From: Gemmatimonadota bacterium
GTDB lineage: Bacteria; Gemmatimonadota; Gemmatimonadetes; Gemmatimonadales; Gemmatimonadaceae
Direction of reading: 5' to 3'
Length of the DNA stretch: 64,000 nt
Assembly: GCA_016871895.1 (NCBI GenBank)
Contig: VHBO01000001.1
Location: 62,001-126,000, forward strand
The position numbers were made by a program, and so were the translations under genes. Below the pieces are notes generated by a model. The model did not search any database. It saw nothing but the letters and a program-made list of their open reading frames with translations, and was not told the origin of the DNA. Below, piece after piece: positions 1-64,000 of this stretch (the stretch's first letter is position 1; the number at the start of each line of letters is the position of its first letter).

Positions 1-202
1 CGTCGACGATCACCCGCAGGTAGCTGGCCCGCGCGATCGCGGCGGTGCGGCCGAGGTGCACCGCCCCGGCCACCGCCTCGGCGGCCTGCGTCACGCGGAG
101 GCGGTCGAGTGCGCCCCCCGTCCGCGGGATCGCGACCGAGGCGAAGAGCCCGATCAGCGCGCAGGTGACGACGAGCTCCAACAGGGTGAATCCGCGGGAC
201 AT
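1..202 (-). CDS. Type IV pilin-like / GspH-FimT family pseudopilin, N-terminal part
   Basis: The gene runs off the left edge of the window, so only the first 67 or so residues are visible. The start is MSRGFTLLELVVTCALIG, the classic class III prepilin leader: a short basic segment, Gly before Phe as the prepilin peptidase cleavage site, the Glu at mature position 5, then one hydrophobic helix. The residues after the helix (repeated Ala, 'AAEAVAGAVHLGRTAAIARASYLRVIVD') resemble GspH/FimT minor pseudopilins, which pack in the tip of type II secretion or type IV pilus fibres. A GGAG lies about 9 bases before the ATG, a normal Shine-Dalgarno. The class is sure; the exact pseudopilin type is not. 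Confidence 0.8.
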   Translation of the reverse strand, partial: MSRGFTLLELVVTCALIGLFASVAIPRTGGALDRLRVTQAAEAVAGAVHLGRTAAIARASYLRVIVD

Positions 203-287
203 CGAGGGCTCCGGTGGGGGACCCGCCCACGCTGCGTACATTCCGGCAGGCCGCCCTCATCCCCACCACGCCACCGGTACCGTTCCG

Positions 288-596
288 ATGCCGCGCTCCC
301 ATCGCCCAGACCGTCGCCCGTCACCCGCCCGCCCGCTGCGCCCCGCGCCCCGGTGGTCGTCCCTCGCCTTCCTCGGGGCCTCTGTGGTGTTGCTCGCCTC
401 CGGCTGCTACCAGGATCCGCAGGCCCAGCTCGACGAGGCGCAGGCGCAGCTCGATCTGACGGCGACCCTCGAGGAGCTCGGGAGCCGGTCCGCCGACCTC
501 GCGTTCCAGCTCGATTCGCTCCGCGGCGTCGTGGCGCGGCAGGACACGACCATCGCCCGCCTCGCGAACCTCGCGGGGGTGCCCTATCCCCGATAA
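288..596 (+). CDS. Small predicted lipoprotein with coiled coil
   Basis: A 102-residue product with a basic proline/arginine-rich N-terminus, a hydrophobic segment (SLAFLGASVVLLASGC) ending in a lipobox-like ASGC at about residue 38, and then a regular heptad pattern of Leu and Gln/Glu that predicts a short coiled coil. It would be lipidated and held in the periplasm. No family is recognised. Nine bases separate its TAA from the next ATG, so it is probably co-transcribed with the SelW-like gene and pfkA. The start was chosen because the upstream part of the open frame overlaps the divergent pilin gene. Confidence 0.6.
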   Translation: MPRSHRPDRRPSPARPLRPAPRWSSLAFLGASVVLLASGCYQDPQAQLDEAQAQLDLTATLEELGSRSADLAFQLDSLRGVVARQDTTIARLANLAGVPYPR

Positions 597-605
597 CTTG
601 CCCCG

Positions 606-842
606 ATGCGCGTGAGCATCGAGTACTGCACCGTCTGAAACTACGAGGCGCGGGCCGTCGGTCTGGCGGTCGCGATCCGGGAGACCTGGCCCGACGCCGA
701 GGTGGGGATGATCCCCTCCGGCGGCGGCGTGTTCGAGGTCACCCTCGAGGACCGCGTGGTCTACTCGAAGCGACAGACGGGGCGGCACGCGCGGCCCGGG
801 GAGATCCTCTCCCTCCTCCGCGCCCTGCGACCTGAGACCTGA
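606..842 (+). CDS. SelW/Rdx (SelT/SelW/SelH) family protein with in-frame UGA, candidate selenoprotein
   Basis: Read through the TGA at 636-638 the frame gives 78 residues: MRVSIEYCTV, then UGA, then NYEARAVGLAVAI and on to LLRALRPET. The Rdx/SelW family has a thioredoxin-like fold with a CxxC or CxxU redox motif right after the first strand, inside the pattern EYC-x-x-C/U-x-Y-xx-A. Here the UGA falls exactly at the second redox position (C8-T-V-U11), and the residues that follow (NYEARA, then the ETWPDAEV strand and the GGGVFEVTLEDRVVYSKR hairpin) continue the family pattern to the normal length. So the UGA most likely encodes selenocysteine. A candidate bacterial SECIS hairpin starts 10 bases downstream. 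SelA, SelB, SelD and tRNA-Sec are not in the window, so decoding is inferred. The alternative is a nonsense-mutated gene; the intact frame on both sides argues against long-standing decay. Confidence 0.72.
649..674 (+). promoter_or_regulatory. Candidate bacterial SECIS hairpin
   Basis: The RNA just after the UGA can fold as CGCG (649-652) with CGCG (671-674), a G-U pair, then GCC (654-656) with GGC (665-667), leaving an apical loop GUCGGUCU. The loop carries GGUCU at 660-664, about twenty nucleotides after the UGA. Bacterial SECIS elements are short hairpins inside the coding region with a guanine-uracil motif in a small apical loop at about this distance, recognised by SelB. The right arm has a two-base bulge. 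The fold was judged by eye. Confidence 0.45.
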
Positions 843-863
843 CCCCTGACCCCTGTCCCCTGA
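831..863 (+). repeat. Heptanucleotide tandem repeat CCTGACC, overlaps selW-like stop codon
   Basis: Four full units and one partial unit in strict 7-base phase: CCTGAGA, CCTGACC, CCTGACC, CCTGTCC, CCTGA. The second unit supplies the TGA stop (840-842) of the SelW-like gene, and the last unit abuts the pfkA ATG. The last residues of the protein (PET) are therefore repeat-encoded. The same unit family, as AGGGGTC, recurs around 25091-25237. Confidence 0.85.
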
Positions 864-1943
864 ATGCGGATCGCCATCTCCACCGGCGGCGGTGACGCCC
901 CGGGCCTGAACGCCGTCATCCGTGCCGCGACCCTCTCCGCGCTCTCCCGCGGGTGGTCGGTGCTCGGCATCAAGCGCGGCTACGCCGGCCTCCTCGGGGA
1001 CGATGAGATCGTCCCGCTCACCGTCGAGTCGGTGCGCAACATCGGCCACTTGGGCGGCACCATCCTCCGCACCACCAACCGGGGGAACCCGTTCGACTTC
1101 CCGCGCCTGCAGCCCGACGGCTCGTATGTGAGCGTGGATCGTTCCGACGAGCTGATCGAGAACGCACGCAACCTCGGGATCGAGGCGATGATCTCGATCG
1201 GCGGTGACGGCTCGCTCGCCATCGCGCAGAAGCTCGTGGATAAGGGGATGCGCATCGTCGGCGTGCCGAAGACCATCGACAACGACGTCTCCTGCACCGT
1301 CACGACGTTCGGCTTCGACACCGCGGTGCAGACGGCGATCGAGGCGATCGACAAGCTGCAGACCACGGCCGAGAGCCACGACCGCGTGATGGTGCTCGAG
1401 GTGATGGGGCGCGACGCGGGGTTCATCGCGCTGCACTCGGGGGTCGCGGGCTCCGCCGACGTGGTGCTCCTCCCCGAGATCCCGTGGCGGCTCGATGCCG
1501 TCTGCGAGACGATCATGGAGCGCGACCGGACCGGCCGGAAGTTCGCAATCGTCGTGGTCGCGGAAGGGGCGATGGACGAGCACGGCGAGACCTCGCTGAT
1601 CGGGGAGTCGATGCCGGGGCAGGCGCCGCGCATCGGCGGCATCGCCCATCGACTCGCCAAGTCGATCCAGCAGCGGACCGGGAAGGAGTGCCGCGCGCTG
1701 GTGCTCGGCCATCTGCAGCGTGGCGGGATGCCGACCGGCTACGACCGTTTCCTCGCGACGCGCTTCGGCGCGGCGGCGACGCAGGCGGTGGCGGACGGGA
1801 AGTGGGGGCAGATGGTGGCGCTGCAGACGCCGAACATCGTGACGGTGCCGATCGTCGACGTGCTGAAGGAATCGAAGCGGGTGGATCCGCATCACGATGT
1901 GGTGCGGACGGCGCGGGCGTGCGGCATCAGCTTCGGGGACTGA
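864..1943 (+). CDS. pfkA: 6-phosphofructokinase
   Basis: Phosphorylates fructose 6-phosphate to the 1,6-bisphosphate, the committed step of glycolysis, in the cytosol. The 359-residue protein shows the PFK landmarks: TGGGDAPGLNAVIR (residues 7-20), IGGDGS (112-117), PKTIDND (135-141, catalytic Asp), and MGRDAG (181-186, substrate binding). The Gly after GGD is the residue typical of ATP users (PPi enzymes have Asp there), while the Lys in PKTIDND is typical of the group III and PPi-type branch. The mixed pattern occurs in long actinobacterial-type ATP-PFKs. ATP as donor is therefore likely but not certain. It follows the SelW-like gene after 21 bases. Confidence 0.92.
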   Translation: MRIAISTGGGDAPGLNAVIRAATLSALSRGWSVLGIKRGYAGLLGDDEIVPLTVESVRNIGHLGGTILRTTNRGNPFDFPRLQPDGSYVSVDRSDELIENARNLGIEAMISIGGDGSLAIAQKLVDKGMRIVGVPKTIDNDVSCTVTTFGFDTAVQTAIEAIDKLQTTAESHDRVMVLEVMGRDAGFIALHSGVAGSADVVLLPEIPWRLDAVCETIMERDRTGRKFAIVVVAEGAMDEHGETSLIGESMPGQAPRIGGIAHRLAKSIQQRTGKECRALVLGHLQRGGMPTGYDRFLATRFGAAATQAVADGKWGQMVALQTPNIVTVPIVDVLKESKRVDPHHDVVRTARACGISFGD

Positions 1944-1981
1944 TGGTGTCCGTCCGGCGAACCCTCGCGCGCCCGACGGGT

Positions 1982-2437
1982 ATGAGGGCGGGTCCCCTCA
2001 CCCGTCCGCCCGTGCAACTCGTCCGCCCGCTCGCCCTCGTCCTCGCCCTCGGCGCTCCCTCCCTCCTCGCCGCACAGGTCCGCGGCGTCTCCGTCACCGC
2101 CCCGGCCGCGCCCGCCGGCGCCCGTGCCACCACGCCGGCGGTCCCGGTCCATCTCCTTCCGCCCGCCGGGAAGTGTCGCGTCTGGATTGAGGAGGTGCCC
2201 ACCGCGCAGCAGCCCGCCCCGACCGACTGCGCGACCGCCCTCCGGTTGAAGCCCGCGAATGCGGTGGTCCTGTACGGTCCGCCGCTCCGGGAGGAGGAGG
2301 ACGCGTTCGAGCGTGGCGCCTCGGCGACCTCGCGTCCGGCGGCACGGAGCGCAGACGAGGCCGTGCCGACGCGCCGTGCGCCCGCGAAGGCCGCCGTCAA
2401 GTCGCCCTCCCGGCCGCCCGCGGAGCGTCGCCCGTAA
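1982..2437 (+). CDS. Secreted protein of unknown function
   Basis: A 151-residue product with a clear signal peptide (RPLALVLALGAPSLLAAQ) and a likely cleavage after AAQ. The mature part has one short conserved-looking block, LPPAGKCRVWIEEVP, with a second Cys 18 residues on (PTDCATAL), so the two cysteines may form a disulphide. The rest is low-complexity Ala/Pro/Arg. I do not recognise a family. An alternative ATG at 1943 overlaps the pfkA stop (TGATG), but it would give an unusually long N-region before the hydrophobic core, so the start at 1982 is preferred. Confidence 0.65.
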   Translation: MRAGPLTRPPVQLVRPLALVLALGAPSLLAAQVRGVSVTAPAAPAGARATTPAVPVHLLPPAGKCRVWIEEVPTAQQPAPTDCATALRLKPANAVVLYGPPLREEEDAFERGASATSRPAARSADEAVPTRRAPAKAAVKSPSRPPAERRP

Positions 2438-2439
2438 CC

Positions 2440-5082
2440 TCACCCACCGGCACCCCGCGGTCCGTCCAGGACCGCTATCTCCCCCCGGACCACGACGCCT
2501 TCGTCCGGTCGGGTGATGCCCGGGGCCGCCTCATCGTCATCGCTCCGACGCGCGCGGCGTGCGAGACGATTGAACTCGCCTTCGGGCTCGAGCTCGAGAC
2601 CCTCCTCTGGACGACGCGCGGCGCCGAGCTGACGGCGCTCGCCGAGCGGATCGCGGAGTCGCCCGACCGCCCACGGCCGGGCTTCGGCATCGTCGCTGGC
2701 ACGGGGACGGGGAAGACCCTCGCCGTCCGCCCGCTCGCCCACGTCCTCCTCGGCACCGACACCCTGCGCGTCGGCGTCGTCAACCGCGAGCGCGAGGCGA
2801 CGCCTGAGACGCCGAGCTGGAACGTCGTGATCGTCACCACGGGGATCGCGCGGCGGTGGTTCCAGGACGGCGTGATCCGCCCGCACGACACGCTGGTGGT
2901 GGACGAGATCCACCAGACGAGCGCCGAGCTCGAGCTTTGTCTCGCCCTCGGCAAGCGCACGGGGTGCCGGTTCCTGTGGCTCAGCGCGACGGTCGATCCG
3001 TCGTTCTACGCGCGGTATCTGCACGCCGCCGAGGTGATTGAGTCGAGCGCGTTCGACCCGGCGAAGGCCGCGCGCGTGGTGGTGGAGCGGAAGCCCCCCA
3101 CGCGCTTCCTTGATGACCGATTCCTACAGCAGGTGATCAAGGAGCGACGCGGTGTCGGCGTCTTCCTCCCGACGCGTGCGGCAGTCGAGGCGGTCGCGGC
3201 GGATGTCGGGGCGCGCTACCCGCGCCTCAATGTGGCGTTCTATCACGGGGGCGAGCCGATCCGCGCGATCCGGCCCTTCCTCGAGGGAGAGGTGGAGAAG
3301 CCCTTCCTCCTCGCGATGACGGCGGCGGGGCAGAGCGCGCTCAACGTGCGAGGCCTCGATACGGTGGTGATCGATGACACGCGATTCGCGAACGTCGTCG
3401 AGCGCGGGCGGAACGTCCTGACGAAGCTGCATCTCGGTGCGAACGAGATCCTGCAGATGGCGGGGCGTGTGCACGGCCGCGTGGCCGGTGGGCGCGTCTT
3501 CCTCCTCTCGGACCGCGACCTGCGCTTCGATCGCCTCGAGCCGACCGCGCCCGACTTCCAGCTCGCGGGCGATTCCGAGCGCGTCGCGCTCACCTGCGCC
3601 GCCCTCGGCGTCCGCGCCGACGCCCTCGATCTTCCGGTGCCGCTCGACACGCGGTCGTATCGCGACGCGGTCACCTTCCTGCGCGGCCGCGGGATCATCG
3701 ATGGGGATCGACTGACCCCGTACGGGCGCCAGGTGGAGGCGATGCCCGTCGACCGGCCCTGGGCGGAGTTGTTGGTGCACTGCGACGATGCGCTGCTGCC
3801 CTATGTGAGCGTGATGGCAAGCATCGAGTCGTTGCACCGGATGACGCGGGAGGACCGCGACCTCGCGGGGCTCGTCGTCGCGGGAAGCGACCACCTCACG
3901 ACGTACAACGTCTACGCGGAGGCGTTCGCGAAGTGCGGATATGTGGGGGAGGTGTACGGGCTCCCGCGACATCTCTTCGACGAGAGCGTGCAACGCTGGG
4001 CCGAGGGGCGCGGGGTGCTCGTGAAGGCAATCGAGGACGCCGCGCTCGCGATGGCGAGCATCCATCGCTCCGTCGGGGTGCCGCTCCCCACGGTGATGCC
4101 GCGCACGACGCCGGCGATCGAGCGGCGCTTCGTGGAGCTGCTGGCGCGGATCATGCCGTTCCAGCTGGTGATCGACGAGGAGACGGCGACGGGAGATGAG
4201 GCGCGCGTCTCGAAGACGAGCGTCTGCGGGAGTTGGGGCGCGGTGGCCGGGACGCTGCGCTACTTCGCCGACAAGTTCGGTGTGCCGCGTGCGGCGATCG
4301 AAGGGACGCAGCTCCCGATGGACTTCGTGCGACGATACGCGACGCGTGAGGTCCCGCGGGTGGCTTACGACCCATCCAAGCGCGATCGGCCGCTCGCGTT
4401 GGAGCGGGGGCTCACCTACTTCGGCTTCACGCTCGAGCACGAGCGCGAGGCGCTCGCCGACTTCACGCCGGCGTTGGCACCGGAGATCCGGCGCGTGCTC
4501 GCCGAGGCGCTCGCGCGCGGCGAGGCGCGGCACCCGGCCGTGCCGCGCAATCGCGAGGCGATCGAGGCGGTGCGTGAGACCTGGCGCCGCTCGGGTGGCG
4601 TGACGCCGCGTCTGCAGCTCGCCGAGCTGACGGCGTGGTACGAGGCCGCGCTCGGTGAGGTGCACGACCTGCATCAGTTCCGGGCCGCGCCGTTGCGGCT
4701 CGAGGCGGCGGCGTTCGTCTCGGAGGAGGTGCGGGCGCGCTGGGCGACGTTGCCGGGTGCGGTGGAGATCCGTGAGCGGACCGTGCCGATCCACTATGAG
4801 GTGGAGGAGACACCGGAGGGATCACGCGGTGTGGCGCGGCTCGTGCTGAATGAGAAGCTGGCGCGCGGGCTCGTGTCGGAGGAGCTCCCGACGTTGGACC
4901 GTCCGTTGCGTTTCACCGTGACGCGTGGCGCGCGCGGGGCCGTGCGGGCCGGTTCGCTCGATGAGCTGCGGGAGAAACTCGCGGCGCCGTGGAGCGACGG
5001 GGAGTCGAGGGGGGAGCAGGGGGAGCGCGGTGGTCGGGGTGGTCGGGGTGGTCGGGATGGACCGGGGAGGCGAAGGCGCTGA
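2440..5082 (+). CDS. DEIH-box ATP-dependent helicase (HrpA/HrpB-like) with RGG tail; start unresolved
   Basis: An SF2 helicase that would unwind RNA or DNA with ATP. Walker A AGTGTGKT lies at 2695-2718, the Walker B/motif II DEIH at 2902-2913, the SAT-type motif III (LSATVD) near 2980, and motif VI QMAGRVHGR at 3454-3480. The middle and C-terminal domains do not match classic HrpB closely. The tail has repeated RGG (GERGGRGGRGGRDG), an RNA-binding type of sequence made by a 9-base tandem repeat near 5030-5057. The frame is open from the TGA at 2188, yet holds no ATG, GTG or TTG before the GTG at 2827, which lies after Walker A. Translation must begin upstream of 2695, so the start given is only the first codon after the preceding gene ends. 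Confidence 0.75.
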   Translation, partial: SPTGTPRSVQDRYLPPDHDAFVRSGDARGRLIVIAPTRAACETIELAFGLELETLLWTTRGAELTALAERIAESPDRPRPGFGIVAGTGTGKTLAVRPLAHVLLGTDTLRVGVVNREREATPETPSWNVVIVTTGIARRWFQDGVIRPHDTLVVDEIHQTSAELELCLALGKRTGCRFLWLSATVDPSFYARYLHAAEVIESSAFDPAKAARVVVERKPPTRFLDDRFLQQVIKERRGVGVFLPTRAAVEAVAADVGARYPRLNVAFYHGGEPIRAIRPFLEGEVEKPFLLAMTAAGQSALNVRGLDTVVIDDTRFANVVERGRNVLTKLHLGANEILQMAGRVHGRVAGGRVFLLSDRDLRFDRLEPTAPDFQLAGDSERVALTCAALGVRADALDLPVPLDTRSYRDAVTFLRGRGIIDGDRLTPYGRQVEAMPVDRPWAELLVHCDDALLPYVSVMASIESLHRMTREDRDLAGLVVAGSDHLTTYNVYAEAFAKCGYVGEVYGLPRHLFDESVQRWAEGRGVLVKAIEDAALAMASIHRSVGVPLPTVMPRTTPAIERRFVELLARIMPFQLVIDEETATGDEARVSKTSVCGSWGAVAGTLRYFADKFGVPRAAIEGTQLPMDFVRRYATREVPRVAYDPSKRDRPLALERGLTYFGFTLEHEREALADFTPALAPEIRRVLAEALARGEARHPAVPRNREAIEAVRETWRRSGGVTPRLQLAELTAWYEAALGEVHDLHQFRAAPLRLEAAAFVSEEVRARWATLPGAVEIRERTVPIHYEVEETPEGSRGVARLVLNEKLARGLVSEELPTLDRPLRFTVTRGARGAVRAGSLDELREKLAAPWSDGESRGEQGERGGRGGRGGRDGPGRRRR

Positions 5083-5112
5083 AGGCGGGAGGCTGAATGC
5101 TGGAAGCTGGAA
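5078..5112 (+). repeat. Heptanucleotide tandem repeat GCTGAAR, overlaps helicase stop codon
   Basis: Five units in 7-base phase: GCTGAAG, GCGGGAG, GCTGAAT, GCTGGAA, GCTGGAA. The first unit contains the TGA stop of the helicase (5080-5082). Same unit family as 7648-7696 and 30360-30515. Confidence 0.8.
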
Positions 5113-5232
5113 GTGAACGGCGGGGATTGGACTGAGTCTACAATAACGGCGTACACTTTCTATACACCCTGTCGTCGCTTTTAGATTTAAGTCATTAGCA
5201 TTTATCAACTTACGAGCTCTCGTCATTCCATC

Positions 5233-5267
5233 TTGACATTAGGACTCTCCGGTCCAATATTAGGACC
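5233..5267 (+). promoter_or_regulatory. Promoter and operator of the tetR-sigma operon, predicted leaderless
   Basis: TTGACA at 5233-5238 is followed after exactly 17 bases by AATATT (5256-5261), and the GTG start comes 6 bases later, so the mRNA should start at or next to the start codon. The spacer and -10 region carry three GGAC/GTCC half-sites: TTAGGAC (5239-5245), GGTCC (5251-5255) and GGACC (5263-5267). The last two form a near-perfect inverted repeat centred on the -10 box, a fitting operator for autorepression by the TetR protein. The upstream bases 5130-5230 are much more AT-rich than the neighbourhood and hold no gene. Confidence 0.65.
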
Positions 5268-5864
5268 GTGAGCCAGCGCAGACTCCAGATCATCGACGCG
5301 GCGGCGGAACTCATCGCCGAGAAGGGGTTCGTGCAGACGTCGGTGGATGACGTGATCGCGCGGGCGGGGCTCAGCGGGAAGAGCCACTTCTACCACTACT
5401 TCAAGTCGAAGGACGCGCTCGGGCACGAGGTGCTCGCGCGGCAGTTCGACCTGCTCGGGGAGCGTGGCCTCGCGATCCTGCGCGAGCCGACCATCGAACC
5501 GATCGAGCGGCTGCAGGTCTTCATCGACTCCGTGGTGGCAATGCAGGTGGAGCGTGGGATGCGCGGCGGTTCTCCCTTCGGCGCGCTCGCCGGCGATATG
5601 GCGGAGCAGGATGAAGGGTTCCGCGTGCGGATCGCCCGGGTCTTCCGCGGGTGGATCGACGAGATCGCGGGTCTGCTGCGCGAGGCGGAGGATCGCCTCG
5701 AGGAAGGGGTCGATCCGGTGCGTCTCGCGCGTTTCATCGTCGCGACGCTCGAGGGGGCCACGACGATGGCGCGGATGAAGCGCGACGTTGGCCTGATGCA
5801 CGGCGTCGCCTCGGACCTCAAGCGCTTCGTCGCGAGCCACGTGCGCGGGGAGGTCATCTCCTGA
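5268..5864 (+). CDS. TetR/AcrR family transcriptional regulator
   Basis: A 198-residue one-component repressor. The N-terminal TetR helix-turn-helix is clear (RLQIIDAAAELIAEKGF, then TSVDDVIARAGLSGKSHFYHYFKSKDAL, residues 5-50); the remaining helices form the ligand and dimer domain, with no Cys-rich or other special motif. The start is GTG, chosen because it sits 6 bases after a good -10 box. The gene shares one base with the next gene (TGATG), so regulator and sigma factor are translationally coupled. An autoregulatory operator covers the promoter. The ligand is unknown. Confidence 0.9.
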   Translation: MSQRRLQIIDAAAELIAEKGFVQTSVDDVIARAGLSGKSHFYHYFKSKDALGHEVLARQFDLLGERGLAILREPTIEPIERLQVFIDSVVAMQVERGMRGGSPFGALAGDMAEQDEGFRVRIARVFRGWIDEIAGLLREAEDRLEEGVDPVRLARFIVATLEGATTMARMKRDVGLMHGVASDLKRFVASHVRGEVIS

Positions 5865-6469
5865 TGATCCAGGGACACGCCGCCACCGCCGCGTCGTTCG
5901 CACCCGCGCACCCGCGCGCCTCGTTCGACGCCGAGGCGCTCCGTCATCTCGACGCGCTCTACGCCTTCGCGCTCAAGTTGACGCGCGCGCGCGAGGACGC
6001 CGAGGATCTCGTCTCCGACACGATGCTCCGCGCGATCGAGCGGTGGGAGCAGTATCGGATGGGGACGAACATCCGCGCCTGGCTCTTCACGATCCTCTAT
6101 CACGCCTTCGTCAGCCGGAAGCGGCGCGTCGATGCGCGCGAGGTGCAGCCCCTCGAGGACGAGGATGGCCGCCAGGTGTTCGAGGTCGTGGGGGACGCCG
6201 ACCCGGAGACGGGGTTCTTCGATTCCTTCCTCGACGAAGGGATCGTCGCCGCGATCGCCGATCTTCCCGATGAGTACCGCTCCGCCGTCGTGATGAGCGA
6301 CCTGCACGGCCTGCGCTACGCGGAGATCGCCGGCGTCCTCGGCGTCCCCGAGGGAACGGTGAAGTCGCGCCTCTTCCGCGGTCGTCGCCTCCTGCAGGAG
6401 CGCCTCCGCGGATACGCGGAGGAGATGGGCTACCTCAAGCCTGCCGACGTCGGCGTCGCTGCGCCTTAG
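5864..6469 (+). CDS. ECF-type RNA polymerase sigma factor
   Basis: A 201-residue sigma-70 family member with regions 2 and 4 only. Region 2 runs from about LRHLDALYAFALKLTRAREDAEDLVSD to RAWLFTILYHAF; region 4 is the LPDEYRSAVVMSDLHGLRY... VPEGTVKSRLFRGRRLL block with the recognition helix. The C-terminal ending resembles RpoE/SigR-type factors that normally sit beside a zinc-binding anti-sigma gene, but no anti-sigma gene follows here. The partner in the operon is a TetR regulator instead, which suggests transcriptional rather than protein-level control. Its 3' end overlaps the convergent CGNR gene by 35 bases. Confidence 0.92.
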   Translation: MIQGHAATAASFAPAHPRASFDAEALRHLDALYAFALKLTRAREDAEDLVSDTMLRAIERWEQYRMGTNIRAWLFTILYHAFVSRKRRVDAREVQPLEDEDGRQVFEVVGDADPETGFFDSFLDEGIVAAIADLPDEYRSAVVMSDLHGLRYAEIAGVLGVPEGTVKSRLFRGRRLLQERLRGYAEEMGYLKPADVGVAAP

Positions 6470-7049
6470 CGCGGTTCCCGCAGGTGCGCATATCGCACCA
6501 GCGGCGTGTGTGCGACTTGGTATCGTCGGCGAAGTGGCGCGGGCAGCGCCGGTCGGCGCAGGTGCGGATCCGGTCGAACTCCCCGCGCACCAGCGAATCG
6601 ACCGCGGACTCGACGATCGGGATCACGAGCCCACCGAAGACATCGCCGACGGGGACGAAGGTCCGTACATAGCGGTCGTCGATCGCGTCGACACGTCGCG
6701 TACCGACGGCTCGGCCGAGGACGCGGTTGATCTCCGCGACGGCGGCGTCGCGGGCGGTCTGGCCGGTCGCCCCGCGGCCCCGTTCGAGGAGGGCGCGCAG
6801 CGCGGCGCGGATGCGCCGCGCCTCGACGAGGGCCGCCGTGGCGCCCGAGGGTTGGTCGAGCGCGCGACGTCGGAGTGCTGAGGCCCGAGCGGCGTCGATG
6901 AGTTCGGCGGCCTCGAGCCACTCGACGTACTTGTCGAAGGCGTCGATCGTGTCGAGGCGGATGCCGAGGCGCGCGTCGTCGGTGTTGACGAAGTCGAGCC
7001 AGAGGCGGCCGCCGATGAAGACGAACGCGGGCGCTGGGGCGTCGGTCAT
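6435..7049 (-). CDS. CGNR zinc-finger (ABATE domain) transcription factor-like protein
   Basis: A 204-residue protein with the two-part plan of the family: an N-terminal ABATE-type domain (GGRLWLDFVNTDDAR at residues 13-27, then the long helical part with ARRIRAALRALLERG), and a C-terminal zinc finger CADRRCPRHFADDTKSHTRRWCDMRTCGNR with four cysteines in the C-x4-C ... C-x4-C layout and the eponymous CGNR. It is thought to bind nucleic acid; no target is known. Its start is 33 bases from the divergent NTPase gene and has its own -10 box 6 bases upstream. It overlaps the sigma-factor gene tail to tail. Confidence 0.9.
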   Translation of the reverse strand: MTDAPAPAFVFIGGRLWLDFVNTDDARLGIRLDTIDAFDKYVEWLEAAELIDAARASALRRRALDQPSGATAALVEARRIRAALRALLERGRGATGQTARDAAVAEINRVLGRAVGTRRVDAIDDRYVRTFVPVGDVFGGLVIPIVESAVDSLVRGEFDRIRTCADRRCPRHFADDTKSHTRRWCDMRTCGNRAKAQRRRRRQA

Positions 7050-7055
7050 CCTGCG

Positions 7056-7076
7056 AAGTTAGCGCCAACGTAGATT
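7056..7076. promoter_or_regulatory. Compact divergent promoter pair
   Basis: Within the 33-base gap between two divergent genes lie two -10 boxes facing outward: TAACTT on the minus strand (7061-7056), 6 bases before the CGNR ATG, and TAGATT on the plus strand (7071-7076), 6 bases before the NTPase ATG. Only 9 bases separate them, so each -35 region must fall in the other gene's start. Both mRNAs should be leaderless. Confidence 0.6.
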
Positions 7077-7082
7077 CCGCGG

Positions 7083-7652
7083 ATGACCGATCCGTCGAGT
7101 GCCCCCGTCGCTGCGCTGTCCGCGGTCCACCGCGTCGCGGTAGGCTCGCGCAATCCGGTGAAAGGGGCGGCGGTGGGCGCTGTGCTCGGGCGCGTGGCAC
7201 CGCGGGCGGTGCTCGAGGCGGTTGCCGCGGCGAGCGGGGTCCCCGACCAGCCGTTCGGTGATGCGGAGACGATCGCCGGCGCGCGCGCCCGTGCCCACGC
7301 CGCGCGGGCCGCCACGGACGCGGACCTCGGCGTCGGGCTCGAAGGGGGCGTCGTCGACGGGCCCGAGGGGATGCGCACCTGTGCCTGGTGCGTCGTGGTC
7401 GACCGCGACGGTCGGGAGGGGGTGGGCGGGTCGCTCGCGATGCCGCTCCCCGATGCCGTCGCCCGGATGATCCGCGATGGGATGGAGCTCGGGCACGCGA
7501 TGGACGCCCTCGTCGCCACCCACGGGACGAAGTACGGCGCCGGCGCCGTCGGGATCCTCACGGCGGGGCAGATCGACCGGCAGGGGGCTTATGAGGTGCT
7601 GGTGACGTACGCGTTGGCGCCGTTCGTGCGGAGCGAGTTGTACGGGCGATGA
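7083..7652 (+). CDS. Inosine/xanthosine triphosphatase (YjjX/NTPase_I-T family)
   Basis: A 189-residue housecleaning enzyme that hydrolyses deaminated purine nucleoside triphosphates (ITP, XTP) so they are not built into nucleic acids. Family marks: VAVGSRNPVKGAAV near the N-terminus (NPVK binds the phosphates), ASGVPDQPFGDAETIAGARARA, the acidic GVGLEGGV block, and the CAWCVVVDRDG and GTKYGAGAVGILTAGQIDR blocks toward the end. The length matches the family. The start is 6 bases after a TAGATT box. The stop codon lies in the first unit of a heptanucleotide repeat array. Confidence 0.88.
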   Translation: MTDPSSAPVAALSAVHRVAVGSRNPVKGAAVGAVLGRVAPRAVLEAVAAASGVPDQPFGDAETIAGARARAHAARAATDADLGVGLEGGVVDGPEGMRTCAWCVVVDRDGREGVGGSLAMPLPDAVARMIRDGMELGHAMDALVATHGTKYGAGAVGILTAGQIDRQGAYEVLVTYALAPFVRSELYGR

Positions 7653-7744
7653 AGGCTGGAAGCTGAAAGCTGAAAGCTGGAAGCTGAAAGCTGAACGACA
7701 GCGCGGAGTCAGCCTCCAGCCTCTACCCGCCTCACGCCTTCCGC
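7648..7744. repeat. Facing heptanucleotide arrays between convergent genes
   Basis: Plus-strand array 7648-7696: GATGAAG, GCTGGAA, GCTGAAA, GCTGAAA, GCTGGAA, GCTGAAA, GCTGAAC, seven units in phase; the first contains the TGA of the NTPase gene (7650-7652). Minus-strand array, more degenerate, 7710-7744: units read as GCGGAAG, GCGTGAG, GCGGGTA, GAGGCTG, GAGGCTG; the second contains the TGA of the stress-protein gene (7734-7732). Each gene thus ends in its own array, and the arrays are inverted relative to each other. Confidence 0.8.
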
Positions 7745-8661
7745 TTCCCAACCGGCCTCAGCACCAGAACCGGCCGCCCCGCCGTCCGCACCAGCTTGTC
7801 CGCGACCGACCCGACGAAGACGCGCGAGAGTCCGCGCCCCTGCGTCGCGATCGCGACGACGTCGGGGTCGGTCTCCTTCAGGTGCGCCTGCAGGCTCTTC
7901 GTCGGCGAGAGGTCCATCCGCACCGTCGCGGTCGTCGTCACGCCCCCCACCGTGAACGTCTGCGCGATGTCGTCGAGGGCGCGCTTCGCTAGCGCAGCCT
8001 CGGCATCGACGCCGAAGGGGTCGGGACGGTCCGTCGGCAGGTGCGAGATCACGTCCCCGGGGACGTACGGCGCCACCACGCGGACGAGGTCGAGCGTCGC
8101 GCCGTAGGCGAGGGCGAGGTCGCGTGCGACCGGGAGGATGGTCGCGGCGCGTTCGCTCCCGTCGAGCGGGACCGTGATGCGCCGTGGCGCGAAGACACGC
8201 TCGGGATGCGCCTCGTTCTCAGGAAGCGTCAGCACGGGCCGATGGGAACGGCGGATGACTCCGTCGGCGACGGAGCCGAGCCAATCCGGGGCGAATCCCC
8301 CGGCGCCGTGCGTGGTCATCACGATGAGGTCGGCGAGGAGCCGGTCCGCGACCTCCTCGATGAGGCCGGCGGGGCTGCCGTCCTCGCAGAGCGGCGTCAC
8401 GCGCACCCCGTGCGCGGCGGCCGCGCGCTCGGCCACGCCGGCGACGTACGTGCGCGCGTGGCGTCGCACCGCGTCGTCCACGGCGAGCATATCCTGCGAG
8501 AAGATCGCCCCCTCCGCCGTGGCGCCGACCACCGTGATGGGGACGTGCGCGCGGACCAGGTGCACCGCGCCGCCGGTGCGCTTCGCGAGGGCGCAGGCGA
8601 CGGGGACGGCGCGTTCGGCGAGCGATGAGCCGTCGAGCGGGACGAGGAGGGTGCGCAACAT
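7732..8661 (-). CDS. Universal stress protein, two tandem UspA domains
   Basis: A 309-residue protein made of two UspA folds. Domain 1 starts LRTLLVPLDGSSLAERAVPVA and ends with THGAGG...GSVADGVIRRSHRPVLTLP; domain 2 starts RRITVPLDGSERAATILPVA and ends with TQGRGLSRVFVGSVADKLVRTAGRPVLVLRP. Both carry the glycine-rich GxG...GS loop that in ATP-binding Usps holds the nucleotide phosphates. The role is general stress tolerance; the precise function is unknown for most members. The start was placed at MLRTLLVPLDG, which has GGAG upstream; the longer open frame would run through the divergent gene's promoter. A TAACCT on the minus strand near 8719 is a possible -10. Confidence 0.9.
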   Translation of the reverse strand: MLRTLLVPLDGSSLAERAVPVACALAKRTGGAVHLVRAHVPITVVGATAEGAIFSQDMLAVDDAVRRHARTYVAGVAERAAAAHGVRVTPLCEDGSPAGLIEEVADRLLADLIVMTTHGAGGFAPDWLGSVADGVIRRSHRPVLTLPENEAHPERVFAPRRITVPLDGSERAATILPVARDLALAYGATLDLVRVVAPYVPGDVISHLPTDRPDPFGVDAEAALAKRALDDIAQTFTVGGVTTTATVRMDLSPTKSLQAHLKETDPDVVAIATQGRGLSRVFVGSVADKLVRTAGRPVLVLRPVGKRKA

Positions 8662-8779
8662 GCGGGAGCTCCGGAATGAGGGGGCGCGCGCTGGGCGGTC
8701 TCTGGCGCGCCGAGAGGTTAGCATTCCCGCACGCCTCGAGTCCGTCGGCGTTTCCCGCATCCGTTGTGAGGTCTCCGCC

Positions 8780-9223
8780 GTGTCCCACTCCCCGCCACCC
8801 CCCCTTCCCTTCGCCGTACAGGACCGCGTGCGCTGGAGTGACTGCGACCCGCTCGGGATCATCTACTACGGCACCTACATCCGCTTCTTCGAGGTCGCCG
8901 AGCACGAGATGTTCCGCGCGGCGGGGCTGCCCTACGAGGTCATGCGCGTGCAGCGCCACGTGCAACTGCCGCGAAAGGCGTTCCACGTGGAGTTCCATTC
9001 CCCTGCGGAGATGGACGAGCTGCTCACGATCGAGGTCGGCGTCACGCGCATCGGCACGACCGCGCTCACGATGCGCTTCGAGGTGTACCGGGCGTCGGAC
9101 CGGGTGCCCCGGGCGTCGGCGACGCTCACGGTGGTCTGCGTGACCAAGGAGGGGATCGCGAAGCGCCCGCTCCCGGACTTTGTGAAGGAGGCGCTCAGCC
9201 CCTATCTGGTGGCGGCACCATAG
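8780..9223 (+). CDS. Hotdog-fold acyl-CoA thioesterase (4HBT family)
   Basis: A 147-residue single-hotdog protein that would hydrolyse an acyl-CoA or acyl-ACP thioester in the cytosol. The motif VRWSDCDPLGIIYYGTYIRFFEVAEHEMFR (from residue 17) contains the catalytic Asp (D23) of the YbgC/4-hydroxybenzoyl-CoA thioesterase group. The substrate cannot be told from sequence. The start is a GTG in the context CCGCCGTGTCCCAC; upstream in-frame codons are not conserved in character. The last 29 bases overlap the convergent SthA-like gene. Confidence 0.87.
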   Translation: MSHSPPPPLPFAVQDRVRWSDCDPLGIIYYGTYIRFFEVAEHEMFRAAGLPYEVMRVQRHVQLPRKAFHVEFHSPAEMDELLTIEVGVTRIGTTALTMRFEVYRASDRVPRASATLTVVCVTKEGIAKRPLPDFVKEALSPYLVAAP

Positions 9224-10670
9224 GGGTGCCGGTCGGCGTGGTGCGAGCGCGCACCTCCATCGCGGCGCTGACGCGTCGCGCCAACCGCTGCAGGCCGTCA
9301 TACGCCGCGTACTTGAAGGCGTCGGCCATCGCGGGGTAGTTGAAGACCGCGCCGATGAAATAGTCGAGCGTCCCGCCGAGCCCGATCACGGCGGCTGGGA
9401 TATGGATCAGCTCCGCCGCGCCCTCGCCCATCACGCTCGCGCCGACGAGGCGCTTGTCGTCGGTGCGGAAGAGGAGCTTGACGAAGCCCTCGAGCTCGCC
9501 GGCGATCTGGCCGCGGGGGTTATCGCGGAAGTGCGCGACGCCGCGCTCGATCCGGATCCCCTCGTGGCGCGCCGCCTCCTCAGTGAGTCCGACGGTCGCG
9601 ACTTCGGGGATGGTCCAGATCGGCGTTGGTACGACCGGAGAGACGGTCGTCTTGAAGGGGAGGCCGAAGGCGTGGCAGACCGCGACGCGCGCCTCCTCCA
9701 TCGCGAGGCTCGCGAGGGCGGGGAGCCCGCAGACGTCGCCGGCGGCGGCGACGCGCGGGTTCGTGGTGCGGAAGGTCGTCCGTTCGATCTGGATGAACCC
9801 CTGCGGTGTGACGGCGATCCCGGCCGCGGGGAGGTCAAGGTCCGCGATCCGCCCCTCACGCGCGGCGGCGTAGAGGACGCATTCGGCGTGAAGGACACGA
9901 CCGTCGCCGAGGGTGACGGTCGCGAGGTTCCCGCTCACGCGGATCGCGGTCACGGCGACCTCGCTGGCGGTCTGGATACCAAGGCGGCGGGTGAGTTCGT
10001 GGCGCGCCGCGTCGGCGACGTCGGCGTCGAGTTGCGCGAGGAGCCGGGGGCGGTCGGTGACGAGGGTGACCTTTGCGCCGAGCGCGGCGAAGGTCGCGGC
10101 GAACTCGCAGGCCGCTGCACCACCCCCGATCACGACGAGTCGGGCGGGTGGGGCCTGCCGATCGAGCATCTCCTGCACGTCGAGGACGATCTGGCCGTCG
10201 AAGGGGATCTCGGCGGGCCGATGCGGTTGTGAGCCGGTGGCGATGAGGAATCGCTCCGCCGCGATCCGGCGCGGGGCCTCCCCGGGGTGCGTGACCTCGA
10301 GGGTATCGGCGTCGAGGAAGCGGGCCGTCCCCCGGATGCGGGTGACCTGATGCCGCGCGAGGTTCTCGTCGATCGCCTGCCACGCCGTCTCGGCGACGGT
10401 CCGCTCGCGGCGCATGAAGTCACCGATGGAGGCGTCGGCCCGGACGCGCCAGTCGACGCCCGTGACGCCGCGTTGGCGGAGCTGGTGGAAGAGGAGCGCG
10501 GTCTCGCGGAGCGTCTTGGAGGGGAGGGCCCCCGAGTTCACGGCGGTCCCGCCGGGACGGGGCGCGCGCTCGATCAGGCAGACGGACTTGCCGTAATACG
10601 CGGCCTGGGCCGCCCCCTTCTCGCCGGCCGGCCCGCTTCCGATCACGCAGAGGTCGTAACGCTCGGACAT
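9195..10670 (-). CDS. sthA: Si-specific NAD(P)+ transhydrogenase-like flavoprotein
   Basis: A 491-residue member of the two-dinucleotide-fold flavoprotein family. It has the FAD fingerprint IGSGPAGEKGA near residue 10, the NAD(P) fingerprint VIGGGAAACEFA in the middle, the second FAD motif AAGDVCGLPALASLAMEEAR, and the dimerisation domain with PTPIWTIPEVATVGLTEEAA. The redox disulphide region reads GGTAVNSGALPSKTLRE, with no cysteine at all, so it cannot be a lipoamide or glutathione reductase; the soluble transhydrogenase SthA, which moves hydride between NADPH and NAD+, also lacks a working disulphide. A TAACTT box lies 8 bases before the ATG. Confidence 0.85.
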   Translation of the reverse strand: MSERYDLCVIGSGPAGEKGAAQAAYYGKSVCLIERAPRPGGTAVNSGALPSKTLRETALLFHQLRQRGVTGVDWRVRADASIGDFMRRERTVAETAWQAIDENLARHQVTRIRGTARFLDADTLEVTHPGEAPRRIAAERFLIATGSQPHRPAEIPFDGQIVLDVQEMLDRQAPPARLVVIGGGAAACEFAATFAALGAKVTLVTDRPRLLAQLDADVADAARHELTRRLGIQTASEVAVTAIRVSGNLATVTLGDGRVLHAECVLYAAAREGRIADLDLPAAGIAVTPQGFIQIERTTFRTTNPRVAAAGDVCGLPALASLAMEEARVAVCHAFGLPFKTTVSPVVPTPIWTIPEVATVGLTEEAARHEGIRIERGVAHFRDNPRGQIAGELEGFVKLLFRTDDKRLVGASVMGEGAAELIHIPAAVIGLGGTLDYFIGAVFNYPAMADAFKYAAYDGLQRLARRVSAAMEVRARTTPTGTPMVPPPDRG

Positions 10671-10678
10671 CGTCCGCG

Positions 10679-10684
10679 AAGTTA
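10679..10684 (-). promoter_or_regulatory. -10 box of sthA-like gene, predicted near-leaderless
   Basis: Minus-strand TAACTT sits 8 bases upstream of the ATG at 10670. It matches the TAnnTT pattern seen at other starts in this window. No convincing -35 box is visible. Confidence 0.45.
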
Positions 10685-10777
10685 CCCGGGCCCGCGTGGG
10701 AACGCGAGGTGAGCCGCCGACGTCGGGCCGGTCCCCGGCGGGTGTGCCAGCGCGGTGCGCCCCCCGCCGCTCACCCT

Positions 10778-10783
10778 TATCTT
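10778..10783 (+). promoter_or_regulatory. -10 box of ispH operon, predicted leaderless
   Basis: TATCTT followed by TCGGCCG and then the ATG at 10791. The 7-base gap leaves no room for a Shine-Dalgarno. It heads the ispH to 15828 operon. Confidence 0.5.
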
Positions 10784-10790
10784 TCGGCCG

Positions 10791-12005
10791 ATGACGGGCG
10801 ACGCCACCTACTACCGGAAGGGCTTCGGGCTCCGCGCCGAGGTCCAGCAGACCCTGACGGCCGATTACGACGGCCATCTGGTCGACCTCCTGCTGGCGCG
10901 CGAGCACACGCTCACGGCGGGCCCGGTGACGGTGCGGCTCGCGAAGGAGTTCGGCTTCTGCTACGGCGTGGAGCGCGCGGTCGAATACGCCTACCAGACG
11001 CGCGCCAAGTTCCCCGACCGTCGGATCTTCCTCGCCGGCGAGATCATCCACAATCCGCACGTGAACGCGAAGCTGAAGGAGATGGGGATCGCCTTCCTCG
11101 GCGCGAGCCCGACGGGGTTCGACTACACCCCGGTCGAGGCGGCCGACGTGGTGATCCTCCCCGCGTTCGGCGTGACGATCCACGACTTCGAGACGCTCCG
11201 AGCGCGCGGCTGCGTCGTGGTCGACACGACCTGTGGGTCGGTACTCAACGTCTGGAAGCGGGTCGAGGTGTATGCCAAGGAGGGGTTCACAGCGCTCATC
11301 CACGGCAAGTACTACCACGAGGAGACGCGCGCGACGGCGTCACAGGTGGAGAAGCATCCGGGCGGCACGTACCTCGTGGTGCGTGATATGGCGCAGGCCG
11401 AGGATGTGATGGCCTACATCGCCGGCGGCTTCGCGGGCGGGCGGGACGCGTTCCTGGCGAAGTACGCGCACGCGGCGAGCCCGCACTTCGATCCCGACAT
11501 CCATCTGCGCCGGATCGGCGCGGCGAACCAGACCACAATGCTTGCGCGCGAATCGCTCGCGATCGGCGAGGCGGTCGGCGCGACGATGGCGCGTGTGCAC
11601 GGCGATCCGTACCGCGCCGAGCATTTCCGAACCTTTGACACGATCTGTAGCGCCACCCAGGATCGGCAGGACGCGGTCAACACGTTGCTGCAGGAGCCGC
11701 TCGACGTGATGGTCGTCGTGGGCGGGTACAACTCGAGCAACACGATCTCCCTCGCCGCCCTCTGTGCGGAGCGGGTGACCACGTATCACATCGAGGACGC
11801 GCTCGGCATCGATCCCTCCGCCGGGGTGATCCGGCATCGCGACCTCGGCTCAGGGCAGGAGCGCGAGCTCGCGGCGTGGCTGCCTACCGACCGCGCGATC
11901 CGGGTCGGGCTGACTGCGGGGGCGAGTACCCCGAACAACAAGATCGGGGAGACGGTGGCTCGGATCCTCGCGACGCGGGGCATCGACCCGGCGACGGTGG
12001 TCTGA
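10791..12005 (+). CDS. ispH: 4-hydroxy-3-methylbut-2-enyl diphosphate reductase
   Basis: Last enzyme of the MEP isoprenoid pathway: reduces HMBPP to isopentenyl and dimethylallyl diphosphate with a 4Fe-4S cluster. The three cluster cysteines are visible in FGFCYGVERA (C57), VVDTTCGSV (C148) and TICSATQDRQ (C286); HNPH (87-90) and the SNT-type motif GGYNSSNT follow the family. At 404 residues it is the long, plant/cyanobacterial-type IspH with an extra N-terminal stretch, not the roughly 310-residue proteobacterial form. The start at 10791 follows a -10 box by 7 bases; an upstream GTG at 10755 would overlap that promoter. One base separates it from the terC-family gene. Confidence 0.95.
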   Translation: MTGDATYYRKGFGLRAEVQQTLTADYDGHLVDLLLAREHTLTAGPVTVRLAKEFGFCYGVERAVEYAYQTRAKFPDRRIFLAGEIIHNPHVNAKLKEMGIAFLGASPTGFDYTPVEAADVVILPAFGVTIHDFETLRARGCVVVDTTCGSVLNVWKRVEVYAKEGFTALIHGKYYHEETRATASQVEKHPGGTYLVVRDMAQAEDVMAYIAGGFAGGRDAFLAKYAHAASPHFDPDIHLRRIGAANQTTMLARESLAIGEAVGATMARVHGDPYRAEHFRTFDTICSATQDRQDAVNTLLQEPLDVMVVVGGYNSSNTISLAALCAERVTTYHIEDALGIDPSAGVIRHRDLGSGQERELAAWLPTDRAIRVGLTAGASTPNNKIGETVARILATRGIDPATVV

Positions 12006-12006
12006 G

Positions 12007-12747
12007 ATGGAGGGGCTGATGGACCCGCAGCTCTTGGTCGGCCTGCTCACGCTCACTGGGCTTGAGCTCGTCCTCGGGATCGACAACATCATCTTCATCG
12101 CGATCCTCGCCGGTCGACTCCCGGCGGCGGAGCGCGCGCGCGCGCGATCGCTCGGCCTCTTTGGCGCGCTGCTGACGCGGATCCTCTTCTTGCTCTCGAT
12201 CTCGTGGATCATGCGGCTCGAGACGCCGCTGGTCACCCTGATGGGGAACGCCCTCTCGGGCCGCGACCTGATCCTCATCGTCTGCGGGCTCTTCCTGATC
12301 GGGAAGGCGACCCACGAGATCCACGCGAAGCTCGAGGGCGGCGCGCACGAGACGGCCGCGACGGGCGCCGCCGCGACGCTCGCCGGCGTCGTCGCGCAGA
12401 TCATGGTCGTGGACATCGTCTTCTCGATCGACAGCGTGATCACCGCCGTCGGGATGGTCTCGCAGGTCGGCGTGATGATCGCCGCGAACGTGATCGCGCT
12501 GCTCGTGATGCTCGCCGCGTCGGGCCGGATCGCGGACTTCGTCGAGCGGCACCCGACGGTGAAGATCCTTGCGCTGGCCTTCCTCGTGATGATCGGCGGG
12601 AACCTCTTCGTCGAAGGCTTCGGCTACCACATCCCGAAGGGGTACACCTACGTCGCGATGGCCTTCTCCGTCGCGGTGGAGGCGCTGAACATCCGACTGC
12701 GGAAGGTCTCGGCGCCGGTGCATCTGCACGGGCCCGGCGAGCCGTGA
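12007..12747 (+). CDS. TerC family integral membrane protein
   Basis: A 246-residue membrane protein with about seven hydrophobic helices. The TerC acidic intramembrane motifs are present twice: LELVLGIDNIIFIAIL near residue 20 and VDIVFSIDSVITAVG near residue 140. Members are linked to tellurite resistance and, in several bacteria, to manganese export that protects secreted metalloproteins. An internal ATG at 12019 is an alternative start. It is the second gene of the ispH operon, one base after ispH, and its stop overlaps the next start by four bases (GTGA). Confidence 0.92.
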   Translation: MEGLMDPQLLVGLLTLTGLELVLGIDNIIFIAILAGRLPAAERARARSLGLFGALLTRILFLLSISWIMRLETPLVTLMGNALSGRDLILIVCGLFLIGKATHEIHAKLEGGAHETAATGAAATLAGVVAQIMVVDIVFSIDSVITAVGMVSQVGVMIAANVIALLVMLAASGRIADFVERHPTVKILALAFLVMIGGNLFVEGFGYHIPKGYTYVAMAFSVAVEALNIRLRKVSAPVHLHGPGEP

Positions 12748-13634
12748 GCTCGGCGGGCCCGGTCGGCACCCTGCTCGCGAGGCTGATCGACTATGCAGGG
12801 CTCTTTCCTCCGGCGGCCCTTCCGATGCGCGACGCGGTGGCGCGCTACGCCGACCACCGCCGGAGTGCGGCGCACGGGATGCTCGGGCGATTCGTCCTCC
12901 CGGCCGCACGGCTTGCGGAGTTCACCGCCGAGGTGGACCGACTCCCGTTCGGCGCCCCGACGCCCGCGGACCCGTGGGCGCTCGCCGTCCTCGCCGCCGC
13001 GACCGATGCGCCGCGGCTGCAGACCTTCTCCGAGACGTACGGTGCCTGCCTCGTCGCGGACGTGGTGGAAGCGAAGGCCGAGGACGTCCCGACGATCGAG
13101 GCGCTCGCCGCCGCGTTCGGTCCCTCGGTCACGGTGTATGTGGAGCTTCCGCTCCGACCCGACCCGACGCCGCTCGTGACGGCACTCGCCCGGCTCGGCC
13201 TCCGCGCGAAGGTCCGCACCGGTGGGGTCACGCCGGACGCGATCCCCGCTTCGGGCGACCTGCTGCGGTTCCTCGAGGTGTGCGTGTACGCCGCGGTCCC
13301 CTTCAAGGCGACCGCGGGGCTCCACCATCCGCTACGCGGTGAGCATCCGCTCACCGCCGATGCGGCCGGCCCTCGCGCGATGATGTTCGGCTTCCTCAAC
13401 GTCTTCCTCGCGGCCGGCTTCCTGCACGCGGGCATCGACGCGGCGCAGGTCGCCCCGTTGCTCGATGAGCGTGACGCCACGGCAATCATCGTCGGACCGG
13501 ACACGCTCCGCTGGCGCGACCTCGCGCTCTCCACGCGCGAGCTCGCCGCCTTCCGCCGCACCTGCGGCGCCTCCTTCGGATCCTGCTCGTTCGACGAGCC
13601 GGTGCACGACCTCGCCGCGCTCCACCTCACCTGA
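12744..13634 (+). CDS. Conserved-looking protein of unknown function
   Basis: A 296-residue cytosolic protein starting with GTG inside the terC stop. I do not recognise a family. The sequence alternates predicted strands and helices: LIDYAGLFPPAALPM near the start, VTVYVELPLRPDP in the middle, then AKVRTGGVTPDAIPASGDLLRFLEVCVYAAVPFKATAGLHHPLRG, which looks like the phosphate- or substrate-binding end of a TIM-barrel-like fold (RTGG, PFKATAGLHH). It sits directly before fumarylacetoacetase with a one-base overlap, so a link to aromatic amino-acid breakdown is possible but not shown. Confidence 0.75.
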   Translation: MSSAGPVGTLLARLIDYAGLFPPAALPMRDAVARYADHRRSAAHGMLGRFVLPAARLAEFTAEVDRLPFGAPTPADPWALAVLAAATDAPRLQTFSETYGACLVADVVEAKAEDVPTIEALAAAFGPSVTVYVELPLRPDPTPLVTALARLGLRAKVRTGGVTPDAIPASGDLLRFLEVCVYAAVPFKATAGLHHPLRGEHPLTADAAGPRAMMFGFLNVFLAAGFLHAGIDAAQVAPLLDERDATAIIVGPDTLRWRDLALSTRELAAFRRTCGASFGSCSFDEPVHDLAALHLT

Positions 13635-14947
13635 TGATGCTCGACGCCACGCACGATCCCGCGCTCCGTTCTTGGGTGCCCTCGGCGCAGGCGCCGGACA
13701 CCGACTTCCCGATCCAGAACCTCCCCCTCGGCGTCGCCGCGTGGGGGGACGGGCATGTCGCGATCGTCATCGCGATCGGGGATCAGGTGTGCGACCTCGC
13801 GCGCGCGCGGGCGGCCGGGTTGCTCGACGGCCTCGACGCGGCGGTCGCCGGCGCGTTGCAGGCTCCGACGCTCAATCCGCTCGTCGCGCTCGGGCGTCCC
13901 GCGCTGACCGCGTTGCGCGGTGCGGTGTCCCGGATGTTGCGCGCCGACACACCCGAGGGCGCCCGCGCCCACGCAACGTCAGCGCTCCTCACCGCCGCGT
14001 CCGAGGTGACGATGCGGCTGCCTGTGGCGATCGGTGACTACACCGATTTCTACGCGAGCATCGACCACGCGACGAACGTCGGCTCGATGTTCCGACCCGA
14101 CCAGCCGCTCCTCCCGAACTATCGGCACGTCCCTATCGGGTACCACGGTCGGGCGTCGTCGATCGTGCCGAGTGGGACCGCGATTCGCCGGCCGCAGGGG
14201 CAGGTGGCGGCGAATCCCGCGGGACCGCCGACCTTCGCGCCGACGGCGCGCCTCGACTACGAGCTCGAGGTGGGCGTGGTGATCGGCCGCGGCAACGCGC
14301 TCGGTGCGCCGATCCCACTCGCGGAGGCGGAGCAGCATCTCGCCGGGCTCGTCCTCGTGAACGACTGGTCCGCGCGCGACATGCAGGCCTGGGAGTACCA
14401 GCCCCTCGGCCCGTTCCTCGCGAAGAACTTCGCCACGACCATCTCGCCCTGGCTCGTCACGCTCGACGCGCTGGCGCCGTATCGCGTCGCGGCGCGCGGG
14501 CGTACCACCGAGGAGCCCGCGCCGTTGCCGTATCTCACCGAGGCGAGGGATGCGGCGCACGGGGCATTCGCGATCACGCTCGAGGTGTGGCTCCGCTCCG
14601 CGGCGATGCGCGCCGCCGGGATGCCCGCCGTGCGGCTGAGCCGCGGGGACTTCTCGTCGATGTACTGGACCCTCGCGCAGATGGTGACGCACCACGCGAG
14701 CAATGGCTGCAACCTGCAGCCGGGCGACCTGGTGGCGAGCGGGACCGTCTCGGGGCCGACGAAGGACTCGCGCGGGTGCCTCTTGGAGTTGACGTGGCGC
14801 GGGGCGGAGCCGATCACACTCCCCTCGGGAGAGACGCGCACCTTCCTCGCTGATGGGGACGAGGTGACGCTGTGCGGGGTCTGCGAGGCGCCGGGTCGTC
14901 CGCGTCTCGGGTTCGGGGGATGCACCGGCATCGTGGAGGGGGGATGA
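13634..14947 (+). CDS. fahA: Fumarylacetoacetase
   Basis: Final enzyme of tyrosine/homogentisate breakdown: cleaves fumarylacetoacetate to fumarate and acetoacetate. The 437-residue length fits, with the N-terminal SH3-like domain and the C-terminal FAH fold. Visible landmarks are DYTDFYASIDHATNVGSMFRP (metal-binding Asp and catalytic His region), LDYELEVGVVIG (metal-binding Glu residues), VLVNDWSARDMQAWEYQPLGPFLAKNF and the closing GDLVASGTVSGP. Two adjacent ATGs at 13634 and 13637 are both possible starts. It overlaps both neighbours (TGATG before, ATGA after), so it is translated as part of the ispH operon. Homogentisate dioxygenase is not in the window. Confidence 0.94.
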   Translation: MMLDATHDPALRSWVPSAQAPDTDFPIQNLPLGVAAWGDGHVAIVIAIGDQVCDLARARAAGLLDGLDAAVAGALQAPTLNPLVALGRPALTALRGAVSRMLRADTPEGARAHATSALLTAASEVTMRLPVAIGDYTDFYASIDHATNVGSMFRPDQPLLPNYRHVPIGYHGRASSIVPSGTAIRRPQGQVAANPAGPPTFAPTARLDYELEVGVVIGRGNALGAPIPLAEAEQHLAGLVLVNDWSARDMQAWEYQPLGPFLAKNFATTISPWLVTLDALAPYRVAARGRTTEEPAPLPYLTEARDAAHGAFAITLEVWLRSAAMRAAGMPAVRLSRGDFSSMYWTLAQMVTHHASNGCNLQPGDLVASGTVSGPTKDSRGCLLELTWRGAEPITLPSGETRTFLADGDEVTLCGVCEAPGRPRLGFGGCTGIVEGG

Positions 14948-15828
14948 GACGCATCGTCGTGTGCTTCGCGTTCATCGCGGGGCTTTCGGTCGCGGTCGGG
15001 AGCCGGCCGCTCGCCGCGCAGTCGGGGACCGAGATCTGGGTCGCGCCGCTCCGGGCGTCCGCCACCGCGATGATCGGCGAGCCGGTGAACGTCACGCGGC
15101 GACCCGGCTACGACAATCAGCCGGCGTTCACCCCGGATGGCCGTGCCCTCTGGTTCACGCGCATCGGTGCCGATGCGCCGGCCGACATCTGGCAGGTCGG
15201 CATCGACGGCTCCGCCCCGACGCGCATCACCGCGACCGACGAGAGCGAGTACTCGGCCACGGTCACCCCGGATGGCAGCGCGCTCTCGGTCATCCGCGTG
15301 GAGCGTGACAGCACCCAGCGGCTCTGGCGGTTCCCACTCGATGGGAGCGCCCCATCACTCGTCCTCCGCGTCCTCCGGCCCGTCGGCTACCACGTTTGGG
15401 TGAACGAGGCCAATCTCGGCGCCTTCGTCCTTGGCGACCCGAACGCGTTGGTGCTCGTGGATCCGCGCACCGAGCGCGTCGACACCCTCGCGCGTGACAT
15501 CGGACGCGCGCTCGTCCGTGTGCCGGGCCGCGACGCCTTCACCTTCCTGCAGGTCGGGCGCGACACGAGCTGGATCAGCGAGGTCGATGTGCGCACGCGG
15601 ACGATCCGTCGTGTGGCGCCGGCGCCCCGCGGTTCCGACTATCACGTCTGGACGCCCGGTGGACGACTCCTCGCAACGCAGGGGCTCCGGGTGCTCGTCT
15701 GGGTGGACGGGCGGTGGGATTCGGTGCTCGACCTGACGAGACGTGGGATCGGGACGCTCTCACGGCTCGCGGTCAGCCCGACCGGCGACCGCATCGCGTT
15801 CGTCGCCGACGAGACCTCCCCGCGCTGA
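14944..15828 (+). CDS. Secreted TolB-like (PD40) beta-propeller protein
   Basis: A 294-residue exported protein. The signal peptide runs from MRRIVVCFAFIAGLSV to a likely cut after LAAQ. The mature part has several WD40-like PD40 units: YDNQPAFTPDGRALWFTR, EYSATVTPDGSALSVIR, and SRLAVSPTGDRIAFVAD at the end, each the PxxSPDGxxIxF type found in TolB and DPP-IV propellers. It likely binds a protein or peptide in the periplasm; no catalytic site is visible. ATGA overlap with fahA makes it the last gene of the ispH operon. Confidence 0.8.
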   Translation: MRRIVVCFAFIAGLSVAVGSRPLAAQSGTEIWVAPLRASATAMIGEPVNVTRRPGYDNQPAFTPDGRALWFTRIGADAPADIWQVGIDGSAPTRITATDESEYSATVTPDGSALSVIRVERDSTQRLWRFPLDGSAPSLVLRVLRPVGYHVWVNEANLGAFVLGDPNALVLVDPRTERVDTLARDIGRALVRVPGRDAFTFLQVGRDTSWISEVDVRTRTIRRVAPAPRGSDYHVWTPGGRLLATQGLRVLVWVDGRWDSVLDLTRRGIGTLSRLAVSPTGDRIAFVADETSPR

Positions 15829-15870
15829 CGCTTGCGGTGACGCCGGGGTCCTGATGAGGATTCCCGGTCG

Positions 15871-16338
15871 ATGACCCCCAAGACCATCCGGACCCCATCC
15901 CCCGACGCGCACCCGGTGCGCGACGCCGCCGACGCCCTCTACCGAGCGGCGCAGGAGAGCTGCCGACAGCACGACCGGCTCGCCCGGACGCTGCAGCACG
16001 GGCTCGATGACCTCGAGTTGGAGGGCGTGGCTGAAGTCGCCGACCTCTGCGATCGGCAGCTCGCGACGGCCACGACCCGGTACGAGACGACCGCGGCCGC
16101 GGGGCGCGGTGCCGAGGACGAGGGATGGTGGCATTCGGCGAACGCGCTCTGGATGGCGAGCCGCGAGTACTGCCGACGTCACGCGCAGAGCGATGCCGTA
16201 GCCACCCGACTCAAGCGGCACGGCGCCGCGCAGCTCGGCGAGATTTCGATGGAGTACGAGCTGGAGCTCTCGGCGCGGATCGCGCTCCGCCAGGCGATCG
16301 CGGGGTACGCGACCCACCGACCCGACGCCTCGGCCTGA
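15871..16338 (+). CDS. Protein of unknown function, helical
   Basis: A 155-residue cytosolic protein, nearly all predicted helix, rich in Ala, Arg and Glu, with scattered cysteines (ESCRQHDR, ADLCDRQ, REYCRRHA). No signal peptide or membrane helix and no recognised family. Codon use and base composition match the neighbours, and a strong hairpin follows directly, so it looks like a genuine gene. It stands alone between the ispH operon and a convergent operon. Confidence 0.6.
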   Translation: MTPKTIRTPSPDAHPVRDAADALYRAAQESCRQHDRLARTLQHGLDDLELEGVAEVADLCDRQLATATTRYETTAAAGRGAEDEGWWHSANALWMASREYCRRHAQSDAVATRLKRHGAAQLGEISMEYELELSARIALRQAIAGYATHRPDASA

Positions 16339-16345
16339 TTGCGAG

Positions 16346-16367
16346 GCGGGGCGCCGAGGCGCCCCGC
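16346..16367. terminator. Bidirectional hairpin terminator
   Basis: A perfect 10-base inverted repeat, GCGGGGCGCC GAGG-type turn GGCGCCCCGC, in the 33-base gap between two convergent genes. There is no U-tract, so it may work with Rho or simply protect the 3' ends. Confidence 0.7.
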
Positions 16368-16371
16368 ACAC

Positions 16372-18306
16372 TCACCGCGCGTCGCTCACCTCGGCCCACG
16401 CGGCCATCGCCGCGTCGAGCGCCCGCCGCGCCGCCGCGAGCTCCTGATCCAGCGCCGCGGCCGTGCGTGCCTTCTCCGCCGATCCGTCATAGAGCTCTGG
16501 GTCAGCGAGCTGCGCCTCGAGCTCCGCGACGCGCGCCTCGTGCCGCTGCACGCTGCGTTCTGCGTCCTCGGCGGCGCGCTTGCGCGCGCGTCGGGCCGAG
16601 TGGTCGTCCTCCTGCGACGCTTCATTCCGCTTGGCGCGCACCTTCTCCGCGGCGCGCCGCGCGTCAGCGGCCTCGGCGTCGGCCTTCGCCGCCGCGGCGA
16701 TCCGCGCGGCGCGGTCCGCCTCCCATTCGATGAAGGGGCCGTCGTAATCGCGTAGGCGCGTCCCGTCGAACCACCAGACGCGCGTGGCGACCTCACGGAG
16801 GAAGGCGCGGTCGTGGCTCACGAGGAGCACCGTCCCCTCATACTCAGCGAGCGCGTCCTCGAGTGCTTCGATGTTCTCGACGTCGAGGTGGTTCGTGGGC
16901 TCGTCGAGGACGAGGAGGTTGGCGTGCGAGAGCGTGATGAGCGCCATCGCCATCCGGGCGCGCTCGCCGCCGCTCAGGGTGCCGATCTCGCGGAAGACCT
17001 CGTCACCGCTGAAGCCGAAGGCGCCGAGGTGGTTCTGCACCGCGCCGCGGCTCCAGAGCGGTCGCTGGTCGAGGATCGCGTCCATCAGCGACTTCCGGAG
17101 CGGGAGGTTGGCGAGGTCCTGGCGGAACCAGGCGGGGGTGATCGAGCTGCCGATACGCGCCTCCCCGGCCGCGGGGGCGCGCTCGCCGAAGAGCGTCGTG
17201 ATGAACGACGACTTGCCCGCCCCGTTCGGCCCGACGAGGGCCACGAAGTCGTTGCGGCGCAGCACGGCGGTGAAGTCCTCGACGAGGACGCGGTCCGGCA
17301 CTTCGACGCGCAGGTCCTTCACGGCGATGACCTGATCGCCGCCACGTTCCGCCGGCTCGAAGCGCAGCGACATCGCCGCCGGGTCGCCCGGGGGCGGCGC
17401 GAGGCGCGGGAGCCGCTCGAGCCGCTTCCGCTTCCCCTTCGCCTGGAAGGAGTTCACTCCCGCGAGGTTCCGCCGGATGTACTCCTCCTCCTTCTTAACA
17501 TAGGCGATCTGCTTCTGTAGCTCGCGCTCACGTGTCAACCGCCGCTCGGCGCGCTGCGGGACGAACTCCGAGTAGTTCCCCTTGTACCACTCGCCGCTCC
17601 GCCCCTCGATGTGGAGGATGTGCGTGCAGATGGCATCGAGGAAGGCGCGGTCGTGCGAGACGACGAGGATCGTCTCATCGCACTCGCGGAGCCAATCCTG
17701 CAGCCAGGTGGTGGTGTCGAGATCGAGGTGGTTCGTGGGCTCGTCGAGCATCAGCAGGTCGGCCGGCGCGATGAGTTGCGCGGCGAGACCGACGCGGCCG
17801 CGCTCGCCACCCGAGAGGGACGCCACCGCGCGCGTCTTCGACTCCTCGGCGTCGAAGCCGAGGCCCTGCAGCACCGCGTCGACGCGGGCGTGGTAGACGT
17901 AGCCGCCGAGGTCGGCGAACCGTTCCTGGTCGCGACCGAACTTCTCGAGGAACTCCTCGGTGACCTTCTCCCCGAGCTCTCCCAGCTGGATGGCCTGGTC
18001 GGCGAGGGATTGCTCGAGCGCGATGACCTCGCGCCACGCGGCGGCAGCGGCCTGCCAGACCGTGGTGGCGCCCTCGAAGGCGCGATGCTGGTCGAGCAGA
18101 GCGTGCCGGAGCCCTGGCTTCCGCGCGACGCTCCCGGCCGTCGCGGTGAGGTCGCTCGTGATCACCTTGAAGAGCGAGGACTTCCCGGCGCCGTTGCGGC
18201 CGATGATCCCCCACCGGTCCCCTTCACCGACGGTGAAGGTGATGTCCTTGAGGAGTTCCGTGGCGCCGAAGGAGATCCCGACGCCCGACATCGAGAGCAG
18301 GCTCAT
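16372..18306 (-). CDS. ABC-F family ATPase (Uup/EttA type)
   Basis: A 644-residue soluble protein with two ABC ATPase domains and no membrane part; ABC-F proteins act on the ribosome E site. Domain 1 has GIIGRNGAGKSS, the signature LSGGERGRVGLA and Walker B LLMLDEPTNHLDL; domain 2 has ALVGPNGAGKSS, LSGGERARMAMA and LLVLDEPTNHLDV. Between them is the long charged linker (YVKKEEEYIRRNLAGVNSFQAKGKRKRLERL), the family's tRNA-interaction motif region. The C-terminal Arg/Glu/Ala coiled coil is typical of Uup. Its ATG overlaps the stop of the acyl-CoA dehydrogenase gene (ATGA). Confidence 0.92.
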   Translation of the reverse strand: MSLLSMSGVGISFGATELLKDITFTVGEGDRWGIIGRNGAGKSSLFKVITSDLTATAGSVARKPGLRHALLDQHRAFEGATTVWQAAAAAWREVIALEQSLADQAIQLGELGEKVTEEFLEKFGRDQERFADLGGYVYHARVDAVLQGLGFDAEESKTRAVASLSGGERGRVGLAAQLIAPADLLMLDEPTNHLDLDTTTWLQDWLRECDETILVVSHDRAFLDAICTHILHIEGRSGEWYKGNYSEFVPQRAERRLTRERELQKQIAYVKKEEEYIRRNLAGVNSFQAKGKRKRLERLPRLAPPPGDPAAMSLRFEPAERGGDQVIAVKDLRVEVPDRVLVEDFTAVLRRNDFVALVGPNGAGKSSFITTLFGERAPAAGEARIGSSITPAWFRQDLANLPLRKSLMDAILDQRPLWSRGAVQNHLGAFGFSGDEVFREIGTLSGGERARMAMALITLSHANLLVLDEPTNHLDVENIEALEDALAEYEGTVLLVSHDRAFLREVATRVWWFDGTRLRDYDGPFIEWEADRAARIAAAAKADAEAADARRAAEKVRAKRNEASQEDDHSARRARKRAAEDAERSVQRHEARVAELEAQLADPELYDGSAEKARTAAALDQELAAARRALDAAMAAWAEVSDAR

Positions 18307-20087
18307 ACGTCGGTCGGGGTCGGGACGGTGAGGTCGCCCGACTCGAGCGCGCGCGCCGCGACGGCGCGGACGGTGTCGTCGGCGTTACGCTCGAGGGCGC
18401 GGATGGCGCGACGCGTCCGGCGCATCGCGGTGGGGATGAAGAGGCGCGCGGCCTCGAGGTCCGCGATGGCCCCCGCCTCGCCATGGCGCGCAATCGCGCT
18501 CGTCACACGCGAGAGCACCGCGGTCGCGAGGAAGAGGTCGATGGCGGCGTTCGCCATCCGCTCCTGCAGCAGCTGCCGCTCGATGATCCCCTTGCCGTGC
18601 TCGATCAGCGCCTTCTCGACCGCGAGGGCGAGGCCGTGGATGTTCTCGGCCACCAGGTCGGCTTCCTCGGCGAGCACGGGGTGCACCTTGGTGAAGCTCG
18701 GCTTCACGAGCGTGCGCTTCACGCGGCCCGTGAGGTAACTCGAGATGGCCCCGAGGGAGTGGAGCGGATCCTTGAACGCCTTCCCGACCGCCTTGAGCTC
18801 CTCGCCCGGCTGCTGAAGCCCCATCAGCGCGATGAGGGCGCGCAGGACCTCGTTGGCCCCCTCGAAGATCATGTTGATGCGCGAGTCGCGGAGCGCCTGC
18901 TCGTACCGGTACTCCTTGGAGTAGCCGATGCCGCCGGCGATCTGCATCGCCTCGCTCGCGGTGCGGAAGACGAGCTCGGAGGCGTAGATCTTGCAGGCCG
19001 CCGTCTCCAACGAGAAGTCGACGCCGCCGCGGTCCACCATCCCGGCGCAGAGCATCCATCCCGCATCGCTCGCGTAGCAGTCAGCCGCGGCGGCCGCGAT
19101 CTTGCGCTGGATCATCTCGAACTGGCCGATGGGCCGCCCGAACTGCTCGCGCTGCCGGGCGTGCGCGATCGCCATGTTCATGATTTCGCGCGTGCCGCGC
19201 GTCGAGCCCGCGGCGAGCCCGAGCCGGCCCGAGTTGAGAATCTCGAGCGCGATATGGAAGCCGTCGCCCACCTCGCCGAGCCGGTCCTCGACGGGGATGC
19301 GGACGCCGTCGAAGGTGATCGTGCGGGTATCGCTTCCCTTGATTCCCATCTTCTCCTCGAGCTTGCCGAGCGAGACGCCGGGGGCCTTGGCGTCGACGGT
19401 GAAGGCCGTCACGCGCTGCTTCGGCTTCCCGTCGATGACGACGGGGACCTTCGCGAAGACGGTCAGCACGCCCGCGTAGCCGGCGTTGGAGATCCAGATC
19501 TTGGTGCCGTCGAGGACGTAGTGCGTGCCGTCCTCGCTGAGGACGGCGGTCGTCCGCATCGCCTGCGCGTCGGAGCCGGAGCCCGGCTCGGTGAGACAGA
19601 AGGCGCCGATGAGCTCGCCGGTGGCACAGCGCGGGAGCCAGCGCTGCTTCTGCGCCTCGGTGCCGAAGAGGATGATCCCCTTGATGCCGATGCTCTGGTG
19701 CGCGCCGAAGTACACGGCGAGCGCGGCGTCCCGGGCACCGATTTCGCCAAAGACGCGGCTAAAGACGAGCGTCGACGCACCGAAGCCACCGTATGCCTCG
19801 GGGATGTTCAGCCCCATCAGGCCGAGCTCCGCCATCCCCTGCCGCACCGCGTCGGGGAAGTGCCCCTCGTGGTCGATGCGCGCCGAGTCGACGGTGTCGT
19901 CTGCCCAAGTGCGGAAGCTGTCGAGGATCGCGGTGAGCGATTCGCGCTCCTCGGCCGTCGGTTCGGGGAAGGGGAAGACGAGGTCTTCGCGGATCTCCCC
20001 GAGGAAGACGCCGCGCGTAAAGGACGGATGGTGGTCCGGGTCGGCGAGGTGCGGCGCGGCGGCGGGAGCGGCGGTCGGGGCGGTCAT
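18303..20087 (-). CDS. Acyl-CoA dehydrogenase (VLCAD/ACAD9-like)
   Basis: A 594-residue flavoenzyme that would introduce the alpha-beta double bond in acyl-CoA, the first step of fatty acid beta-oxidation. It has the FAD/substrate block [17 protein letters not shown], the [26 protein letters not shown] segment, [30 protein letters not shown], and the [30 protein letters not shown] block with the catalytic Glu in FEGANEV. The extra C-terminal domain of about 180 residues marks the long-chain VLCAD/ACAD9 subgroup. The start is the ATG after which [11 protein letters not shown] begins; a minus-strand TAACTT box lies about 40 bases upstream (near 20130). Confidence 0.92.
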
Positions 20088-20181
20088 CGGGCGAGGCGGG
20101 GCGGAGACGTGGAGGGCGATGCGATGGAAGTTATCGGCACGCCCGGCTTGCGGTGCATCCCGGGGGTGCCGAGGTTGCGGG

Positions 20182-21228
20182 ATGCGACTCCACTGGCCGC
20201 TCGCCCTCGTCGTCCTCGTCCCGCTGGCTGGCGCCGCGGGGTGGCTCCTCGCCTGGCCGATCCAGCGGCTCTTGACCCGGATCGTCCGCGGTGCCGATGT
20301 CGGGCTCGACGACCTCTTGGTGGCAGCCGCCAAGCGTCCCCTCGCGCTCCTCCTCGCCGCCGGCGTCTCGCGCGCCGCGCTCGAGTGGATCCGCACCGAG
20401 AAGGCCATCCAGCGCGTCGCCGTCGACGTCCAGGGGGCGGCGGCGATCGTCGCGCTCTTCTGGTTCCTCTGGCGTGCGATCGGGGTGGCGCGAACAGCGC
20501 TCCCGGCGAGTGGGTGGGCGGCGCAGCGGCCGGCCTTCCGCTCCCTGATCCCGCTCGCCGCGCGGCTCGGCCGGATCCTCGTCCTCGTCACCGGTGTGCT
20601 CGCGGTGCTCGCGAGCTTCGGCTACGAGGTCGCCACGCTCCTCGCCGGCCTGGGCATCGGTGGGATCGCGATCGCCTTCGCGGCGCAGAAGACGCTCGAG
20701 CACTTCTTCGGTTCGGTCGCGATCGGGATCGACCAGCCCTTCCGCGTCGGCGATACCATCGTCGTCGACGGGATCGAGGGGGAGGTGGAGGCGATTGGGC
20801 TCCGGTCCACGCGTCTCCGCACCGCCGATCGGACCGTCGTGAGCCTGCCGAACGGGCGGCTCGCCGATATGCGCACCGAGAACCTCGGGCCTCGTGACCG
20901 ATTCCGCTTCCGGACCCGCTTCGGGCTCGCGCACGGGACCCCGGCGGCGACGGTCACGCGCGTCCGCGACGCCGTCGAGGCGCGTCTGCGCGCCGAGCCG
21001 CTTGTCTGGGCTGACCTCGTCAGCGTCCGGGTCGTCGCGCTGGCGGAGGCATCGATCGACCTTGAGGTGGTCTGCTGGGTTCGCACCACGGACAACGAGG
21101 TCTTCAAGCGGGTGCGCGAGGGGTTGCTGCTCGGGATCCTCCGGTGCGTCGAGGGGGCGGGGTCGACCCTTGCCTTCCCGCGGCAGAGCGTCGCCCTCCA
21201 CCGGATCGACGACGGCGGCGCCCCCTGA
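20182..21228 (+). CDS. MscS family mechanosensitive channel
   Basis: A 348-residue membrane protein that would open under membrane tension to release solutes on osmotic downshock. Hydrophobic helices lie near residues 4-24, 80-105 and 120-140, followed by the pore-lining TM3 rich in Gly and Ala ([29 protein letters not shown]) and the MscS beta domain ([43 protein letters not shown]). The C-terminal alpha/beta domain is complete. It is transcribed divergently from the acyl-CoA dehydrogenase; 94 bases separate the two starts. Confidence 0.92.
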
Positions 21229-21322
21229 TCGGGCGGGGGCGTCGGGGTCGGCGCCGTCGCTGTCGACGGACCCCTGAACGGGATGTGACCCGCCGGGCCG
21301 GTGGGCGAGTCTCCTTCATCGG

Positions 21323-21868
21323 ATGACGGCGCGCTCCGACGGCACTCTCGTGCAGGCGGTCCTAGCCGGCGACGGCGACGCCTTCGCCGCGTTGGTGCGT
21401 CGCCATCAGGCACCGATGTTCCGCTATGCGGTCCGGATGTGTGGGGACCGCGACGATGCCGATGATGTGGTGCAGTCGGCGTTCGTGCGGGCGTATCGGA
21501 ATCTCGCGCAGTGTCGGGAGATGGAGCGGTTCGCATCGTGGCTGCGGCAGATCGTGATGAACGAGTGCCGGACTTTGCTGGCGACCCGCAACCGCCGGAG
21601 TCGGTGGTTCGTGGCGGACGAGGCGGTGCTGGCGGCGACGCTGGCGCCCGCCGAGTCGACCGAGGGGACGGAGCTCGGACGGATCGAGCGCGCGTTAGGG
21701 ACGTTGACCCCTGACCTGCGCGAGGCCTTCCTCCTGAAACATCTGGAGGAGCTGAGCTATGAGGAGATGGCGGAACTCACGGGGGCCGGGGTGTCGGCGC
21801 TCAAGATGCGGGTGAAGCGGGCCTGCGAGCAGCTGCGGGAGCGGCTAGAGGGGAGGGGAGATGACTGA
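21323..21868 (+). CDS. ECF-type RNA polymerase sigma factor
   Basis: A 181-residue sigma factor with region 2 (DAFAALVRRHQAPMFRYAVRMCGDRDDADDVVQSAFVRAYRNL) and region 4 (LTPDLREAFLLKHLEELSYEEMAELTGAGVSALKMRVKRACEQL). In region 4 the usual PxGTVKS is VSALKMR. It is the first of five genes read in one direction and overlaps the next gene by 8 bases, so the next product is the expected regulatory partner. It probably controls this envelope operon, including itself; no promoter motif could be confirmed by eye. Confidence 0.93.
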   Translation: MTARSDGTLVQAVLAGDGDAFAALVRRHQAPMFRYAVRMCGDRDDADDVVQSAFVRAYRNLAQCREMERFASWLRQIVMNECRTLLATRNRRSRWFVADEAVLAATLAPAESTEGTELGRIERALGTLTPDLREAFLLKHLEELSYEEMAELTGAGVSALKMRVKRACEQLRERLEGRGDD

Positions 21869-22421
21869 TCCGATCGAACAGGACGACGCGCGGTTCGGGG
21901 CGCGGCTCGGCGCGACGCTCCGAGCCGCGGAGCCGTTGCCCCCGGGCGCGGAGGCACGTTTGCTCGCCACGCTCGCGGCCACGCCGCGCCCGTCGCGCCC
22001 GCTTCCGTGGTGGCGTCGCCCGCGCACGCTGCGGCTCTCGCCGATCGGCGGCCTCGCGCTCGCCGCCGGCTTCGCCGGCCTGATGGTCCTCGGCACGCTC
22101 GGCGTCACGCGTGAGACGGCGCCCACGGTGGCTGCCGTCGCGCCGGACACCGTGCACCTCGTCCGATTCGTGCTCGTGAACCCCGGGGCGCGGCAGGTCT
22201 CGCTCGCCGGGGATTTTAACGGATGGCAGGCGGAGGCGCTGACCCCGGCCGCTTCCGGCGGAGTCTGGAGCGTCGCGCTCCCGCTCCGCGCCGGACGCTA
22301 CGAGTACGCGTTCGTCGTGGATGGCGAGCGCTGGATCGCCGACCCTGCGCTCCCGGCCGCGCGCGATGAGTTCGGGGGGGTGCATTCTGTGCTCCATCTC
22401 GGCGCCGATCGGGTGATGTGA
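21861..22421 (+). CDS. Membrane-anchored protein with glycogen-binding (CBM48/E-set) domain, putative anti-sigma factor
   Basis: A 186-residue protein with a cytosolic arm of about 60 residues, one transmembrane helix (about 61-82) and a periplasmic C-terminal domain. That domain (98-182) reads like a CBM48/AMPK-beta type glycogen-binding module: VRFVLVNPGARQVSLAGDFNGWQ with the DFNGW core at 118-122, then GVWSVALPLRAGRYEYAFVVDGERWIADP. Position directly after an ECF sigma gene, with an 8-base overlap, is where anti-sigma genes sit, and the cytosolic arm starting with short acidic helices fits. The reading is that the periplasmic module senses something and the arm holds sigma; this is inference. 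Confidence 0.75.
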   Translation: MTDPIEQDDARFGARLGATLRAAEPLPPGAEARLLATLAATPRPSRPLPWWRRPRTLRLSPIGGLALAAGFAGLMVLGTLGVTRETAPTVAAVAPDTVHLVRFVLVNPGARQVSLAGDFNGWQAEALTPAASGGVWSVALPLRAGRYEYAFVVDGERWIADPALPAARDEFGGVHSVLHLGADRVM

Positions 22422-22504
22422 CGCGCACGTCGCATCCCGGAGTCTTACTTTCAGAACGTCGGCCTTCCTCGCGCCGGCGTCATCACCACCAGCTGGAGCT
22501 GACG

Positions 22505-23071
22505 ATGTTCCGAACCCGTGCCCTCCCCGCCCTCGCGGCGGCCCTCCTGCTGGGTGCCTGCGATATGCTCCCCACGGGGAACGACCAGGTCGCCCTCGCC
22601 GATGACTATGCGCTCGTGATGTTCGGCGAGCCGGGGGCGTCCCTCGAGGGGACCCTCGGTCCGCAGGCCTCGCATCACGCGACCGATGGCCGTTCGGGCC
22701 GCGCGCCGCTCCCCGACTCGCTCGCGCTGACCCAGGCGCAGAAGGATTCCATCGACGCGCTGAAGGCGGCGTTCGCGGCGGCGAACGCCGAGCCGCTCGC
22801 GCAGCTGAAGGCGATCTTCGATGAGGCAAAGGCGGCCCGTCAGGCGGGGAAGACCCGCGATGAGGTGCACGCGATCCTGCAGCAGGCGCGCCCGATCCGC
22901 GACGCGCTCAAGCCCGCCGTTGAGGCGCTGCACACCGCGATCCGCGCGGTCTTCACGCCGGCGCAGCGCGCGTGGCTCGAGGCCAATCGTCCGCCGATGC
23001 CGGGTGGGCTCGGGCCGATCGGTCGTCACGGCCGTCGTCCGCCGCCGCCCCCGCCGGGCGGGAACGGCTGA
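22505..23071 (+). CDS. Spy/CpxP-like (LTxxQ) lipoprotein
   Basis: A 188-residue predicted lipoprotein: MFRTRALPALAAALLLGAC gives a clean lipobox (LGAC) with the lipidated Cys at 19. The mature part is helical and has two LTxxQ-type motifs typical of the Spy/CpxP/CnrX fold: LALTQAQKDSIDALK and VFTPAQRAWLEANR. Such proteins act as periplasmic chaperones or metal/misfolding sensors linked to envelope stress regulators. The end is a Gly/Pro/Arg-rich tail with six consecutive prolines. It lies third in the sigma operon, matching the trio order seen again at 62171-63521. Confidence 0.75.
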   Translation: MFRTRALPALAAALLLGACDMLPTGNDQVALADDYALVMFGEPGASLEGTLGPQASHHATDGRSGRAPLPDSLALTQAQKDSIDALKAAFAAANAEPLAQLKAIFDEAKAARQAGKTRDEVHAILQQARPIRDALKPAVEALHTAIRAVFTPAQRAWLEANRPPMPGGLGPIGRHGRRPPPPPPGGNG

Positions 23072-23104
23072 GTCGTCTGGACGTCCACTGACGGGATCTC
23101 GCTG

Positions 23105-23875
23105 ATGCGTTCCCTCTCTCACATCTGCCTCGTGGTCCTCGGCGTGCTCGTCCTCTCGGGGACGCGCGCCGTGGCCCAGGGGCCCGGGCGCGACCCGGTG
23201 GCGCGGCTCCGTGAGGTGTTGCCCGCCGATGTCGCCGAGCGGGTGATCGCTACGGTGACCGCGGCGCGCGAGCGTGGGTTACCGTCGCAGGCACTCGAGA
23301 ACCGTGCGCTCAAGTACGCGGCGCGCGGCGTCGCTCCGGAGCAGATCGAACGTTCGGTGGCGGAGCACGCCACGCGGATGGACCGTGCGCAGACGGCACT
23401 CGCTGGCGCGCGCGGTGGGATGCGCCCGGCCGGCGACGAGGTCGATGCCGCCGCCGAGGCAATGCGGATGGGCGTCGACGGCGCGGGGGTGAGTGCGCTG
23501 GCGAAGTCCGCGCCGTCGGGACGTTCGCTCGCGGTCCCGCTCTTCGTCGTCGGGAGTCTCGTCGATCGTGGGCTGCCGTCGGACGAGGCGATCGCCCGCG
23601 TGCGAGACCGCCTGCAGACGCGGGCAACCGATGCCGAGCTCGAGCGGTTGCCGGACGCGGACGGCCCGGGTGGTCCGCGTGGTCCCCGTGGTCCCCGTGA
23701 TGGGATGCGGCCGGGCGGAGAGCGAGGTGGAATTCGAGATGGGGCACGTCCCGGAATGCGTCCCGGTGGTCCGGGGCAGGGGATGCCCGGCGTCCGCGGT
23801 CCCGGGGTCCCGCAGAACGGTGGCCCGTCCACCGCGCCTCGACCGGGTGGTGGACCGCCGCGGCGGCGTCCCTAA
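23105..23875 (+). CDS. Secreted protein with collagen-like Gly/Pro/Arg-rich tail
   Basis: A 256-residue exported protein with signal peptide MRSLSHICLVVLGVLVLSGTRAVAQ. The first 160 mature residues are helical and polar (ARLREVLPADVAERVIATVTAARERGLP, IERSVAEHATRM) with no recognised family. The last 70 residues are low-complexity, with runs of GPRGP and RPGG triplets that resemble collagen-type Gly-X-Y repeats but are irregular. It lies 33 bases after the Spy-like gene and 12 bases before the next, so it belongs to the sigma operon. Confidence 0.65.
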   Translation: MRSLSHICLVVLGVLVLSGTRAVAQGPGRDPVARLREVLPADVAERVIATVTAARERGLPSQALENRALKYAARGVAPEQIERSVAEHATRMDRAQTALAGARGGMRPAGDEVDAAAEAMRMGVDGAGVSALAKSAPSGRSLAVPLFVVGSLVDRGLPSDEAIARVRDRLQTRATDAELERLPDADGPGGPRGPRGPRDGMRPGGERGGIRDGARPGMRPGGPGQGMPGVRGPGVPQNGGPSTAPRPGGGPPRRRP

Positions 23876-23887
23876 GCCAGCGCGTTG

Positions 23888-25096
23888 ATGTCGCATCGCC
23901 CGCGGGCGAGCGGAGGGATCACCGGGTGGGCGCTCAGGCGCCTGCCCGGTTTCGTCTTGCTGTGGATGGCGGTCCACCCTGCCGCGCTCGATGCCCAATG
24001 GCTGCAGTCGAGCGTCGGGCTCGGCGCCGCGAGTGTCCGCTACGCGGAGACGCTCGAGACCACGATGGTGAGCCTCACTCCGACGGTCTCGTGGCTCGGC
24101 ACACGCGGTGTCGTCACCGCGACCGGGGTCTTCGCCAGCGCGTCGCTGCAGGGGGTGTTGGCCGCCGCGCTCACGACGTCGTTCGATGCCCCGCTCGCCG
24201 CGGACCTCACGCTACTCACCGGCGGGAGCCGCACGGATGACGCCGTCACCCGCCAATCGCGCGTGACCGGCCGTGTGCACCTGCGGGCCACGCGTGTCGG
24301 CCTCTGGCTCGGCACCGGCGTCGGTCGCGTTACCGATGGCAGCAGTACGAGCGCCACACGTGTGCACGACCTCGGGGCGTGGGTCGACCTCGGCGGGCTC
24401 GGTGTGACCCTCACGCGATTGCCGACGACCGCAGGGGACACCGTCCGCTTCACCGACACCGAGCTCGGCGTCCGGTGGAACTGGGATCGGCTCACCCTCG
24501 ATGCGACCTCCGGGTGGCGCACCGGCACCGCGCGCGTCTCGGGAATCGACGACCCGGGTCGCTGGCGCAACGTGACCGGTACGTTGCGGCTCTCCGGTCG
24601 CGTCGCCGTCGTGGCGGGCGCGGGGTCGTATCCGCTCGACTTGCTGCAGGGATACCCGGCCGGGCGCTTCACAACGGTGAGCCTGCGGTTCACGCCGGCA
24701 TCGGCGCCGCGCGTGGTGGGGCAGGCCGATTTGCCGGGGGAGGTGGCTCGTGACACCGCTCGTGACACCGCTCGTGACACCGCTCGTGACACCGCTCCGG
24801 AATCGAGCGGGCTCTCGACGCTCATCGTGCAGACGCTTGACGACGATCGGCGTCGGCTCCGCGTGCGGGCGCTCGGCGCGACGACCATCGAGCTGCAGGG
24901 GTCGATGACGGCGTGGGCGCCCGTCTCGTTCGTGGCCGAGGGCGACGGCTGGTTCGCGGTGGAGCTGGCGATCCCGGTCGGCACGCACGAACTCGTGCTC
25001 CGGCGCGACGGCGGACGATGGGTGGTGCCGCCGGGGCTCGCGGTGCGGGTGGATGAGTTCGGGGGGGAGACGGGGGTGGTGGTGGTAAGTAGGTGA
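23888..25096 (+). CDS. Outer-membrane beta-barrel-like protein with C-terminal glycogen-binding-type domain
   Basis: A 402-residue exported protein. After the signal peptide (FVLLWMAVHPAALDAQ) come alternating amphipathic strands (LQSSVGLGAASVRYAE, GVVTATGVFASASLQ, RVHLRATRVGLWLGTG, TLRLSGRVAVVAGAG), as in small outer-membrane barrels. A linker holds four copies of RDTA. The last 85 residues (IELQGSMTAWAPVSF, GWFAVELAIPVGTHELVLRRDGGRW, then VRVDEFGG) follow the same plan as the CBM48-type domain of 21861-22421, which ends with ARDEFGGVHSVLHL. The two proteins of one operon thus carry matching modules, one on the inner and one likely on the outer membrane. The preceding TTG at 23885 is an alternative start. 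Confidence 0.7.
   Translation: MSHRPRASGGITGWALRRLPGFVLLWMAVHPAALDAQWLQSSVGLGAASVRYAETLETTMVSLTPTVSWLGTRGVVTATGVFASASLQGVLAAALTTSFDAPLAADLTLLTGGSRTDDAVTRQSRVTGRVHLRATRVGLWLGTGVGRVTDGSSTSATRVHDLGAWVDLGGLGVTLTRLPTTAGDTVRFTDTELGVRWNWDRLTLDATSGWRTGTARVSGIDDPGRWRNVTGTLRLSGRVAVVAGAGSYPLDLLQGYPAGRFTTVSLRFTPASAPRVVGQADLPGEVARDTARDTARDTARDTAPESSGLSTLIVQTLDDDRRRLRVRALGATTIELQGSMTAWAPVSFVAEGDGWFAVELAIPVGTHELVLRRDGGRWVVPPGLAVRVDEFGGETGVVVVSR
24746..24793 (+). repeat. Four 12-base tandem repeats inside a coding region
   Basis: Four identical copies of GCTCGTGACACC encode ARDT four times in the linker between the barrel and the C-terminal domain of the outer-membrane protein. Whole-codon unit length keeps the frame open if copy number changes. 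Confidence 0.9.
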
Positions 25097-25237
25097 CAGG
25101 GGTCAGGCGTCAGGGGTCAGGTGTCAGGTATCGGGTGTCAGACACCACGATGTGCGGTGCGCTGTGCTGTGCTCCATCGTGACATTCAGTTCGTCCTGAT
25201 TCTTGGTCCCTGAGCCCTCACCCCTGACCCCTCATCC
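25091..25237. repeat. Facing heptanucleotide arrays (AGGGGTC family) between convergent genes
   Basis: Plus-strand array 25091-25139: AGGTGAC, AGGGGTC, AGGCGTC, AGGGGTC, AGGTGTC, AGGTATC, GGGTGTC, seven in-phase units; the first contains the TGA of the outer-membrane protein gene (25094-25096). Minus-strand array 25237-25210: GGATGAG, GGGTCAG, GGGTGAG, GGCTCAG, starting right after the TAA of the transporter gene. The two arrays are complementary enough to fold into one large imperfect hairpin. The 70 bases between them hold nothing recognisable. Confidence 0.82.
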
Positions 25238-26419
25238 TTATCCCCCGATCAGATCCCTCCACAGCACGAACCCACTCGCCCCCGCCATCGCCGACGCCAC
25301 CAGGGCCCCGGCCCACGTCAGCCATCGCGGATGCTGATACGTCCCCACCGCCGCGGGGCGGTGCGCCGCGATCAGCATCACCGTGAGGCCGACCGGTAGG
25401 ATGACGCCGTTGATCGCCCCGACGAGCACGAGCACGCGCACCGGCTGCCCGATCAACAGGAAGGCCGCCGCGGCGGTCGCGATGAACGCGATCACGACGC
25501 GCGTCCAGTGCGCTTCGAGTGTGGGATGCAGGCTGCGCAGGAAGGACACCGAGGTGTAGGCGGCGCCGACGACGGAGGTGATCGCGGCGCACCACATCAC
25601 GAGGCCGAAGAGCCGATAGCCGATCTGTCCCACCGCGAGGAGGAAGACCGCGGCCGGGGGATTCGCAGGGTCGAGAGCGAGGCCCTGACTGACGACGCCG
25701 AGCGCGGCGAGGAAGAGCAGGACGCGCATCAGCGACGCGACGCCGATCGCGGTCGTGGCGGAGCGGGTCACCGCGGGGAGCGCCGCCGGGCCGCGGAGTC
25801 CCTCATCGAGGAGTCGATGTGCGCCCGAGAAGGTGATGTAGCCACCGACCGTGCCGCCGACGATGGTGACGATCGAGAGGAGATCGACCCGCTCCGGCCG
25901 CACGGCCCGGACCAGCGCCTCGCCGATCGGCGGTGCCGAGGCGGAGGCGACGTAGATGGTGAGCGCTACGAGCACGAAGCCGAGGGCGACGGCGAAGCGA
26001 TCCATCGCGCGGCCCGCCTCCTTCGAGAGGAAGAGCCCGATCGCCAGCAGGGCGCTCAGGAGCGCGCCGACCTCGACGGGGATGCCGAGGAGCACACGGA
26101 GACCAAGTCCCGCGCCGGCGACGTTGCCGACGTTGAAGGCGAGCCCGCCGACCACCACGAGGACGGTGAGACCGGTGCCGAGGCCGGGCGCGACGAGGTT
26201 CGCGACCTCGCTGGCTCGGCGTCCGCTCACGACGAGCACGCGCCAGATGTTCAGTTGCGCGACGAGGTCGATCACGACGCTCACGAGGATCGCGAAGGCG
26301 AAGCTCGCACCGAGCCGTTCGGTGAAGACGGCGGTCTGCGTGAGGAACCCTGGCCCGATGGCGGAGGTCGCCATCAGGAAGGCGGCGCCGATCAGCGCCG
26401 TGCGATGTCGATCAGCCAT
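25238..26419 (-). CDS. NRAMP-superfamily membrane transporter, atypical
   Basis: A 393-residue protein with about eleven hydrophobic helices. The start (IGAAFLMATSAIGPGFLTQTAVFTERLGASFAFAILVS) aligns in style with TM1-TM2 of NRAMP carriers, but the metal-binding DPGN of TM1 is replaced by IGPGF, and the MPH of TM6 is replaced by a GGTVGGYITFSGAH stretch. Substrate is thus unlikely to be the Mn2+/Fe2+ of classic MntH; related proteins such as YcsG have unknown cargo. Its start overlaps the upstream sodium:solute symporter gene by 28 bases, so both are made together. The 3' end faces a heptanucleotide array. Confidence 0.75.
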   Translation of the reverse strand: MADRHRTALIGAAFLMATSAIGPGFLTQTAVFTERLGASFAFAILVSVVIDLVAQLNIWRVLVVSGRRASEVANLVAPGLGTGLTVLVVVGGLAFNVGNVAGAGLGLRVLLGIPVEVGALLSALLAIGLFLSKEAGRAMDRFAVALGFVLVALTIYVASASAPPIGEALVRAVRPERVDLLSIVTIVGGTVGGYITFSGAHRLLDEGLRGPAALPAVTRSATTAIGVASLMRVLLFLAALGVVSQGLALDPANPPAAVFLLAVGQIGYRLFGLVMWCAAITSVVGAAYTSVSFLRSLHPTLEAHWTRVVIAFIATAAAAFLLIGQPVRVLVLVGAINGVILPVGLTVMLIAAHRPAAVGTYQHPRWLTWAGALVASAMAGASGFVLWRDLIGG

Positions 26420-27762
26420 CCGAGGGTCCAGGCGCCGAGGGCGCAGCCGAGGGAGAGGAGGAATGGGGTCGGATGGTTGGTGAGCGACGCGACCGCGTAG
26501 ACACCGGCCCCGGCGCAGAGGGTCATCGCGGCGGTGCGTGGGCTCCCCGCGCGAGTGAAGAGGCCGAATCCGACGCTGACGACGACGCCGGAGGAGCCAA
26601 GGGCGGACGCTTGTTCCACGAGGGCGAAGACGCCATCACTGTGCAGTGCGAGGAACCAGGCGACGAGGCCGAACGCGAGGACGCCGCCGCGCGCGAGGCG
26701 CACTTTGGCCGCCTCATCCGTCACCCCGGCGAGCGGGACGATGAGGTTGTGGGAGAGGAGGCCCGAGGCGACGAGGAGCGTGGAGTCGACCGTCGAGAGG
26801 ATCGCGGCGATCAATCCGCCGGCGAAGACGGCGAAGAGCACCGGCGGGAGCGAGTCGCGCGCGACGGTGGGGAGGAGCTGCTCGGGATGCGCGAGGTCGG
26901 TGGTGAGCGCGCCGGCGAGGAGCGCGATGACGACCGGGATGCTCCCGATGAGGATGTAGAGTGCCCCCGCCGCGAGCGACGACCGCTGCGCGATGGCGGC
27001 GGTGCGCGTCGCGATCACGCGGCTCACGATCTCGGTCGCGGTGAGTGAACCGATCACCGGAATCGCCCACGCCTCGAGCGCGAGCCAGATCGGCCCCGCC
27101 GCGGATGGGGCGAGGTCCACCCGCTCGGTCGTCGCGAGGAGGTGCATCGCCTCCGCCGGACCCCCGACGCGGAGCACGACGGCCACGAGGGTGATCACCA
27201 GCCCGACGGTGAGGATGAGGCCCTGCAGGACGTCGGTCACCGCATCGGCGAGTAACCCGCCGAACATCGAGTAGGCGACGACGAAGACGGCGGCGATCGC
27301 GATCCCGACCTCGGGCGTGAGGAGGCTCGCCGTGGCGAGGACCTGCCCGAAGGCGCGGATCTGCGCGCCGGCCCAGAGTACCGAGCTCGGGATGAGCAGG
27401 ACGGCGGCGAGCCGTTCGACCCCGGTACCGAAGCGCTGTCGGTAGAGGTCGGCGAGGGTCGTGAGCCCACGATTCCAGAGCGGACGCGCGAGGAACGCCC
27501 CCATCAGGATGAGACAGAGGCCGTAGCCGAACGGCTCGGGCGAGGCGAGCGAGAAGCCCTCGCCGTAGATGGAGCTCGAGGAGCCGATGACCGTCTCGGC
27601 GCCGAACCAGGTCGCGAAGAGCGAGAAGGTCGCGAGGGTGTACCCGAGCGATCGTCCGCCGATGAGGTAGTCCGCCTCGGAACGGATCCGCTTGGATAGG
27701 TAGATGCCGATCCCGAGCTGCAGGCACAGGAAGGCGAGCAACGCGCCGAGCGCCGCGGTCAC
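26392..27762 (-). CDS. Sodium:solute symporter (SSS) family transporter
   Basis: A 456-residue integral membrane protein with about thirteen helices of the LeuT-like SSS type. Family features are the start with KRIRSEADYLIGGRSLGYTLATFSLFATWFGAETVIGSSSSIYGEGFS, and FAGGLIAAILSTVDSTLLVASGLLSHNLIVPL, which holds the Na2-site Ser/Thr pair (STVDSTLL). Cargo (sugar, amino acid, carboxylate) cannot be read from sequence. Twenty-five bases separate it from gluQ upstream, suggesting one transcript gluQ, SSS, NRAMP-like. Confidence 0.88.
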   Translation of the reverse strand: MTAALGALLAFLCLQLGIGIYLSKRIRSEADYLIGGRSLGYTLATFSLFATWFGAETVIGSSSSIYGEGFSLASPEPFGYGLCLILMGAFLARPLWNRGLTTLADLYRQRFGTGVERLAAVLLIPSSVLWAGAQIRAFGQVLATASLLTPEVGIAIAAVFVVAYSMFGGLLADAVTDVLQGLILTVGLVITLVAVVLRVGGPAEAMHLLATTERVDLAPSAAGPIWLALEAWAIPVIGSLTATEIVSRVIATRTAAIAQRSSLAAGALYILIGSIPVVIALLAGALTTDLAHPEQLLPTVARDSLPPVLFAVFAGGLIAAILSTVDSTLLVASGLLSHNLIVPLAGVTDEAAKVRLARGGVLAFGLVAWFLALHSDGVFALVEQASALGSSGVVVSVGFGLFTRAGSPRTAAMTLCAGAGVYAVASLTNHPTPFLLSLGCALGAWTLGWLIDIARR

Positions 27763-27787
27763 GTCGCGTCAGTGGTCGGAAGCGGCA

Positions 27788-28711
27788 TCATCCGGCGGGA
27801 ATCTCGCCCCATCCGTCGGGCCCGAACAGGTCGGCGAGCGATCGGGCCTCCAGTGGCCGCGGCGCCGCGAGGAGCCCGCTCGCGTGCGCCGCGATCCCGA
27901 GCACCTCGGCGCCGGTGCGCCCCGAGGCGCGGAGCTCCCGGAGCCCGGTATCCTGCGCCGACTTGCTGAGCTTGCGTCCATCCGGGTGACGCACGAGCGG
28001 ATGGTGCAGCACGCGCGGCATCTCGATCCGGCCGAGCATCCGCGCGATCCGGAACTGGCGCCCCGTGGAGGCGAGGAGATCCTCGCCTCGGATGAGGAGA
28101 TCGATGCGCTGTTCGAAGTCGTCGACCGTCACCGCGAACTGATAGGTGAACTGCCCGAGGCGGTCCCGCACGAGGACATCGCCGACGTCGGTGGCGGGCC
28201 GCTGCGTCTGCGGTCCGAGGCGGAGGTCGTCGAAGGTCTCCACGCCATCGGTGATCGTGACCCGGCGCGCCGGCGTCTCGTCGGGGGCGACGCCGGCGGT
28301 GCGGCAGGTGCCGGGATAGCGCGGCTCCGCGCCGTCGGCGACCGGCTGCGCGCGTTCCACGTCGGCGCGGGAACAGCGGCAGGGGTACGCGAGCCCATCG
28401 GCCTCGAGCGCGATGAGGCGGTCGTCGTACCGTGCGAGGTCGTCGCTCTGCCGCTGCGCGTGCGGCCCACGGCGGAGCACCGCGGTGCTCGCCCCATCGG
28501 GGACGAGCCCGAGCCAGTCGAGATCGTCGAGGATCGAGGCCTCGTACGCGGGTCGGCAGCGTCCGCGATCATGGTCCTCGAGCCGGAGGAGCACGCGACC
28601 CCCGTAGGCGCGGGCAATCCCCCAGACCCAGACGGCGTTCACCGCGTGCCCGAGATGGAGATGACCCGTCGGGGCCGGTGCGAAGCGGGTGGTGAAGCCG
28701 GGCGCGAGCAT
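27788..28711 (-). CDS. gluQ: Glutamyl-Q tRNA(Asp) synthetase
   Basis: A 307-residue paralogue of the catalytic half of glutamyl-tRNA synthetase that activates Glu and attaches it to the queuosine base of tRNA-Asp. It has the class I signatures HLGH (APAPTGHLHLGHAVNAV, near residue 20) and KLSKS (RHPDGRKLSKSAQD), and the GluQ-type zinc site CRCS...PGTCR in place of the GluRS equivalent. The anticodon-binding domains of GluRS are missing, which settles the assignment. The start codon follows directly after a region with no Shine-Dalgarno; the ATG at 28711 begins LAPGFTTRFAPAPTG. Confidence 0.93.
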   Translation of the reverse strand: MLAPGFTTRFAPAPTGHLHLGHAVNAVWVWGIARAYGGRVLLRLEDHDRGRCRPAYEASILDDLDWLGLVPDGASTAVLRRGPHAQRQSDDLARYDDRLIALEADGLAYPCRCSRADVERAQPVADGAEPRYPGTCRTAGVAPDETPARRVTITDGVETFDDLRLGPQTQRPATDVGDVLVRDRLGQFTYQFAVTVDDFEQRIDLLIRGEDLLASTGRQFRIARMLGRIEMPRVLHHPLVRHPDGRKLSKSAQDTGLRELRASGRTGAEVLGIAAHASGLLAAPRPLEARSLADLFGPDGWGEIPAG

Positions 28712-28755
28712 CGAGAGGCAATCTCTCCCCGTCGCGCGCGCGCGGCTACCGGGCC

Positions 28756-28761
28756 TATGTT
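28756..28761 (+). promoter_or_regulatory. -10 box of HMG-CoA lyase-like gene, predicted leaderless
   Basis: TATGTT followed by CCCCGC and then the ATG at 28768, a 6-base gap. No Shine-Dalgarno and no clear -35 box. Confidence 0.5.
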
Positions 28762-28767
28762 CCCCGC

Positions 28768-29631
28768 ATGTCCTCGAGCGACCACGTCACCGTCGTCGAC
28801 GTCGCCCCGCGCGACGGCCTACAGAACGAGGCGACCCCCATCCCGCTCGAGACGAAGGTCGCGCTCGTCGATCGGTTGAGTGCGGCCGGCTTCCGCACCA
28901 TCGAGGTGACGTCGTTCGTCTCCCCGAGCGCGGTGCCGCAGCTCGCGGACGGGGCCGAGGTGATGGCGCGCGTCCGACGTGCGCCCGGTGTCCGGTACAG
29001 CGTGCTGACGCCGAACCTCCGCGGTTTCGAGGCGGCCCGCGCCGCGCGGGCTGACGGCATCGTCGTCTTCGGAGCCGCGAGCGAGACCTTCTCGCAGCAG
29101 AACATTCGGTGCGGCATCGCCGAATCGGTCGATCGTTATGCGCCGGTGATCGCGGCCGCCCGGGCCGCGGGGATCCACGTGCGCGGGACCGTCTCTTGCG
29201 CTTGGGGGTGCCCGTACGAGGGCGGCATCTCCCCGTCCGCCGTCGCGTGGCTCGCCCGCGCCTTCCACCAACTCGGCGTCGATGAGCTCTCGATCGCCGA
29301 CACCATCGGCGTCGGGACCCCTGAGGGGATGGCGGAGGTGTTGGATGCCGTCCTCGCCGATGTGCCCCTCGCGCGCGTGAACGTCCACCTGCACGACACG
29401 CAGGGGCGCGCGCTCGACAACATCGTCGCCTGCGTCGCCGTGGGGGTGCGGAGCTTCGACGCGAGCACGGGCGGGGTCGGGGGGTGCCCTTTCGCGCCCG
29501 GTGCGACAGGGAACGTCGCGACCGAAGCGGTGCTCGAGCGGCTCGCCGCCGAGGGGTGCTCGACGGGGATCGACCTCGCCGCCGTCCGCGAGACGGGGCG
29601 ATGGTTGCGCGCGCAGCTCGGGCGCGGATGA
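28768..29631 (+). CDS. Hydroxymethylglutaryl-CoA lyase-type enzyme
   Basis: A 287-residue TIM-barrel enzyme of the HMGL-like family; the type member splits HMG-CoA into acetyl-CoA and acetoacetate in leucine and ketone-body breakdown. Landmarks: DVAPRDGLQNEATPIPLETKVALVDRLSAAGF (residues 10-41, with the metal/catalytic Arg-Asp), FVSPSAVPQLADG, VSCAWGCPYEG, the metal-binding HLHDTQGRALDN, and the catalytic-Cys loop GGVGGCPFAPGATGN. These match HMG-CoA lyase better than citramalate or isopropylmalate synthases. An acetoacetate-forming enzyme fits with the fumarylacetoacetase elsewhere in the window. Confidence 0.9.
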   Translation: MSSSDHVTVVDVAPRDGLQNEATPIPLETKVALVDRLSAAGFRTIEVTSFVSPSAVPQLADGAEVMARVRRAPGVRYSVLTPNLRGFEAARAARADGIVVFGAASETFSQQNIRCGIAESVDRYAPVIAAARAAGIHVRGTVSCAWGCPYEGGISPSAVAWLARAFHQLGVDELSIADTIGVGTPEGMAEVLDAVLADVPLARVNVHLHDTQGRALDNIVACVAVGVRSFDASTGGVGGCPFAPGATGNVATEAVLERLAAEGCSTGIDLAAVRETGRWLRAQLGRG

Positions 29632-29643
29632 GACGCGCGTCGG

Positions 29644-29660
29644 CCGGTGCGCACCACCGG
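29644..29660. terminator. Weak candidate hairpin
   Basis: CCGGTG (29644-29649) and CACCGG (29655-29660) form a 6-base stem with a 5-base loop just after the HMG-CoA lyase-like gene. It is short and lacks a U-tract; it may help end transcription between the convergent genes. Confidence 0.3.
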
Positions 29661-29687
29661 TCGATAGTGCGCGGTCCGCGAGCCGCC

Positions 29688-29742
29688 CGCTGGTAGCCCG
29701 CTGGTAGCCCGCTGGTAGCCCGCTAGGAGCCCGCTAGTAGCC
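29688..29742. repeat. Five 11-base tandem repeats overlapping the nmrA-like stop codon
   Basis: Units on the plus strand: three CGCTGGTAGCC, then CGCTAGGAGCC and CGCTAGTAGCC, in strict 11-base phase, with a degenerate sixth copy at 29677-29687. Read on the minus strand, the first unit (GGCTACTAGCG) encodes the last two residues, Gly-Tyr, and the TAG stop of the NmrA-like gene. Confidence 0.9.
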
Positions 29743-30357
29743 GAGTCCGACGCGGCGGCGGACGTGCCGTCGCGCCGTGAGCTCGTCGAGGAGGAAGTGT
29801 GCGACGTCCTCGACCGAGATGCGGTTCCCCCCCTCGGGGAGCTGGTCGTCGAGCCACCGATAGATCCCGGTGCGCTCACCCGGGAGGATGTCGCCGGTGC
29901 AGACCATCGTCCACTCGAGGTCGCTCGCCGCCATCGCGCGCCACGCCTGCTTGTGCCGGTCGCTCACGCCCTTGAACACCGCCGGGAAGGTCGGCTGGTC
30001 GTGCCGGAGCCCGCCGTGCGGTGAGTCGAGGATCCCGCCACCGGCGACGCCGAGCACGCGCGTCACGCCGTGCGCGGCCATCGCCGCGACGATGTTCCGC
30101 ATCCCCTGTGATTGTGCTTCACCGGGATCCTGCAGGCCGGCGCCGCCGAGCCCGGAGAGCACCGCCTCGGTGCCGGCGATGGTCGCGCTGACGGCGGCGG
30201 GGTCGAGCACATCGCCCTGGAGGACCGTGAGACCGGCACGGGGCGCGAGCTTCGCCGGGTCGCGCACCAGCGCGCGCACGGTGTGGCCCTCGGCGAGGGC
30301 GTACTCGAGGAGACGGCCGCCAACGCGACCGGTGGCACCGAAGAGCGAGAGGCGCAT
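29734..30357 (-). CDS. NmrA-like NAD(P)-binding protein (atypical SDR)
   Basis: A 207-residue Rossmann-fold protein. The nucleotide motif is GATGRVGGRLLEYALAEGH (residues 8-26), the NAD(P)-binding GxxGxxG of atypical short-chain dehydrogenases, followed by VRALVRDPAKL and LQGDVLDPAAV. The catalytic YxxxK is not present; relatives such as NmrA and the YwnB/biliverdin-reductase-like group act as redox sensors or reductases. It lies between an 11-base repeat at its 3' end and heptanucleotide arrays before its start, with dnaE2 upstream in the same direction. Confidence 0.85.
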   Translation of the reverse strand: MRLSLFGATGRVGGRLLEYALAEGHTVRALVRDPAKLAPRAGLTVLQGDVLDPAAVSATIAGTEAVLSGLGGAGLQDPGEAQSQGMRNIVAAMAAHGVTRVLGVAGGGILDSPHGGLRHDQPTFPAVFKGVSDRHKQAWRAMAASDLEWTMVCTGDILPGERTGIYRWLDDQLPEGGNRISVEDVAHFLLDELTARRHVRRRVGLGY

Positions 30358-30359
30358 GA

Positions 30360-30515
30360 ACTGAACGCTGAAGGCTGAAGGCTGAATACTGAAGGTTGAA
30401 GGCTGAACGCTGGAAGTGAGATGCGGAAAGCTGCGGCGGTGAGCACGAAAGTGTCCAGCTGTGAGCTTTCAGCTTTCAGCATCAAGCATTGAGCCTTCAG
30501 CCTTGAGCATTGAGC
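30360..30515. repeat. Two facing heptanucleotide arrays (GCTGAAR family)
   Basis: Plus-orientation array 30360-30415: eight units such as ACTGAAC, GCTGAAG, GCTGAAG, GCTGAAT, GTTGAAG. Minus-orientation array 30515-30453: nine units GCTCAAT, GCTCAAG, GCTGAAG, GCTCAAT, GCTTGAT, GCTGAAA, GCTGAAA, GCTCACA, GCTGGAC in strict phase. The third of these holds the dnaE2 stop TGA (30499-30497), and the first two encode the last residues of DnaE2. The arrays could pair over a loop of about 37 bases. Confidence 0.85.
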
Positions 30516-33500
30516 GCTGCGAACGTCTCCGCCCGGATGTTGTACACCCCGCTCTCCACCTGGAGCACGCCGCGCACGAGGAGGATCGGCGTCCGCACGA
30601 TGAGGTCGCGATCGCGCTCGTACGTCGCGGGCCGCACCACGATGTTGATCGTCCCCGTCTCATCCTCGAGCGTGAGGAAGGTGAACCCCTTCGCCGTGCC
30701 GGGACGCTGGCGACAGATCACGAGCCCAGCGTGGGCGACGCGTGCGCCATCGGGCATCGCGTGCAACGCGCGCGCGGTCTGCACGCCGTTCGGGGCGAGC
30801 AGCGCACGCAGGTGTCGGAGCGGATGCCCCGCGAGCGAGATCCCGGTCAGGCGATAGTCGGCCTCGGTCAGCTCCGGCGGGGTGAAGCCCGGGAGATGTG
30901 CCGGCGGCGGCGCCTCAGGAAAGAGCGCGAACGGCCCCCAGCCGCCCCGCTCCGCCTCGAGCACGCGCCAGAGCGCCACGCGCCGTCGGCGCGCCGCTGG
31001 CTCCTCTGCCACGAAGGCATCGAACGCCCCTGCCTCCGCGAGCGCGCGGAGCGCGCGTCGGTCGAGCCGCGTGCGGTCGACGAAGTCGGCGATCGAGACG
31101 AATGGGGCGGCGCCGTGTGCCATCCCACCGGCGCCGTCACCGGTGTCCGGGGCGTCCCGCCGTGCGAGCGCCGCCTCGAGCCGTGCCCGCGCGTGCGCGC
31201 CGAGCCCGTGCACCGCCCGCAGCCCGAGCCGCACCGCGGGCGCGGCGCGCGGGCCGTCCCCCGGCTCGAGCGTGTGGTCCCAGCGGCTACGCGTCACATC
31301 CACCGGCCGCACCCGCACGCCGTGCCGCTTGGCGTCCTCGATCAACGTGCCCGGCGCGTAGAACCCCATCGGCTGCGCGTTGAGCATCGCGCAGAGGAAC
31401 TCCGGTGCGTAGTAGTGCCGCAGGTACGCGCTCGCATAGACGAGCAGCGCGAAGCTCGCCGCGTGGCTCTCGGGAAAGCCGTAGTCGGCGAACGCCTGGA
31501 TCTGATCGTAGATGCGCTGCGCCACGTCGGCGGGGATCCCGTTCCGCGCCATCCCGTCGATCATCCGCTGCGCGATGGCGCTCATCCGCTCGCGGCTCCG
31601 CTTGTGCCCCATCGCCTTGCGCAGTTGGTCCGCCTCCCCCGGCGTGAACCCCGCCGCGGTAATCGCCACCTGCATTCCCTGCTCCTGGAAGAGTGGGATG
31701 CCGAGCGTGCGCCGCAGGATTGGCTCGAGCGAGGGATGCGGGTATGTCACCGCCTCCGTGCCGGCGCGCCGCCGCAGGTACGGGTGCACCATCGCTCCTT
31801 GGATCGGGCCGGGCCGGATGAGCGCGACCTCCACCACCAGATCGTAGAAGCCGCGCGGCTTGAGGCGCGGCAGGGTGTTCATCTGCGCGCGACTCTCCAC
31901 CTGGAACACTCCCACCGTGTCGGCACGGCAGAGGTCGTCGTAGATCGCGGGGTCGGCGCAGTCGAGCTGGCCGAGGTCGATCGTCACCCCGCGCGTCTGC
32001 CGCACCGCGGCGAGGCAGTCCTGCAGCACGGTGAGGATCCCGAGCCCGAGGAGATCGATCTTCACGAGCCCGACGGGGTCGAGATCGTCCTTCTCCCACT
32101 GGATGACGGTGCGCGCCTCCATACTCGCGGGCTCGATCGGCACGACGGTGTGCAGCGGCTCTGCGGTGAGCACGAACCCGCCGACGTGGATGCCACGGTG
32201 CCGCGGCGCGCCGCGCAGCTGCGCGACGATGTCGGCGACGTGCCGTTCGACCGCGGTCGCTGCGGGAGGCTCGGACGTCACCGCAGCGGTCGTACCACGC
32301 CCACGCGGCCCCTCGGGCCGCGCGACGTCGGTCGGCGTCGGCGCGGCATCCAACGCGCGCTTGGCGTAGTTCGATGGCCCGAGCGCGTCGTACCCCCCGT
32401 GCCGCGGCTGCCGCTCCGCGAGCGCGGCGGCCTGCGTCGGCGAGCAGCCGAGCACCCGCGCCGCGTCGCGCACCGCGCTCCGCCCGCGCCACGTGATGTG
32501 CTCGCAGACCATCGCCGCGTGCTCGCGCCCGTAGCGCGCGTACACGTACTGCAGCACGCGCTCCCGCTCGCGATGCGCGAAGTCGATGTCGATGTCCGGT
32601 GCCTCGGTGCGCTCCTCGCTCAGGAAACGCGCGAAGAGGAGGTCGAGCGCGATCGGATCCACGGCGGTGATGCCGAGGCAGTAGCAGACGGCGCTGTTGG
32701 CGGCGGAGCCGCGCCCCTGACAGAGGATCCCCTCCCGCCGCGCGAAGCGCACGATGTCCCAGACGATCAGGAAATACCCCGCGAGCCCGAGCCGCGCGAT
32801 GAGCGCGAGTTCCGTCGCGAGCTGGCGGTCGTGCGCGGCCGTGCATCGCGCGCCCCACCGTTCCGTCGCGCCCGTCTCGACGAGCTGCGCGAGATACGCG
32901 TCCTCGCCGACGCCCGGTGGGAGCGGGAAGTGCGGGAGCCGCGGGCGCAGCGTCTCGAGACGGAAGGCGCAGCGTTCGGCGATCGTCACCGTCGCGGCGA
33001 GCCCTGCCTCGCGCCCCTGCCACCGCGCCGCGAGCCGCCGCCGGTCCGTGAGGTGCCACTCGGCGTTCGGCCGGAGGCGCGTCCCCATCTCGTCGAGCGT
33101 CGCGCCGTGCCGTAGCGCGGTGAGCACATCGTGCGCGCGCCGCTGCGCGGGAGCGGCGTAGTGCGCATCGGCGGTCACGACCCACGGGATGCCGACCGCC
33201 GCCGCGAGCGGGATCAGGTCGCGCACGAGCGCCCGCTCCTCCGCGAGCGCGTGGTCCCAGCACTCGATCGCGAAGCGTCCACCGAAGCGCTCGGCGAGGG
33301 TCGCGGCTGCCGCGCGCGCCTCGCGTGCGGCGACGTCCGCGGGGAGTCGGCCCGCGGCGCCGAGCGCGAGGAGACGCGGGACCCAGCCGCGCGGGCAGCC
33401 GCTCAGCGCGAAGAGTCCGTCGGTGTGCGCCGTGAGCTGGTCGAGCGTGACGCGCGGCTCGCCGCGTGGATGGTCGAGACGGGCTCGCGTGATCAGCGTG

Positions 33501-33856
33501 CAGAGCTGCCCCCACCCCTCGCGCGTCTCCGCGAGGCAGACGAGATGCGTGCGGAGCCGCGGCACCTGGTCCTCACCGATCACCACGCCCGGCGTCGTGC
33601 CCGGCGTCCGCGCAAGCGCCTGGGGCAGCGGCACATCCACCGTGAGCTCCGCACCGAGGATTCCCGGGAGTGCGGCGGCGCGCGCCGCCGTCGCGAAGCG
33701 CACCGCGCCCCCCACGTCGTCGTGGTCGGTGAGCGCGAGCGCGTGGAACCCGAGAGCCTGCGCGCGTGCGACGAGCGCCTCCGGCTCCGAGGCGCCATCG
33801 AGGAGCGAGAAGGTCGAGTGACAGTGCAGCTCGGCGTACGCCGGGAGCGCGGTCAT
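30497..33856 (-). CDS. dnaE2: Error-prone DNA polymerase III alpha subunit
   Basis: A 1119-residue C-family polymerase. It opens with the PHP domain (AELHCHSTFSLLDGASEPEALV, ALTDHDDVGG). The catalytic-acid motif PDIDIDFAHRER lies near 32580-32605, followed by the fingers, the helix-hairpin-helix and the OB-fold (VCRQRPGTAKGFTFLTLEDETG). This is the DnaE2/ImuC type that works with ImuA and ImuB in damage-induced mutagenesis, not the replicative DnaE. The start at MTALPAYAELHCHS follows imuB by 8 bases. Its last residues are encoded by heptanucleotide repeat units. Confidence 0.95.
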   Translation of the reverse strand: MTALPAYAELHCHSTFSLLDGASEPEALVARAQALGFHALALTDHDDVGGAVRFATAARAAALPGILGAELTVDVPLPQALARTPGTTPGVVIGEDQVPRLRTHLVCLAETREGWGQLCTLITRARLDHPRGEPRVTLDQLTAHTDGLFALSGCPRGWVPRLLALGAAGRLPADVAAREARAAAATLAERFGGRFAIECWDHALAEERALVRDLIPLAAAVGIPWVVTADAHYAAPAQRRAHDVLTALRHGATLDEMGTRLRPNAEWHLTDRRRLAARWQGREAGLAATVTIAERCAFRLETLRPRLPHFPLPPGVGEDAYLAQLVETGATERWGARCTAAHDRQLATELALIARLGLAGYFLIVWDIVRFARREGILCQGRGSAANSAVCYCLGITAVDPIALDLLFARFLSEERTEAPDIDIDFAHRERERVLQYVYARYGREHAAMVCEHITWRGRSAVRDAARVLGCSPTQAAALAERQPRHGGYDALGPSNYAKRALDAAPTPTDVARPEGPRGRGTTAAVTSEPPAATAVERHVADIVAQLRGAPRHRGIHVGGFVLTAEPLHTVVPIEPASMEARTVIQWEKDDLDPVGLVKIDLLGLGILTVLQDCLAAVRQTRGVTIDLGQLDCADPAIYDDLCRADTVGVFQVESRAQMNTLPRLKPRGFYDLVVEVALIRPGPIQGAMVHPYLRRRAGTEAVTYPHPSLEPILRRTLGIPLFQEQGMQVAITAAGFTPGEADQLRKAMGHKRSRERMSAIAQRMIDGMARNGIPADVAQRIYDQIQAFADYGFPESHAASFALLVYASAYLRHYYAPEFLCAMLNAQPMGFYAPGTLIEDAKRHGVRVRPVDVTRSRWDHTLEPGDGPRAAPAVRLGLRAVHGLGAHARARLEAALARRDAPDTGDGAGGMAHGAAPFVSIADFVDRTRLDRRALRALAEAGAFDAFVAEEPAARRRRVALWRVLEAERGGWGPFALFPEAPPPAHLPGFTPPELTEADYRLTGISLAGHPLRHLRALLAPNGVQTARALHAMPDGARVAHAGLVICRQRPGTAKGFTFLTLEDETGTINIVVRPATYERDRDLIVRTPILLVRGVLQVESGVYNIRAETFAALNAQG

Positions 33857-33864
33857 CGGCGGGG

Positions 33865-35556
33865 TCAGTCGTCCCAGCCCTGTAACCACCACCCCGTCGC
33901 GTCGCGGTAGCAGAGCAGCGTGCCGCCGTCGGTGCTGATGCAGCGCCAGTGGTCGCGCGCGAAGGGCGTGGGCTGCCACCAGGCGCCGGAGAGGCGTTCG
34001 GGACCCTCAGCGCGCCCGACGCGCCACCGATCGCCGCGCCAGCGGATCTCCTGCGGGGTGCCCGAAGCGTCGGCCGTCACCGCGATCGTCTCGGGGGGGG
34101 TGAGGAGCCGGCGCGCGACGGGCGACGGTGGACTCGCACCCTCGGGTGCGCCATCGGACACCGGTGCCGGGGGCATCGATGGGTCGGTGCGTGTCGGCCA
34201 CGCATCGACCGGCGCCGGCATCGCGACCGTCTCGATCGCCTCCCACGCGCCTGCGCGGTCCGGTGCGTGCGAGTCGCGTGTGACCGGACGTACCACCGCC
34301 GTCGTCCCGAACGCGGCGCGGAGCCGCGCGAGCGCCGCCTCCGCGGCGGCCGGGTCGCGCCAGCTGGGCGCGAGGAGGTCGCCCTGTTCCGCCGGGGCCG
34401 TCGCCACGCGCGCGATGCGCACCTCCACCGCGCGCACCGGGGCGTCGAGGGGCCAGGCGTCGAGGAGGGCACGACAGCGTTCGAAGAGCGGCGCCGTCCG
34501 CGCGATCGGTGCGGCGGGGCGCACCTCGCGCGTCACCCGCCGCGGGCGGTCGCCGTCGCAGGTGAGCGTGAGCGCCACGGCGGCCACCGCGCGCCCCTCG
34601 GCCGCGAGCGCGCGGACCAGACGGTCGAGCGCGGCGCGCACCACGAAGAGGAGCGGCTCCGTCGTGAGCACGGGGGCCGGGAGGTCGTGCGCGATGACGT
34701 GCGGGTCGTCGGGGCGTGCCAGCGTCGCGCGGCGCGGATCGTCGCCACGGGCGAGCCGCCAGGCGGCGAGTCCCTCCGCGCCCCATCGGCGCTCGACGTC
34801 CTGTGCCCCGAGCGCTGCGAGCGCCCCCGCGGTGCGGAGCCCGAGCGCGCCGAGGGTGGCCCGCAGCTCGTCGTCCATCGGGAGGAGGGCGAGCGGGACT
34901 GCGGCGAGGTAGGGGACGTCGTTCCCGGGGGCGATGTGGAGCGGGGCCGTGGCCGCCCGGGTGCTCCAGGTCGCGGCGCGCGCGGCCACGGCGGTGTCGG
35001 CGACGGCGACGCGCGCGCGCGGATGCCAGGCGCGCGCGAGGGCGAGGAGGAGCGTGGCGAGCGCGCCCTCGCCGCCCAATCCCTCGAAGCCGTGCGCGCC
35101 AATCCACCAGAGGCCGGGAGCGTCGGCCGCCGGCGTCACCTGCGGGCTCGCGGCGAGGAAGGCCGCGCTCGCCCGCGCGGTCTCGCGCGCGAGCGTGTCG
35201 TCGTCCCACGGGAGCATCGTGAGCGGATCGCAGGCGGCGCGCGCCTGGGAGAGGGTCATCCCCAGGTGCACGCCGCGCCGGGCCGCCGCCGCGGTGACCG
35301 CGCGCACGCGGGTGCCGTGCACGAGGACGATCGGTGAGGCATCCCACGCGGCCACCGGCGCGCGGGCGGTGGTCGCGTCGGGCGTCACGTCGGGCATCGC
35401 CGTCGCGGCCGGGCGGGCCTCAGGGCTCCGGGAAGCGGGGCTGGGCGACGCGTCGGGCGCGGGAGCGGGTGGCACGGCTCCGTCCCGTGCGAGCCACGCC
35501 GCGGCGATCGGGAACCGTGGGATGCGCACACAGGCGATGCGCGGTGGGGAGGTCAT
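33865..35556 (-). CDS. imuB: ImuB, Y-family polymerase-like mutasome protein
   Basis: A 563-residue protein of the catalytically dead Y-family branch. The N-terminal strand reads ACVRIPRFPIAAAW where active Y polymerases have an acidic D-x-D motif, so the catalytic carboxylates are missing. ImuB is the hub that binds the beta clamp and recruits ImuA and DnaE2. A Pro/Ala-rich insert of about 45 residues separates the first strand from the rest (residues 27-72). The middle has the thumb/little-finger type sequence (ALGLRTAGALAALGAQDVERRWG) and the end a Trp-rich tail (DHWRCISTDGGTLLCYRDATGWWLQGW). Its first 137 bases overlap imuA in another frame. Confidence 0.93.
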   Translation of the reverse strand: MTSPPRIACVRIPRFPIAAAWLARDGAVPPAPAPDASPSPASRSPEARPAATAMPDVTPDATTARAPVAAWDASPIVLVHGTRVRAVTAAAARRGVHLGMTLSQARAACDPLTMLPWDDDTLARETARASAAFLAASPQVTPAADAPGLWWIGAHGFEGLGGEGALATLLLALARAWHPRARVAVADTAVAARAATWSTRAATAPLHIAPGNDVPYLAAVPLALLPMDDELRATLGALGLRTAGALAALGAQDVERRWGAEGLAAWRLARGDDPRRATLARPDDPHVIAHDLPAPVLTTEPLLFVVRAALDRLVRALAAEGRAVAAVALTLTCDGDRPRRVTREVRPAAPIARTAPLFERCRALLDAWPLDAPVRAVEVRIARVATAPAEQGDLLAPSWRDPAAAEAALARLRAAFGTTAVVRPVTRDSHAPDRAGAWEAIETVAMPAPVDAWPTRTDPSMPPAPVSDGAPEGASPPSPVARRLLTPPETIAVTADASGTPQEIRWRGDRWRVGRAEGPERLSGAWWQPTPFARDHWRCISTDGGTLLCYRDATGWWLQGWDD

Positions 35557-36148
35557 GATCGAGTGCCAGCGGCACGGGGTGAGGGTGGAGGCCGCCCTTC
35601 TCGAGCGTCAGATGACGGCGCTGCCCCATCGCAGGGCCCGTGAGCCGCAGGCGTAGCGCGCTCCCGCCGTCCGTCGCCCGCGTGCCGTCACCCAGCAGCA
35701 GGAGGGCGGCATCGGCGTCGCGCGCGAGCTGGGCGAGCCGGACCGCGATCGGACGGGGCAGGACAGGACCGCCGTCGAGGATCACGAGGGCGAATGCCCC
35801 GCTCCGCAGCAGGAGGTCGGCACACCACGGTGCCCGCGAGGGATCGGGGGGGCGGACCACCCAGACCATCGACAGCGCCCCGGCCAACGGCGCGGGATCC
35901 AACGTGCGCCGCGCATCGATCCAAGCGACCCCGTGGCCGGCGCGCAGCGTCAGGGCGGCGAGCCGCCGGGCGAGTGTCGTCTTCCCCGCACCGGTCGGCG
36001 CCACCCACTCACTGATCCGGCCTCGCGGGATCCCCCCGCCGGCCAGAACGTCGTCGAGCGACGTGAGCCCCGTGGGGAGCCCGGGGGCCTGCGAGGGCGT
36101 CCCGGCGACGACGGACGCGATGTGCAGGCGGAGAGCGGCGAGTGACAT
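35420..36148 (-). CDS. imuA: ImuA, RecA-like mutasome protein
   Basis: A 242-residue RecA-fold protein, first gene of the cassette. Walker A is APTGAGKTT (in ISEWVAPTGAGKTTLARRLAALTL), and the region before it (PTGLTSLDDVLAGGGIPRGRISE) is typical of RecA/RadA-like proteins. ImuA helps ImuB and DnaE2 copy damaged DNA and cause mutations. The last 45 residues, very Arg-rich, come from the stretch overlapping imuB, so this tail is not a normal part of the family. The ATG lies directly at the edge of a double direct-repeat operator. Confidence 0.9.
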   Translation of the reverse strand: MSLAALRLHIASVVAGTPSQAPGLPTGLTSLDDVLAGGGIPRGRISEWVAPTGAGKTTLARRLAALTLRAGHGVAWIDARRTLDPAPLAGALSMVWVVRPPDPSRAPWCADLLLRSGAFALVILDGGPVLPRPIAVRLAQLARDADAALLLLGDGTRATDGGSALRLRLTGPAMGQRRHLTLEKGGLHPHPVPLALDHDLPTAHRLCAHPTVPDRRGVARTGRSRATRSRARRVAQPRFPEP

Positions 36149-36199
36149 ACCGAACAAAAACCGAAGAAGGGGGTGATAATTACCGAACAGACACCGAAG
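36149..36199 (-). promoter_or_regulatory. Candidate SOS (LexA-type) operator and promoter of imuA-imuB-dnaE2
   Basis: Two copies of a direct-repeat element, on the minus strand CTTCGGTNTNTGTTCGGT type: at 36166-36149 and 36199-36182. The TTCGGT half-sites are 11 bases apart within each element, and the two elements are 33 bases apart, so four half-sites sit on one face of the helix. C/GTTC-N7-GTTC matches the alphaproteobacterial LexA box layout (GTTC-N7-GTTC). Between the elements lies TAATTA, a possible -10. One element touches the imuA ATG. The cassette is SOS-controlled in other bacteria; LexA itself is not in the window. Confidence 0.6.
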
Positions 36200-36264
36200 T
36201 GCGCAAGGGGCATTCCCGGGCCGACGCACGGGAGATGGCTGACGGCGCCTCGGCACCCTCCCGC

Positions 36265-36270
36265 TATCTT
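36265..36270 (+). promoter_or_regulatory. -10 box upstream of the M50 protease gene
   Basis: TATCTT followed by CCGCCG and an ATG at 36277, the same spacing as at the leaderless starts in this window. The ATG opens a short leader frame rather than the protease itself. Confidence 0.45.
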
Positions 36271-36276
36271 CCGCCG

Positions 36277-36303
36277 ATGCCCCCGTGCGGACACCTCCGA
36301 TGA
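36277..36303 (+). CDS. Possible leaderless leader peptide MPPCGHLR
   Basis: Eight codons and a TGA. The TGA (36301-36303) overlaps the ATG of the M50 protease gene (36300-36302) as ATGA, so translation of the leader would feed straight into the protease start. It is supported only by the position of the -10 box and the overlap; it could be chance in a GC-rich sequence. Confidence 0.3.
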   Translation: MPPCGHLR

Positions 36304-37394
36304 AATGGTCCTGGCGGATCGGCCGGATCGCGGGGATCGCCATCCGCGTCCACGTCACCTTCCCGCTCTTCCTCCTCTGGATCGGCCTGCGGGACGGCCA
36401 AGGGGCGACGGCCGCCGCCTTCGCCGTCGGCGCGATGCTCGCGCTCTTCACCATCGTGCTCCTGCACGAGCTCGGCCACGCGCTGATGGCGCGTCGCTTC
36501 GGCATCGCCACCCGCGACATCACGCTCCTCCCGATCGGCGGGCTCGCCCGCCTCGAGCGGATGCCGCGCGAGCCGCGGCAGGAGCTCCTCATCGCGCTCG
36601 CGGGACCGGCGGTCAACCTCCTCCTCGCCCTCGGCTTCGGCGCGCTCCTCATCGCCACCGGCGGACCGCGTTCCCTCGTCGAATTCGACCTCCTCCGCCG
36701 CCTCGGCGCCCCCGCGGTCGGGCACGTCATCCTCGCGGAGCTCGTCGCCGTCAACGTCGGCCTCATCCTGTTCAACCTCCTCCCAGCCTTCCCGATGGAC
36801 GGCGGCCGGGTGCTCCGCGCGCTCCTCGCGATGTGGTCACAGGACCACCTCGTCGCCACGCGACGCGCCACGCTCGTCGGTCGGCTCTTCGCCGCCGCCT
36901 TCGTCGCGTACGGGCTCTTCGCGAGCGCCCCGAACCTCGTCCTCATCGGTCTCTTCGTCTGGCTCGCCGGGTCGGGGGAGGCCTCCGCCGTCGCGACCGA
37001 GGCGGCGCTCGAACGCACGCGGGTCGCACAGTTCATGATGACCGAGTTCCGCACGGTCGATCCGGCCGATCCCCTCGGCGCGGTCGCTGATCTCGTGATC
37101 GCCGGCGCGCAGCAGGACTTCCCCGTCCTCGCCGACGGCGTCTATGTCGGGATGCTCGGTCGCGCCGACCTCGTGCGCGGGCTCCGGGAAGGCGGGGCGG
37201 ACGCGACGGTCGCGACGGCGATGGCGACCCGCGGTCCCGTCGTCACCGTGACCGACCACCCGGAGGCGGCGCTCGCCGCGCTCCACGACGCCGGGGGGCG
37301 TGCCGTCGCCGTGCTCCGCGACGGGACCGTCGCCGGGCTCCTCACCACCGAGAACCTGGCGGAGTACCTCCTCCTCCGTCGCAGCGTCACCTGA
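36300..37394 (+). CDS. Site-2 protease-like M50 metalloprotease with CBS domains
   Basis: A 364-residue intramembrane zinc protease. HELGH (56-60) in the helix ALFTIVLLHELGHALMARRFG holds two zinc ligands and the catalytic Glu, and PAFPMDGGRVLRALLA holds the third ligand (Asp 167). About six membrane helices precede a pair of cytosolic CBS domains (RVAQFMMTEFRTVDPADPLGAV and VATAMATRGPVVTVTDHPEAALAAL), which usually bind adenine nucleotides and gate activity. Targets are membrane-bound regulators, possibly anti-sigma factors like those encoded nearby, which is inference. A 13-base gap separates it from the DUF423 gene. Confidence 0.93.
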   Translation: MKWSWRIGRIAGIAIRVHVTFPLFLLWIGLRDGQGATAAAFAVGAMLALFTIVLLHELGHALMARRFGIATRDITLLPIGGLARLERMPREPRQELLIALAGPAVNLLLALGFGALLIATGGPRSLVEFDLLRRLGAPAVGHVILAELVAVNVGLILFNLLPAFPMDGGRVLRALLAMWSQDHLVATRRATLVGRLFAAAFVAYGLFASAPNLVLIGLFVWLAGSGEASAVATEAALERTRVAQFMMTEFRTVDPADPLGAVADLVIAGAQQDFPVLADGVYVGMLGRADLVRGLREGGADATVATAMATRGPVVTVTDHPEAALAALHDAGGRAVAVLRDGTVAGLLTTENLAEYLLLRRSVT

Positions 37395-37407
37395 ACCGGA
37401 GATCGTG

Positions 37408-37785
37408 ATGCGCCCCTCCTTCCTCACCCTCGGCGCGCTCTCCGCCGCCCTCGCGGTCGCCGCCGGTGCCTTCGGTGCGCACGCGCTCCGTGCCCGCGTC
37501 GAGCCACGCCTCCTCGAGGTCTTCGAGACCGGCGCCCGCTACCAGATGTACCACGCGCTCGCGCTCCTCGCGGTGGCCTGGGTCGCGACGCGTGGCGCGG
37601 CGGCGCAGGGGCCCGCCACCGCCGCGGGGTGGTGCTTCGTCGCGGGGACGGTCCTCTTCAGCGGCTCACTCTACGCGATGACCTTCACGGGGATCCGTGC
37701 GCTCGGTGCCATCACGCCGCTCGGTGGCGTGGCGTTCATCGCGGGGTGGTTGCTTCTCGCGGTCGCGGCGGCCCGCGCGAGCTGA
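37408..37785 (+). CDS. DUF423 (YgdD-like) small membrane protein
   Basis: A 125-residue protein with four hydrophobic helices. The start LTLGALSAALAVAAGAFGAHALRARVEPRLLEVFETGARYQMYHALALLAVAW is the DUF423 hallmark, with FGAHAL and the YQMYHALALL block. Function unknown. A GTG three bases upstream is an alternative start. It ends the short M50 operon, before a strong hairpin. Confidence 0.9.
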   Translation: MRPSFLTLGALSAALAVAAGAFGAHALRARVEPRLLEVFETGARYQMYHALALLAVAWVATRGAAAQGPATAAGWCFVAGTVLFSGSLYAMTFTGIRALGAITPLGGVAFIAGWLLLAVAAARAS

Positions 37786-37810
37786 CGCCGCGGGTGGGGC
37801 ACCGGTGAAC

Positions 37811-37847
37811 GAGGACGGGGGGCCGGCATCGCCGGCCCCCCGTCCTC
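37811..37847. terminator. Strong bidirectional hairpin terminator
   Basis: A perfect 17-base inverted repeat with a 3-base loop (ATC): arms GAGGACGGGGGGCCGGC and its complement. It lies between two convergent genes. No U-tract on either side. Confidence 0.8.
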
Positions 37848-37893
37848 GTCTGCACCATCGCCAGCGGCGCGTGCATTCGCCGCCGATGATCGC

Positions 37894-40800
37894 CTACCGC
37901 GGTGTCCGACCCGGCGTGTACGGCACCCCCGCTGCGTCGGCCTTCGACTCGAGCGCCTTGAGTTCCGTCGTTACGAATGCCTGCAGCGCTGCCTGCACCG
38001 CCGGCGCCCGCTCCCGTACGATCGCGAGCTGCCGCCGCTGCGTCCCCGTCGGCTCCGTCAACGCGAAGCTCGTCGCCGAGCCGAGGCGCCCGAGCAGCGA
38101 CGTCTCGGTGGGCTCCGCGTAGCGCCCCGCGGTGTTGTCCCCCTGCAGCTGCTCACGGATCCCGCGCAGCGTCGCCTTGGCGGCACGCACGTCGGTGTCG
38201 AGCGTGGTGGCGGTGGTCGTGAGCTCCACGGCGCGCTCGAGAGCATCGAGGCGCGCCGTCACTTCGCCGAGCTGCGCGTTCACGCCGAGTACGAGCCGCT
38301 GTACCTGCTGGGCCTCACGATGGAAGGCGAGGGCCCGCGCGCGCTGGTCTGCCGTGAGCGTCGCGTTCGGGAGAAGCTGGACCTCGAAGCCCTGCGGCGC
38401 GGTGAGCGCGGTGCGTACGCCGCCGACCCGCTTGAAGAGCTGCACGCGATAGCTCCCCGGTACGATGTGCGGGCCGTTTCCGCCGCGCGCGCCATCCTCA
38501 CCGCCGCGGCCGCCACCACCGCCGAACCCTCCGGCGTTCGCGCCGCCGCCCACCGGCGTCACCCCCGGCCAGCGCAGGTTCCAGGTCACGCGGTTCACCC
38601 CGGCACTGTTGGTGCCATCGAAGCGCGAGACGATCGCGCCGCTCGCGTCGCTGACCTCCACCTCGATGCTCGGCGCCTCCTCCTCCTGCTCGGCCTTCAG
38701 CGCATCCCAGCCGGGGAAGGGGACGTCGGCGCCGCTGCGATTGAGCCCCTGCTCCCGCGCCTGTCGCACCTGCCGTTGCGAGCGGAGCGCCGCGCGCAGG
38801 TGATATGTGAACGTCGCGCCGACGGGCGGATTCTGGGCGACGTACTGCGCCCCGCCTTGGAACCCCGCGCCCCCGCCGCCGAGCGGCGAGCCCGGCTGGT
38901 AGAGCAGCGCCGGCGCGGTCGGGAAGAGCGTCGCCTCGGCGCGCAGCCGCTCCGGCGTGAGCTGGCGCAGCGCCGAGTAGTCGTCGAGCACATAGATGCC
39001 ACGCCCGAAGGTGCCGAGGACGAGGTCGTTCATCTCGGGCTGGATCGCGATGTCATAGACGGCGATCGTCGGCAGCCCGCCCTTCATCGGCTGCCACCGC
39101 TTCCCGTCGTCGAAGGAGACGAAGAGCCCGAACTCGGTGCCGGCGAAGAGGAGACCGCGCTGCGCGTGATCCTCGCGGATCGCGTGCGTCGGCCCGCGCG
39201 TGGGGAGCCCGCCCGTGATCACCGTCCAAGTGCGGCCGCGGTCGCCGGTGCGGACGAGGTACGGCGCGAAGTCGCCGCGCTTGAAGTTGTTGATGGCCGC
39301 ATAGGCCACGTCGGCATCGTGCGGGGAAGCCTCCACGTACGCGACGAAGCTCGAGTCGGGGACGCCCGGGATGCTCGTGATCCGCCGCCAGTTCTTCCCG
39401 CCGTCCTCGGTGACGTGCAGGAGGCCGTCATCGGTGCCCGCGTAGAGGAGCCCCTCGGCCTTCGGCGACTCCGCGAGCGCCGTCACGGAGCCCGCGTACG
39501 AGGTGGAGGTGTTCCGCGCGACGGCGTCCACGCTCCAGAGCCGGCCCTGCATCTTCATCGACGTGCGCGGGATGTTCCGCGAGAGGTCGGGGCTGATCGG
39601 CGTCCATGACTCGCCGCGGTCATCCGAGCGATAGACGCGCTGCGACGCGTAGTAGAGTCGCGTGTTCGCGAAGGGGCTGATCACGAGCGGCGTGTCCCAG
39701 TACCAGCGCGCCGGATCCTCGCCCGGCTCCTCTTCCGGCGCGATGCGCACGGCGTTCCCGGTGCGCCGGTCGAACCGCACGAGCCCGCCGTTCTGCGATT
39801 CGGCGTAGATGGTGGACGGGTCGCGCGGGTCGACGCGGCTCTGGAAGCCGTCGCCACCAGCGGTGACGAACCAGTCGCTGTTGCGGATCCCATTGCCGTG
39901 CGCGGTGCGCGCGGGGCCGCCGAACGAGAAGTTGTCCTGCGTCCCACCGTAGACGTGATAGAAGGGCGCCTCGCGGCTCACGTCGATCTTATAGAACTGC
40001 GGGAGGGGGAGATTGCCGAAGAAGCGCCAGCTCCGCCCGCGGTCGAAGCTCTCGTAGAGCCCGCCGTCGCAGCCGACGAGGTAGTGGTCCGTGGCGTCGG
40101 GGTCGATCCAGATCACGTGGTTGTCGACGTGCTTCGACGCCTCGCCGAGTTGCGTGAAGGTGCGTCCGGCGTCGTCGGAGACCATCACGTAGGTGTCCAT
40201 CGCATAGACGCGGTCGGCGTCCTTCGGGTCGACGAAGATCCGCTGGTAGTAGAGCGAGATGGTCTGGAACCCGCCCTGCCGGCGCCAGCTCACGCCGTTG
40301 TCGTCGGAGCGGAAGACGCCGCCGCGGTCGTTCGCCGCCTCGACGATCGCGTAGAGCACGTCGGGATCGGAGGGCGCCCGCGCAAGCCCGATACGCGCCT
40401 CGCCTTCGGGCACGCCCGAGATCTTGGTCCAGGTCGCGCCGCCGTCGGTCGAGCGGTGCAGCGCCGACTCCGGCCCGCCCGCGAGATAGCCCCACACGTG
40501 CCGATGCCGCTGCCAGGTGCTCGCGACGAGGATGTCGGGGTTCCGCGGATCGAGTTCCACCTCGTTCACGCCCGCCCACTTGGCGCCGCCGAGGATCTTG
40601 GTCCAGGTCACGCCGCCGTCGATCGTCTTGTAGAGGCCGCGCTCACCCCCCTCGGCCCAGAGCGGCCCCTGCGCCGCGACGTACACGACCTTCGAGTCAC
40701 GCGGGTCGATCACGATCTTCCCGATGTGCTCGGACTGCCGCAGACCCATGTTCTTCCACGTGCGGCCGCCGTCCTCTGACTTGTAGACGCCGTCGCCGAA

Positions 40801-41205
40801 GCTCACCGAGCGCTGCGCGTTGTTCTCGCCCGTCCCCACCCAGACGACCTCGGGGTTCTTCGGGTCGAGCACCACCGCACCGATGGAATACGAGGCCTGC
40901 GCGTCGAAGATCGGCGACCAGGTGGTCCCGGCGTTCTCAGTCTTCCAGACGCCGCCCGAGGCGGCGGCCACGTACCAGGTCCGCTTGTTCGGGTGGATCG
41001 CGACGTCGGCGATGCGCCCCGAGGTGAAGGCGGGCCCGATGCTCCGGAAGCGGAAGCCGTTGAGGACCGCGGGCGAGACGCCGCCGGTGGAATCGGTCGA
41101 GGCGGCCGCCGTCGCCGTCGTCGGCGCGGTCGTGGCCGGCCGCGCGCCGCGCTGGGCACCGAGGGTGGTCGCGAGGAGGGCGAGGCAGAGCAGGGGGAAT
41201 CGCAT
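37894..41205 (-). CDS. Secreted sortilin/VPS10-type beta-propeller protein
   Basis: A 1103-residue exported protein (signal peptide MRFPLLCLALLATTLGAQ). The first 750 residues are a chain of Asp-box/BNR-like propeller repeats: VWKTENAGTTWSPIF, VYKSEDGGRTWKNMG, LYKTIDGGVTWTKIL, LHRSTDGGATWTKIS, VFRSDDNGVSWRRQG, LYESFDRGRSWRFFG, VYRSDDRGESWTPIS, LVRTGDRGRTWTVIT. This is the sortilin/Vps10 type often annotated as glycosyl hydrolase; no catalytic residues are visible. A Gly-rich strand region and a helical C-terminus follow. Related large proteins are numerous in Gemmatimonadota and Bacteroidota. Substrate unknown; it may bind peptides or glycans at the surface. Confidence 0.88.
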   Translation of the reverse strand: MRFPLLCLALLATTLGAQRGARPATTAPTTATAAASTDSTGGVSPAVLNGFRFRSIGPAFTSGRIADVAIHPNKRTWYVAAASGGVWKTENAGTTWSPIFDAQASYSIGAVVLDPKNPEVVWVGTGENNAQRSVSFGDGVYKSEDGGRTWKNMGLRQSEHIGKIVIDPRDSKVVYVAAQGPLWAEGGERGLYKTIDGGVTWTKILGGAKWAGVNEVELDPRNPDILVASTWQRHRHVWGYLAGGPESALHRSTDGGATWTKISGVPEGEARIGLARAPSDPDVLYAIVEAANDRGGVFRSDDNGVSWRRQGGFQTISLYYQRIFVDPKDADRVYAMDTYVMVSDDAGRTFTQLGEASKHVDNHVIWIDPDATDHYLVGCDGGLYESFDRGRSWRFFGNLPLPQFYKIDVSREAPFYHVYGGTQDNFSFGGPARTAHGNGIRNSDWFVTAGGDGFQSRVDPRDPSTIYAESQNGGLVRFDRRTGNAVRIAPEEEPGEDPARWYWDTPLVISPFANTRLYYASQRVYRSDDRGESWTPISPDLSRNIPRTSMKMQGRLWSVDAVARNTSTSYAGSVTALAESPKAEGLLYAGTDDGLLHVTEDGGKNWRRITSIPGVPDSSFVAYVEASPHDADVAYAAINNFKRGDFAPYLVRTGDRGRTWTVITGGLPTRGPTHAIREDHAQRGLLFAGTEFGLFVSFDDGKRWQPMKGGLPTIAVYDIAIQPEMNDLVLGTFGRGIYVLDDYSALRQLTPERLRAEATLFPTAPALLYQPGSPLGGGGAGFQGGAQYVAQNPPVGATFTYHLRAALRSQRQVRQAREQGLNRSGADVPFPGWDALKAEQEEEAPSIEVEVSDASGAIVSRFDGTNSAGVNRVTWNLRWPGVTPVGGGANAGGFGGGGGRGGEDGARGGNGPHIVPGSYRVQLFKRVGGVRTALTAPQGFEVQLLPNATLTADQRARALAFHREAQQVQRLVLGVNAQLGEVTARLDALERAVELTTTATTLDTDVRAAKATLRGIREQLQGDNTAGRYAEPTETSLLGRLGSATSFALTEPTGTQRRQLAIVRERAPAVQAALQAFVTTELKALESKADAAGVPYTPGRTPR

Positions 41206-41323
41206 GCGGGCTACCGGATGAAAGGGGAGCGTGCGCCCTGAAGATGCGCCGTGGGCATACGTTCGTCACCTCCGCGGCGTTCGCGGCGCGGCGGGCCGTA
41301 CTCGCTCGTATTGCCCGGGTCTG

Positions 41324-41329
41324 TATAGA
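41324..41329 (+). promoter_or_regulatory. -10 box of the haloperoxidase-like gene, predicted leaderless
   Basis: TATAGA followed by 7 bases and the GTG at 41337. No -35 box at the right distance. Confidence 0.45.
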
Positions 41330-41336
41330 ATTGGGT

Positions 41337-42818
41337 GTGCATACCCCCCGCACGCGTCCCTTCGGTCCGCGGCGTGCCCTCCGGTCGTTCGCCGTGGCGG
41401 CCTCGCTCGTCCTTCTCCCCCTCGCGGCCTGCCGTCGTGCCCCGGCCCCCGACGGCCGCTATGTGACCGAGTGGACGCGGCTCGCCCTCATCACGGTGCG
41501 CAGCGAACGTCTCGGTCCCCCCGTCGCGGCGCGGCTCTCCGCGTACGCGGGGCTCGCACTGCACGAGGGATACGCCGCGGATGCGGCCAGCGGGCTGTCC
41601 ACGTTCGGCCCACGCCTCGCCGGTGCGCCGGCGTTCCCAGTGCCCCCGAGCGAGGGCGCGGTCGACGGGGCGATCGTCGCGGCGACGGCGGAGCGGGTGG
41701 TCCTCGATTCCCTCCTCCGTGATGGCTTCGCGAGCACGGTGCGTCGCGTCGACTCGCTCGCGGCGGCGCAGGTCGCGCGCCGCCGTGCCGATGGGATCGC
41801 CGACGCCATCGTCGCGCGCTCCGAAGCGCACGGCGTCGCGCTCGCGGCCGCGATCCTCGCCTGGGCCGCGACGGACGGCTTCTTCGCGACCCGGGGTCGC
41901 GAGTGGATCCCGCCGCGCCGCCGCGACCAGTGGGAGAACACGGCGACGCTCGACCAGTACGTCCCGCAGACACTCTCCGGGCAGTCGGACTTCGTCTCGA
42001 CGGCCAACCCGAATGTGCGGCTCGACGCCGAGGCGGCATCGGAGAAGGGGCTCTTCACCAACCGGCCGAAGGCGGCGGGGGCCACGACGCTCCCGTCGTT
42101 CAATCCCACCCGGCCAACGGAGCCGTATTGGGGCGAGCTCCGACCGTTCGTACTCCGAGATGCGGACGTCTGTGCGCCGCCCCCGCCCCCGGCGTACTCG
42201 GAGGCGTCCGGCTCGCCGTTCCACACGATGGGTCGCGCCTTCTACGACTCGGTGCGCGCGCTTCCGGATTCGCTCCGCCAGGTCGCGCTCTTCTGGGCCG
42301 ATAATCCCGTTGCGACGGGGACCCCAGGCTTCCACTGGATCAGCATCGTCACGCAGATGGTCCCGCGTCGCGGTCTCGATGCACCGGCTGCCGCCGAGCT
42401 CTACGCCCTCACGACGATCGCGATCGCGGATGCCTTCATCGGGACCTGGCGCGAGAAGTACCGCTCGATGGTCGTGCGCCCGGTGGCCTACGTGCAGCGC
42501 GTCTTCGACCCCGCGTATCGCACCGTGATCCCGACGCCGCCCTTCCCCGAGTATCCGAGTGGGCACTCCGTCCAATCGGGCGCGGCGGTCGAGGTGCTCA
42601 TCGGGCTCCTCGGCGACACCCTCGCGTATGTGGACTCGAGCCAGATCGATGTCGGACAACCGGCGCGTCCGTTTGCTTCGTTCACCGCGGCCCGCACCGA
42701 GGTGGCCTGGTCGCGCGTCTACGCGGGGGTGCACTACCTGCCGGCGGTCCTCGACGGACTCACGCAGGGGCGCTGCATCGGTGGTCGGGTGCTCGCGCTC
42801 GCACGGCCGCGCGGATGA
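41337..42818 (+). CDS. Vanadium-dependent haloperoxidase/PAP2-type lipoprotein
   Basis: A 493-residue predicted lipoprotein: RSFAVAASLVLLPLAACRR gives a lipobox (LAAC). The C-terminal part has the vanadate/phosphate-binding motifs of the PAP2-haloperoxidase superfamily: YPSGHSVQSGAAVEVLIG and RVYAGVHYLPAVLDG, preceded by KYRSMVVRPVAYVQRVFDP. Proteins of this kind are annotated as vanadium-dependent haloperoxidases, though many may be phosphatases. The GTG start follows a TATAGA box by 7 bases and gives a proper signal peptide. The stop overlaps the next ATG (ATGA), so it is translated together with the FG-GAP lipoprotein. Confidence 0.85.
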   Translation: MHTPRTRPFGPRRALRSFAVAASLVLLPLAACRRAPAPDGRYVTEWTRLALITVRSERLGPPVAARLSAYAGLALHEGYAADAASGLSTFGPRLAGAPAFPVPPSEGAVDGAIVAATAERVVLDSLLRDGFASTVRRVDSLAAAQVARRRADGIADAIVARSEAHGVALAAAILAWAATDGFFATRGREWIPPRRRDQWENTATLDQYVPQTLSGQSDFVSTANPNVRLDAEAASEKGLFTNRPKAAGATTLPSFNPTRPTEPYWGELRPFVLRDADVCAPPPPPAYSEASGSPFHTMGRAFYDSVRALPDSLRQVALFWADNPVATGTPGFHWISIVTQMVPRRGLDAPAAAELYALTTIAIADAFIGTWREKYRSMVVRPVAYVQRVFDPAYRTVIPTPPFPEYPSGHSVQSGAAVEVLIGLLGDTLAYVDSSQIDVGQPARPFASFTAARTEVAWSRVYAGVHYLPAVLDGLTQGRCIGGRVLALARPRG

Positions 42819-45800
42819 GCGACGTCGTCGCGCGGTGTGAGCGCTCGACACGGTCAGCCCGCTCCCCGTGGTCGCGGCGTCCCTCGCGCGGGCGGCGGTG
42901 GTGTGGGGTGGCGTCGCTCGCGCTCCTCGCCGCCCTCGCCTGCGAGGCCCCGCCTCCCGTCCCTGGGGATTGGATCGAGGGGGAGGGATTCCGCTGGCGC
43001 GCGCTCGACGTGCGTCGCGCCGCCACAAACGCCGCCGAGGCGCGCGCGGGATTCACGCCGCTCGATGCGGATCGCACGGGGGTGACGCACCGCAACGACG
43101 TCGATGACGCACGGGCGATGGCGAACCGCGACCTCCTCATCGGCGCGGGCGCCGCCGTCGGTGATGTCGACGGCGATGGGTATCCCGATCTCTTCCTCGC
43201 CTCAGTCCTCCGGCCCGCCGCGCTCTATCGTAACCGCGGCGACTTCCGGTTCGACGACGTGACCCGCGCGAGCGGGATTCGCATCGACTCCCTCTCCACC
43301 GGCGCGACCTTCGCTGACGTCGATGGCGACGCCGACCTCGATCTCCTCGTCGGGACGCACGGCGGTCCCGTGATGCTCTGGCAGAACGACGGGGCCGGCC
43401 GCTTCACCGACGTGACCGCTATCAGCGGACTCGTCGGTGGTTACGCCGCCACCTCGCTCACCCTCGGTGACGTCGATGGCGACGGCGACCTCGACCTCTA
43501 CGTGGCCACGTACAAGGTCCGCAACGCGCTGGACGCGTATCCGCCGCAGGCGCGGGAGTTCAACCAGGTGGTCACGAAGACACCGGAGGGCTGGTATGTA
43601 GTCCGTCCGGAGTGGGCCGCGGAGTACCGCGTGGAGGATCGCCCCGACCTCGGCGGTGTCGTCCGGTCACAGCGCGCTGACCCCGACCTCTTCTTCGTGA
43701 ATGACGGGACCGGACGCTTCGTCCGCACCCCGATCCACGGTGCGCGCTTCCGCGACGCAAGCGGCCGTCCCCTCGCGTCAGAGCCCGACTTCTTCACCCT
43801 CGCGGCACGATTCTACGACGTGAATGCTGACGGGCGGCCCGATCTCTACGTCTGCAATGACTTCGAGGACCCTGACCAGTTCTGGATCAACGACGGCGAC
43901 GGCAGCTTCCAGCTCGTCCCCGAGGTCGCGCTGGGTGCGACGAGCAACACCTGTATGTCGGTCGACTTCGGTGATGTGAACCGCGATGGAGCGGTGGACC
44001 TCTTCACCGCCGATATGTTGAGCCCGACCCTCGCGGCGCAGCAGATGGAGATCCCGACACACACGCCACTCCCCAAGGGGATCGGGCGCGCCGGGGTGCG
44101 GCCGCAGTGGATGCGCAATATGCTGCACGTCGCGCGCGGCGACGGGACCTGGGCGCAGGTAGCCGACTACGCTGGCGTGGCCGCGAGCGACTGGACCTGG
44201 GGCTCCGCGTTCCTCGATGTCGATCTTGATGGGCAGGAGGATCTGCTCGCCCTCAACGGGCATCGCTGGGATGTCCGAGACGCCGATACGTTCGATCGCA
44301 TCCGTGACGCCTTCCCGCGCGTGCCGTGGAATGAGGAACAGGGGCAGTTCCCGCCGCTCATGACGCGGAGCATGATCTTCCGGAACAACGGCGACCTCAC
44401 CTTCCGCGCGATGCCCGACGGCTGGGGGCTCGGCACGGTCGAGGCGGTTTCGCACGGCCTGGCGATGGCTGACTTCGATCTCGACGGCGATCTGGACCTC
44501 GTCGTGACGCGACTCAACGCTGCGGCGGTGGTCCACCGGAACGACGCGACCGCGCCCCGGGTGGCGGTGCGTGCGATCGGCACGGGCGGGAATCCCTTCG
44601 GGATCGGCGCGGTGGTGACCGTGCGCGGTACGGCGGGTGTCACGCAGGCCCGCGAGGTCACGGCGGGGGGCTACTACCTCAGTGGGAGCGAGGCGCAACT
44701 CGTCTTTGCCGCACCGTCAGACGAGACGTTCACGATTGAGGTTCGGTGGCCTGACGGGTACGTGACCCGCGTGCCGGCGGCGCGGGGGAACCGACTCTAC
44801 GAGGTCCGGCAATCGGCGGCGCGCTCGCCTGTCGAGACGCGCGTGGACAGTGGGCTCCCACTCTTCGTCGACGCGACGGCGCTGCTCGACGGGCATCAGC
44901 ACGTTGAGCAGCCCTTCGATGATTTTCGCCGTCAGCCGTTGTTGCCGACCCGACTGAGTCAGCTCGGGCCGGGGCTCGCCTGGCTTGATGCGGACGGCGA
45001 TGGGGATGACGACCTCGTCGTCGGGGCCGGGCGCGGCGGGTCGCTCGCGCTCCTGCGCAACGAGGGGGAACGATTCCGCGCGACACCACTGACCGATCCC
45101 GTGCGCGGTGATCTCACGGCGATCGTGCCCGTCGGCGACGGACGCGGTGGCGTCCGACTCGCGGTCGGCCAGTCGAGCTATGAGGCACCGAGCGCGGACT
45201 CTGCACTCGCGATGCCGCGCGTCCTCGGGGTCGATGTGGTTGGTGGGCGCCCCGCGCCCCGTGCCCTCGTGCCTGGCGACACCGCGAGCATTGGCGCGAT
45301 CGCCTCGGGGGATGTCGATGGGGACGGCTGGCTCGATCTCTTCGTTGCCCCGCGGGTGATCGCGGGGCTCTGGCCGGCGCCGGCCCCTTCGGCGCTCTGG
45401 CGCGGTGGGCCTGAGGGCCGGTTCACGCGAGATGTGCGGAATGCCGCGGCGTTGCGCGCGCTCGGTCTCGTGTCGTCCGCGTTGCTCGTGGATGTTGTCG
45501 GCGATGCGCGACCTGATCTCGTGGTGGCGACGGAATTCGGACCGGTGCGCGTCCTGCGGAACGATGGTGGGGCGTTCGTCGACGTGACTGCGGCGCTGGG
45601 CCTCTCCGGGATCCGAAGTCGGTGGAACGGGCTCGCTGCGATCGATGTCGACGCCGATGGCCGCGTCGATCTCGTGGTGACGAGCTGGGGACGCAACCTG
45701 CCGTTCGGCGTGAGCGCCGAGCGCCCGCATCTGTTGGTGACGGGTCCCTTCGGAGCCTCGGGGCCGGGGCTCGTCTTCGCGCGGGCCGATTCGGTGACTG

Positions 45801-46591
45801 GGCGCGAGATGCCCACGGAATCGTTCGCGCGGCTGAGTCTCGAGCTGACGGACCTCCGGCGCCGGATCGCGACGTATCGGGAGTTCGCGGCGGCGGATGT
45901 GGACGCGGTGCTCGGGCCGGCGGCGTCCGCGGCGGTACGGATCGGTGCTACCACGTATGACCATCTGCTGTTGCACAATCGCGGGTCACGCTTTGATGCC
46001 GTGCCCCTGCCGGCGGCGGCGCAGCTCGCGCCGGCGTTCGGGGTCGGCGTCGCGGACTTCGATGGGGATGGGCGTGAGGATCTCTTCCTGGCGCAGAACT
46101 TCTTCCCCACCGAGATCGCGACGATGCGATTCGATGCGGGGGTCGGGCTCGTGTTGCGCGGGGATGGCACCGGCGGGTTCACCCCGTTGGACGTGCGGGG
46201 TTCGGGCGTGGCAATCCGTGGGGATCAGCGCGGCGTGGCCGTGGCCGATTTCGACGCGGATGGGCGCCCCGATGTGGCGGTCGCGCAGAACGGGGAGGGG
46301 ACGACCTTGTGGCGGAACCAGGGGGGCCGTCCTGGTCAGGTCGTGCGGTTGTCCGGTGGGGTTGGGAACCCGCTCGCCGTCGGGGCTCACATTCATATAG
46401 AAGGGGACGGGTGGCGTGGTCCGGCCCGAGTGGTTGCCGCCGGGCACGGCTATTGGTCCACCGATGCGGGGGCGCTGGTGCTCGCGCGGCCGGCGGGGGC
46501 GCTCCGACTGGTGGTTCGGTGGGCCACCGGACGGGAGACACGGGTTCCCCTGCCACCGGGGGGGACACCGATGTCGTTACGTTCACCGTAA
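42815..46591 (+). CDS. Giant FG-GAP/VCBS repeat lipoprotein with ASPIC/UnbV domains (CRTAC1 type)
   Basis: A 1258-residue predicted lipoprotein (LALLAALAC, Cys near residue 43). It holds about thirteen calcium-binding FG-GAP repeats of the D-x-D-x-D-G-x-x-D-L type (DVDGDGYPDLFLA, DVDGDGDLDLYVA, DVNADGRPDLYVC, DFDLDGDLDLVV, DADGDGDDDLVV, DVDGDGWLDLFVA, DFDGDGREDLFLA, DFDADGRPDVAVA), which build integrin-like propellers. Two ASPIC/UnbV modules are visible, one in the middle (GNPFGIGAVVTVRG) and one at the end (GNPLAVGAHIHIEG), so the protein looks like two CRTAC1 units joined head to tail. It is probably displayed on the surface and needs Ca2+ to fold. Coupled to the haloperoxidase-like gene. 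Confidence 0.92.
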   Translation: MSDVVARCERSTRSARSPWSRRPSRGRRWCGVASLALLAALACEAPPPVPGDWIEGEGFRWRALDVRRAATNAAEARAGFTPLDADRTGVTHRNDVDDARAMANRDLLIGAGAAVGDVDGDGYPDLFLASVLRPAALYRNRGDFRFDDVTRASGIRIDSLSTGATFADVDGDADLDLLVGTHGGPVMLWQNDGAGRFTDVTAISGLVGGYAATSLTLGDVDGDGDLDLYVATYKVRNALDAYPPQAREFNQVVTKTPEGWYVVRPEWAAEYRVEDRPDLGGVVRSQRADPDLFFVNDGTGRFVRTPIHGARFRDASGRPLASEPDFFTLAARFYDVNADGRPDLYVCNDFEDPDQFWINDGDGSFQLVPEVALGATSNTCMSVDFGDVNRDGAVDLFTADMLSPTLAAQQMEIPTHTPLPKGIGRAGVRPQWMRNMLHVARGDGTWAQVADYAGVAASDWTWGSAFLDVDLDGQEDLLALNGHRWDVRDADTFDRIRDAFPRVPWNEEQGQFPPLMTRSMIFRNNGDLTFRAMPDGWGLGTVEAVSHGLAMADFDLDGDLDLVVTRLNAAAVVHRNDATAPRVAVRAIGTGGNPFGIGAVVTVRGTAGVTQAREVTAGGYYLSGSEAQLVFAAPSDETFTIEVRWPDGYVTRVPAARGNRLYEVRQSAARSPVETRVDSGLPLFVDATALLDGHQHVEQPFDDFRRQPLLPTRLSQLGPGLAWLDADGDGDDDLVVGAGRGGSLALLRNEGERFRATPLTDPVRGDLTAIVPVGDGRGGVRLAVGQSSYEAPSADSALAMPRVLGVDVVGGRPAPRALVPGDTASIGAIASGDVDGDGWLDLFVAPRVIAGLWPAPAPSALWRGGPEGRFTRDVRNAAALRALGLVSSALLVDVVGDARPDLVVATEFGPVRVLRNDGGAFVDVTAALGLSGIRSRWNGLAAIDVDADGRVDLVVTSWGRNLPFGVSAERPHLLVTGPFGASGPGLVFARADSVTGREMPTESFARLSLELTDLRRRIATYREFAAADVDAVLGPAASAAVRIGATTYDHLLLHNRGSRFDAVPLPAAAQLAPAFGVGVADFDGDGREDLFLAQNFFPTEIATMRFDAGVGLVLRGDGTGGFTPLDVRGSGVAIRGDQRGVAVADFDADGRPDVAVAQNGEGTTLWRNQGGRPGQVVRLSGGVGNPLAVGAHIHIEGDGWRGPARVVAAGHGYWSTDAGALVLARPAGALRLVVRWATGRETRVPLPPGGTPMSLRSP

Positions 46592-46623
46592 CAGCCGCGT
46601 CTGACCCGTGTCACACGTCTGTC

Positions 46624-46652
46624 TTGCCGACCTGGCAGGGCCGTCGTATGTT
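46624..46652 (+). promoter_or_regulatory. Sigma-70-like promoter of the lipoprotein-SusC-SusD operon
   Basis: TTGCCG (46624-46629), a 17-base spacer, and TATGTT (46647-46652). The leader of about 70 bases contains an 8-base hairpin, CGGGACGG (46681-46688) with CCGTCCCG (46695-46702) and loop AATCCG, ending 27 bases before the ATG. The hairpin is a candidate for control or mRNA stability. Confidence 0.55.
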
Positions 46653-46729
46653 CGCCGATGTTTCCCGCAGTTCACGTGTACGGGACGGAATCCGCCGTCC
46701 CGTGCTCTCGTTCACCAGGAGCCCGCTTC

Positions 46730-47401
46730 ATGAAGATGCGCACAGTCGCACGGCTCTCGGCGCTCGGTGTCGTCGCGATCCTTGGGGGTTGCGTCGACAA
46801 CAGCTACGAGACCACCGACCTCAGCAACCGGTTCGAGGTCGCCCCGTCGTATATCGGCGTCGATGAGGGGATCCCCGTCCAGATGACGGCGACGCAGGGT
46901 GGCGAGCCGCAGACCGTGACGTGGGAGAGCAGCAACACCCAGGTCGCGACGGTCACCGCGGGCGGGCTCGTGTCCACGAATTGCACACCGGCGGGGAGTG
47001 CGACCTCGTGCTTCGCGGCGGTGACGGCGACGAAGCCGGACGGCTCAAAGAAGTCATCGAGCTTCACGGTCTACAACCTCGTCGGGCAGCCGCTCACCAA
47101 CAACGTGCCCGTGACGGTCGGCGGGGCGGTCGGTGCCGACATCCTATATCGCATCTACGTGCCGGAGGGGAAGACGAATCTCTCCGTCACGATGAGCGGT
47201 GGCACTGGTGACCTCGACCTCTATGTGCGCCGTGGGACGCCGCCGACGACGTCCGTGGGCGGCTTCACCTGCCGGTCGTGGAACGCCGGGAACGGCGAGA
47301 GCTGCACGTTCACGAACCCGCAGGCCGGGACGTGGTACATCCGCATCGATGTGTATGAGGACGGGGCCGGGGCGTCGCTGCGCGCCGTGATGACCCCGTA
47401 A
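46730..47401 (+). CDS. Lipoprotein with Ig-like (Big_2) and PPC domains
   Basis: A 223-residue predicted lipoprotein with lipobox AILGGC (Cys 21). Residues about 35-120 look like a bacterial Ig-like Big_2 domain (VTWESSNTQVATVTAGGLVS), and the rest is a bacterial pre-peptidase C-terminal (PPC) domain: ILYRIYVPEGKTNLSVTMSGGTGDLDLYVRRG and NPQAGTWYIRIDVYED. PPC domains normally ride on secreted peptidases; here it stands alone. It is 40 bases upstream of the SusC gene and likely supports substrate capture at the surface. A second ATG at 46736 is possible. Confidence 0.85.
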   Translation: MKMRTVARLSALGVVAILGGCVDNSYETTDLSNRFEVAPSYIGVDEGIPVQMTATQGGEPQTVTWESSNTQVATVTAGGLVSTNCTPAGSATSCFAAVTATKPDGSKKSSSFTVYNLVGQPLTNNVPVTVGGAVGADILYRIYVPEGKTNLSVTMSGGTGDLDLYVRRGTPPTTSVGGFTCRSWNAGNGESCTFTNPQAGTWYIRIDVYEDGAGASLRAVMTP

Positions 47402-47441
47402 TCACGAGCCGACCATGACTCATTCCACTCAGAGGTTCTCC

Positions 47442-50400
47442 ATGTCGCGTGTGTTCACCCACATCGTCCGCGCCGGCCTCGTGCTCGCGCTGTCGACGGC
47501 GGCGGCGCTCGCCCAGAGCGCCGTTTTCAGCGGCAAGGTGACGTCCGCGGGTCAGCCGCTCGGCGGCGCCAGCGTCGGCATCGTCGAGCTGGGCGTCGGC
47601 GCCACCACGGCGGTCGACGGCACCTATTCGTTCACCGTTCCGGTCGGCGCCAACGCCGGTCGGTCGGTCACGCTGCGGGCCCGGGCGATCGGCTATACGC
47701 CGAAGCAGGCCACCGTGGCGCTCGCCGCCGGCCGCATCGAGAAGGAGTTCGCGCTCGATAAGGACGTCCTCAACCTCGAGCAGGTCGTCGTGACCGGCGT
47801 GGGTGACGCGACGTCGCAGAAGAAGACGGCGTTCTCCGTCGGCGTCGTCGACGCGTCGCAGATCAAGGAGGCCCCGTCCTCCTCGCCGGTGGGCGCCCTC
47901 GCGGGTCGCGTCGCCGGCGCCTCGGTCGTGACCGTCTCCGGCCAGCCCGGCCAGGCCCCGGCGATCCGCCTCCGCGCGGCGACGAGCCTCACCGGCTCCG
48001 CCGACCCGCTGATCATTATCGACGGTACCATCACCCGCATGACCCTCGCCGACATCAACACCGAGGATGTCGAGCGGATGGAAGTCATCAAGGGCGCCGC
48101 GGCGAGCTCGCTCTACGGCTCGGACGCGGCGAACGGCGTCGTCCAGATCTTCACGAAGCGCGGTGCGCAGCTCGCGGAGGGGCAGACCTCCTTCCAGCTC
48201 CGCAACGAGTATGGGCAGAGCTGGCTCCCGAACAAGGTGCCGGGCAACACGGCACACGAGTTCCGCCTGCTTCCCGACGGCGACTTCGCGCGCGACGCGA
48301 ACGGCAACCGCATCCAGGAGGCCGATCGCATCGCCGACAATCCGTACCCGGTCATCTACGACCAGCTTGGGCAGGTCTTCCGCCCGGGGACGTTCATGAC
48401 GAACTACGCCTCGGTCGGTCAGCGGCGCGGGTCGACGAACTTCAACGTCTCGTTCCAGAACTCCCGTGAGTCGGGCGTCCTCGGCCTCCTGAACGGGTTC
48501 TCGCGGCAGAACTTCCGCATGAACCTTGACCAGGCGATCACCGATCAGCTCACCTTCCAGGCGGGCGCCTTCTACGGGCGGTCGAACTCGGACGAGGCGG
48601 AGAATACCGGAATCTTCTTCGGCCTCCGCTTCCTCGAGCCGAACGTCGACCTCCTCGCGCCGAACGCGGACGGCTCGCCGTTCAACGCCGCGATCAAGCA
48701 GCCGCCCCTCTCGGGCAACGTCGTCAACCCGCTTTACGGCCTCGCCAACCGCGACATCTCGCGCGACCGCGACCGCTTCAACGGGACCTTCAAGCTGACC
48801 TACAAGCCGCTCAGCTGGCTGACCGCCGAGGGCAACATCAACTACGAGCAGTCGGGGGACATGTACAAGTCGTTCACCCCGACCGGCTTCCTGAACTCCG
48901 CGGGCGCGTCGGATGACGGTAGTCTCTTCCAGAGCTCGACGCTCGCTCGCACCAGCAACATTGGCGCGACGCTCACCGCGGTCCGCAACTTCGAGTGGTT
49001 CACGAACACGACCAAGCTCGCCTACGTGTTCGAAGACCAGTCGGTCAACAACGTCAACGTCTTCGCCGCGTCGCTGACCGTGCCGAAGGTGCCGGAGTTC
49101 AGCTCGGCCGATCCGGCACAGGACATCTTCCCGGGCTCGCGCTCGGTGACGATCCGCAATCAGAACCTGTTCGCGATCACGACCTTCGACATCCGCGACC
49201 GGTACATCTTCGACGCGCTCGTGCGTCAGGACCAGTCGTCGCTCTTCGGCGCCGACCAGCGGACCGCGATCTACAACCGCGTCTCGGCGGCGTACCGCCT
49301 CTCCGAGGATCTGCCCCTCCCAGGGATTGATGAGTTCAAGCTCCGCGCCTCGTACGGCACGGCGGGGCTCCGCCCCGGGTTCGATGCGCAGTACGAGATC
49401 TTCTCGCTTGTCGGCGGCAGCCCGACCCCGGTGACCCTGGGCAACCGGGATCTCCGGCCGGCCTTCTCGAAGGAGACGGAGGTGGGCTTCAACCTCACCT
49501 TCCTCCGTAACTTCACCTTCGAGTACAGCTACTCCGACAAGGTCACCAGCGACCAGATCCTTCTCGCGCCGGTCTCGGCGGCGACAGGCTATCGCAACAC
49601 CTGGACGAACGCCGGCACACTCGCGGGGCAGACGCACGAGGCTGCGCTCGGCGCGGTGCTGCTCTCGACCGGTGACATGTTCTGGCGGCTCAACGTGACC
49701 GCCGACCGCACGCGGCAGCAGATCACCGACCTCAAGGTCGCGCCCTTCCTCGCGGGTCCAGACGGCAACACGTCGCTCTTCCGCGTGGGCGCCGGCGAGC
49801 CCTTCGGTGTGATCTACGGCTCCAAGTGGATCCGGACGCCGGAGCAGCTGGCGGCGACCCTCCAGTCGGGCAAGAACCCATCGGTCACCGGGACGGCGGC
49901 GAACTACCGCCTGAACGAGGAAGGCTTCTACGTCCGGACCGCCGACTGGCGGACGATCAACGAGAAGCCGCTCAAGGCGTACACCGCCACGGGCGAGTCG
50001 GTGGTGCAGATCGGTGACGTCAACCCTGACCTGAACCTCGCCATCAACTCCACCTTCCAGTGGGGTGGCTTCAGCCTCAACGCGCTGATCACGATGGTCC
50101 AGGGCGGCGACATCTACAACTACACCCGCCAGTGGCCGTTCAACGAGCAGCGTGACCCGCTCTACGACCAGCGTGGCCGGGCGGAGGAGGAGAAGAAGCC
50201 GGTCTCCTACTACCAGACCTTCTACAACAACTTCGACGCGAACGACTTCTTCGTCGAGAACGGGTCGTACATCCGACTCCGCGAGCTCTCGGTGAACTAC
50301 CAGCTCCCGAAGGCCTTCGTGCAGCCGCTCAGCTTCCTCGGCTTCGAGAACGCCCGCCTCGGTATCGTCGGCCGCAATCTCTGGACGTCGACCAAGTACA

Positions 50401-50525
50401 CCGGCTACGATCCGGATGTGACGGGGACGTCGGGCCTCGGGGGCAACCCCTTCGTGTACCGGGTGGACTACTTCACCTACCCGCAGTTCCGGACCTTCAC
50501 CATGATGGTGGAACTCGGCTTCTAA
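47442..50525 (+). CDS. SusC/RagA family TonB-linked outer-membrane transporter
   Basis: A 1027-residue TonB-dependent barrel. After the signal peptide (AGLVLALSTAAALAQ) comes the carboxypeptidase-like regulatory domain (VFSGKVTSAGQPLGGASVGIVELG...), then the plug (VVVTGVGDATSQKKTA, VGALAGRVAGASVVTVSG, DPLIIIDGTI, VERMEVIKGAAASSLYGSDAANGVVQIFTKRG), and the long barrel ending in Phe. The order and length are those of SusC, which imports glycans or peptides with its SusD partner, encoded next. The start at 47442 has GAGG at the right distance; an ATG at 47415 has none. Confidence 0.94.
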   Translation: MSRVFTHIVRAGLVLALSTAAALAQSAVFSGKVTSAGQPLGGASVGIVELGVGATTAVDGTYSFTVPVGANAGRSVTLRARAIGYTPKQATVALAAGRIEKEFALDKDVLNLEQVVVTGVGDATSQKKTAFSVGVVDASQIKEAPSSSPVGALAGRVAGASVVTVSGQPGQAPAIRLRAATSLTGSADPLIIIDGTITRMTLADINTEDVERMEVIKGAAASSLYGSDAANGVVQIFTKRGAQLAEGQTSFQLRNEYGQSWLPNKVPGNTAHEFRLLPDGDFARDANGNRIQEADRIADNPYPVIYDQLGQVFRPGTFMTNYASVGQRRGSTNFNVSFQNSRESGVLGLLNGFSRQNFRMNLDQAITDQLTFQAGAFYGRSNSDEAENTGIFFGLRFLEPNVDLLAPNADGSPFNAAIKQPPLSGNVVNPLYGLANRDISRDRDRFNGTFKLTYKPLSWLTAEGNINYEQSGDMYKSFTPTGFLNSAGASDDGSLFQSSTLARTSNIGATLTAVRNFEWFTNTTKLAYVFEDQSVNNVNVFAASLTVPKVPEFSSADPAQDIFPGSRSVTIRNQNLFAITTFDIRDRYIFDALVRQDQSSLFGADQRTAIYNRVSAAYRLSEDLPLPGIDEFKLRASYGTAGLRPGFDAQYEIFSLVGGSPTPVTLGNRDLRPAFSKETEVGFNLTFLRNFTFEYSYSDKVTSDQILLAPVSAATGYRNTWTNAGTLAGQTHEAALGAVLLSTGDMFWRLNVTADRTRQQITDLKVAPFLAGPDGNTSLFRVGAGEPFGVIYGSKWIRTPEQLAATLQSGKNPSVTGTAANYRLNEEGFYVRTADWRTINEKPLKAYTATGESVVQIGDVNPDLNLAINSTFQWGGFSLNALITMVQGGDIYNYTRQWPFNEQRDPLYDQRGRAEEEKKPVSYYQTFYNNFDANDFFVENGSYIRLRELSVNYQLPKAFVQPLSFLGFENARLGIVGRNLWTSTKYTGYDPDVTGTSGLGGNPFVYRVDYFTYPQFRTFTMMVELGF

Positions 50526-50552
50526 GCCGACCCGCCGATCAGGAGACCTGAC

Positions 50553-52136
50553 ATGCGCATGACGACTTTCGTCCGGAGCCTTGGCCTCGTCGCCCTCGTG
50601 GGGGTGACGGGGTGCAAGTCCCTAGACATCACCAACCCGAACGCGCCCGACGCGGGGCGCGCGCTCGCCGACCCGGCGGCCATCGAGGCCGTCGCCGGTG
50701 GTGCCATCCGGCAGTGGGTGAACACGTACGAGGGGAACAACGCCGTGGCGCCCCTCACCACGCAGGCGCAGACCTACAGCGCCTCGTGGAACAACTTCAA
50801 CATGAACTTCTACTCGAGCCTCGATGCCGACGGTACGCGGAACTCGCGTTCTTGGCAGAACGATCCCTCCGCAGCGGGCCGGACGAGCGTCGAATGGTTC
50901 TGGGAGGGGTACTACAGCTCCCTCTCGCTTGCGACGAACGTGCTCAAGGCGACCCGGAACAATGGGCTCGTCCTCGGCAGCGCGGCCAACACGAAGCGCG
51001 CCGAGGCGGTGGCCTTCCTGATGCAGGGCGCCGCGATGTCGGGCATCGCGATGAACTACAACAAGGGGTACATCATCGACGAGAACGCTGATCTGGCGAA
51101 CCTCGCCTATGTGAATCGCCTTGCGATGCGTGATGCCGCGCTCTCGAAGCTCGACTCGGCCATCGCGGTCGCCTCGGCGAACACCTTCACGACGCCCGCC
51201 GCCTGGCTGAACGGCCACGCGTACTCGAATGTTCAGATTGCAAAGATCGCCCGGACGATGGCGGCGTACCTGCTTGTGAATTGGCCGCGCGACGTGAGCG
51301 AGATGACGACCGTCGACTGGACGAAGGTCCGGAACTACGCCTCCAATGGTATGTCGGCGGGAACGCCGTTCAACTTCAACTTTGAAGGCGACGGGTGCAC
51401 CGCCTGGTGCCCGGAAGTCCTTGTCTGGTTCAACTCGATCGACACGGCCCGGCTGCACACCCGCGTGGCGAACATGCTCGATGCCACGCAGCTGACGCCG
51501 TGGCCCGCGGGCGGGAATCCCCGTCCCAACTCGGCGGACAAGCGACTGGGCGACGGCTCCTTCGGCAACGCCAGCATGATCGCCGGTTTCGGCACCGTCC
51601 CGAAGACTGCGAATGGCGGCACCGACTTCGCGTACTCCACGCAGGCGCCGTTCAATATGGCTCGTGGCTCCTACCACCAGTCGAACATCGGGCACATTCG
51701 CTACGATGCCACCGGCGTCCAGGCATCGACCGGCATCTACTCGGGGTACGGCACTGCTCCGCTCTTCTCGGCAGCGCAGAACGACCTGCTCTGGGCCGAG
51801 GCGGCCATCGAGCTCGGCGACCTCGCCACCGCCGCGGCGAAGATCAACAACACCCGCGTGACCCGTGGCGGCCTCGCCCCGGCGCTCGCGTCGGAGACGG
51901 CGGCGCAGCTGCGCGTCAAGCTCAGCTACGAGAACGAGATCGAGGTCCTCGGCCTCGGGGCGGCGTCGTACTACCACCGCCGCCGTGCCACCAACGGCCT
52001 CATCGCCGGTACGCCGCGCGAGATGCCGGTCCCGGCCAAGGAGCTCGGTGTCTTCGGTCAGCAGCTCTACACTTTCGGCGGCACCAAGGTGAAGTCGGCC
52101 CTCCCGGCGAACGCGACCGCCGCGCCGGAGAACTGA
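50553..52136 (+). CDS. SusD/RagB-like lipoprotein
   Basis: A 527-residue surface lipoprotein: lipobox VGVTGCKS with Cys 21, then the tetratricopeptide-like helical fold of SusD/RagB with helices such as WFWEGYYSSLSLATNVLKATRN and AVAFLMQGAAMSGIAMNYNKGYI, and the C-terminal FLWAEAAIEL-type block (LLWAEAAIELGDLATAAAKINNTR). SusD lids the SusC barrel and captures substrate. It lies 27 bases after SusC. No polysaccharide lyase or glycosidase lies in the operon, so a peptide or other substrate is as likely as a glycan. Confidence 0.88.
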   Translation: MRMTTFVRSLGLVALVGVTGCKSLDITNPNAPDAGRALADPAAIEAVAGGAIRQWVNTYEGNNAVAPLTTQAQTYSASWNNFNMNFYSSLDADGTRNSRSWQNDPSAAGRTSVEWFWEGYYSSLSLATNVLKATRNNGLVLGSAANTKRAEAVAFLMQGAAMSGIAMNYNKGYIIDENADLANLAYVNRLAMRDAALSKLDSAIAVASANTFTTPAAWLNGHAYSNVQIAKIARTMAAYLLVNWPRDVSEMTTVDWTKVRNYASNGMSAGTPFNFNFEGDGCTAWCPEVLVWFNSIDTARLHTRVANMLDATQLTPWPAGGNPRPNSADKRLGDGSFGNASMIAGFGTVPKTANGGTDFAYSTQAPFNMARGSYHQSNIGHIRYDATGVQASTGIYSGYGTAPLFSAAQNDLLWAEAAIELGDLATAAAKINNTRVTRGGLAPALASETAAQLRVKLSYENEIEVLGLGAASYYHRRRATNGLIAGTPREMPVPAKELGVFGQQLYTFGGTKVKSALPANATAAPEN

Positions 52137-52171
52137 GCCGGATCGCGACACGCCACCGCTCGCGGTGCATG

Positions 52172-52205
52172 CCGAGGGGGAACGCCGACTGGCGTTCCCC
52201 CTCGG
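52172..52205 (+). terminator. Hairpin terminator after the SusCD operon
   Basis: Perfect 15-base stem CCGAGGGGGAACGCC with loop GACT, starting 36 bases after the SusD stop. It is followed by TCATT rather than a clean U-run. Confidence 0.8.
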
Positions 52206-52218
52206 TCATTCTGCGGGG

Positions 52219-52224
52219 TAGCTT
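52219..52224 (+). promoter_or_regulatory. -10 box of the orphan-plug gene, predicted leaderless
   Basis: TAGCTT followed by TCCGCAT and the ATG at 52232. It lies just past the SusCD terminator, so the next gene has its own promoter. Confidence 0.45.
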
Positions 52225-52231
52225 TCCGCAT

Positions 52232-53074
52232 ATGCTCCATCGAGCCATCCAGGTCATCCGATACGCGATGGCGCTGCTCGTCGTCGCCGGGTCCGCAGCG
52301 GGCGCGCAGGGCCCCGTTACCGCGCGCCTCCGCGGCAACCTGATCGACGCCGCGACCCAGGCACCGATCGTCGGGGCACGCGTGGTGATCGCCGCCACCG
52401 GCCGCTACGTCGCGACCGACTCGAGCGGCCGGTTCGATCTCACCGAGATCCCCTCGGGGGTCATCCGCTTCTTCGTCACCGCGGAGGGGTATCCCCGCAC
52501 CTCGTTCGTCCTGGCCTTCGCGCGCGGCGAGGTGATGGAGCAGCGGTTCGAATTGGAGGGGGTCGGTGCGGCGGGCGTGTCCGCCGGTGACTCCGGTACG
52601 GCGGCTGGTGGCGCCTCGGCGGCCGAGCGGGCGCGCGCCGCTCAGCCCCTTGCCCCGTCGGTCACCACGGCGCCCGCTTCACGCGGGGTCCGGTACGAGG
52701 ATTTCGAACGCCGGGTGCGCACCGGGCGGGGGCAGTACGTCACCCGGCAGGTGATCGAGGAGCGCGGGTATAACACTCTCGGTGATGCCACCCGCGGGAT
52801 GCGCGGCGTGAACGTCGAGTGCGGCGGGCCGCGCGGCTGCCTGATCAAGATGGCCCGCACCACACCAGGGTGTTATCCGCAGTACGTCGTCGATGGTCGG
52901 CCGGACAACGCCTTCGGGCCGTACATCCCGGTCCGCGACATCGAGGGGCTTGAGGTCTACACCGGCGCCTCCGATGTCCCCGGCGAATTCGCCGGGACTG
53001 ACGCGGCGTGCGGCGTCGTCGTGATCTGGACGACGTCAGGGCCCGTGAAGAAGGCCGCCCCGACGCGTCCCTGA
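52232..53074 (+). CDS. Exported protein with carboxypeptidase-like regulatory domain and orphan TonB plug-like domain
   Basis: A 280-residue exported protein (signal peptide AMALLVVAGSAAGAQ). Residues 27-110 form a carboxypeptidase-like regulatory fold (ARLRGNLIDAATQAPIVGARVVIAATGRYVATDSSGRFDLTEIPSG). After a Ser/Ala-rich linker the C-terminal 100 residues look like a TonB receptor plug (QYVVDGRPDNAFGPYIPVRDIEGLEVYTGASDVPGEFAGTDAACGVVVIWT), but there is no barrel. Four cysteines flank it (VECGGPRGC, TTPGCYP, DAACG), so it is probably held by disulphides. It may be an adaptor or decoy for outer-membrane transporters; the function is unknown. Confidence 0.75.
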   Translation: MLHRAIQVIRYAMALLVVAGSAAGAQGPVTARLRGNLIDAATQAPIVGARVVIAATGRYVATDSSGRFDLTEIPSGVIRFFVTAEGYPRTSFVLAFARGEVMEQRFELEGVGAAGVSAGDSGTAAGGASAAERARAAQPLAPSVTTAPASRGVRYEDFERRVRTGRGQYVTRQVIEERGYNTLGDATRGMRGVNVECGGPRGCLIKMARTTPGCYPQYVVDGRPDNAFGPYIPVRDIEGLEVYTGASDVPGEFAGTDAACGVVVIWTTSGPVKKAAPTRP

Positions 53075-53088
53075 CGCGTCGGGGCGGC
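53054..53088. terminator. Hairpin spanning the stop codon of the orphan-plug gene
   Basis: A 15-base inverted repeat (arms around GCCGCCCCGACGCGT and complement) with a 5-base loop; the TGA stop (53072-53074) sits at the loop. It lies between convergent genes and can serve both. Confidence 0.7.
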
Positions 53089-53104
53089 TGCGGTTCGCGT
53101 CGGC

Positions 53105-55861
53105 CTAGAAGCTCCCGCCCAGCGCAATCGCGTTCAGCACCAACCGGTCGAGCGCCCGCCACCAGCCACGGAACATCGGTTCGTTGGCGAAGAGCACGAC
53201 GTGGCCCCCGCCGACCGACTCCTCCGCGATCAGCGACGTCCCGCGCAGGAGCCGCTCCGTCTGCTCCGGGAAGATGAATCCCGCGCGCCGGAGGGGTCCG
53301 GTGGTCGGGAAGACGGCGACATTCCCACCGTCGCGGGAGAGCCCGTAGCGGTCGCTCCCGCTCTGCATCACCTGCATCCGCTGGCGATCGAAGCCGAGCG
53401 TCAGCCAGTGCGTCAGGTCGAGGACGGCGTCGAAGTGGGTGCCCGGGATATCGGCGAGGTCGTCGGCGCAGGCGGCGGGGCTGACCGTCGCCTTGAGGGA
53501 GTCCGCCGGGGCGAGGGTCGCCGGCGCTGACTTGGCGTCGCGCTTCGGCTCACAGGTGAGGCGCCGCACCGAGGTGAAGCCGACGTCCTCGCGGGTCGCC
53601 CAGCGCGTCGCCCCGCCGAAGGTGACGAGCGTGCCACCCCCCTCGACCCAGCGCTTCAGCGCCTCACCCCGACCGAGACGGGTCAGGCTCCCGCTCGGTA
53701 CCACGATCACGTTGAACGCGCTGAGGTCGCCTGAGAGCGCGTCCGTGGTGATCGGCGTGAAGCGGATGCCGTAGCGCTGTTCAAAGCTCCACCAAACGGC
53801 CCCATACGAGCCCTGGCTAATCCCCACGTCCCCGACGAGTGCGATCCGCGGGGCAGTGAGCGCGACGACCTCGGAGGAGCCGGTGCCGTACTGCGCTGTC
53901 TCGGGGAATGCCGTCGGAACGCCACGCACCTCCACGCCGGCGGCCTTTGCAAGGGCATCGAGGCGGGCGGGAAGGGTGCGGTCGTTCCGGGAGGCACGGA
54001 TCACCCAGGTGCCACGGGGCCAGGTCACCGCGCCGGTCTGGATCGACTTGGCGGCGATGGAGACCCGGTAGCCCTCCTGCAGGAGCTGGATCGCCACCTT
54101 CGCTGCCCCGTTCCGGTCATTGCGCCAGAGAAAGGCAGAGGCCTGCTCACGCCCCTCGACGATCCCGCCCGGAATCTCGTGTGGGAGCACCTCGCCGTTG
54201 AGGTGGGGGCCGCTCGCGAGGGAGAGCGGGGTGGTGGCGAGCGCCGGGGCATCCTCCGTCCACCAGGCGTCGACGCCGTACGCGACGGGGAGGGACCAGG
54301 CGGAGACGTCGTAGAACTCGAACCCCTCGGTGTCGGCGGCGTCGGGGGAGCGCTGCTGGTTCCGGGCGAAGCGGTCGTACTGGGTCTTCCGGAAGACGGG
54401 GTCGAGGTCGGGATCAGGCTCGAGCACGGCCTTGGCGACCTTCCCCTGCGGCTGCGCGAGATCGACCACATAGCTGCCGGCGGGGAAGCTCTGCGCGCCG
54501 ACGCCGTCGGTGGCGTAGGCGTGCGCCCGGGCGCTCGTGCTCGGCGCCGTCGTCCGGGTGACCTCGACGCCGGCGCGGAGGAGTGCCGCCGCGAGTTCCG
54601 CCGCGCGCGCCGGATCATCGCCCGGGGTGAAGACGACGCGCTTCATCGTCCCCGTGCGGCCGTCGGCGACCGCGCGCTGGCGGAACCCCGCATAATCGCG
54701 GACGAGTTCACGCGCGCCGCGCGCTCCCGTCTCGAAGGTTGCGAGGGCCGCAGTGTAGTGCTTGGCGATCCCGTCGCGGAGCGAGAGGAGGGTGCCGTCC
54801 TCCCGACGCTTCAGGAGCGCGGGGCCCCCGTCGGTCTCGTAGGTGGTGCCCATCGCACCGGTGAGCGAGGGCCAGGTGTCGTAGTAGCCCGGGTAGTAGA
54901 GGTCGTAGTTGTCGCGGACGAAGTAGAACCAGCCGTACCGGTCGAAGGCGGCCGCGTTGCCGCGCCCCACGCGCTCCGCCCAGGGAAAGGGCCAGCCCGA
55001 GACATTCGCGTTCACCGGGCGTGCCGCCGGCGCCATGAAGTAGGTGCTGACGTACCCGTGGAGGTCGGCGGTGATCATCGGGTGCCAGCGCAGCATCCCA
55101 CCCACGACCGCCTGCACCTCCCGCTGGGTCATCACCATCAGGTCGCGGTTCATATCGAACCGGTAGTGGTTGTACCGGCCGGCGATGCTCCACGGCTGGC
55201 CGCGCTGCTGCTCCATCGCCTGGCGCTCGGGGCTCCCGACCGCGATCGAGTTGCTCCAGACCGCGAAGCGCTCGTGACCGTCGGGGTTGGAGCTGGGGTT
55301 GATCACGACGACGGCGTCCTTTAGGAGCGCGAGGGTGGCGGGGTCCTCGGTGGCGGCGAAGTGATAGAGGAGTTGCATCGACGCCTCAAAGCCCGGCACC
55401 TCGTCGCCGTGGACGGAGCCGGAGAACCAGATCACCGCAGGGGTGCGTGCGGCGACCGCCTGCAGCTGGGCTGGCGTCGCGCCGCGCGGGTCGGCGAGGC
55501 GGTCGAGATCGGCGCGGATGGCCTCGAGCCGGGCGATGTTCTCCGGCGCGGAGACGAGGTAGAGGCGCATCGTGCGGCGCTCGCTCGTGACACCGATCTC
55601 CTCGATGCTGACGCGGTCCTTGGCGGCCTCCGCGATGGCGAAGAGCACCCGCTCCTGGCGGTCGTACTGGGTGTGCCAGCTCCCGACGGGGTAGCCGAGG
55701 ATCGTCTCGGGGCGCGGGATGGCGGCGCGGTACGGCGGGTGGCCGTAGAAGGTGAAGGCGCGGTCGTCGCGGATGGAGTCGACGGGGAGGCGCGTCTGGG
55801 CGTGCGCGGGCGAGGCGCCCGTCGCGGCGCAGGCGAGGAGGGCGAGGAGGAGACGGCGCAT
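53105..55861 (-). CDS. M14 family zinc metallocarboxypeptidase, exported
   Basis: A 918-residue exported peptidase (signal peptide LLLALLACAATGASPAHAQ). The M14 zinc site is visible: WFSGSVHGDEVPGFEAS (His and Glu ligands), and MITADLHGYVSTY for the third His; NPSSNPDGHERF and RFDMNRDLMVMTQREVQAV are the other family blocks. The C-terminal third has a class I glutamine amidotransferase-like/Rossmann segment (FNVIVVPSGSLTRLGRGEALKRWVEGGGTLVTFGGATRWA), a domain often fused to large M14 proteins in this group. It would trim peptides in the periplasm. It lies downstream of kup on the same strand. Confidence 0.9.
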   Translation of the reverse strand: MRRLLLALLACAATGASPAHAQTRLPVDSIRDDRAFTFYGHPPYRAAIPRPETILGYPVGSWHTQYDRQERVLFAIAEAAKDRVSIEEIGVTSERRTMRLYLVSAPENIARLEAIRADLDRLADPRGATPAQLQAVAARTPAVIWFSGSVHGDEVPGFEASMQLLYHFAATEDPATLALLKDAVVVINPSSNPDGHERFAVWSNSIAVGSPERQAMEQQRGQPWSIAGRYNHYRFDMNRDLMVMTQREVQAVVGGMLRWHPMITADLHGYVSTYFMAPAARPVNANVSGWPFPWAERVGRGNAAAFDRYGWFYFVRDNYDLYYPGYYDTWPSLTGAMGTTYETDGGPALLKRREDGTLLSLRDGIAKHYTAALATFETGARGARELVRDYAGFRQRAVADGRTGTMKRVVFTPGDDPARAAELAAALLRAGVEVTRTTAPSTSARAHAYATDGVGAQSFPAGSYVVDLAQPQGKVAKAVLEPDPDLDPVFRKTQYDRFARNQQRSPDAADTEGFEFYDVSAWSLPVAYGVDAWWTEDAPALATTPLSLASGPHLNGEVLPHEIPGGIVEGREQASAFLWRNDRNGAAKVAIQLLQEGYRVSIAAKSIQTGAVTWPRGTWVIRASRNDRTLPARLDALAKAAGVEVRGVPTAFPETAQYGTGSSEVVALTAPRIALVGDVGISQGSYGAVWWSFEQRYGIRFTPITTDALSGDLSAFNVIVVPSGSLTRLGRGEALKRWVEGGGTLVTFGGATRWATREDVGFTSVRRLTCEPKRDAKSAPATLAPADSLKATVSPAACADDLADIPGTHFDAVLDLTHWLTLGFDRQRMQVMQSGSDRYGLSRDGGNVAVFPTTGPLRRAGFIFPEQTERLLRGTSLIAEESVGGGHVVLFANEPMFRGWWRALDRLVLNAIALGGSF

Positions 55862-55919
55862 CAGTGGGCCGGGGCGGGGGTGGGACGGCGGCGGGCGCGG
55901 CGGGTGGCCGCGTCCGCGG

Positions 55920-57911
55920 TCAGAACTCGAGCTGCGTGCCCAGTTCGACCACCCGGTTGGGCGGGAGCTGGAAGTACTCGGAGGCAGAGCGGGCGTTGCG
56001 GGACATCAGCGCGAAGAGCCACTTCCGGACGAGGTTCATCGAGCTGCCGCCCTTCTTCCACGCGCCACGCGTGGGGATGAGCATCTCGCGGCCGAGGTAG
56101 TACGAGGTGTCCAGCGGTCGCGCGGCGATCCCGGAGTCTCGGCACTTCTGGAGCACCTCCTTCACGTCCGCGGACTCCATGAAGCCGTAATGCGCGACGA
56201 CACGGAAGAAGCCCTGTCCGAGCGCCTCGATCTGCGTGCGGTCCTTCCGCGGGACCTCGGGGATCTCGTCGGCGGCGATGGAGAGGAGGATGACCGTCTC
56301 GTGCAGGACCTTGTTGTGCTTGAGGTGGTGCAGGAGGACGACAGGGACGCCGTTCGACTCGGAGGTCATGAAGACCGCGGTGCCCGGGACGCGGACGGGG
56401 GCGCGGCGCTGGATGTCCTCGAGGAAGGTCTCGAGCGGGAGAGCCATCTCAGTGACGCGTTCTTTGAGGATCTCCCGGCCGCGCTTCCAGCTGGTCATCA
56501 GGACGAAGAGGAAAACTCCGATCGCGAGGGGGACCCATCCGCCATGCGCGATCTTCACGAGGTTCGCGCCGAGGAACGCGACGTCGATGGCGAGGAACAC
56601 GGCGGTGATCAGGAGGGCGCGCACGAGCGGCATGCGCCATCGGGTAGTGCAGGCGGCGAAGTAGAGGATGGAGGTGATCGCCATCGTCCCGGTCACAGCG
56701 ATCCCGTAGGCGGCTCCGAGCGCCGCGGTCGATTGGAAGCCAAGGACCACCAGCAGCGTACCCACGGCCAGCGCGACGTTCACCTCGGGCACGTAGATCT
56801 GGCCGAACTCCTTGGCCGAGGTGTGTCGGATGGTCATCCGCGGGCTGTACCCGAGCTGGATGCACTGCTGCGTCAAGGAGAACGCCCCGGAGATCAGGGC
56901 CTGCGAGGCGATGATGGCGGCGGCGGTCGCCACGACGATCATCGGGTAGAGCAGCTCGCGAGGGACGAGGAGGTAGAACGGGTTCGCTACCGCTGAGGGA
57001 TCCCGCAGCAGGAGGGAGCCTTGGCCGAAGTAGTTCAGCACCAGCGCCGGGAACACCAGCCAGAACCAGGCGGTCCGGATCGGGCGTTTCCCGAAGTGCC
57101 CCATATCGGCATAGAGCGCCTCCGCGCCGGTGACGGCGAGGACGACGGCACCCAGAGCGAGGAATCCTTTATGCCCGAGGGTCTGGAAGAAGCGGATGCC
57201 CCAGACCGGGTTGATGGCGACGAGGACGTCGGGATGCCGCAGCACCTCGACGAGCCCCAGCGCGCCGATCGAGAAGAACCAGACCAGCATCATCGGGCCG
57301 AAGAAGACGCCGACCTTATGCGTGCCGGACCGCTGTACGGCGAAGACGCCGATCAGGATGCCGATGGTCAGTGGGACCACGAGCGCCAGCGCCCCGGGCG
57401 AGACGACCTCGAGCCCTTCCATCGCCCCGAGCACGGACATCGCCGGGGTGATGATGCCGTCGCCGTAGAGGAGGGCGGCGCCGAAGAGCGCGAGCGTCAC
57501 GAGGACGCCGCGCTTCGCGCGTGGCGTGGTATCGTCACGGATCAGGAGGGCGAGCATCGCGAGGATCCCGCCCTCGCCACGGTTGTCCGCGCGGAGGATG
57601 AAGACGATGTACTTCACGCTGACCACGAGGATCAGCGACCAGAGCACGAGCGAGAGGACGCCGTAGACGGTGGCTGGGTCGGCCTGCAGGCCGTACTCCG
57701 GCTTGCTGAACGCCTCCTTCATCGCGTAGAGCGGACTCGTCCCGATGTCGCCGTAGACGACGCCGAGGGCGGTGAGCGTGAGGATTGCGAGCCGCTTCCC
57801 GGTGGGGTCGGTCTCGACGTGGTGCCGCTCGGGCGGGTGATACTCCGACGTCATCGACAGCGACGGCCGTGGGGCCGGCGCGGATGATTCGGGAGTCGGA
57901 AGGTCCGGCAT
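55920..57911 (-). CDS. kup: Potassium transporter Kup
   Basis: A 663-residue K+/H+ symporter of the KUP/HAK/KT family with about twelve helices. Diagnostic blocks: TLTALGVVYGDIGTSPLYAMKEAF, RADNRGEGGILAMLALL, GAALLYGDGIITPAMSVLGAMEGLEV, and IPEVPRKDRTQIEALGQGFFRVVAHYGFMESADVKEVL in the C-terminal cytosolic domain. The first 37 residues are a Pro/Ser-rich cytosolic extension. The ATG is preceded by a TAGATT box 10 bases upstream. Confidence 0.96.
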   Translation of the reverse strand: MPDLPTPESSAPAPRPSLSMTSEYHPPERHHVETDPTGKRLAILTLTALGVVYGDIGTSPLYAMKEAFSKPEYGLQADPATVYGVLSLVLWSLILVVSVKYIVFILRADNRGEGGILAMLALLIRDDTTPRAKRGVLVTLALFGAALLYGDGIITPAMSVLGAMEGLEVVSPGALALVVPLTIGILIGVFAVQRSGTHKVGVFFGPMMLVWFFSIGALGLVEVLRHPDVLVAINPVWGIRFFQTLGHKGFLALGAVVLAVTGAEALYADMGHFGKRPIRTAWFWLVFPALVLNYFGQGSLLLRDPSAVANPFYLLVPRELLYPMIVVATAAAIIASQALISGAFSLTQQCIQLGYSPRMTIRHTSAKEFGQIYVPEVNVALAVGTLLVVLGFQSTAALGAAYGIAVTGTMAITSILYFAACTTRWRMPLVRALLITAVFLAIDVAFLGANLVKIAHGGWVPLAIGVFLFVLMTSWKRGREILKERVTEMALPLETFLEDIQRRAPVRVPGTAVFMTSESNGVPVVLLHHLKHNKVLHETVILLSIAADEIPEVPRKDRTQIEALGQGFFRVVAHYGFMESADVKEVLQKCRDSGIAARPLDTSYYLGREMLIPTRGAWKKGGSSMNLVRKWLFALMSRNARSASEYFQLPPNRVVELGTQLEF

Positions 57912-57921
57912 CGCGCGGGGG

Positions 57922-57927
57922 AATCTA
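57922..57927 (-). promoter_or_regulatory. -10 box of kup, predicted near-leaderless
   Basis: Minus-strand TAGATT lies 10 bases before the kup ATG. That leaves at most a few untranslated bases and no Shine-Dalgarno. Confidence 0.45.
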
Positions 57928-57981
57928 GGCCCCCCGCGGGACCCGGGCCACTACGCCCCGGATCCCGCGCGTGTCGGCGTC

Positions 57982-59202
57982 CTACTCGTACCGCAGGGCG
58001 ACGATCGGGTCGAGGCCGGCCGCCCGACGGGCGGGGTAGACGCCGAAGAGGATCCCGACGAGGGCCGAGAAGCCGAAAGCGAGGGTGACCGAGGAGGCGC
58101 CGATCTGGGTCTTCCAGCCGAGGAGCGAGGTGAAGGCCGTGGCCCCGCCGGCGCCGAGCGCGATGCCGATGCCGCCGCCCAGGAGGCAGAGGACGACGGC
58201 CTCGATGAGGAACTGGAAGAGGATGTTGGCCTTGGTGGCGCCGAGCGCCTTCCGGATCCCGATCTCGCGCGTGCGCTCGGTCACGGACACCAGCATGATG
58301 TTCATGATGCCGATCCCGCCGACGAGGAGTGAGACGGCGGCGATCCCGGCGAGGAGCATCGAGAAGACCTGCGTGGTCTCTCCGAGCGTGCTCAGGAAGT
58401 CCGCCTGGTTCCGGATCTGGAAGTCGTCCGGCTTGTCGGCGCGGAGCTTGTGCTCGCGGCGGAGCACTTTCTGCACGTCGGCCATCGCCTCGGGGATCTG
58501 CTTCTCATCCGGCGCGAGGACCGAGATGGAGCGGAGCCGGTTGGAGCCGAGCACGCGGAAGCGCGCGGTCTGGATGGGGATGAGGACCTGGTCGTCGGGG
58601 TTGCTGAACGGGTTCGCCTGACCCTTCGACTTGTAGACGCCGATGACGGTGAACTGGATGCCGCGGATGCGGATGTCCTCGCCGACGAGCGCCTCGGGGG
58701 TCTGCAACCCGAGGTTCTCGAGGACGGTCGGACCGACGACGGCGAGGCGTTGCCGGCTCTGGTCCTCGGCCTGCGTGAAGAAGCGCCCGGCGGCCAGCTC
58801 GTACTTGCGGACCTCGGGGAAGTTCGCCGTGGTCCCGACGACCTGCGTGCCCGCGTTCTTGTTGAGGTACTGCACCTGCAGGTTGCTCGACATCTCGGGC
58901 TGCACCGCCGTGATGACCTCGGCGCGATCCTCGAGTGCCTGCGCATCCTCGAGGAGGAGGCGCGAGCGCACGTCGAACGACATCACGCCGCCTGAGCGCG
59001 CCTGGCCCGGGGAGACGGTGAGGAGCGTCGTCCCGAGCGAGGAGATGCGGTCGTTGACCGCCTGCTGGGCGCCCTTGCCGAGTGCGACCACCGCGATGAC
59101 CGCCGACACCCCGATCACGATGCCGAGCATCGTGAGGAGGGAGCGAAGCTTGTTTGCGCGGAGCGCCCCGAGGGCGACGCGGATCGTCTCGCCGAAGTCC
59201 AT
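57982..59202 (-). CDS. ABC transporter permease, MacB/FtsX type
   Basis: A 406-residue protein of the MacB permease type: an N-terminal helix with RANKLRSLLTMLGIVIGVSAVIAVVALGKGAQQAV, a periplasmic MacB_PCD domain of about 220 residues, and three C-terminal helices with the FtsX block (VSLLVGGIGIMNIMLVSVTERTREIGIRKALGA). MacB itself is fused to an ATPase; this protein is not, and no ATPase gene lies nearby, so its motor must come from elsewhere. It is the last gene of the sigma-efflux operon, 3 bases after the adaptor gene. Confidence 0.93.
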   Translation of the reverse strand: MDFGETIRVALGALRANKLRSLLTMLGIVIGVSAVIAVVALGKGAQQAVNDRISSLGTTLLTVSPGQARSGGVMSFDVRSRLLLEDAQALEDRAEVITAVQPEMSSNLQVQYLNKNAGTQVVGTTANFPEVRKYELAAGRFFTQAEDQSRQRLAVVGPTVLENLGLQTPEALVGEDIRIRGIQFTVIGVYKSKGQANPFSNPDDQVLIPIQTARFRVLGSNRLRSISVLAPDEKQIPEAMADVQKVLRREHKLRADKPDDFQIRNQADFLSTLGETTQVFSMLLAGIAAVSLLVGGIGIMNIMLVSVTERTREIGIRKALGATKANILFQFLIEAVVLCLLGGGIGIALGAGGATAFTSLLGWKTQIGASSVTLAFGFSALVGILFGVYPARRAAGLDPIVALRYE

Positions 59203-59205
59203 GGC

Positions 59206-60873
59206 TCAGCGCGCCCCGCCACCACCACCACCACCGCCGCCGGCGCCACCGGGCCGGCCACCGCCCCCCGCACCGCCGGCGGCCCCACCGCCTGTTCCGC
59301 CGCCGAGCGGGCTGCCGCCGCCGGTCATCGCGCGGAAGCGGTCGTTGCTCTGCTCCCGCTGGGCCTGGAGGAGCGCCGCGCTCAGCAGCGCGACCTTCTC
59401 GCCGGGCTGGAGGCCGCTGACGACCTCGGTGTAGTCGTAGTCGGAGACACCGAGCCGGACGACGCGCGGCTCCCAGGTGGAGTCGGCCTTCTGGACGAAG
59501 ACGAGGCCGCTGCGTGTCGCCGAGCGCCGGGCACCGGAGGGAGCACCCGCGCCGCTTCCGGCGCCGCCGGCGCCCATCCCGCCGGCGCCACCCATCCGGC
59601 TGCGGCCGTTGCCACCCTGCGCCGTCGCGGCGCCGGTCTCGGTGCCACGACCATTCCCTCGCCGACGCTGCGACGCGCCGCCGGCGCTATCCGGTCGGCT
59701 CCGAGCGCCGCCACCGCTCGCCTGCGGCCCGGCCGCCTGCGGCGCGGCACCAGCCGGCGCGACACCAGCCGGCGCACCCGCGCCCCCGCCATTCGGACCG
59801 CGACCACCCCCTGCGCCACCGCCGAACCCACTGCCCATTCCGCCACCCATCCCGCCGCCCATCCCGGCGCGGAGCTGGGCCTGCACGCTGTCGGGGTTCA
59901 GGCCGAGCGCGCCCGCAGCCTGCGCCGCCTCACGCACCGACCGCACCGCGTCGTTGGAGACGGCGATCACCTCGTCCCGCCGCTCGGAGACGATCGACAC
60001 CTCGCCGTTCATCCCCGGCATCAGGAGCCCTTCCTGATTGTCGAGCGTCACCAGCACGGGGAACATCGTGACGTTCTGCTGTACGATCGCCTGCGGCTCG
60101 ATCTTCTCCACCGTGCCGCGGAAGGGGCGGTCGGGGAAGGCGTCGACGATGACTGTCGCCTCGAGGCCGGCGCGCACCGAGCCGATGTCGGTCTCGTTCA
60201 CGAGCGCGCGGGCGCGCACGCGTGTGAGGTCGGCCATCTTCACGATCGTCGTGCCGCCACCGACGGCGCTGGTCCCCGACTGGATGACCTGGCCGAGCGC
60301 GACGGGCTTCTCGATGATCGTCCCGGTGACGGGCGCGGTCACCCGCGCGTCGTCGAGCCGCTGCTGCGCGAGGTCGAGCGAGGCGCGGGCACGGACGATG
60401 GCGGACTGCGCATTCGCATAGTCGAGCTGCGCGGCTTCGTTCTCCTGCGCCGTGATGATGCGCGCGGCGAGCAGTTCATCCGACCGCTTCTTCTGGATCG
60501 CCGAGACCTCGAGCTTCTTCTCCGCCGCCTCGAGGTCGGCCTTGGCCTGGTTGAACTGGTTCTGCACGTCGCGCGTGTCGAGCTGCACGATGAGGTCACC
60601 GGGCCGCACGAGGGTGCCGGTCTCGACCGGCATCTGCGTGACCTGCCCCGAGGCGCGGGACTTCACCTCGACGACGTTGATCGGCTCGATCACGCCGGTG
60701 GCCTCGGCCTGCACCACGATGGTGCGGCGCGCCACGTCAGCGGTCCGGATGGTGAGTGGTTCGGTCTTGTCCTTCCCGCACGCGGCGAGGGCGAGGACGG
60801 CGAGCAGGGCGAGGGCGGGACGACGGATCACGGAGACGGCTCCGGAAGAGGCGGATGCGGAGAGGGCGGGCAT
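59206..60873 (-). CDS. Efflux adaptor (MacA/HlyD-like membrane fusion protein) with Gly-rich inserts
   Basis: A 555-residue predicted lipoprotein (LALAACGKDKTEP) that bridges the inner-membrane permease and the TolC channel. The lipoyl and coiled-coil parts are intact (VEVKSRASGQVTQMPVETGTLVRPGDLIVQLDTRDVQNQFNQAKADLEAAEKKLE, then IEKPVALGQVIQSG). Between the beta-barrel domain and the final MP domain lies an insert of about 140 residues, almost all Gly, Ala, Arg and Ser (GMGGGMGGGMGSGFGG and more), and the protein ends in another Gly run. The inserts are absent from typical MacA proteins. It is 5 bases after TolC. Confidence 0.92.
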   Translation of the reverse strand: MPALSASASSGAVSVIRRPALALLAVLALAACGKDKTEPLTIRTADVARRTIVVQAEATGVIEPINVVEVKSRASGQVTQMPVETGTLVRPGDLIVQLDTRDVQNQFNQAKADLEAAEKKLEVSAIQKKRSDELLAARIITAQENEAAQLDYANAQSAIVRARASLDLAQQRLDDARVTAPVTGTIIEKPVALGQVIQSGTSAVGGGTTIVKMADLTRVRARALVNETDIGSVRAGLEATVIVDAFPDRPFRGTVEKIEPQAIVQQNVTMFPVLVTLDNQEGLLMPGMNGEVSIVSERRDEVIAVSNDAVRSVREAAQAAGALGLNPDSVQAQLRAGMGGGMGGGMGSGFGGGAGGGRGPNGGGAGAPAGVAPAGAAPQAAGPQASGGGARSRPDSAGGASQRRRGNGRGTETGAATAQGGNGRSRMGGAGGMGAGGAGSGAGAPSGARRSATRSGLVFVQKADSTWEPRVVRLGVSDYDYTEVVSGLQPGEKVALLSAALLQAQREQSNDRFRAMTGGGSPLGGGTGGGAAGGAGGGGRPGGAGGGGGGGGGAR

Positions 60874-60878
60874 AACGG

Positions 60879-62171
60879 TCAGAGGGCGCGCCCGAGGAGC
60901 GCTTCGATCTGCGCCTTGGCGACCCGCGCGTCGAGGCGGGCCTGGATCAGGGCCTGACGCGCGGCGATGAGGGTGGACTGTGAGGCGATCAGGTCGAGCA
61001 GGGTGCCGGCGCCGAGGTTGTAGCGCTCCTGCTGCACCCGGAGGTCCTCCTCGCCCGCGAGGACCGACTGCCGCTGGATCTCGACGCGCGCCTCCGCGGT
61101 CCGGAGCGTGCCGAGTTGCTGCACCATCAGCTGGCGGGCGTTGAGGCGGGCGTCGCGGAGGTTCGCCGTGGCGTTCTGTTCGGCGATGCTCGCCTGCACC
61201 ACCTGCTGCTCGCGCTGGAGCCCATTGAACAGGGTGTAGTTCACCCGGAGGCTCGTCGCGAGGTTCTTGTTGCGGGTGTCCCCGAGCACCGCGAACCCCG
61301 CCTCAGAGGCGGCGTAGCTCTGGGAGAGGCCGACCGAGAGGGTCGGGAGATACGGCGTCTTCGCCGAGCGGGATTGCTGGCGCGCGGCCGCGACGGCCGC
61401 CTCGGCCTGCCGCACCGCCGGCCCCTGCTCGGCGATCGCGATCAATTCGGCGTCGGCAAGCGATACGCGCGCGGCATCCCCGGTGTCGCTCGGCATCGCG
61501 GTGACGAGTGCCGTCGATCCGACGAGGCGGGAGAGCGCGGCGTTCGCGGTCGCGAGCGCGTTGTCCGCGGAGAGGACGGCGAGCTTCGCGTTCCCGACCG
61601 CGATGATCGAGCGGAGCGAGTCGGAGCGTGTCGCCGCGCCCGCCGCGACGCGGGCGTTCGCGGCCTTGAGCTGCTCGGTCGTCTGCTCCAGCTGCTTCTC
61701 GGCGGCGCCCTGCTGCTCACGGGCGGCGAGGACGGCGAAGTACTGCTGTTTCACGCCGAGGGCGATGCTGAAGCGCTGCGCGACCTCGCTCGCCTCAGCG
61801 GCGTCGACGTTGGCGCGGGCCGCCATCACGTCGAAGTAGCGGCGGCCGCCGTCGAAGAGCTCGATGTTCGAGCTGAGGCTGTGGCTCGCGCGCCACGGCA
61901 CGTCGTTTGGGAGGATCGTGTCGAGGTCGAGGAGGTAGCGCGTGCCGTTCTGCCGGTTGGCGCCTGCGCCGAGGGAGAGGGTCGGGAGATACGCGGCGTA
62001 GCGCGTCCGCGTGACCGCGGCCTGGCTGCGGACGGCGTTGCGTGCCTGCACCGCGGCCGGCGCGTTGCGCTGGGCGAGGCGCACGGCCTCGTCGAGCGTG
62101 ATCGGGCGTGCTGGGTCCTGCGCGCCGAGGGCGATCGGGACCGCCGCCACCATCCACATCCACTGCCGCAT
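60879..62171 (-). CDS. TolC family outer-membrane efflux protein
   Basis: A 430-residue outer-membrane channel subunit: signal peptide MWMVAAVPIALGAQ, then two repeated halves of long helices (LDEAVRLAQRNAPAAVQARNAVRSQAAVTRTRYAAYLPTLSLGAGA and LADAELIAIAEQGPAVRQAEAAVAAARQQ) and a C-terminal GTLLDLIASQSTLIAARQALIQARLDARVAKAQIEALLG. These are the OEP repeats of TolC. The start was set at MRQWMWM because the ATG shares a base with the stop of the Spy-like gene upstream. Confidence 0.92.
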   Translation of the reverse strand: MRQWMWMVAAVPIALGAQDPARPITLDEAVRLAQRNAPAAVQARNAVRSQAAVTRTRYAAYLPTLSLGAGANRQNGTRYLLDLDTILPNDVPWRASHSLSSNIELFDGGRRYFDVMAARANVDAAEASEVAQRFSIALGVKQQYFAVLAAREQQGAAEKQLEQTTEQLKAANARVAAGAATRSDSLRSIIAVGNAKLAVLSADNALATANAALSRLVGSTALVTAMPSDTGDAARVSLADAELIAIAEQGPAVRQAEAAVAAARQQSRSAKTPYLPTLSVGLSQSYAASEAGFAVLGDTRNKNLATSLRVNYTLFNGLQREQQVVQASIAEQNATANLRDARLNARQLMVQQLGTLRTAEARVEIQRQSVLAGEEDLRVQQERYNLGAGTLLDLIASQSTLIAARQALIQARLDARVAKAQIEALLGRAL

Positions 62172-62545
62172 CACTCGCGCTCCTGACGTCGTCCGGCCTC
62201 GCGGTCGCGACGCCACTGTTCATACTTGGTCCGCTGCTCGGGGGTGAGCAGGCGGTCGAAGGCCTCACGCGCCTCGCGGCTGACAGAATCGATGCCGGGA
62301 CGCACCGGGGCCATCAGGGAATCCATCCGGCGGTTGCGGGTGTCGAGGATCGAATCGAGTACGGCGCGCTGCGTCGAGTCGAAGGCCAGCGTCTCGGCGA
62401 TCCGCCCCCGCATCGCGCGCGGGTCACGCATCTCGCGGGTCCAGCTGTCCCGGAGGACCCACCGGTCCACCGTCACGCCGATGGCCGCCCCGACGAGGAC
62501 CGCCGTCAGATAGAACGCCGCCGCGAGGCTTTTGGTTCGGGTCAT
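62171..62545 (-). CDS. Membrane-anchored Spy/CnrX-like periplasmic sensor
   Basis: A 124-residue protein with one N-terminal membrane helix (SLAAAFYLTAVLVGAAIGVTV) and a helical periplasmic domain with the Spy/CpxP signature FDSTQRAVLDSILDTRNRRMDSLM and LLTPEQRTKYEQWRRDREA. Anchored proteins of this fold next to an ECF sigma and its anti-sigma are the metal sensor CnrX/NccX type. No His-rich metal site is obvious here, so the stimulus is unknown. It overlaps the anti-sigma gene by 4 bases and TolC by 1. Confidence 0.75.
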   Translation of the reverse strand: MTRTKSLAAAFYLTAVLVGAAIGVTVDRWVLRDSWTREMRDPRAMRGRIAETLAFDSTQRAVLDSILDTRNRRMDSLMAPVRPGIDSVSREAREAFDRLLTPEQRTKYEQWRRDREAGRRQERE

Positions 62546-62931
62546 CGGCGGTCCTCCGGGGTCGTGGCAGGGCCGGCGCGCAGCGGGTCGGGACGCTCGC
62601 CGTCGAAGAGCCCGCGGCGGGCGAAGACGGGGGCGTCATCGGCGCTGTCGAGGATCGTCTCGTAGGCCATCCGCGTCTCGAGCGCGCGGTGCCGGAGATA
62701 GACGGATCCCGCGACGATCAGGGTGAGGCCGGCGGCGAGGAGTCCGATGCGGTAGATGCGCTCGGGGAGCACCCACCACGCGGCGCCGTCGCGTCCCTGC
62801 CGGACCCGCGCGAGGATGCGGGTCTCGAGGCCGGCCCAGTAGGCCGGGTCGGTCGGCGGGGCGACGAGCGCGCGGAGGCGCGTCGTGAGCTCGTCGTCGC
62901 GATGGAGGGTGGGACGGTCGTGGTCGGTCAT
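62542..62931 (-). CDS. Membrane-anchored anti-sigma factor-like protein
   Basis: A 129-residue protein with a cytosolic N-terminal arm (DDELTTRLRALVAPPTDPAYWAGLETRILARV), one membrane helix (IGLLAAGLTLIVAGSVYLRHRA) and a short periplasmic tail. Its 4-base overlap with the ECF sigma gene and this layout fit an anti-sigma factor, though it has no zinc motif and no strong family match. It corresponds in position to CnrY in CnrYXH-type systems. Confidence 0.75.
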   Translation of the reverse strand: MTDHDRPTLHRDDELTTRLRALVAPPTDPAYWAGLETRILARVRQGRDGAAWWVLPERIYRIGLLAAGLTLIVAGSVYLRHRALETRMAYETILDSADDAPVFARRGLFDGERPDPLRAGPATTPEDRR

Positions 62932-63521
62932 CGGTCGCTCCGGAGGTCGTGCAGCAGGTCGCGCAGCTGGGCGCGCGCGTAATGGAGGTCGGATCGGGCG
63001 GTCCCCTCGGGGATGCCGAGCATCCCGCCGATCTCCGCGTGTTTGTAGCCTTCGACGTCGTGTAGGGTGATGACGGCGCGCTGGCGCGCCGGCAGGCTCG
63101 CGAGCGCCGCAGCGAGGCGGCGTTGCAGCTCGTCCGTGACTGCGGGGTCGCGGAAGGGGGAGGCGACGGTCTCGGGGAGATCGTCGGCGTCGCGGACCTT
63201 CCGACGCCGCGTGAGGTCGAGCGCGGCGTTCGCAACGATACGGTGCAGCCACGCGCCGAATGCCTGATCGGGGAGGAATCGGTCGAGCGCGCGGAAGGCG
63301 TGCAGGAAGGCATCCTGCACGGCGTCCTCCGCGTCCTCGTGGTTGAGCACAATCGCACGCGCCACGACGTACGCCCGCCGCTGATGCCGGCGCACGAGCT
63401 CGCCGAACGCGGGCTCGTCGCCGCGCTGGGCGGCGAGGATCAGCGCGCGTTCGTCGGCGGGCCGATCACTCACCACGGGGCGCGTGGAGGCGACGGTCCA
63501 GGGCAGAGCGACGGTATTCAC
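62928..63521 (-). CDS. ECF-type RNA polymerase sigma factor
   Basis: A 197-residue sigma factor: region 2 from DEPAFGELVRRHQRRAYVVARAIVLNHEDAEDAVQDAFLHAFRAL, and region 4 from LASLPARQRAVITLHDVEGYKHAEIGGMLGIPEGTARSDLHYARAQL. The start is a GTG with TATGCT 12 bases upstream on the minus strand, a possible -10. It heads the six-gene operon down to the permease and probably drives it. Confidence 0.94.
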   Translation of the reverse strand: MNTVALPWTVASTRPVVSDRPADERALILAAQRGDEPAFGELVRRHQRRAYVVARAIVLNHEDAEDAVQDAFLHAFRALDRFLPDQAFGAWLHRIVANAALDLTRRRKVRDADDLPETVASPFRDPAVTDELQRRLAAALASLPARQRAVITLHDVEGYKHAEIGGMLGIPEGTARSDLHYARAQLRDLLHDLRSDR

Positions 63522-63599
63522 GACGGGCCACCGAGCATATCTCCAGTACGTGGGCCGCCGGGGCGGCGTTGGGCCGGCCCTCCCCGTGGCGGCCGGCGG

Positions 63600-64000
63600 T
63601 CAGCTGCCGGCCAGCCCCAGCGCCGCCGCGTTCCCGCGGAGCGCCTCGATGACGAAGGCGATGTGGGCGTCGAGTTCGACGCCGAGGTCGGCCGCGCCGT
63701 TAATGACATCGTCGCGTGATACCCCGCGCGCGAATGCCTTGTCCTTCATCTTCTTCCGGACGGAGCTCGCCTCGAGGTCGAGGACGCTCCGCGACGGCCG
63801 CACGAGGGCCGCGGCCGTTATCAGTCCGCAGAGCTCGTCGACGGCGAAGAGGGTCTTCGCCATCCGGGTCGTCCGCGGCACGCCGGTGAAGAGGGCGTGG
63901 CCGAGGATCGCCTCGCAGAGGTCGTCGGGATAGCCGAGGGTGCGCAGGTGGCGCACCCCCTCGCTCGGGTGCTCCGCCTCAGCGGCCTGCGCGGCGTTCG
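63600..64000 (-). CDS. HD-domain protein, C-terminal part
   Basis: The gene runs off the right edge, so its start is missing. The visible 133 residues begin NAAQAAEAEHPSEGVRHLRTLGYPDDLCEAILGHA, in the style of HDIG-type phosphohydrolases (EHP and later GHA as metal-site His region), followed by AKTLFAVDELCGLITAAALVRPSRSV and a helical end. The first HD pair lies outside the window. Function would be hydrolysis of a phosphorylated small molecule; unknown. Confidence 0.7.
   Translation of the reverse strand, partial: NAAQAAEAEHPSEGVRHLRTLGYPDDLCEAILGHALFTGVPRTTRMAKTLFAVDELCGLITAAALVRPSRSVLDLEASSVRKKMKDKAFARGVSRDDVINGAADLGVELDAHIAFVIEALRGNAAALGLAGS

Follow-up and report, generated by a model that had tools for sequence, protein, structure and literature searches.

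A reading frame on the forward strand of a Gemmatimonadaceae genome, at positions 606-842 of the 64,000-nucleotide stretch of DNA that was analysed (the window), is interrupted by a TGA at 636-638, and the question raised by this locus is whether that codon marks a broken gene or encodes selenocysteine (Sec). The window corresponds to bases 62001-126000 of contig C1 of a metagenome-assembled genome of 2.28 Mb in 129 contigs, which is 96% complete. As the preliminary description of the locus had claimed, the frame is otherwise open, its terminal TGA at 840-842 aside.

Read through the UGA, the gene encodes a product of 78 residues, MRVSIEYCTV-U-NYEARAVGLAVAIRETWPDAEVGMIPSGGGVFEVTLEDRVVYSKRQTGRHARPGEILSLLRALRPET, in which U is residue 11 and stands for the TGA at 636-638 (context MRVSIEYCTV-U-NYEARA). 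With U read as Cys, the whole protein matches the Pfam family Rdx (PF10262; E 6.6e-19, 68.3 bits against a cut-off of 22.6) over residues 2-72 of 78 and positions 1-73 of the 74 in the profile, and because this match runs across the UGA both flanks of the codon belong to one domain. The NCBIfam models TIGR02174 (CXXU_selWTH; 57.8 bits, cut-off 34.2) and NF041051 (88.1 bits over the whole domain) also match. The CxxU motif of the Rdx or SelW-like family lies near the N-terminus (C8-T-V-U11) with the UGA at the second redox position, and both this placement and the preservation of the family pattern after the UGA agree with what had been described initially. The GC content at the three codon positions following the UGA (0.75/0.51/0.94) is that expected of coding sequence in a GC-rich gene, and a dN/dS of about 0.26-0.46 in the same region, relative to the nearest relatives, indicates purifying selection. 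No other Rdx gene was found in the source genome.

The proposal that this organism decodes UGA as Sec had been tied to a search of its genome for the sel genes and tRNA-Sec, and all of them are present, as is expected of a bacterium that makes selenoproteins. These are tRNA-Sec (77 bits, anticodon TCA, or UCA in the RNA), selA (512.8 bits, cut-off 267.9), selB (322.2 bits when neighbouring pieces are included, cut-off 242.25) and selD (336.8 bits, above the curated cut-off). The selD gene is split by contig ends into C38:3-752 on the minus strand and C58:6-164 on the plus strand, and its C-terminal piece sits shortly before tRNA-Sec on C58, at most 140 bases away. Apart from the contig end it is interrupted only by an in-frame TGA of its own, in the context RCAG-U-ASKMG, which we take to be the usual Sec position of SelD. 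Judged by gene content, the source organism can make selenocysteine, which supports the proposal. A gene of the peroxiredoxin family at C2:99719-100108 also has an in-frame UGA (FPKVRTGG-U-TAQME), presumably at the usual Sec position of TxxU peroxiredoxins, and is likely a third selenoprotein gene of this genome. TxxU is given as a peroxiredoxin Sec motif in the Sargasso Sea selenoproteome study (PMC1088965). An AhpD-like (CMD) selenoprotein was also sought in the source genome, where no CMD gene was found.

The UGA is widely conserved among relatives. The Rdx gene occurs in 107 of 179 genomes of the family, nearly always with exactly one internal stop, a TGA, and inspection of each locus in turn placed the TGA at an identical codon in every case. 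A UGA-bearing gene at that codon is present in 103 of the 179 Gemmatimonadaceae genomes searched, a count that leaves out one masked locus, two orthologues with Cys and a genome whose sole Rdx gene is a paralogue. Nearly all of the Rdx matches listed in a phylum-wide sample likewise have a single TGA, including those outside the family. Alignment of homologues, which had been suggested as a check, revealed UGA or Cys at this codon and no other disruption in relatives. Two sets of apparent exceptions were set aside: genome G160 only seemed to lack the UGA, its sequence being masked with N at the codon, and the stop-free, high-scoring Rdx genes of G002, G005, G008, G113 and G212 are separate genes, paralogues rather than orthologues (those in the first four read as CxxC). 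One further genome (G106) possesses a divergent, second Rdx-like gene at C151:14099-14251 with its own UGA (RYCAY-U-LSGLHA) and a weak Pfam score, which possibly represents another group of selenoproteins.

Across the 179 genomes the UGA-bearing gene and selA occur together in 93, the UGA gene alone in 10, selA alone in 16 and neither in 60, an association with a Fisher p of 6e-22 that is not corrected for relatedness. Eight of the 10 genomes with the UGA gene and no selA match are 61-82% complete. Another, G139, is 96% complete and has no selA match, yet it possesses tRNA-Sec and selB, and the lack of a selA match there probably reflects a gap in the assembly.

Downstream of the UGA, at 653-671 on the same strand, is a potential SECIS hairpin with a 7-bp stem (653-659/665-671) and the apical loop GGUCU (660-664), located 21 nt from the UGA. 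Published rules for bacterial SECIS elements specify a loop of 3-9 nt, an upper stem of 4-16 bp, a G in the first two loop positions, a distance of 16-37 nt from the UGA and an energy of at most -7.5 kcal/mol (PMC13188914), and the hairpin, with its 5-nt loop and an energy of -15.2 kcal/mol, falls within all of these limits. The GGUCU-loop element that had been placed about 20 bases downstream is therefore present, but its fold as a single sequence is no better than that of shuffled sequence (z = 0.10, not significant), so the hairpin is no evidence by itself. Single-sequence folding was dropped as evidence for this reason in favour of covariation and codon choice. An Rfam scan of window positions 1-3000 matched no family.

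Covariation was assessed in an alignment of 102 distinct sequences, whose columns are numbered with the first base of the UGA codon as 0. Columns 17 and 35 are then window positions 653 and 671, each the third position of a codon, and columns 20 and 32 are 656 and 668. The pairing at columns 17-35 is G-C in 66 sequences, A-T in 20 and C-G in 5. Among the 2346 third-position pairs in the gene, 17-35 ranks first and 20-32 second in Watson-Crick excess (covariation z of 11.0 and 3.9, respectively), and both are pairs of this stem. The controls leave some effect of relatedness, most of which is taken out by ranking against all other such pairs in the gene. On a tree built without the hairpin region, 26 changes are inferred at columns 17-35, and in 17 of them both bases changed so that one Watson-Crick pair replaced another. 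In most sequences the loop reads RGUYU, and it forces AGU and GGU codons that are uncommon otherwise: Ser at the loop codon is encoded by AGT in 58 of 58 cases, compared with 10 of 292 in other parts of the gene, GGT encodes Gly there in 34 of 35 versus 75 of 504, and the remainder of the column is AGG (Arg, 9). The mean energy of the hairpin is -14.3, versus -10.6 (sd 0.27) under synonymous recoding. This comparative evidence from covariation and codon choice is decisive and supports the identification of 653-671 as a SECIS element under selection.

Two same-genus relatives, G149 and G135, have CVGC in place of CxxU, with Cys (TGC) at the codon equivalent to 636-638, in the same neighbourhood ahead of a phosphofructokinase-like gene. 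A search for selA, selB and tRNA-Sec found none in G149, which is a single contig with an estimated completeness of 100%, and none in G135, where completeness of only 71% makes the absences weak. Three other members of the genus (G134, G138 and G148) possess the UGA gene along with selA, selB and tRNA-Sec. The conserved UGA is aligned with Cys in homologues, as is characteristic of bacterial selenoproteins, and in the Cys orthologues, where the codon at the hairpin loop reads GCC or GCG, the RGU loop is absent. The family offers a natural experiment, in which one gene at a constant position would have Sec in genomes that possess the machinery and Cys in those without it, and this exchange among close relatives makes the benefit of Sec testable.

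The downstream neighbour, at 864-1943 on the forward strand, is a 6-phosphofructokinase-like gene named from the sequence motif ISTGGGDAPGLNAV rather than from a family scan. The motif is found beside 91 of the 110 loci read, including the Cys orthologues, and the gene is conserved context and not part of the selenoprotein. Directly upstream is a short lipoprotein-like ORF (about 285-596) with an LASGC lipobox, and at locus L063 a sequence with a similar C-terminus terminates immediately ahead of the Cys orthologue. The window also contains short arrays with a 7-base period and differing units (CCTGACC, TGAAAGC, AGGTGTC, CTGAAGG and others) at 838-863, 5088-5113, 7650-7695, 25091-25141, 25208-25234, 30361-30412 and 30456-30515. 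The first of these starts at the stop of the selenoprotein gene, and CCCCTGACCCCTG occurs in the window much more often than chance would predict.

A UGA that was a disabling nonsense mutation would make 606-842 a pseudogene, and the locus superficially looks like one, since the TGA breaks the frame after ten residues and a standard gene caller would divide or omit it. A UGA on the same codon in more than 100 genomes, with exactly one TGA per gene, is at odds with such decay, as are the purifying selection on the codons that follow and the covariation in the SECIS element. The pseudogene interpretation is refuted because the UGA is conserved with selection downstream of it, and its probability is close to nil. 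Alternatively, a recoded or suppressor tRNA could insert another amino acid, Trp or Cys, at the UGA. The Cys orthologues indicate that Cys is tolerated at this site, but TGA serves as an ordinary stop here (at 840-842 and, for the next gene, at 1941-1943), the UGA version tracks selA, selB and tRNA-Sec, and the SECIS element is maintained, all of which leave this alternative only slightly more credible and still very improbable. Misreading of the UGA may nevertheless yield a minor product under low selenium.

Since the UGA is conserved, the decoding genes are present, the SECIS element is selected and Cys occurs where the machinery is absent, we read the gene as intact: 606-842 almost certainly encodes a SelW-like selenoprotein of the thioredoxin fold, with the UGA at 636-638 read as Sec and forming a Cys8-x-x-Sec11 pair. 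SelB with Sec-tRNA-Sec would bind the hairpin just downstream of the UGA, this complex would deliver selenocysteine at 636-638, and translation would continue to 840-842. In the product, the Cys8/Sec11 pair would act as a thiol/selenol redox centre within the thioredoxin-like fold. The decoding part of this mechanism is well supported, while the actual insertion of Sec, redox activity and any substrate are inferred, the enzymatic part by analogy with the family. This interpretation restores a gene, present across much of a phylum, that automated annotation would omit or label as defective.

The existence of bacterial SelW-like selenoproteins had been stated at the outset. They were already a known family in 2005 (PMC1088965; see also PMC1794560), and their function is called unclear, with a redox role suggested by the CxxU motif (PMC1088965). 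They share with the gene at 606-842 the CxxU motif, the Rdx/SelTWH domain, a hairpin directly after the UGA and Cys homologues elsewhere. In the available portions of these reports they come from Deltaproteobacteria, Firmicutes, Symbiobacterium and marine sequences, whereas the present gene is from Gemmatimonadota and differs in being flanked by a short lipoprotein-like ORF on one side and a phosphofructokinase-like gene on the other. A search of a literature collection with few subscription papers found no description of a SelW-like selenoprotein in Gemmatimonadota. The whole domain is shared with the SelT/SelW/SelH family (seleno)protein model NF041051 (SelTWH_Campy), although the score is barely above its curated cut-off of 88. 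The solved Rdx/SelW structures 2fa8, 3dex and 2npb are sequence relatives but remote ones, the best match being 2fa8 (E 4.5e-11) and that to Selenoprotein W (2npb) weak (E 0.54). It is rather unlikely that the protein is a widespread and lineage-defining selenoprotein of Gemmatimonadota, kept beside phosphofructokinase through a part in the redox regulation of central carbon metabolism, and one of the chief causes of the retention of Sec decoding in these bacteria. The SelW-like selenoprotein predicted here in Gemmatimonadota is a well-evidenced addition to an already known family.

Follow-up and report, generated by a model that had tools for sequence, protein, structure and literature searches.

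A putative trans-envelope ECF sigma factor cassette with AMPK-type CBM48 modules on two membrane proteins in Gemmatimonadota

Introduction

Systems of the FecI-FecR-FecA type combine an outer-membrane barrel bearing a periplasmic signalling domain with an inner-membrane anti-sigma factor, which also has a periplasmic domain, and an ECF sigma factor. In the Bacteroidota, the Dma proteins of ECF21 join an anti-sigma domain, one transmembrane segment (TM) and an outer-membrane beta-barrel in one polypeptide by way of a disordered tether, with both ECF21 and Dma reported from Bacteroidota alone (PMC13088901). Closer to the present organism, ASDI-associated ECFs amount to about 79% in Gemmatimonadetes, according to a paper whose main text contains 0 occurrences of CBM, carbohydrate or glycogen (PMC7406223). 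Within the full-text literature, whose coverage largely leaves out subscription papers, we found no published account of an anti-sigma factor with a CBM48-type module.

Here we describe a locus from a Gemmatimonadota bacterium, located in a window of 64,000 nucleotides (the whole stretch of DNA that was analysed), that resembles each of these systems in part. It has, like the Fec type, a (here putative) barrel with a probably periplasmic module, an inner-membrane anti-sigma-like protein and an ECF sigma factor; however, the module of the barrel is C-terminal and of the CBM48 type, and the anti-sigma-like protein has a module of the same fold. No TonB-receptor Pfam match was obtained for the barrel protein or for its 19-member set, and no TonB-dependent receptor was seen in the cassette. 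Both this cassette and Dma would link the cytosol to the outer membrane and both are encoded in a small operon where the sigma gene stands with genes of unknown function, but the 186-aa anti-sigma-like protein of our cassette has no barrel, the barrel being a separate gene, and its inner- and outer-membrane proteins each carry a CBM48-type module (PMC13088901). With RpoE/RseA and the class I anti-sigma factors (ASDI) it shares the sigma/anti-sigma gene pair, the single-pass membrane anti-sigma and the envelope location, but its cytosolic arm is without a Pfam anti-sigma domain (PMC7406223). The modules themselves have the fold and the W100/W133-type Trp of the AMPK beta glycogen-binding domain and CBM48 (PF16561, PF02922), although they are extracytoplasmic, are carried by anti-sigma-like and barrel proteins, do not keep K126 and have no glycogen enzyme partner.

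We propose that the cassette works like the split trans-envelope anti-sigma signalling of FecIRA and Dma, and it appears to be a means, so far undescribed, by which a cell monitors the state of its envelope. Overall, we consider it reasonably probable that this is a trans-envelope ECF signalling cassette, self-contained and autoregulated, and split between inner- and outer-membrane proteins.

Results and Discussion

Organization of the operon and the sigma/anti-sigma pair

A preliminary description of this DNA had grouped five genes in one operon, and five ORFs were found at that position, all on the forward strand and with the sigma and anti-sigma genes overlapping. The first gene (21323..21868) encodes a protein of 181 aa that matches Sigma70_r2 (PF04542, 1.8e-15) and r4_2 (PF08281, 7.4e-14), both above the Pfam cut-off, as well as the NCBIfam sigma70-ECF model, also above cut-off. 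With sigma-70 regions 2 and 4 only, this is an ECF sigma factor, as had been claimed.

The second gene (21861..22421, forward strand) encodes the 186-aa anti-sigma-like protein, consisting of a cytosolic arm (residues 1-61), a single TM helix (residues 62-80) and a periplasmic E-set module at about residues 98-181 (22152..22403, forward strand) that is matched by AMPK1_CBM (2e-12; 47.6 bits versus a cut-off of 26.8) and CBM_48 (4.5e-9), both above the Pfam cut-off, and by the AMPK beta-2 CBM (6.9e-8). The earlier reading of a membrane protein with a cytosolic arm and a CBM48/E-set module was upheld. Net charge is higher before the TM than after it in 108 of 115 homologues, and an N-in single-TM protein encoded directly downstream of the sigma gene, and overlapping it, has the arrangement by which membrane anti-sigma factors are recognised. 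We infer that the sigma factor is held by the cytosolic arm of this protein.

It is very unlikely that the second protein is instead a co-transcribed envelope protein, with the sigma factor controlled in some other way. The arm measures only about 60 aa, Pfam anti-sigma domains are absent from 11 members apart from one weak RskA_C match (0.035), and the alignment of arm and TM to the NCBIfam anti-sigma model NF052375 is weak (3.9e-6, which falls far short of the cut-off, with 4 of the 11 diverse homologues matching the model), all of which would suit such a protein. However, the gene directly overlaps the sigma gene and is conserved together with it in several phyla, its product has the single-pass, N-in topology usual for anti-sigma factors, and sigma and arm show a partial correlation of 0.49 with the module held fixed; these points argue for an anti-sigma factor.

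The lipoprotein, helical and barrel proteins

The third gene (22505..23071, forward strand) encodes a Spy/LTXXQ-type lipoprotein of 188 aa, and here the LTXXQ match (5.8e-7, above the Pfam cut-off) and the lipobox LLLGAC agree with what had been described. Among the loci examined, homologues inside the cassette occur only in L005/L114, a single locus from an 88% relative; the gene is lineage-specific.

The fourth gene (23105..23875, forward strand; 'COL') encodes a secreted protein and conserved partner that had been called collagen-like. This designation had to be abandoned, because the longest G-X-Y run is of 4 triplets rather than a long uninterrupted repeat, and residues 30-180 are modelled as a confident helical repeat (AF2 mean pLDDT 74.8, mostly >90 in this core); from about residue 187 onward the chain is a Gly/Pro tail and disordered. 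Profile searches gave no Pfam or NCBIfam family for the protein, and Foldseek gave no match to its fold at E<=1e-3. Its best VIA-align match is a designed helical repeat (Z 8.7), and this may merely reflect a common arrangement.

The last gene (23888..25096, forward strand) encodes a putative outer-membrane beta-barrel protein, with the barrel at about residues 37-270, an RDTA-repeat linker and a C-terminal E-set module of the CBM48/AMPK type (residues 309-402; 24812..25096, forward strand). The barrel nature is deduced from the strand pattern, the signal peptide and the last-strand pattern, the latter being conserved in the family; the model of this N-terminal part is strand-rich and of low confidence (pLDDT about 30), 61 of 79 barrel proteins have a hydrophobic N-terminus, and none of 19 members matched a Pfam barrel family. 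Searched against PDB and Pfam, the protein gave a convincing match for the C-terminal module only. We take it to be a putative outer-membrane barrel whose module would lie on the periplasmic side. By sequence, AMPK1_CBM reached 2.7e-4 at best (17.6-21.5 bits, below the cut-off of 26.8), and the modelled module superimposed on AMPK beta with a VIA-align Z of 12.3 and an rmsd of 1.4 over 81 residues, while the profile of the module family found AMPK beta1 at 1.1e-9; in the model, the AMPK-beta CBM fold is clear. Of the previously noted barrel ending in a similar module, the module thus stands by structure and family profile, but not by the profile cut-off, and the barrel part is a prediction. 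As the preliminary description had it, similar modules of AMPK-type fold are present on the inner-membrane protein and, presumably, on an outer-membrane one.

Relationship of the two modules and the question of a ligand

Both modules had been noted to end in DEFGG. The similarity is real, but the motif is a family-wide D-x-F-G, its D occurring in 88% of the modules from anti-sigma proteins (n=115) and 96% of those from barrel proteins (n=79), with DGFG variants in Nitrospirota and Myxococcota, and a private tie between the two modules was rejected. Nor is there support for the idea that one module of an operon recently arose from the other by duplication, or that the two were evened out by gene conversion: identity within the same locus (0.334) is about that between loci (0.323), and within-type identities are 0.51 and 0.41. 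The modules have the same fold and, we propose, diverged anciently.

Carbohydrate contacts in AMPK are made by W100, K126, W133, L146 and T148, and double mutation of both stacking Trp abolishes the carbohydrate effects (PMC2642990). The W100/W133 equivalents are kept in 100%/93% of the anti-sigma modules (n=115) and 100%/96% of the barrel modules (n=79). The full contact set is not kept: the L146 equivalent is mostly F, that of T148 is variable, and that of K126 is not kept, being mostly A, M or S in anti-sigma modules and N in barrel modules. Alignment position 68, which corresponds to the contact residue N150 of AMPK, carries N in 71% of the modules on anti-sigma proteins, whereas 64% of barrel modules have V there.

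A search of the genome found neither a CBM48 glycogen enzyme nor any further CBM48 protein, and nothing that was clearly a glycogen synthase. Because of the missing CBM48 glycogen enzyme, glycogen, the ligand implied when the modules were labelled glycogen-binding, is improbable, and AMPK-like glycogen sensing was judged unlikely on this ground and on that of the incomplete contact set. It is possible, if on the unlikely side, that both modules bind one glucan-like or envelope polysaccharide, which the barrel captures or passes on and the anti-sigma protein reads without contact between the modules. Such direct sensing would fit the nearly invariant stacking Trp pair in both modules and the prevalent N at position 68 in the anti-sigma ones; however, it is at odds with the replacement of K126, with V at position 68 in most barrel modules, with the lack of any recurring glycoside hydrolase or transporter seen in the cassettes, and with a genome without other CBM48 proteins or a clear glycogen synthase.

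Conservation and joint inheritance

The cassette is found in many soil and water bacteria of the phylum and also in more distant relatives. Conservation extends to 233 of the 288 genomes in the order, and the anti-sigma-CBM48 protein occurs in 280 of 395 genomes of the phylum sample. The best-ranked matches supplied the loci, 100 for the order, out of a longer list that did not itself give every match, and 20 for the class, out of the phylum-sample matches, so the counts lean to closer relatives. Genes were called with a purpose-made simple caller; L114 and L115, which are the same loci as L005 and L006, were dropped before counting, the domain counts leave out loci in which no anti-sigma gene was called (6 of the 101 from the order), and L020, whose protein contained an X, was left out of alignment A5.

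Among the loci in which the sigma gene is followed by 2.6 kb or more of sequence, the helical gene is present in 67/71 from the order and 15/15 from the class, and the barrel gene with its module in 56/71 and 9/15, respectively. The barrel is therefore not always linked, 15/71 order loci and 6/15 class loci having the sigma, anti-sigma and helical genes but no adjoining barrel. The sigma, anti-sigma, helical and barrel genes are a cassette conserved across the order, and the unit occurs within differing flanks. Conservation of the gene order in relatives, on which the preliminary description had staked its case, thus holds for four genes but not for five, the lipoprotein being confined to the window cassette and its 88% relative.

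Distance matrices of the cassette parts correlate at 0.62-0.86 (65 full loci); such mirror-tree values point to inheritance of the cassette as a unit and are a sign of joint inheritance, not of contact. Once sigma is accounted for, the two modules show a partial correlation of 0.42, but the value for the helical protein and the anti-sigma module is 0.48, which leaves the barrel module without special standing.

A core of sigma factor, anti-sigma-CBM48 and helical protein recurs in Bipolaricaulota, Myxococcota and Desulfobacterota. We think it unlikely, and somewhat less likely than direct saccharide sensing, that the modules are structural Ig-like spacers whose common fold is a coincidental reuse, with the helical protein, or else general proteolysis of the anti-sigma protein, as the point where the signal enters. 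The helical protein is indeed the most constant partner in the long loci, and it accompanies the anti-sigma-CBM protein in Bipolaricaulota, in whose cassettes no barrel-CBM gene was seen. Against spacers stand the near-invariance, in both modules, of the Trp of the AMPK binding face, and the second CBM48 proteins that Nitrospirota, Myxococcota and Desulfobacterota also encode next to anti-sigma genes of this kind.

Proposed signalling across the envelope

Under the trans-envelope reading that we prefer, the cytosolic arm of the anti-sigma-like protein would hold the sigma factor at the inner membrane and expose its CBM48/AMPK-type module to the periplasm, where the outer-membrane barrel would present the second module on a flexible linker, with the secreted helical-repeat protein as third constant partner. 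The inner-membrane module might then read the state of the barrel and helical proteins, be it their presence, their assembly or a shared saccharide-like ligand; module-module or shared-ligand signalling is conjectural. A disturbance could lead the anti-sigma protein to release the sigma factor, perhaps by regulated proteolysis, and the released sigma factor would act chiefly on the two promoters of its own operon, so that the sensor and the outer-membrane and periplasmic parts are made anew. The result would be a homeostatic loop, its regulon very small.

If this is true, a fold famous as an energy sensor in eukaryotes has become a bacterial envelope-signalling part, and two unnamed protein families (helical and barrel) as well as DUF4382 lipoproteins gain a setting. 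The circuit would be very small, and its predicted promoters lend themselves to reporter assays. The anti-sigma-CBM48 protein is present in most sampled genomes of a common phylum (280 of 395), and the cassette core in other phyla too.

Promoter elements and regulon

An ECF-type two-box element, TGTGAC-N18-AGTCT (promoter 1, 21284..21312, forward strand), lies 10 nt upstream of the start codon of the sigma gene, whose mRNA is predicted to be nearly leaderless. The pattern has exactly 2 matches in the 2.28-Mb genome, both in the cassette operon, versus 1 chance match for the reversed pattern, and its 2 matches in the window compare with a shuffle mean of 0.08. This near-exclusive placement, before sigma and before the part of the operon with the lipoprotein, helical and barrel genes, supports a self-contained, autoregulated envelope-sensing circuit, and we infer that the operon is autoregulated by its own sigma factor. 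The sigma-controlled envelope system first described is thereby supported as a reading.

Across the relatives, TGTGAC is present in 58/99 sigma upstream regions versus 34/481 control genes. A looser pattern, with gene totals that still include the duplicate loci L114 and L115, was matched 42 times before sigma, 7 times before the helical gene and 14 times before other genes, the latter comprising 11 lipoproteins with DUF4382 and 3 secreted, beta-rich proteins that all belong to one additional family. Since 42 matches compare with 124 called sigma genes, many cassettes use a variant element or none. A wider regulon found no support in a relaxed two-mismatch search, which gave 14 matches versus 10 in the reversed control, which is chance level; its spacing was one base off, and the two known sites are therefore not among its matches.

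TGTGA is also the half-site of CRP, and on that resemblance the element could be a CRP/FNR-type half-site rather than an ECF -35 box. We regard this as the least probable of the readings considered, given that TGTGAC is paired at near-fixed spacing with a GTCT/GTWT box, which is often only 8-12 nt away from where sigma translation starts, and that this -10-like box resembles the -10 of E. coli sigmaE.

The operon also has a second, internal promoter-like element (promoter 2, TGTGAC-N18-AGTCT, 22417..22445, forward strand), the first box of which overlaps the anti-sigma stop codon, and this element is nearly kept in the 88% relative L005.

Composition of the operon

Gene calls place five genes on one strand at 21323-25096. 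A Pfam profile search bears out the preliminary description in that the first product is an ECF sigma factor (181 aa), and also for the second, proposed to be a membrane protein with a CBM48 module. This 186-aa protein has an arm of 61 residues followed by one transmembrane helix at 62-80, and matches AMPK1_CBM (2e-12) and CBM_48 (4.5e-9) in Pfam and AMPK beta-2 (6.9e-8). Its arm gave no Pfam anti-sigma domain in a profile search and a weak NCBIfam anti-sigma match. Of 11 anti-sigma-CBM48 proteins (members of alignment A4), 2 are hit by the type IX secretion plug model of NCBIfam (best 5.4e-5), and an E-set domain may be common to both. The third protein is indeed a Spy-like lipoprotein, with an LTXXQ domain (Pfam, 5.8e-7) and a lipobox spotted by eye.

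The fourth protein had been called collagen-like, an identity that we reject given a longest G-X-Y run of just 4 triplets. It is a secreted helical repeat, with an AlphaFold2 core mostly above pLDDT 90 and a disordered Gly/Pro tail. Neither Pfam nor NCBIfam contains a family matching it, 12 diverse homologues gave no convincing family in either, and fold searches returned no convincing natural relative.

The fifth protein (402 residues) had been described as a barrel ending in a similar module. Its C-terminal module is AMPK-type, although the match by sequence alone is weak; in an AlphaFold2 model built on 4 sequences it reaches a good pLDDT of about 80, and in structure comparison AMPK beta subunits rank first (Z 12.3, rmsd 1.4, 81 residues). 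The N-terminal part is strand-rich, but its model, at pLDDT about 30, is not to be trusted. A profile of 19 homologues recovered AMPK beta1 (1.1e-9) and no structure of a barrel. The strand preceding the linker carries a conserved pattern, G-R/K-Y/F ... G-L/I-R-L/F; if it is the final strand of a barrel in the outer membrane, known barrels would place linker and module on the periplasmic side. The linker contains a 12-base tandem repeat (24747-24797, about 4 copies, coding RDTA repeats) that is partly missing from the window's 88% relative, and linker length may vary quickly.

Conservation of the cassette

Matches to the anti-sigma-like protein turned up in 233 of 288 genomes from the order Gemmatimonadales (133/159 high-quality; 66/79 genera). 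An 11-row profile matched 280 of 395 genomes in a sample across the phylum (200/286 high-quality; 104/138 genera). We examined 101 loci of the order, among them the window, L005 and L006, and 20 of the class, taken from the top of match lists and thus leaning to closer relatives; neighbours were counted where sigma was the immediate upstream gene and 2.6 kb or more followed downstream. The five-gene order that had been proposed is conserved in relatives for most of its parts: the helical gene accompanies the sigma/anti-sigma pair in 67/71 loci of the order and 15/15 of the class, the barrel-module gene in 56/71 and 9/15, and both in 52/71 and 9/15. The lipoprotein, however, belongs to the cassette of the window and of its 88% relative alone. 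The most constant partner is the helical protein and not the barrel, which is absent next door in 15/71 and 6/15 loci. Helical and barrel genes follow the anti-sigma gene in either order, and some loci have two helical genes. Distance matrices of all cassette parts correlate (0.62-0.86, 65 complete loci), so its genes are passed on together as one unit; partial correlations with the anti-sigma module are 0.48 for the helical protein and 0.42 for the barrel module.

Flanking genes vary between loci. An MscS-like channel gene (named by eye; 20182-21228, same strand) lies just 5' of the cassette here and in the 88% relative, outside the conserved part. A separate, unrelated ECF operon (62171-63521, minus strand) encodes a sigma factor, a small single-TM protein and a Spy-like small protein, and continues with genes at 60879-62171, 59206-60831 and 57982-59202, by appearance a TolC/MacA/MacB-type export set (named by eye).

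The two modules

An AMPK study (PMC2642990) lists W100, K126, W133, L146 and T148 as carbohydrate contacts and describes W100G/W133A as abolishing carbohydrate effects. Across 115 anti-sigma and 79 barrel modules, Trp occupies the W100 position in 100% of both types and the W133 position in 93% and 96% respectively. The K126 position is A in 57% of anti-sigma modules and N in 59% of barrel modules, the L146 position is mostly F, and the T148 position is variable. Identity between the two types is about the same within a locus (0.334) as between loci (0.323) and below that within each type (0.51 and 0.41), which marks them as ancient and separate. In the genome, whose draft (129 contigs) is 96% complete so that absences are not absolute, profile searches matched AMPK1_CBM in just these two modules, CBM_48 once (the anti-sigma protein itself), and glycogen synthase types only marginally (22.7 bits, at cut-off).

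Predicted promoter elements

A two-box element stands out 5' of the sigma genes: TGTGAC, a spacer of about 17-18, and an (A/G)GTCT or GGTWAT-like box, often 8-12 nt from the start codon. TGTGAC occurs in 58/99 sigma upstream regions (360 bp) versus 34/481 control genes. The pattern TGTGACN{17,19}RGTCT matches the window at 21284-21312 and 22417-22445 (shuffles, mean 0.08) and nowhere else in the 2.28-Mb genome, where the reversed pattern, as a control, has 1 match. The first lies just 10 nt 5' of sigma, so a nearly leaderless mRNA is predicted. The second, nearly kept in the 88% relative, precedes the lipoprotein, helical and barrel genes, and its first box (22417-22422) is built across the anti-sigma stop codon; in loci L006, L116 and L117, too, the element extends over the end of the gene before it.

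The exact element is absent from many sigma copies. Over all loci, a looser pattern precedes 42 sigma, 7 helical, 1 lipoprotein and 1 barrel gene as well as 14 others; 24 further matches lie away from any start. Those 14 encode 11 DUF4382 proteins (a set defined over the loci, Pfam-confirmed for L146, L149, L118 and L141) and three members of a secreted beta-rich family grouped by eye, divergent from the cassette (L142, 3562-5049; L145, 7455-8948; L183, 3-848) and giving no Pfam match for L142. DUF4382 is a Pfam family without known function; DUF4382-like genes total 32 in the loci and make up 19 of the 102 genes directly upstream of sigma, 17 of them divergent. Such lipoprotein genes adjoin sigma in L146, L149, L141, L156-L158, L164, L225, L230, L231 and others, often divergently and with the same element. 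None was found in the window's genome, so the lipoprotein slot varies. Because 17 genomes of the genus hold 0 to 7 exact matches each, some before cassette genes and some elsewhere, a few extra regulon targets are possible in relatives.

Proposed mechanism

The cassette probably works as follows. The anti-sigma-like protein would bind sigma and keep it at the inner membrane, while its periplasmic module would monitor the helical protein, the module at the outer membrane, or a ligand shared by the two modules. Upon a disturbance the protein would free sigma, which would then activate its own two promoters. We infer the binding, the side on which the barrel module lies and the autoregulation; the module-module or shared-ligand step and a release by proteolysis are conjectural. 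Counting against this picture are the loci with no adjacent barrel gene, the greater constancy of the helical protein with a partial correlation no lower than the barrel module's, the arm's lack of a Pfam anti-sigma domain and its weak NCBIfam match, and the sigma copies that do not have the exact element. Its working presumably resembles Fec-type signalling, although the defining features of that system are lacking.

Full-text searches of an open-licence library turned up no account of anti-sigma factors of the CBM48 type. Dma proteins of Bacteroidota (PMC13088901) run as one chain from cytosol to outer membrane; the cassette would work similarly, although without the features that define Dma. 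A study of class I anti-sigma factors (PMC7406223) reports an unusually high share of ASDI-linked ECFs in Gemmatimonadetes (about 79%); its main text mentions neither CBM nor glycogen.

Cassettes outside the phylum

Three Nitrospirota contigs carry sigma, anti-sigma-CBM48 and, 3' of the latter, a small, free-standing CBM48 protein (71-94 aa) whose called frame shows no signal peptide (L007, 6693-6962; L008, 6672-6956; L051, 6741-6956). The Bipolaricaulota loci examined have sigma, anti-sigma-CBM48, the helical gene and then a secreted protein, which in L009 is DUF4384/PEGA/PKD. In a Myxococcales contig (L018), sigma and anti-sigma-CBM48 are followed by a 406-residue protein ending in CBM48 and then by the helical gene. 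In Desulforhabdus (L031), a CBM48 protein with a putative lipobox precedes sigma, anti-sigma-CBM48 and the helical gene.
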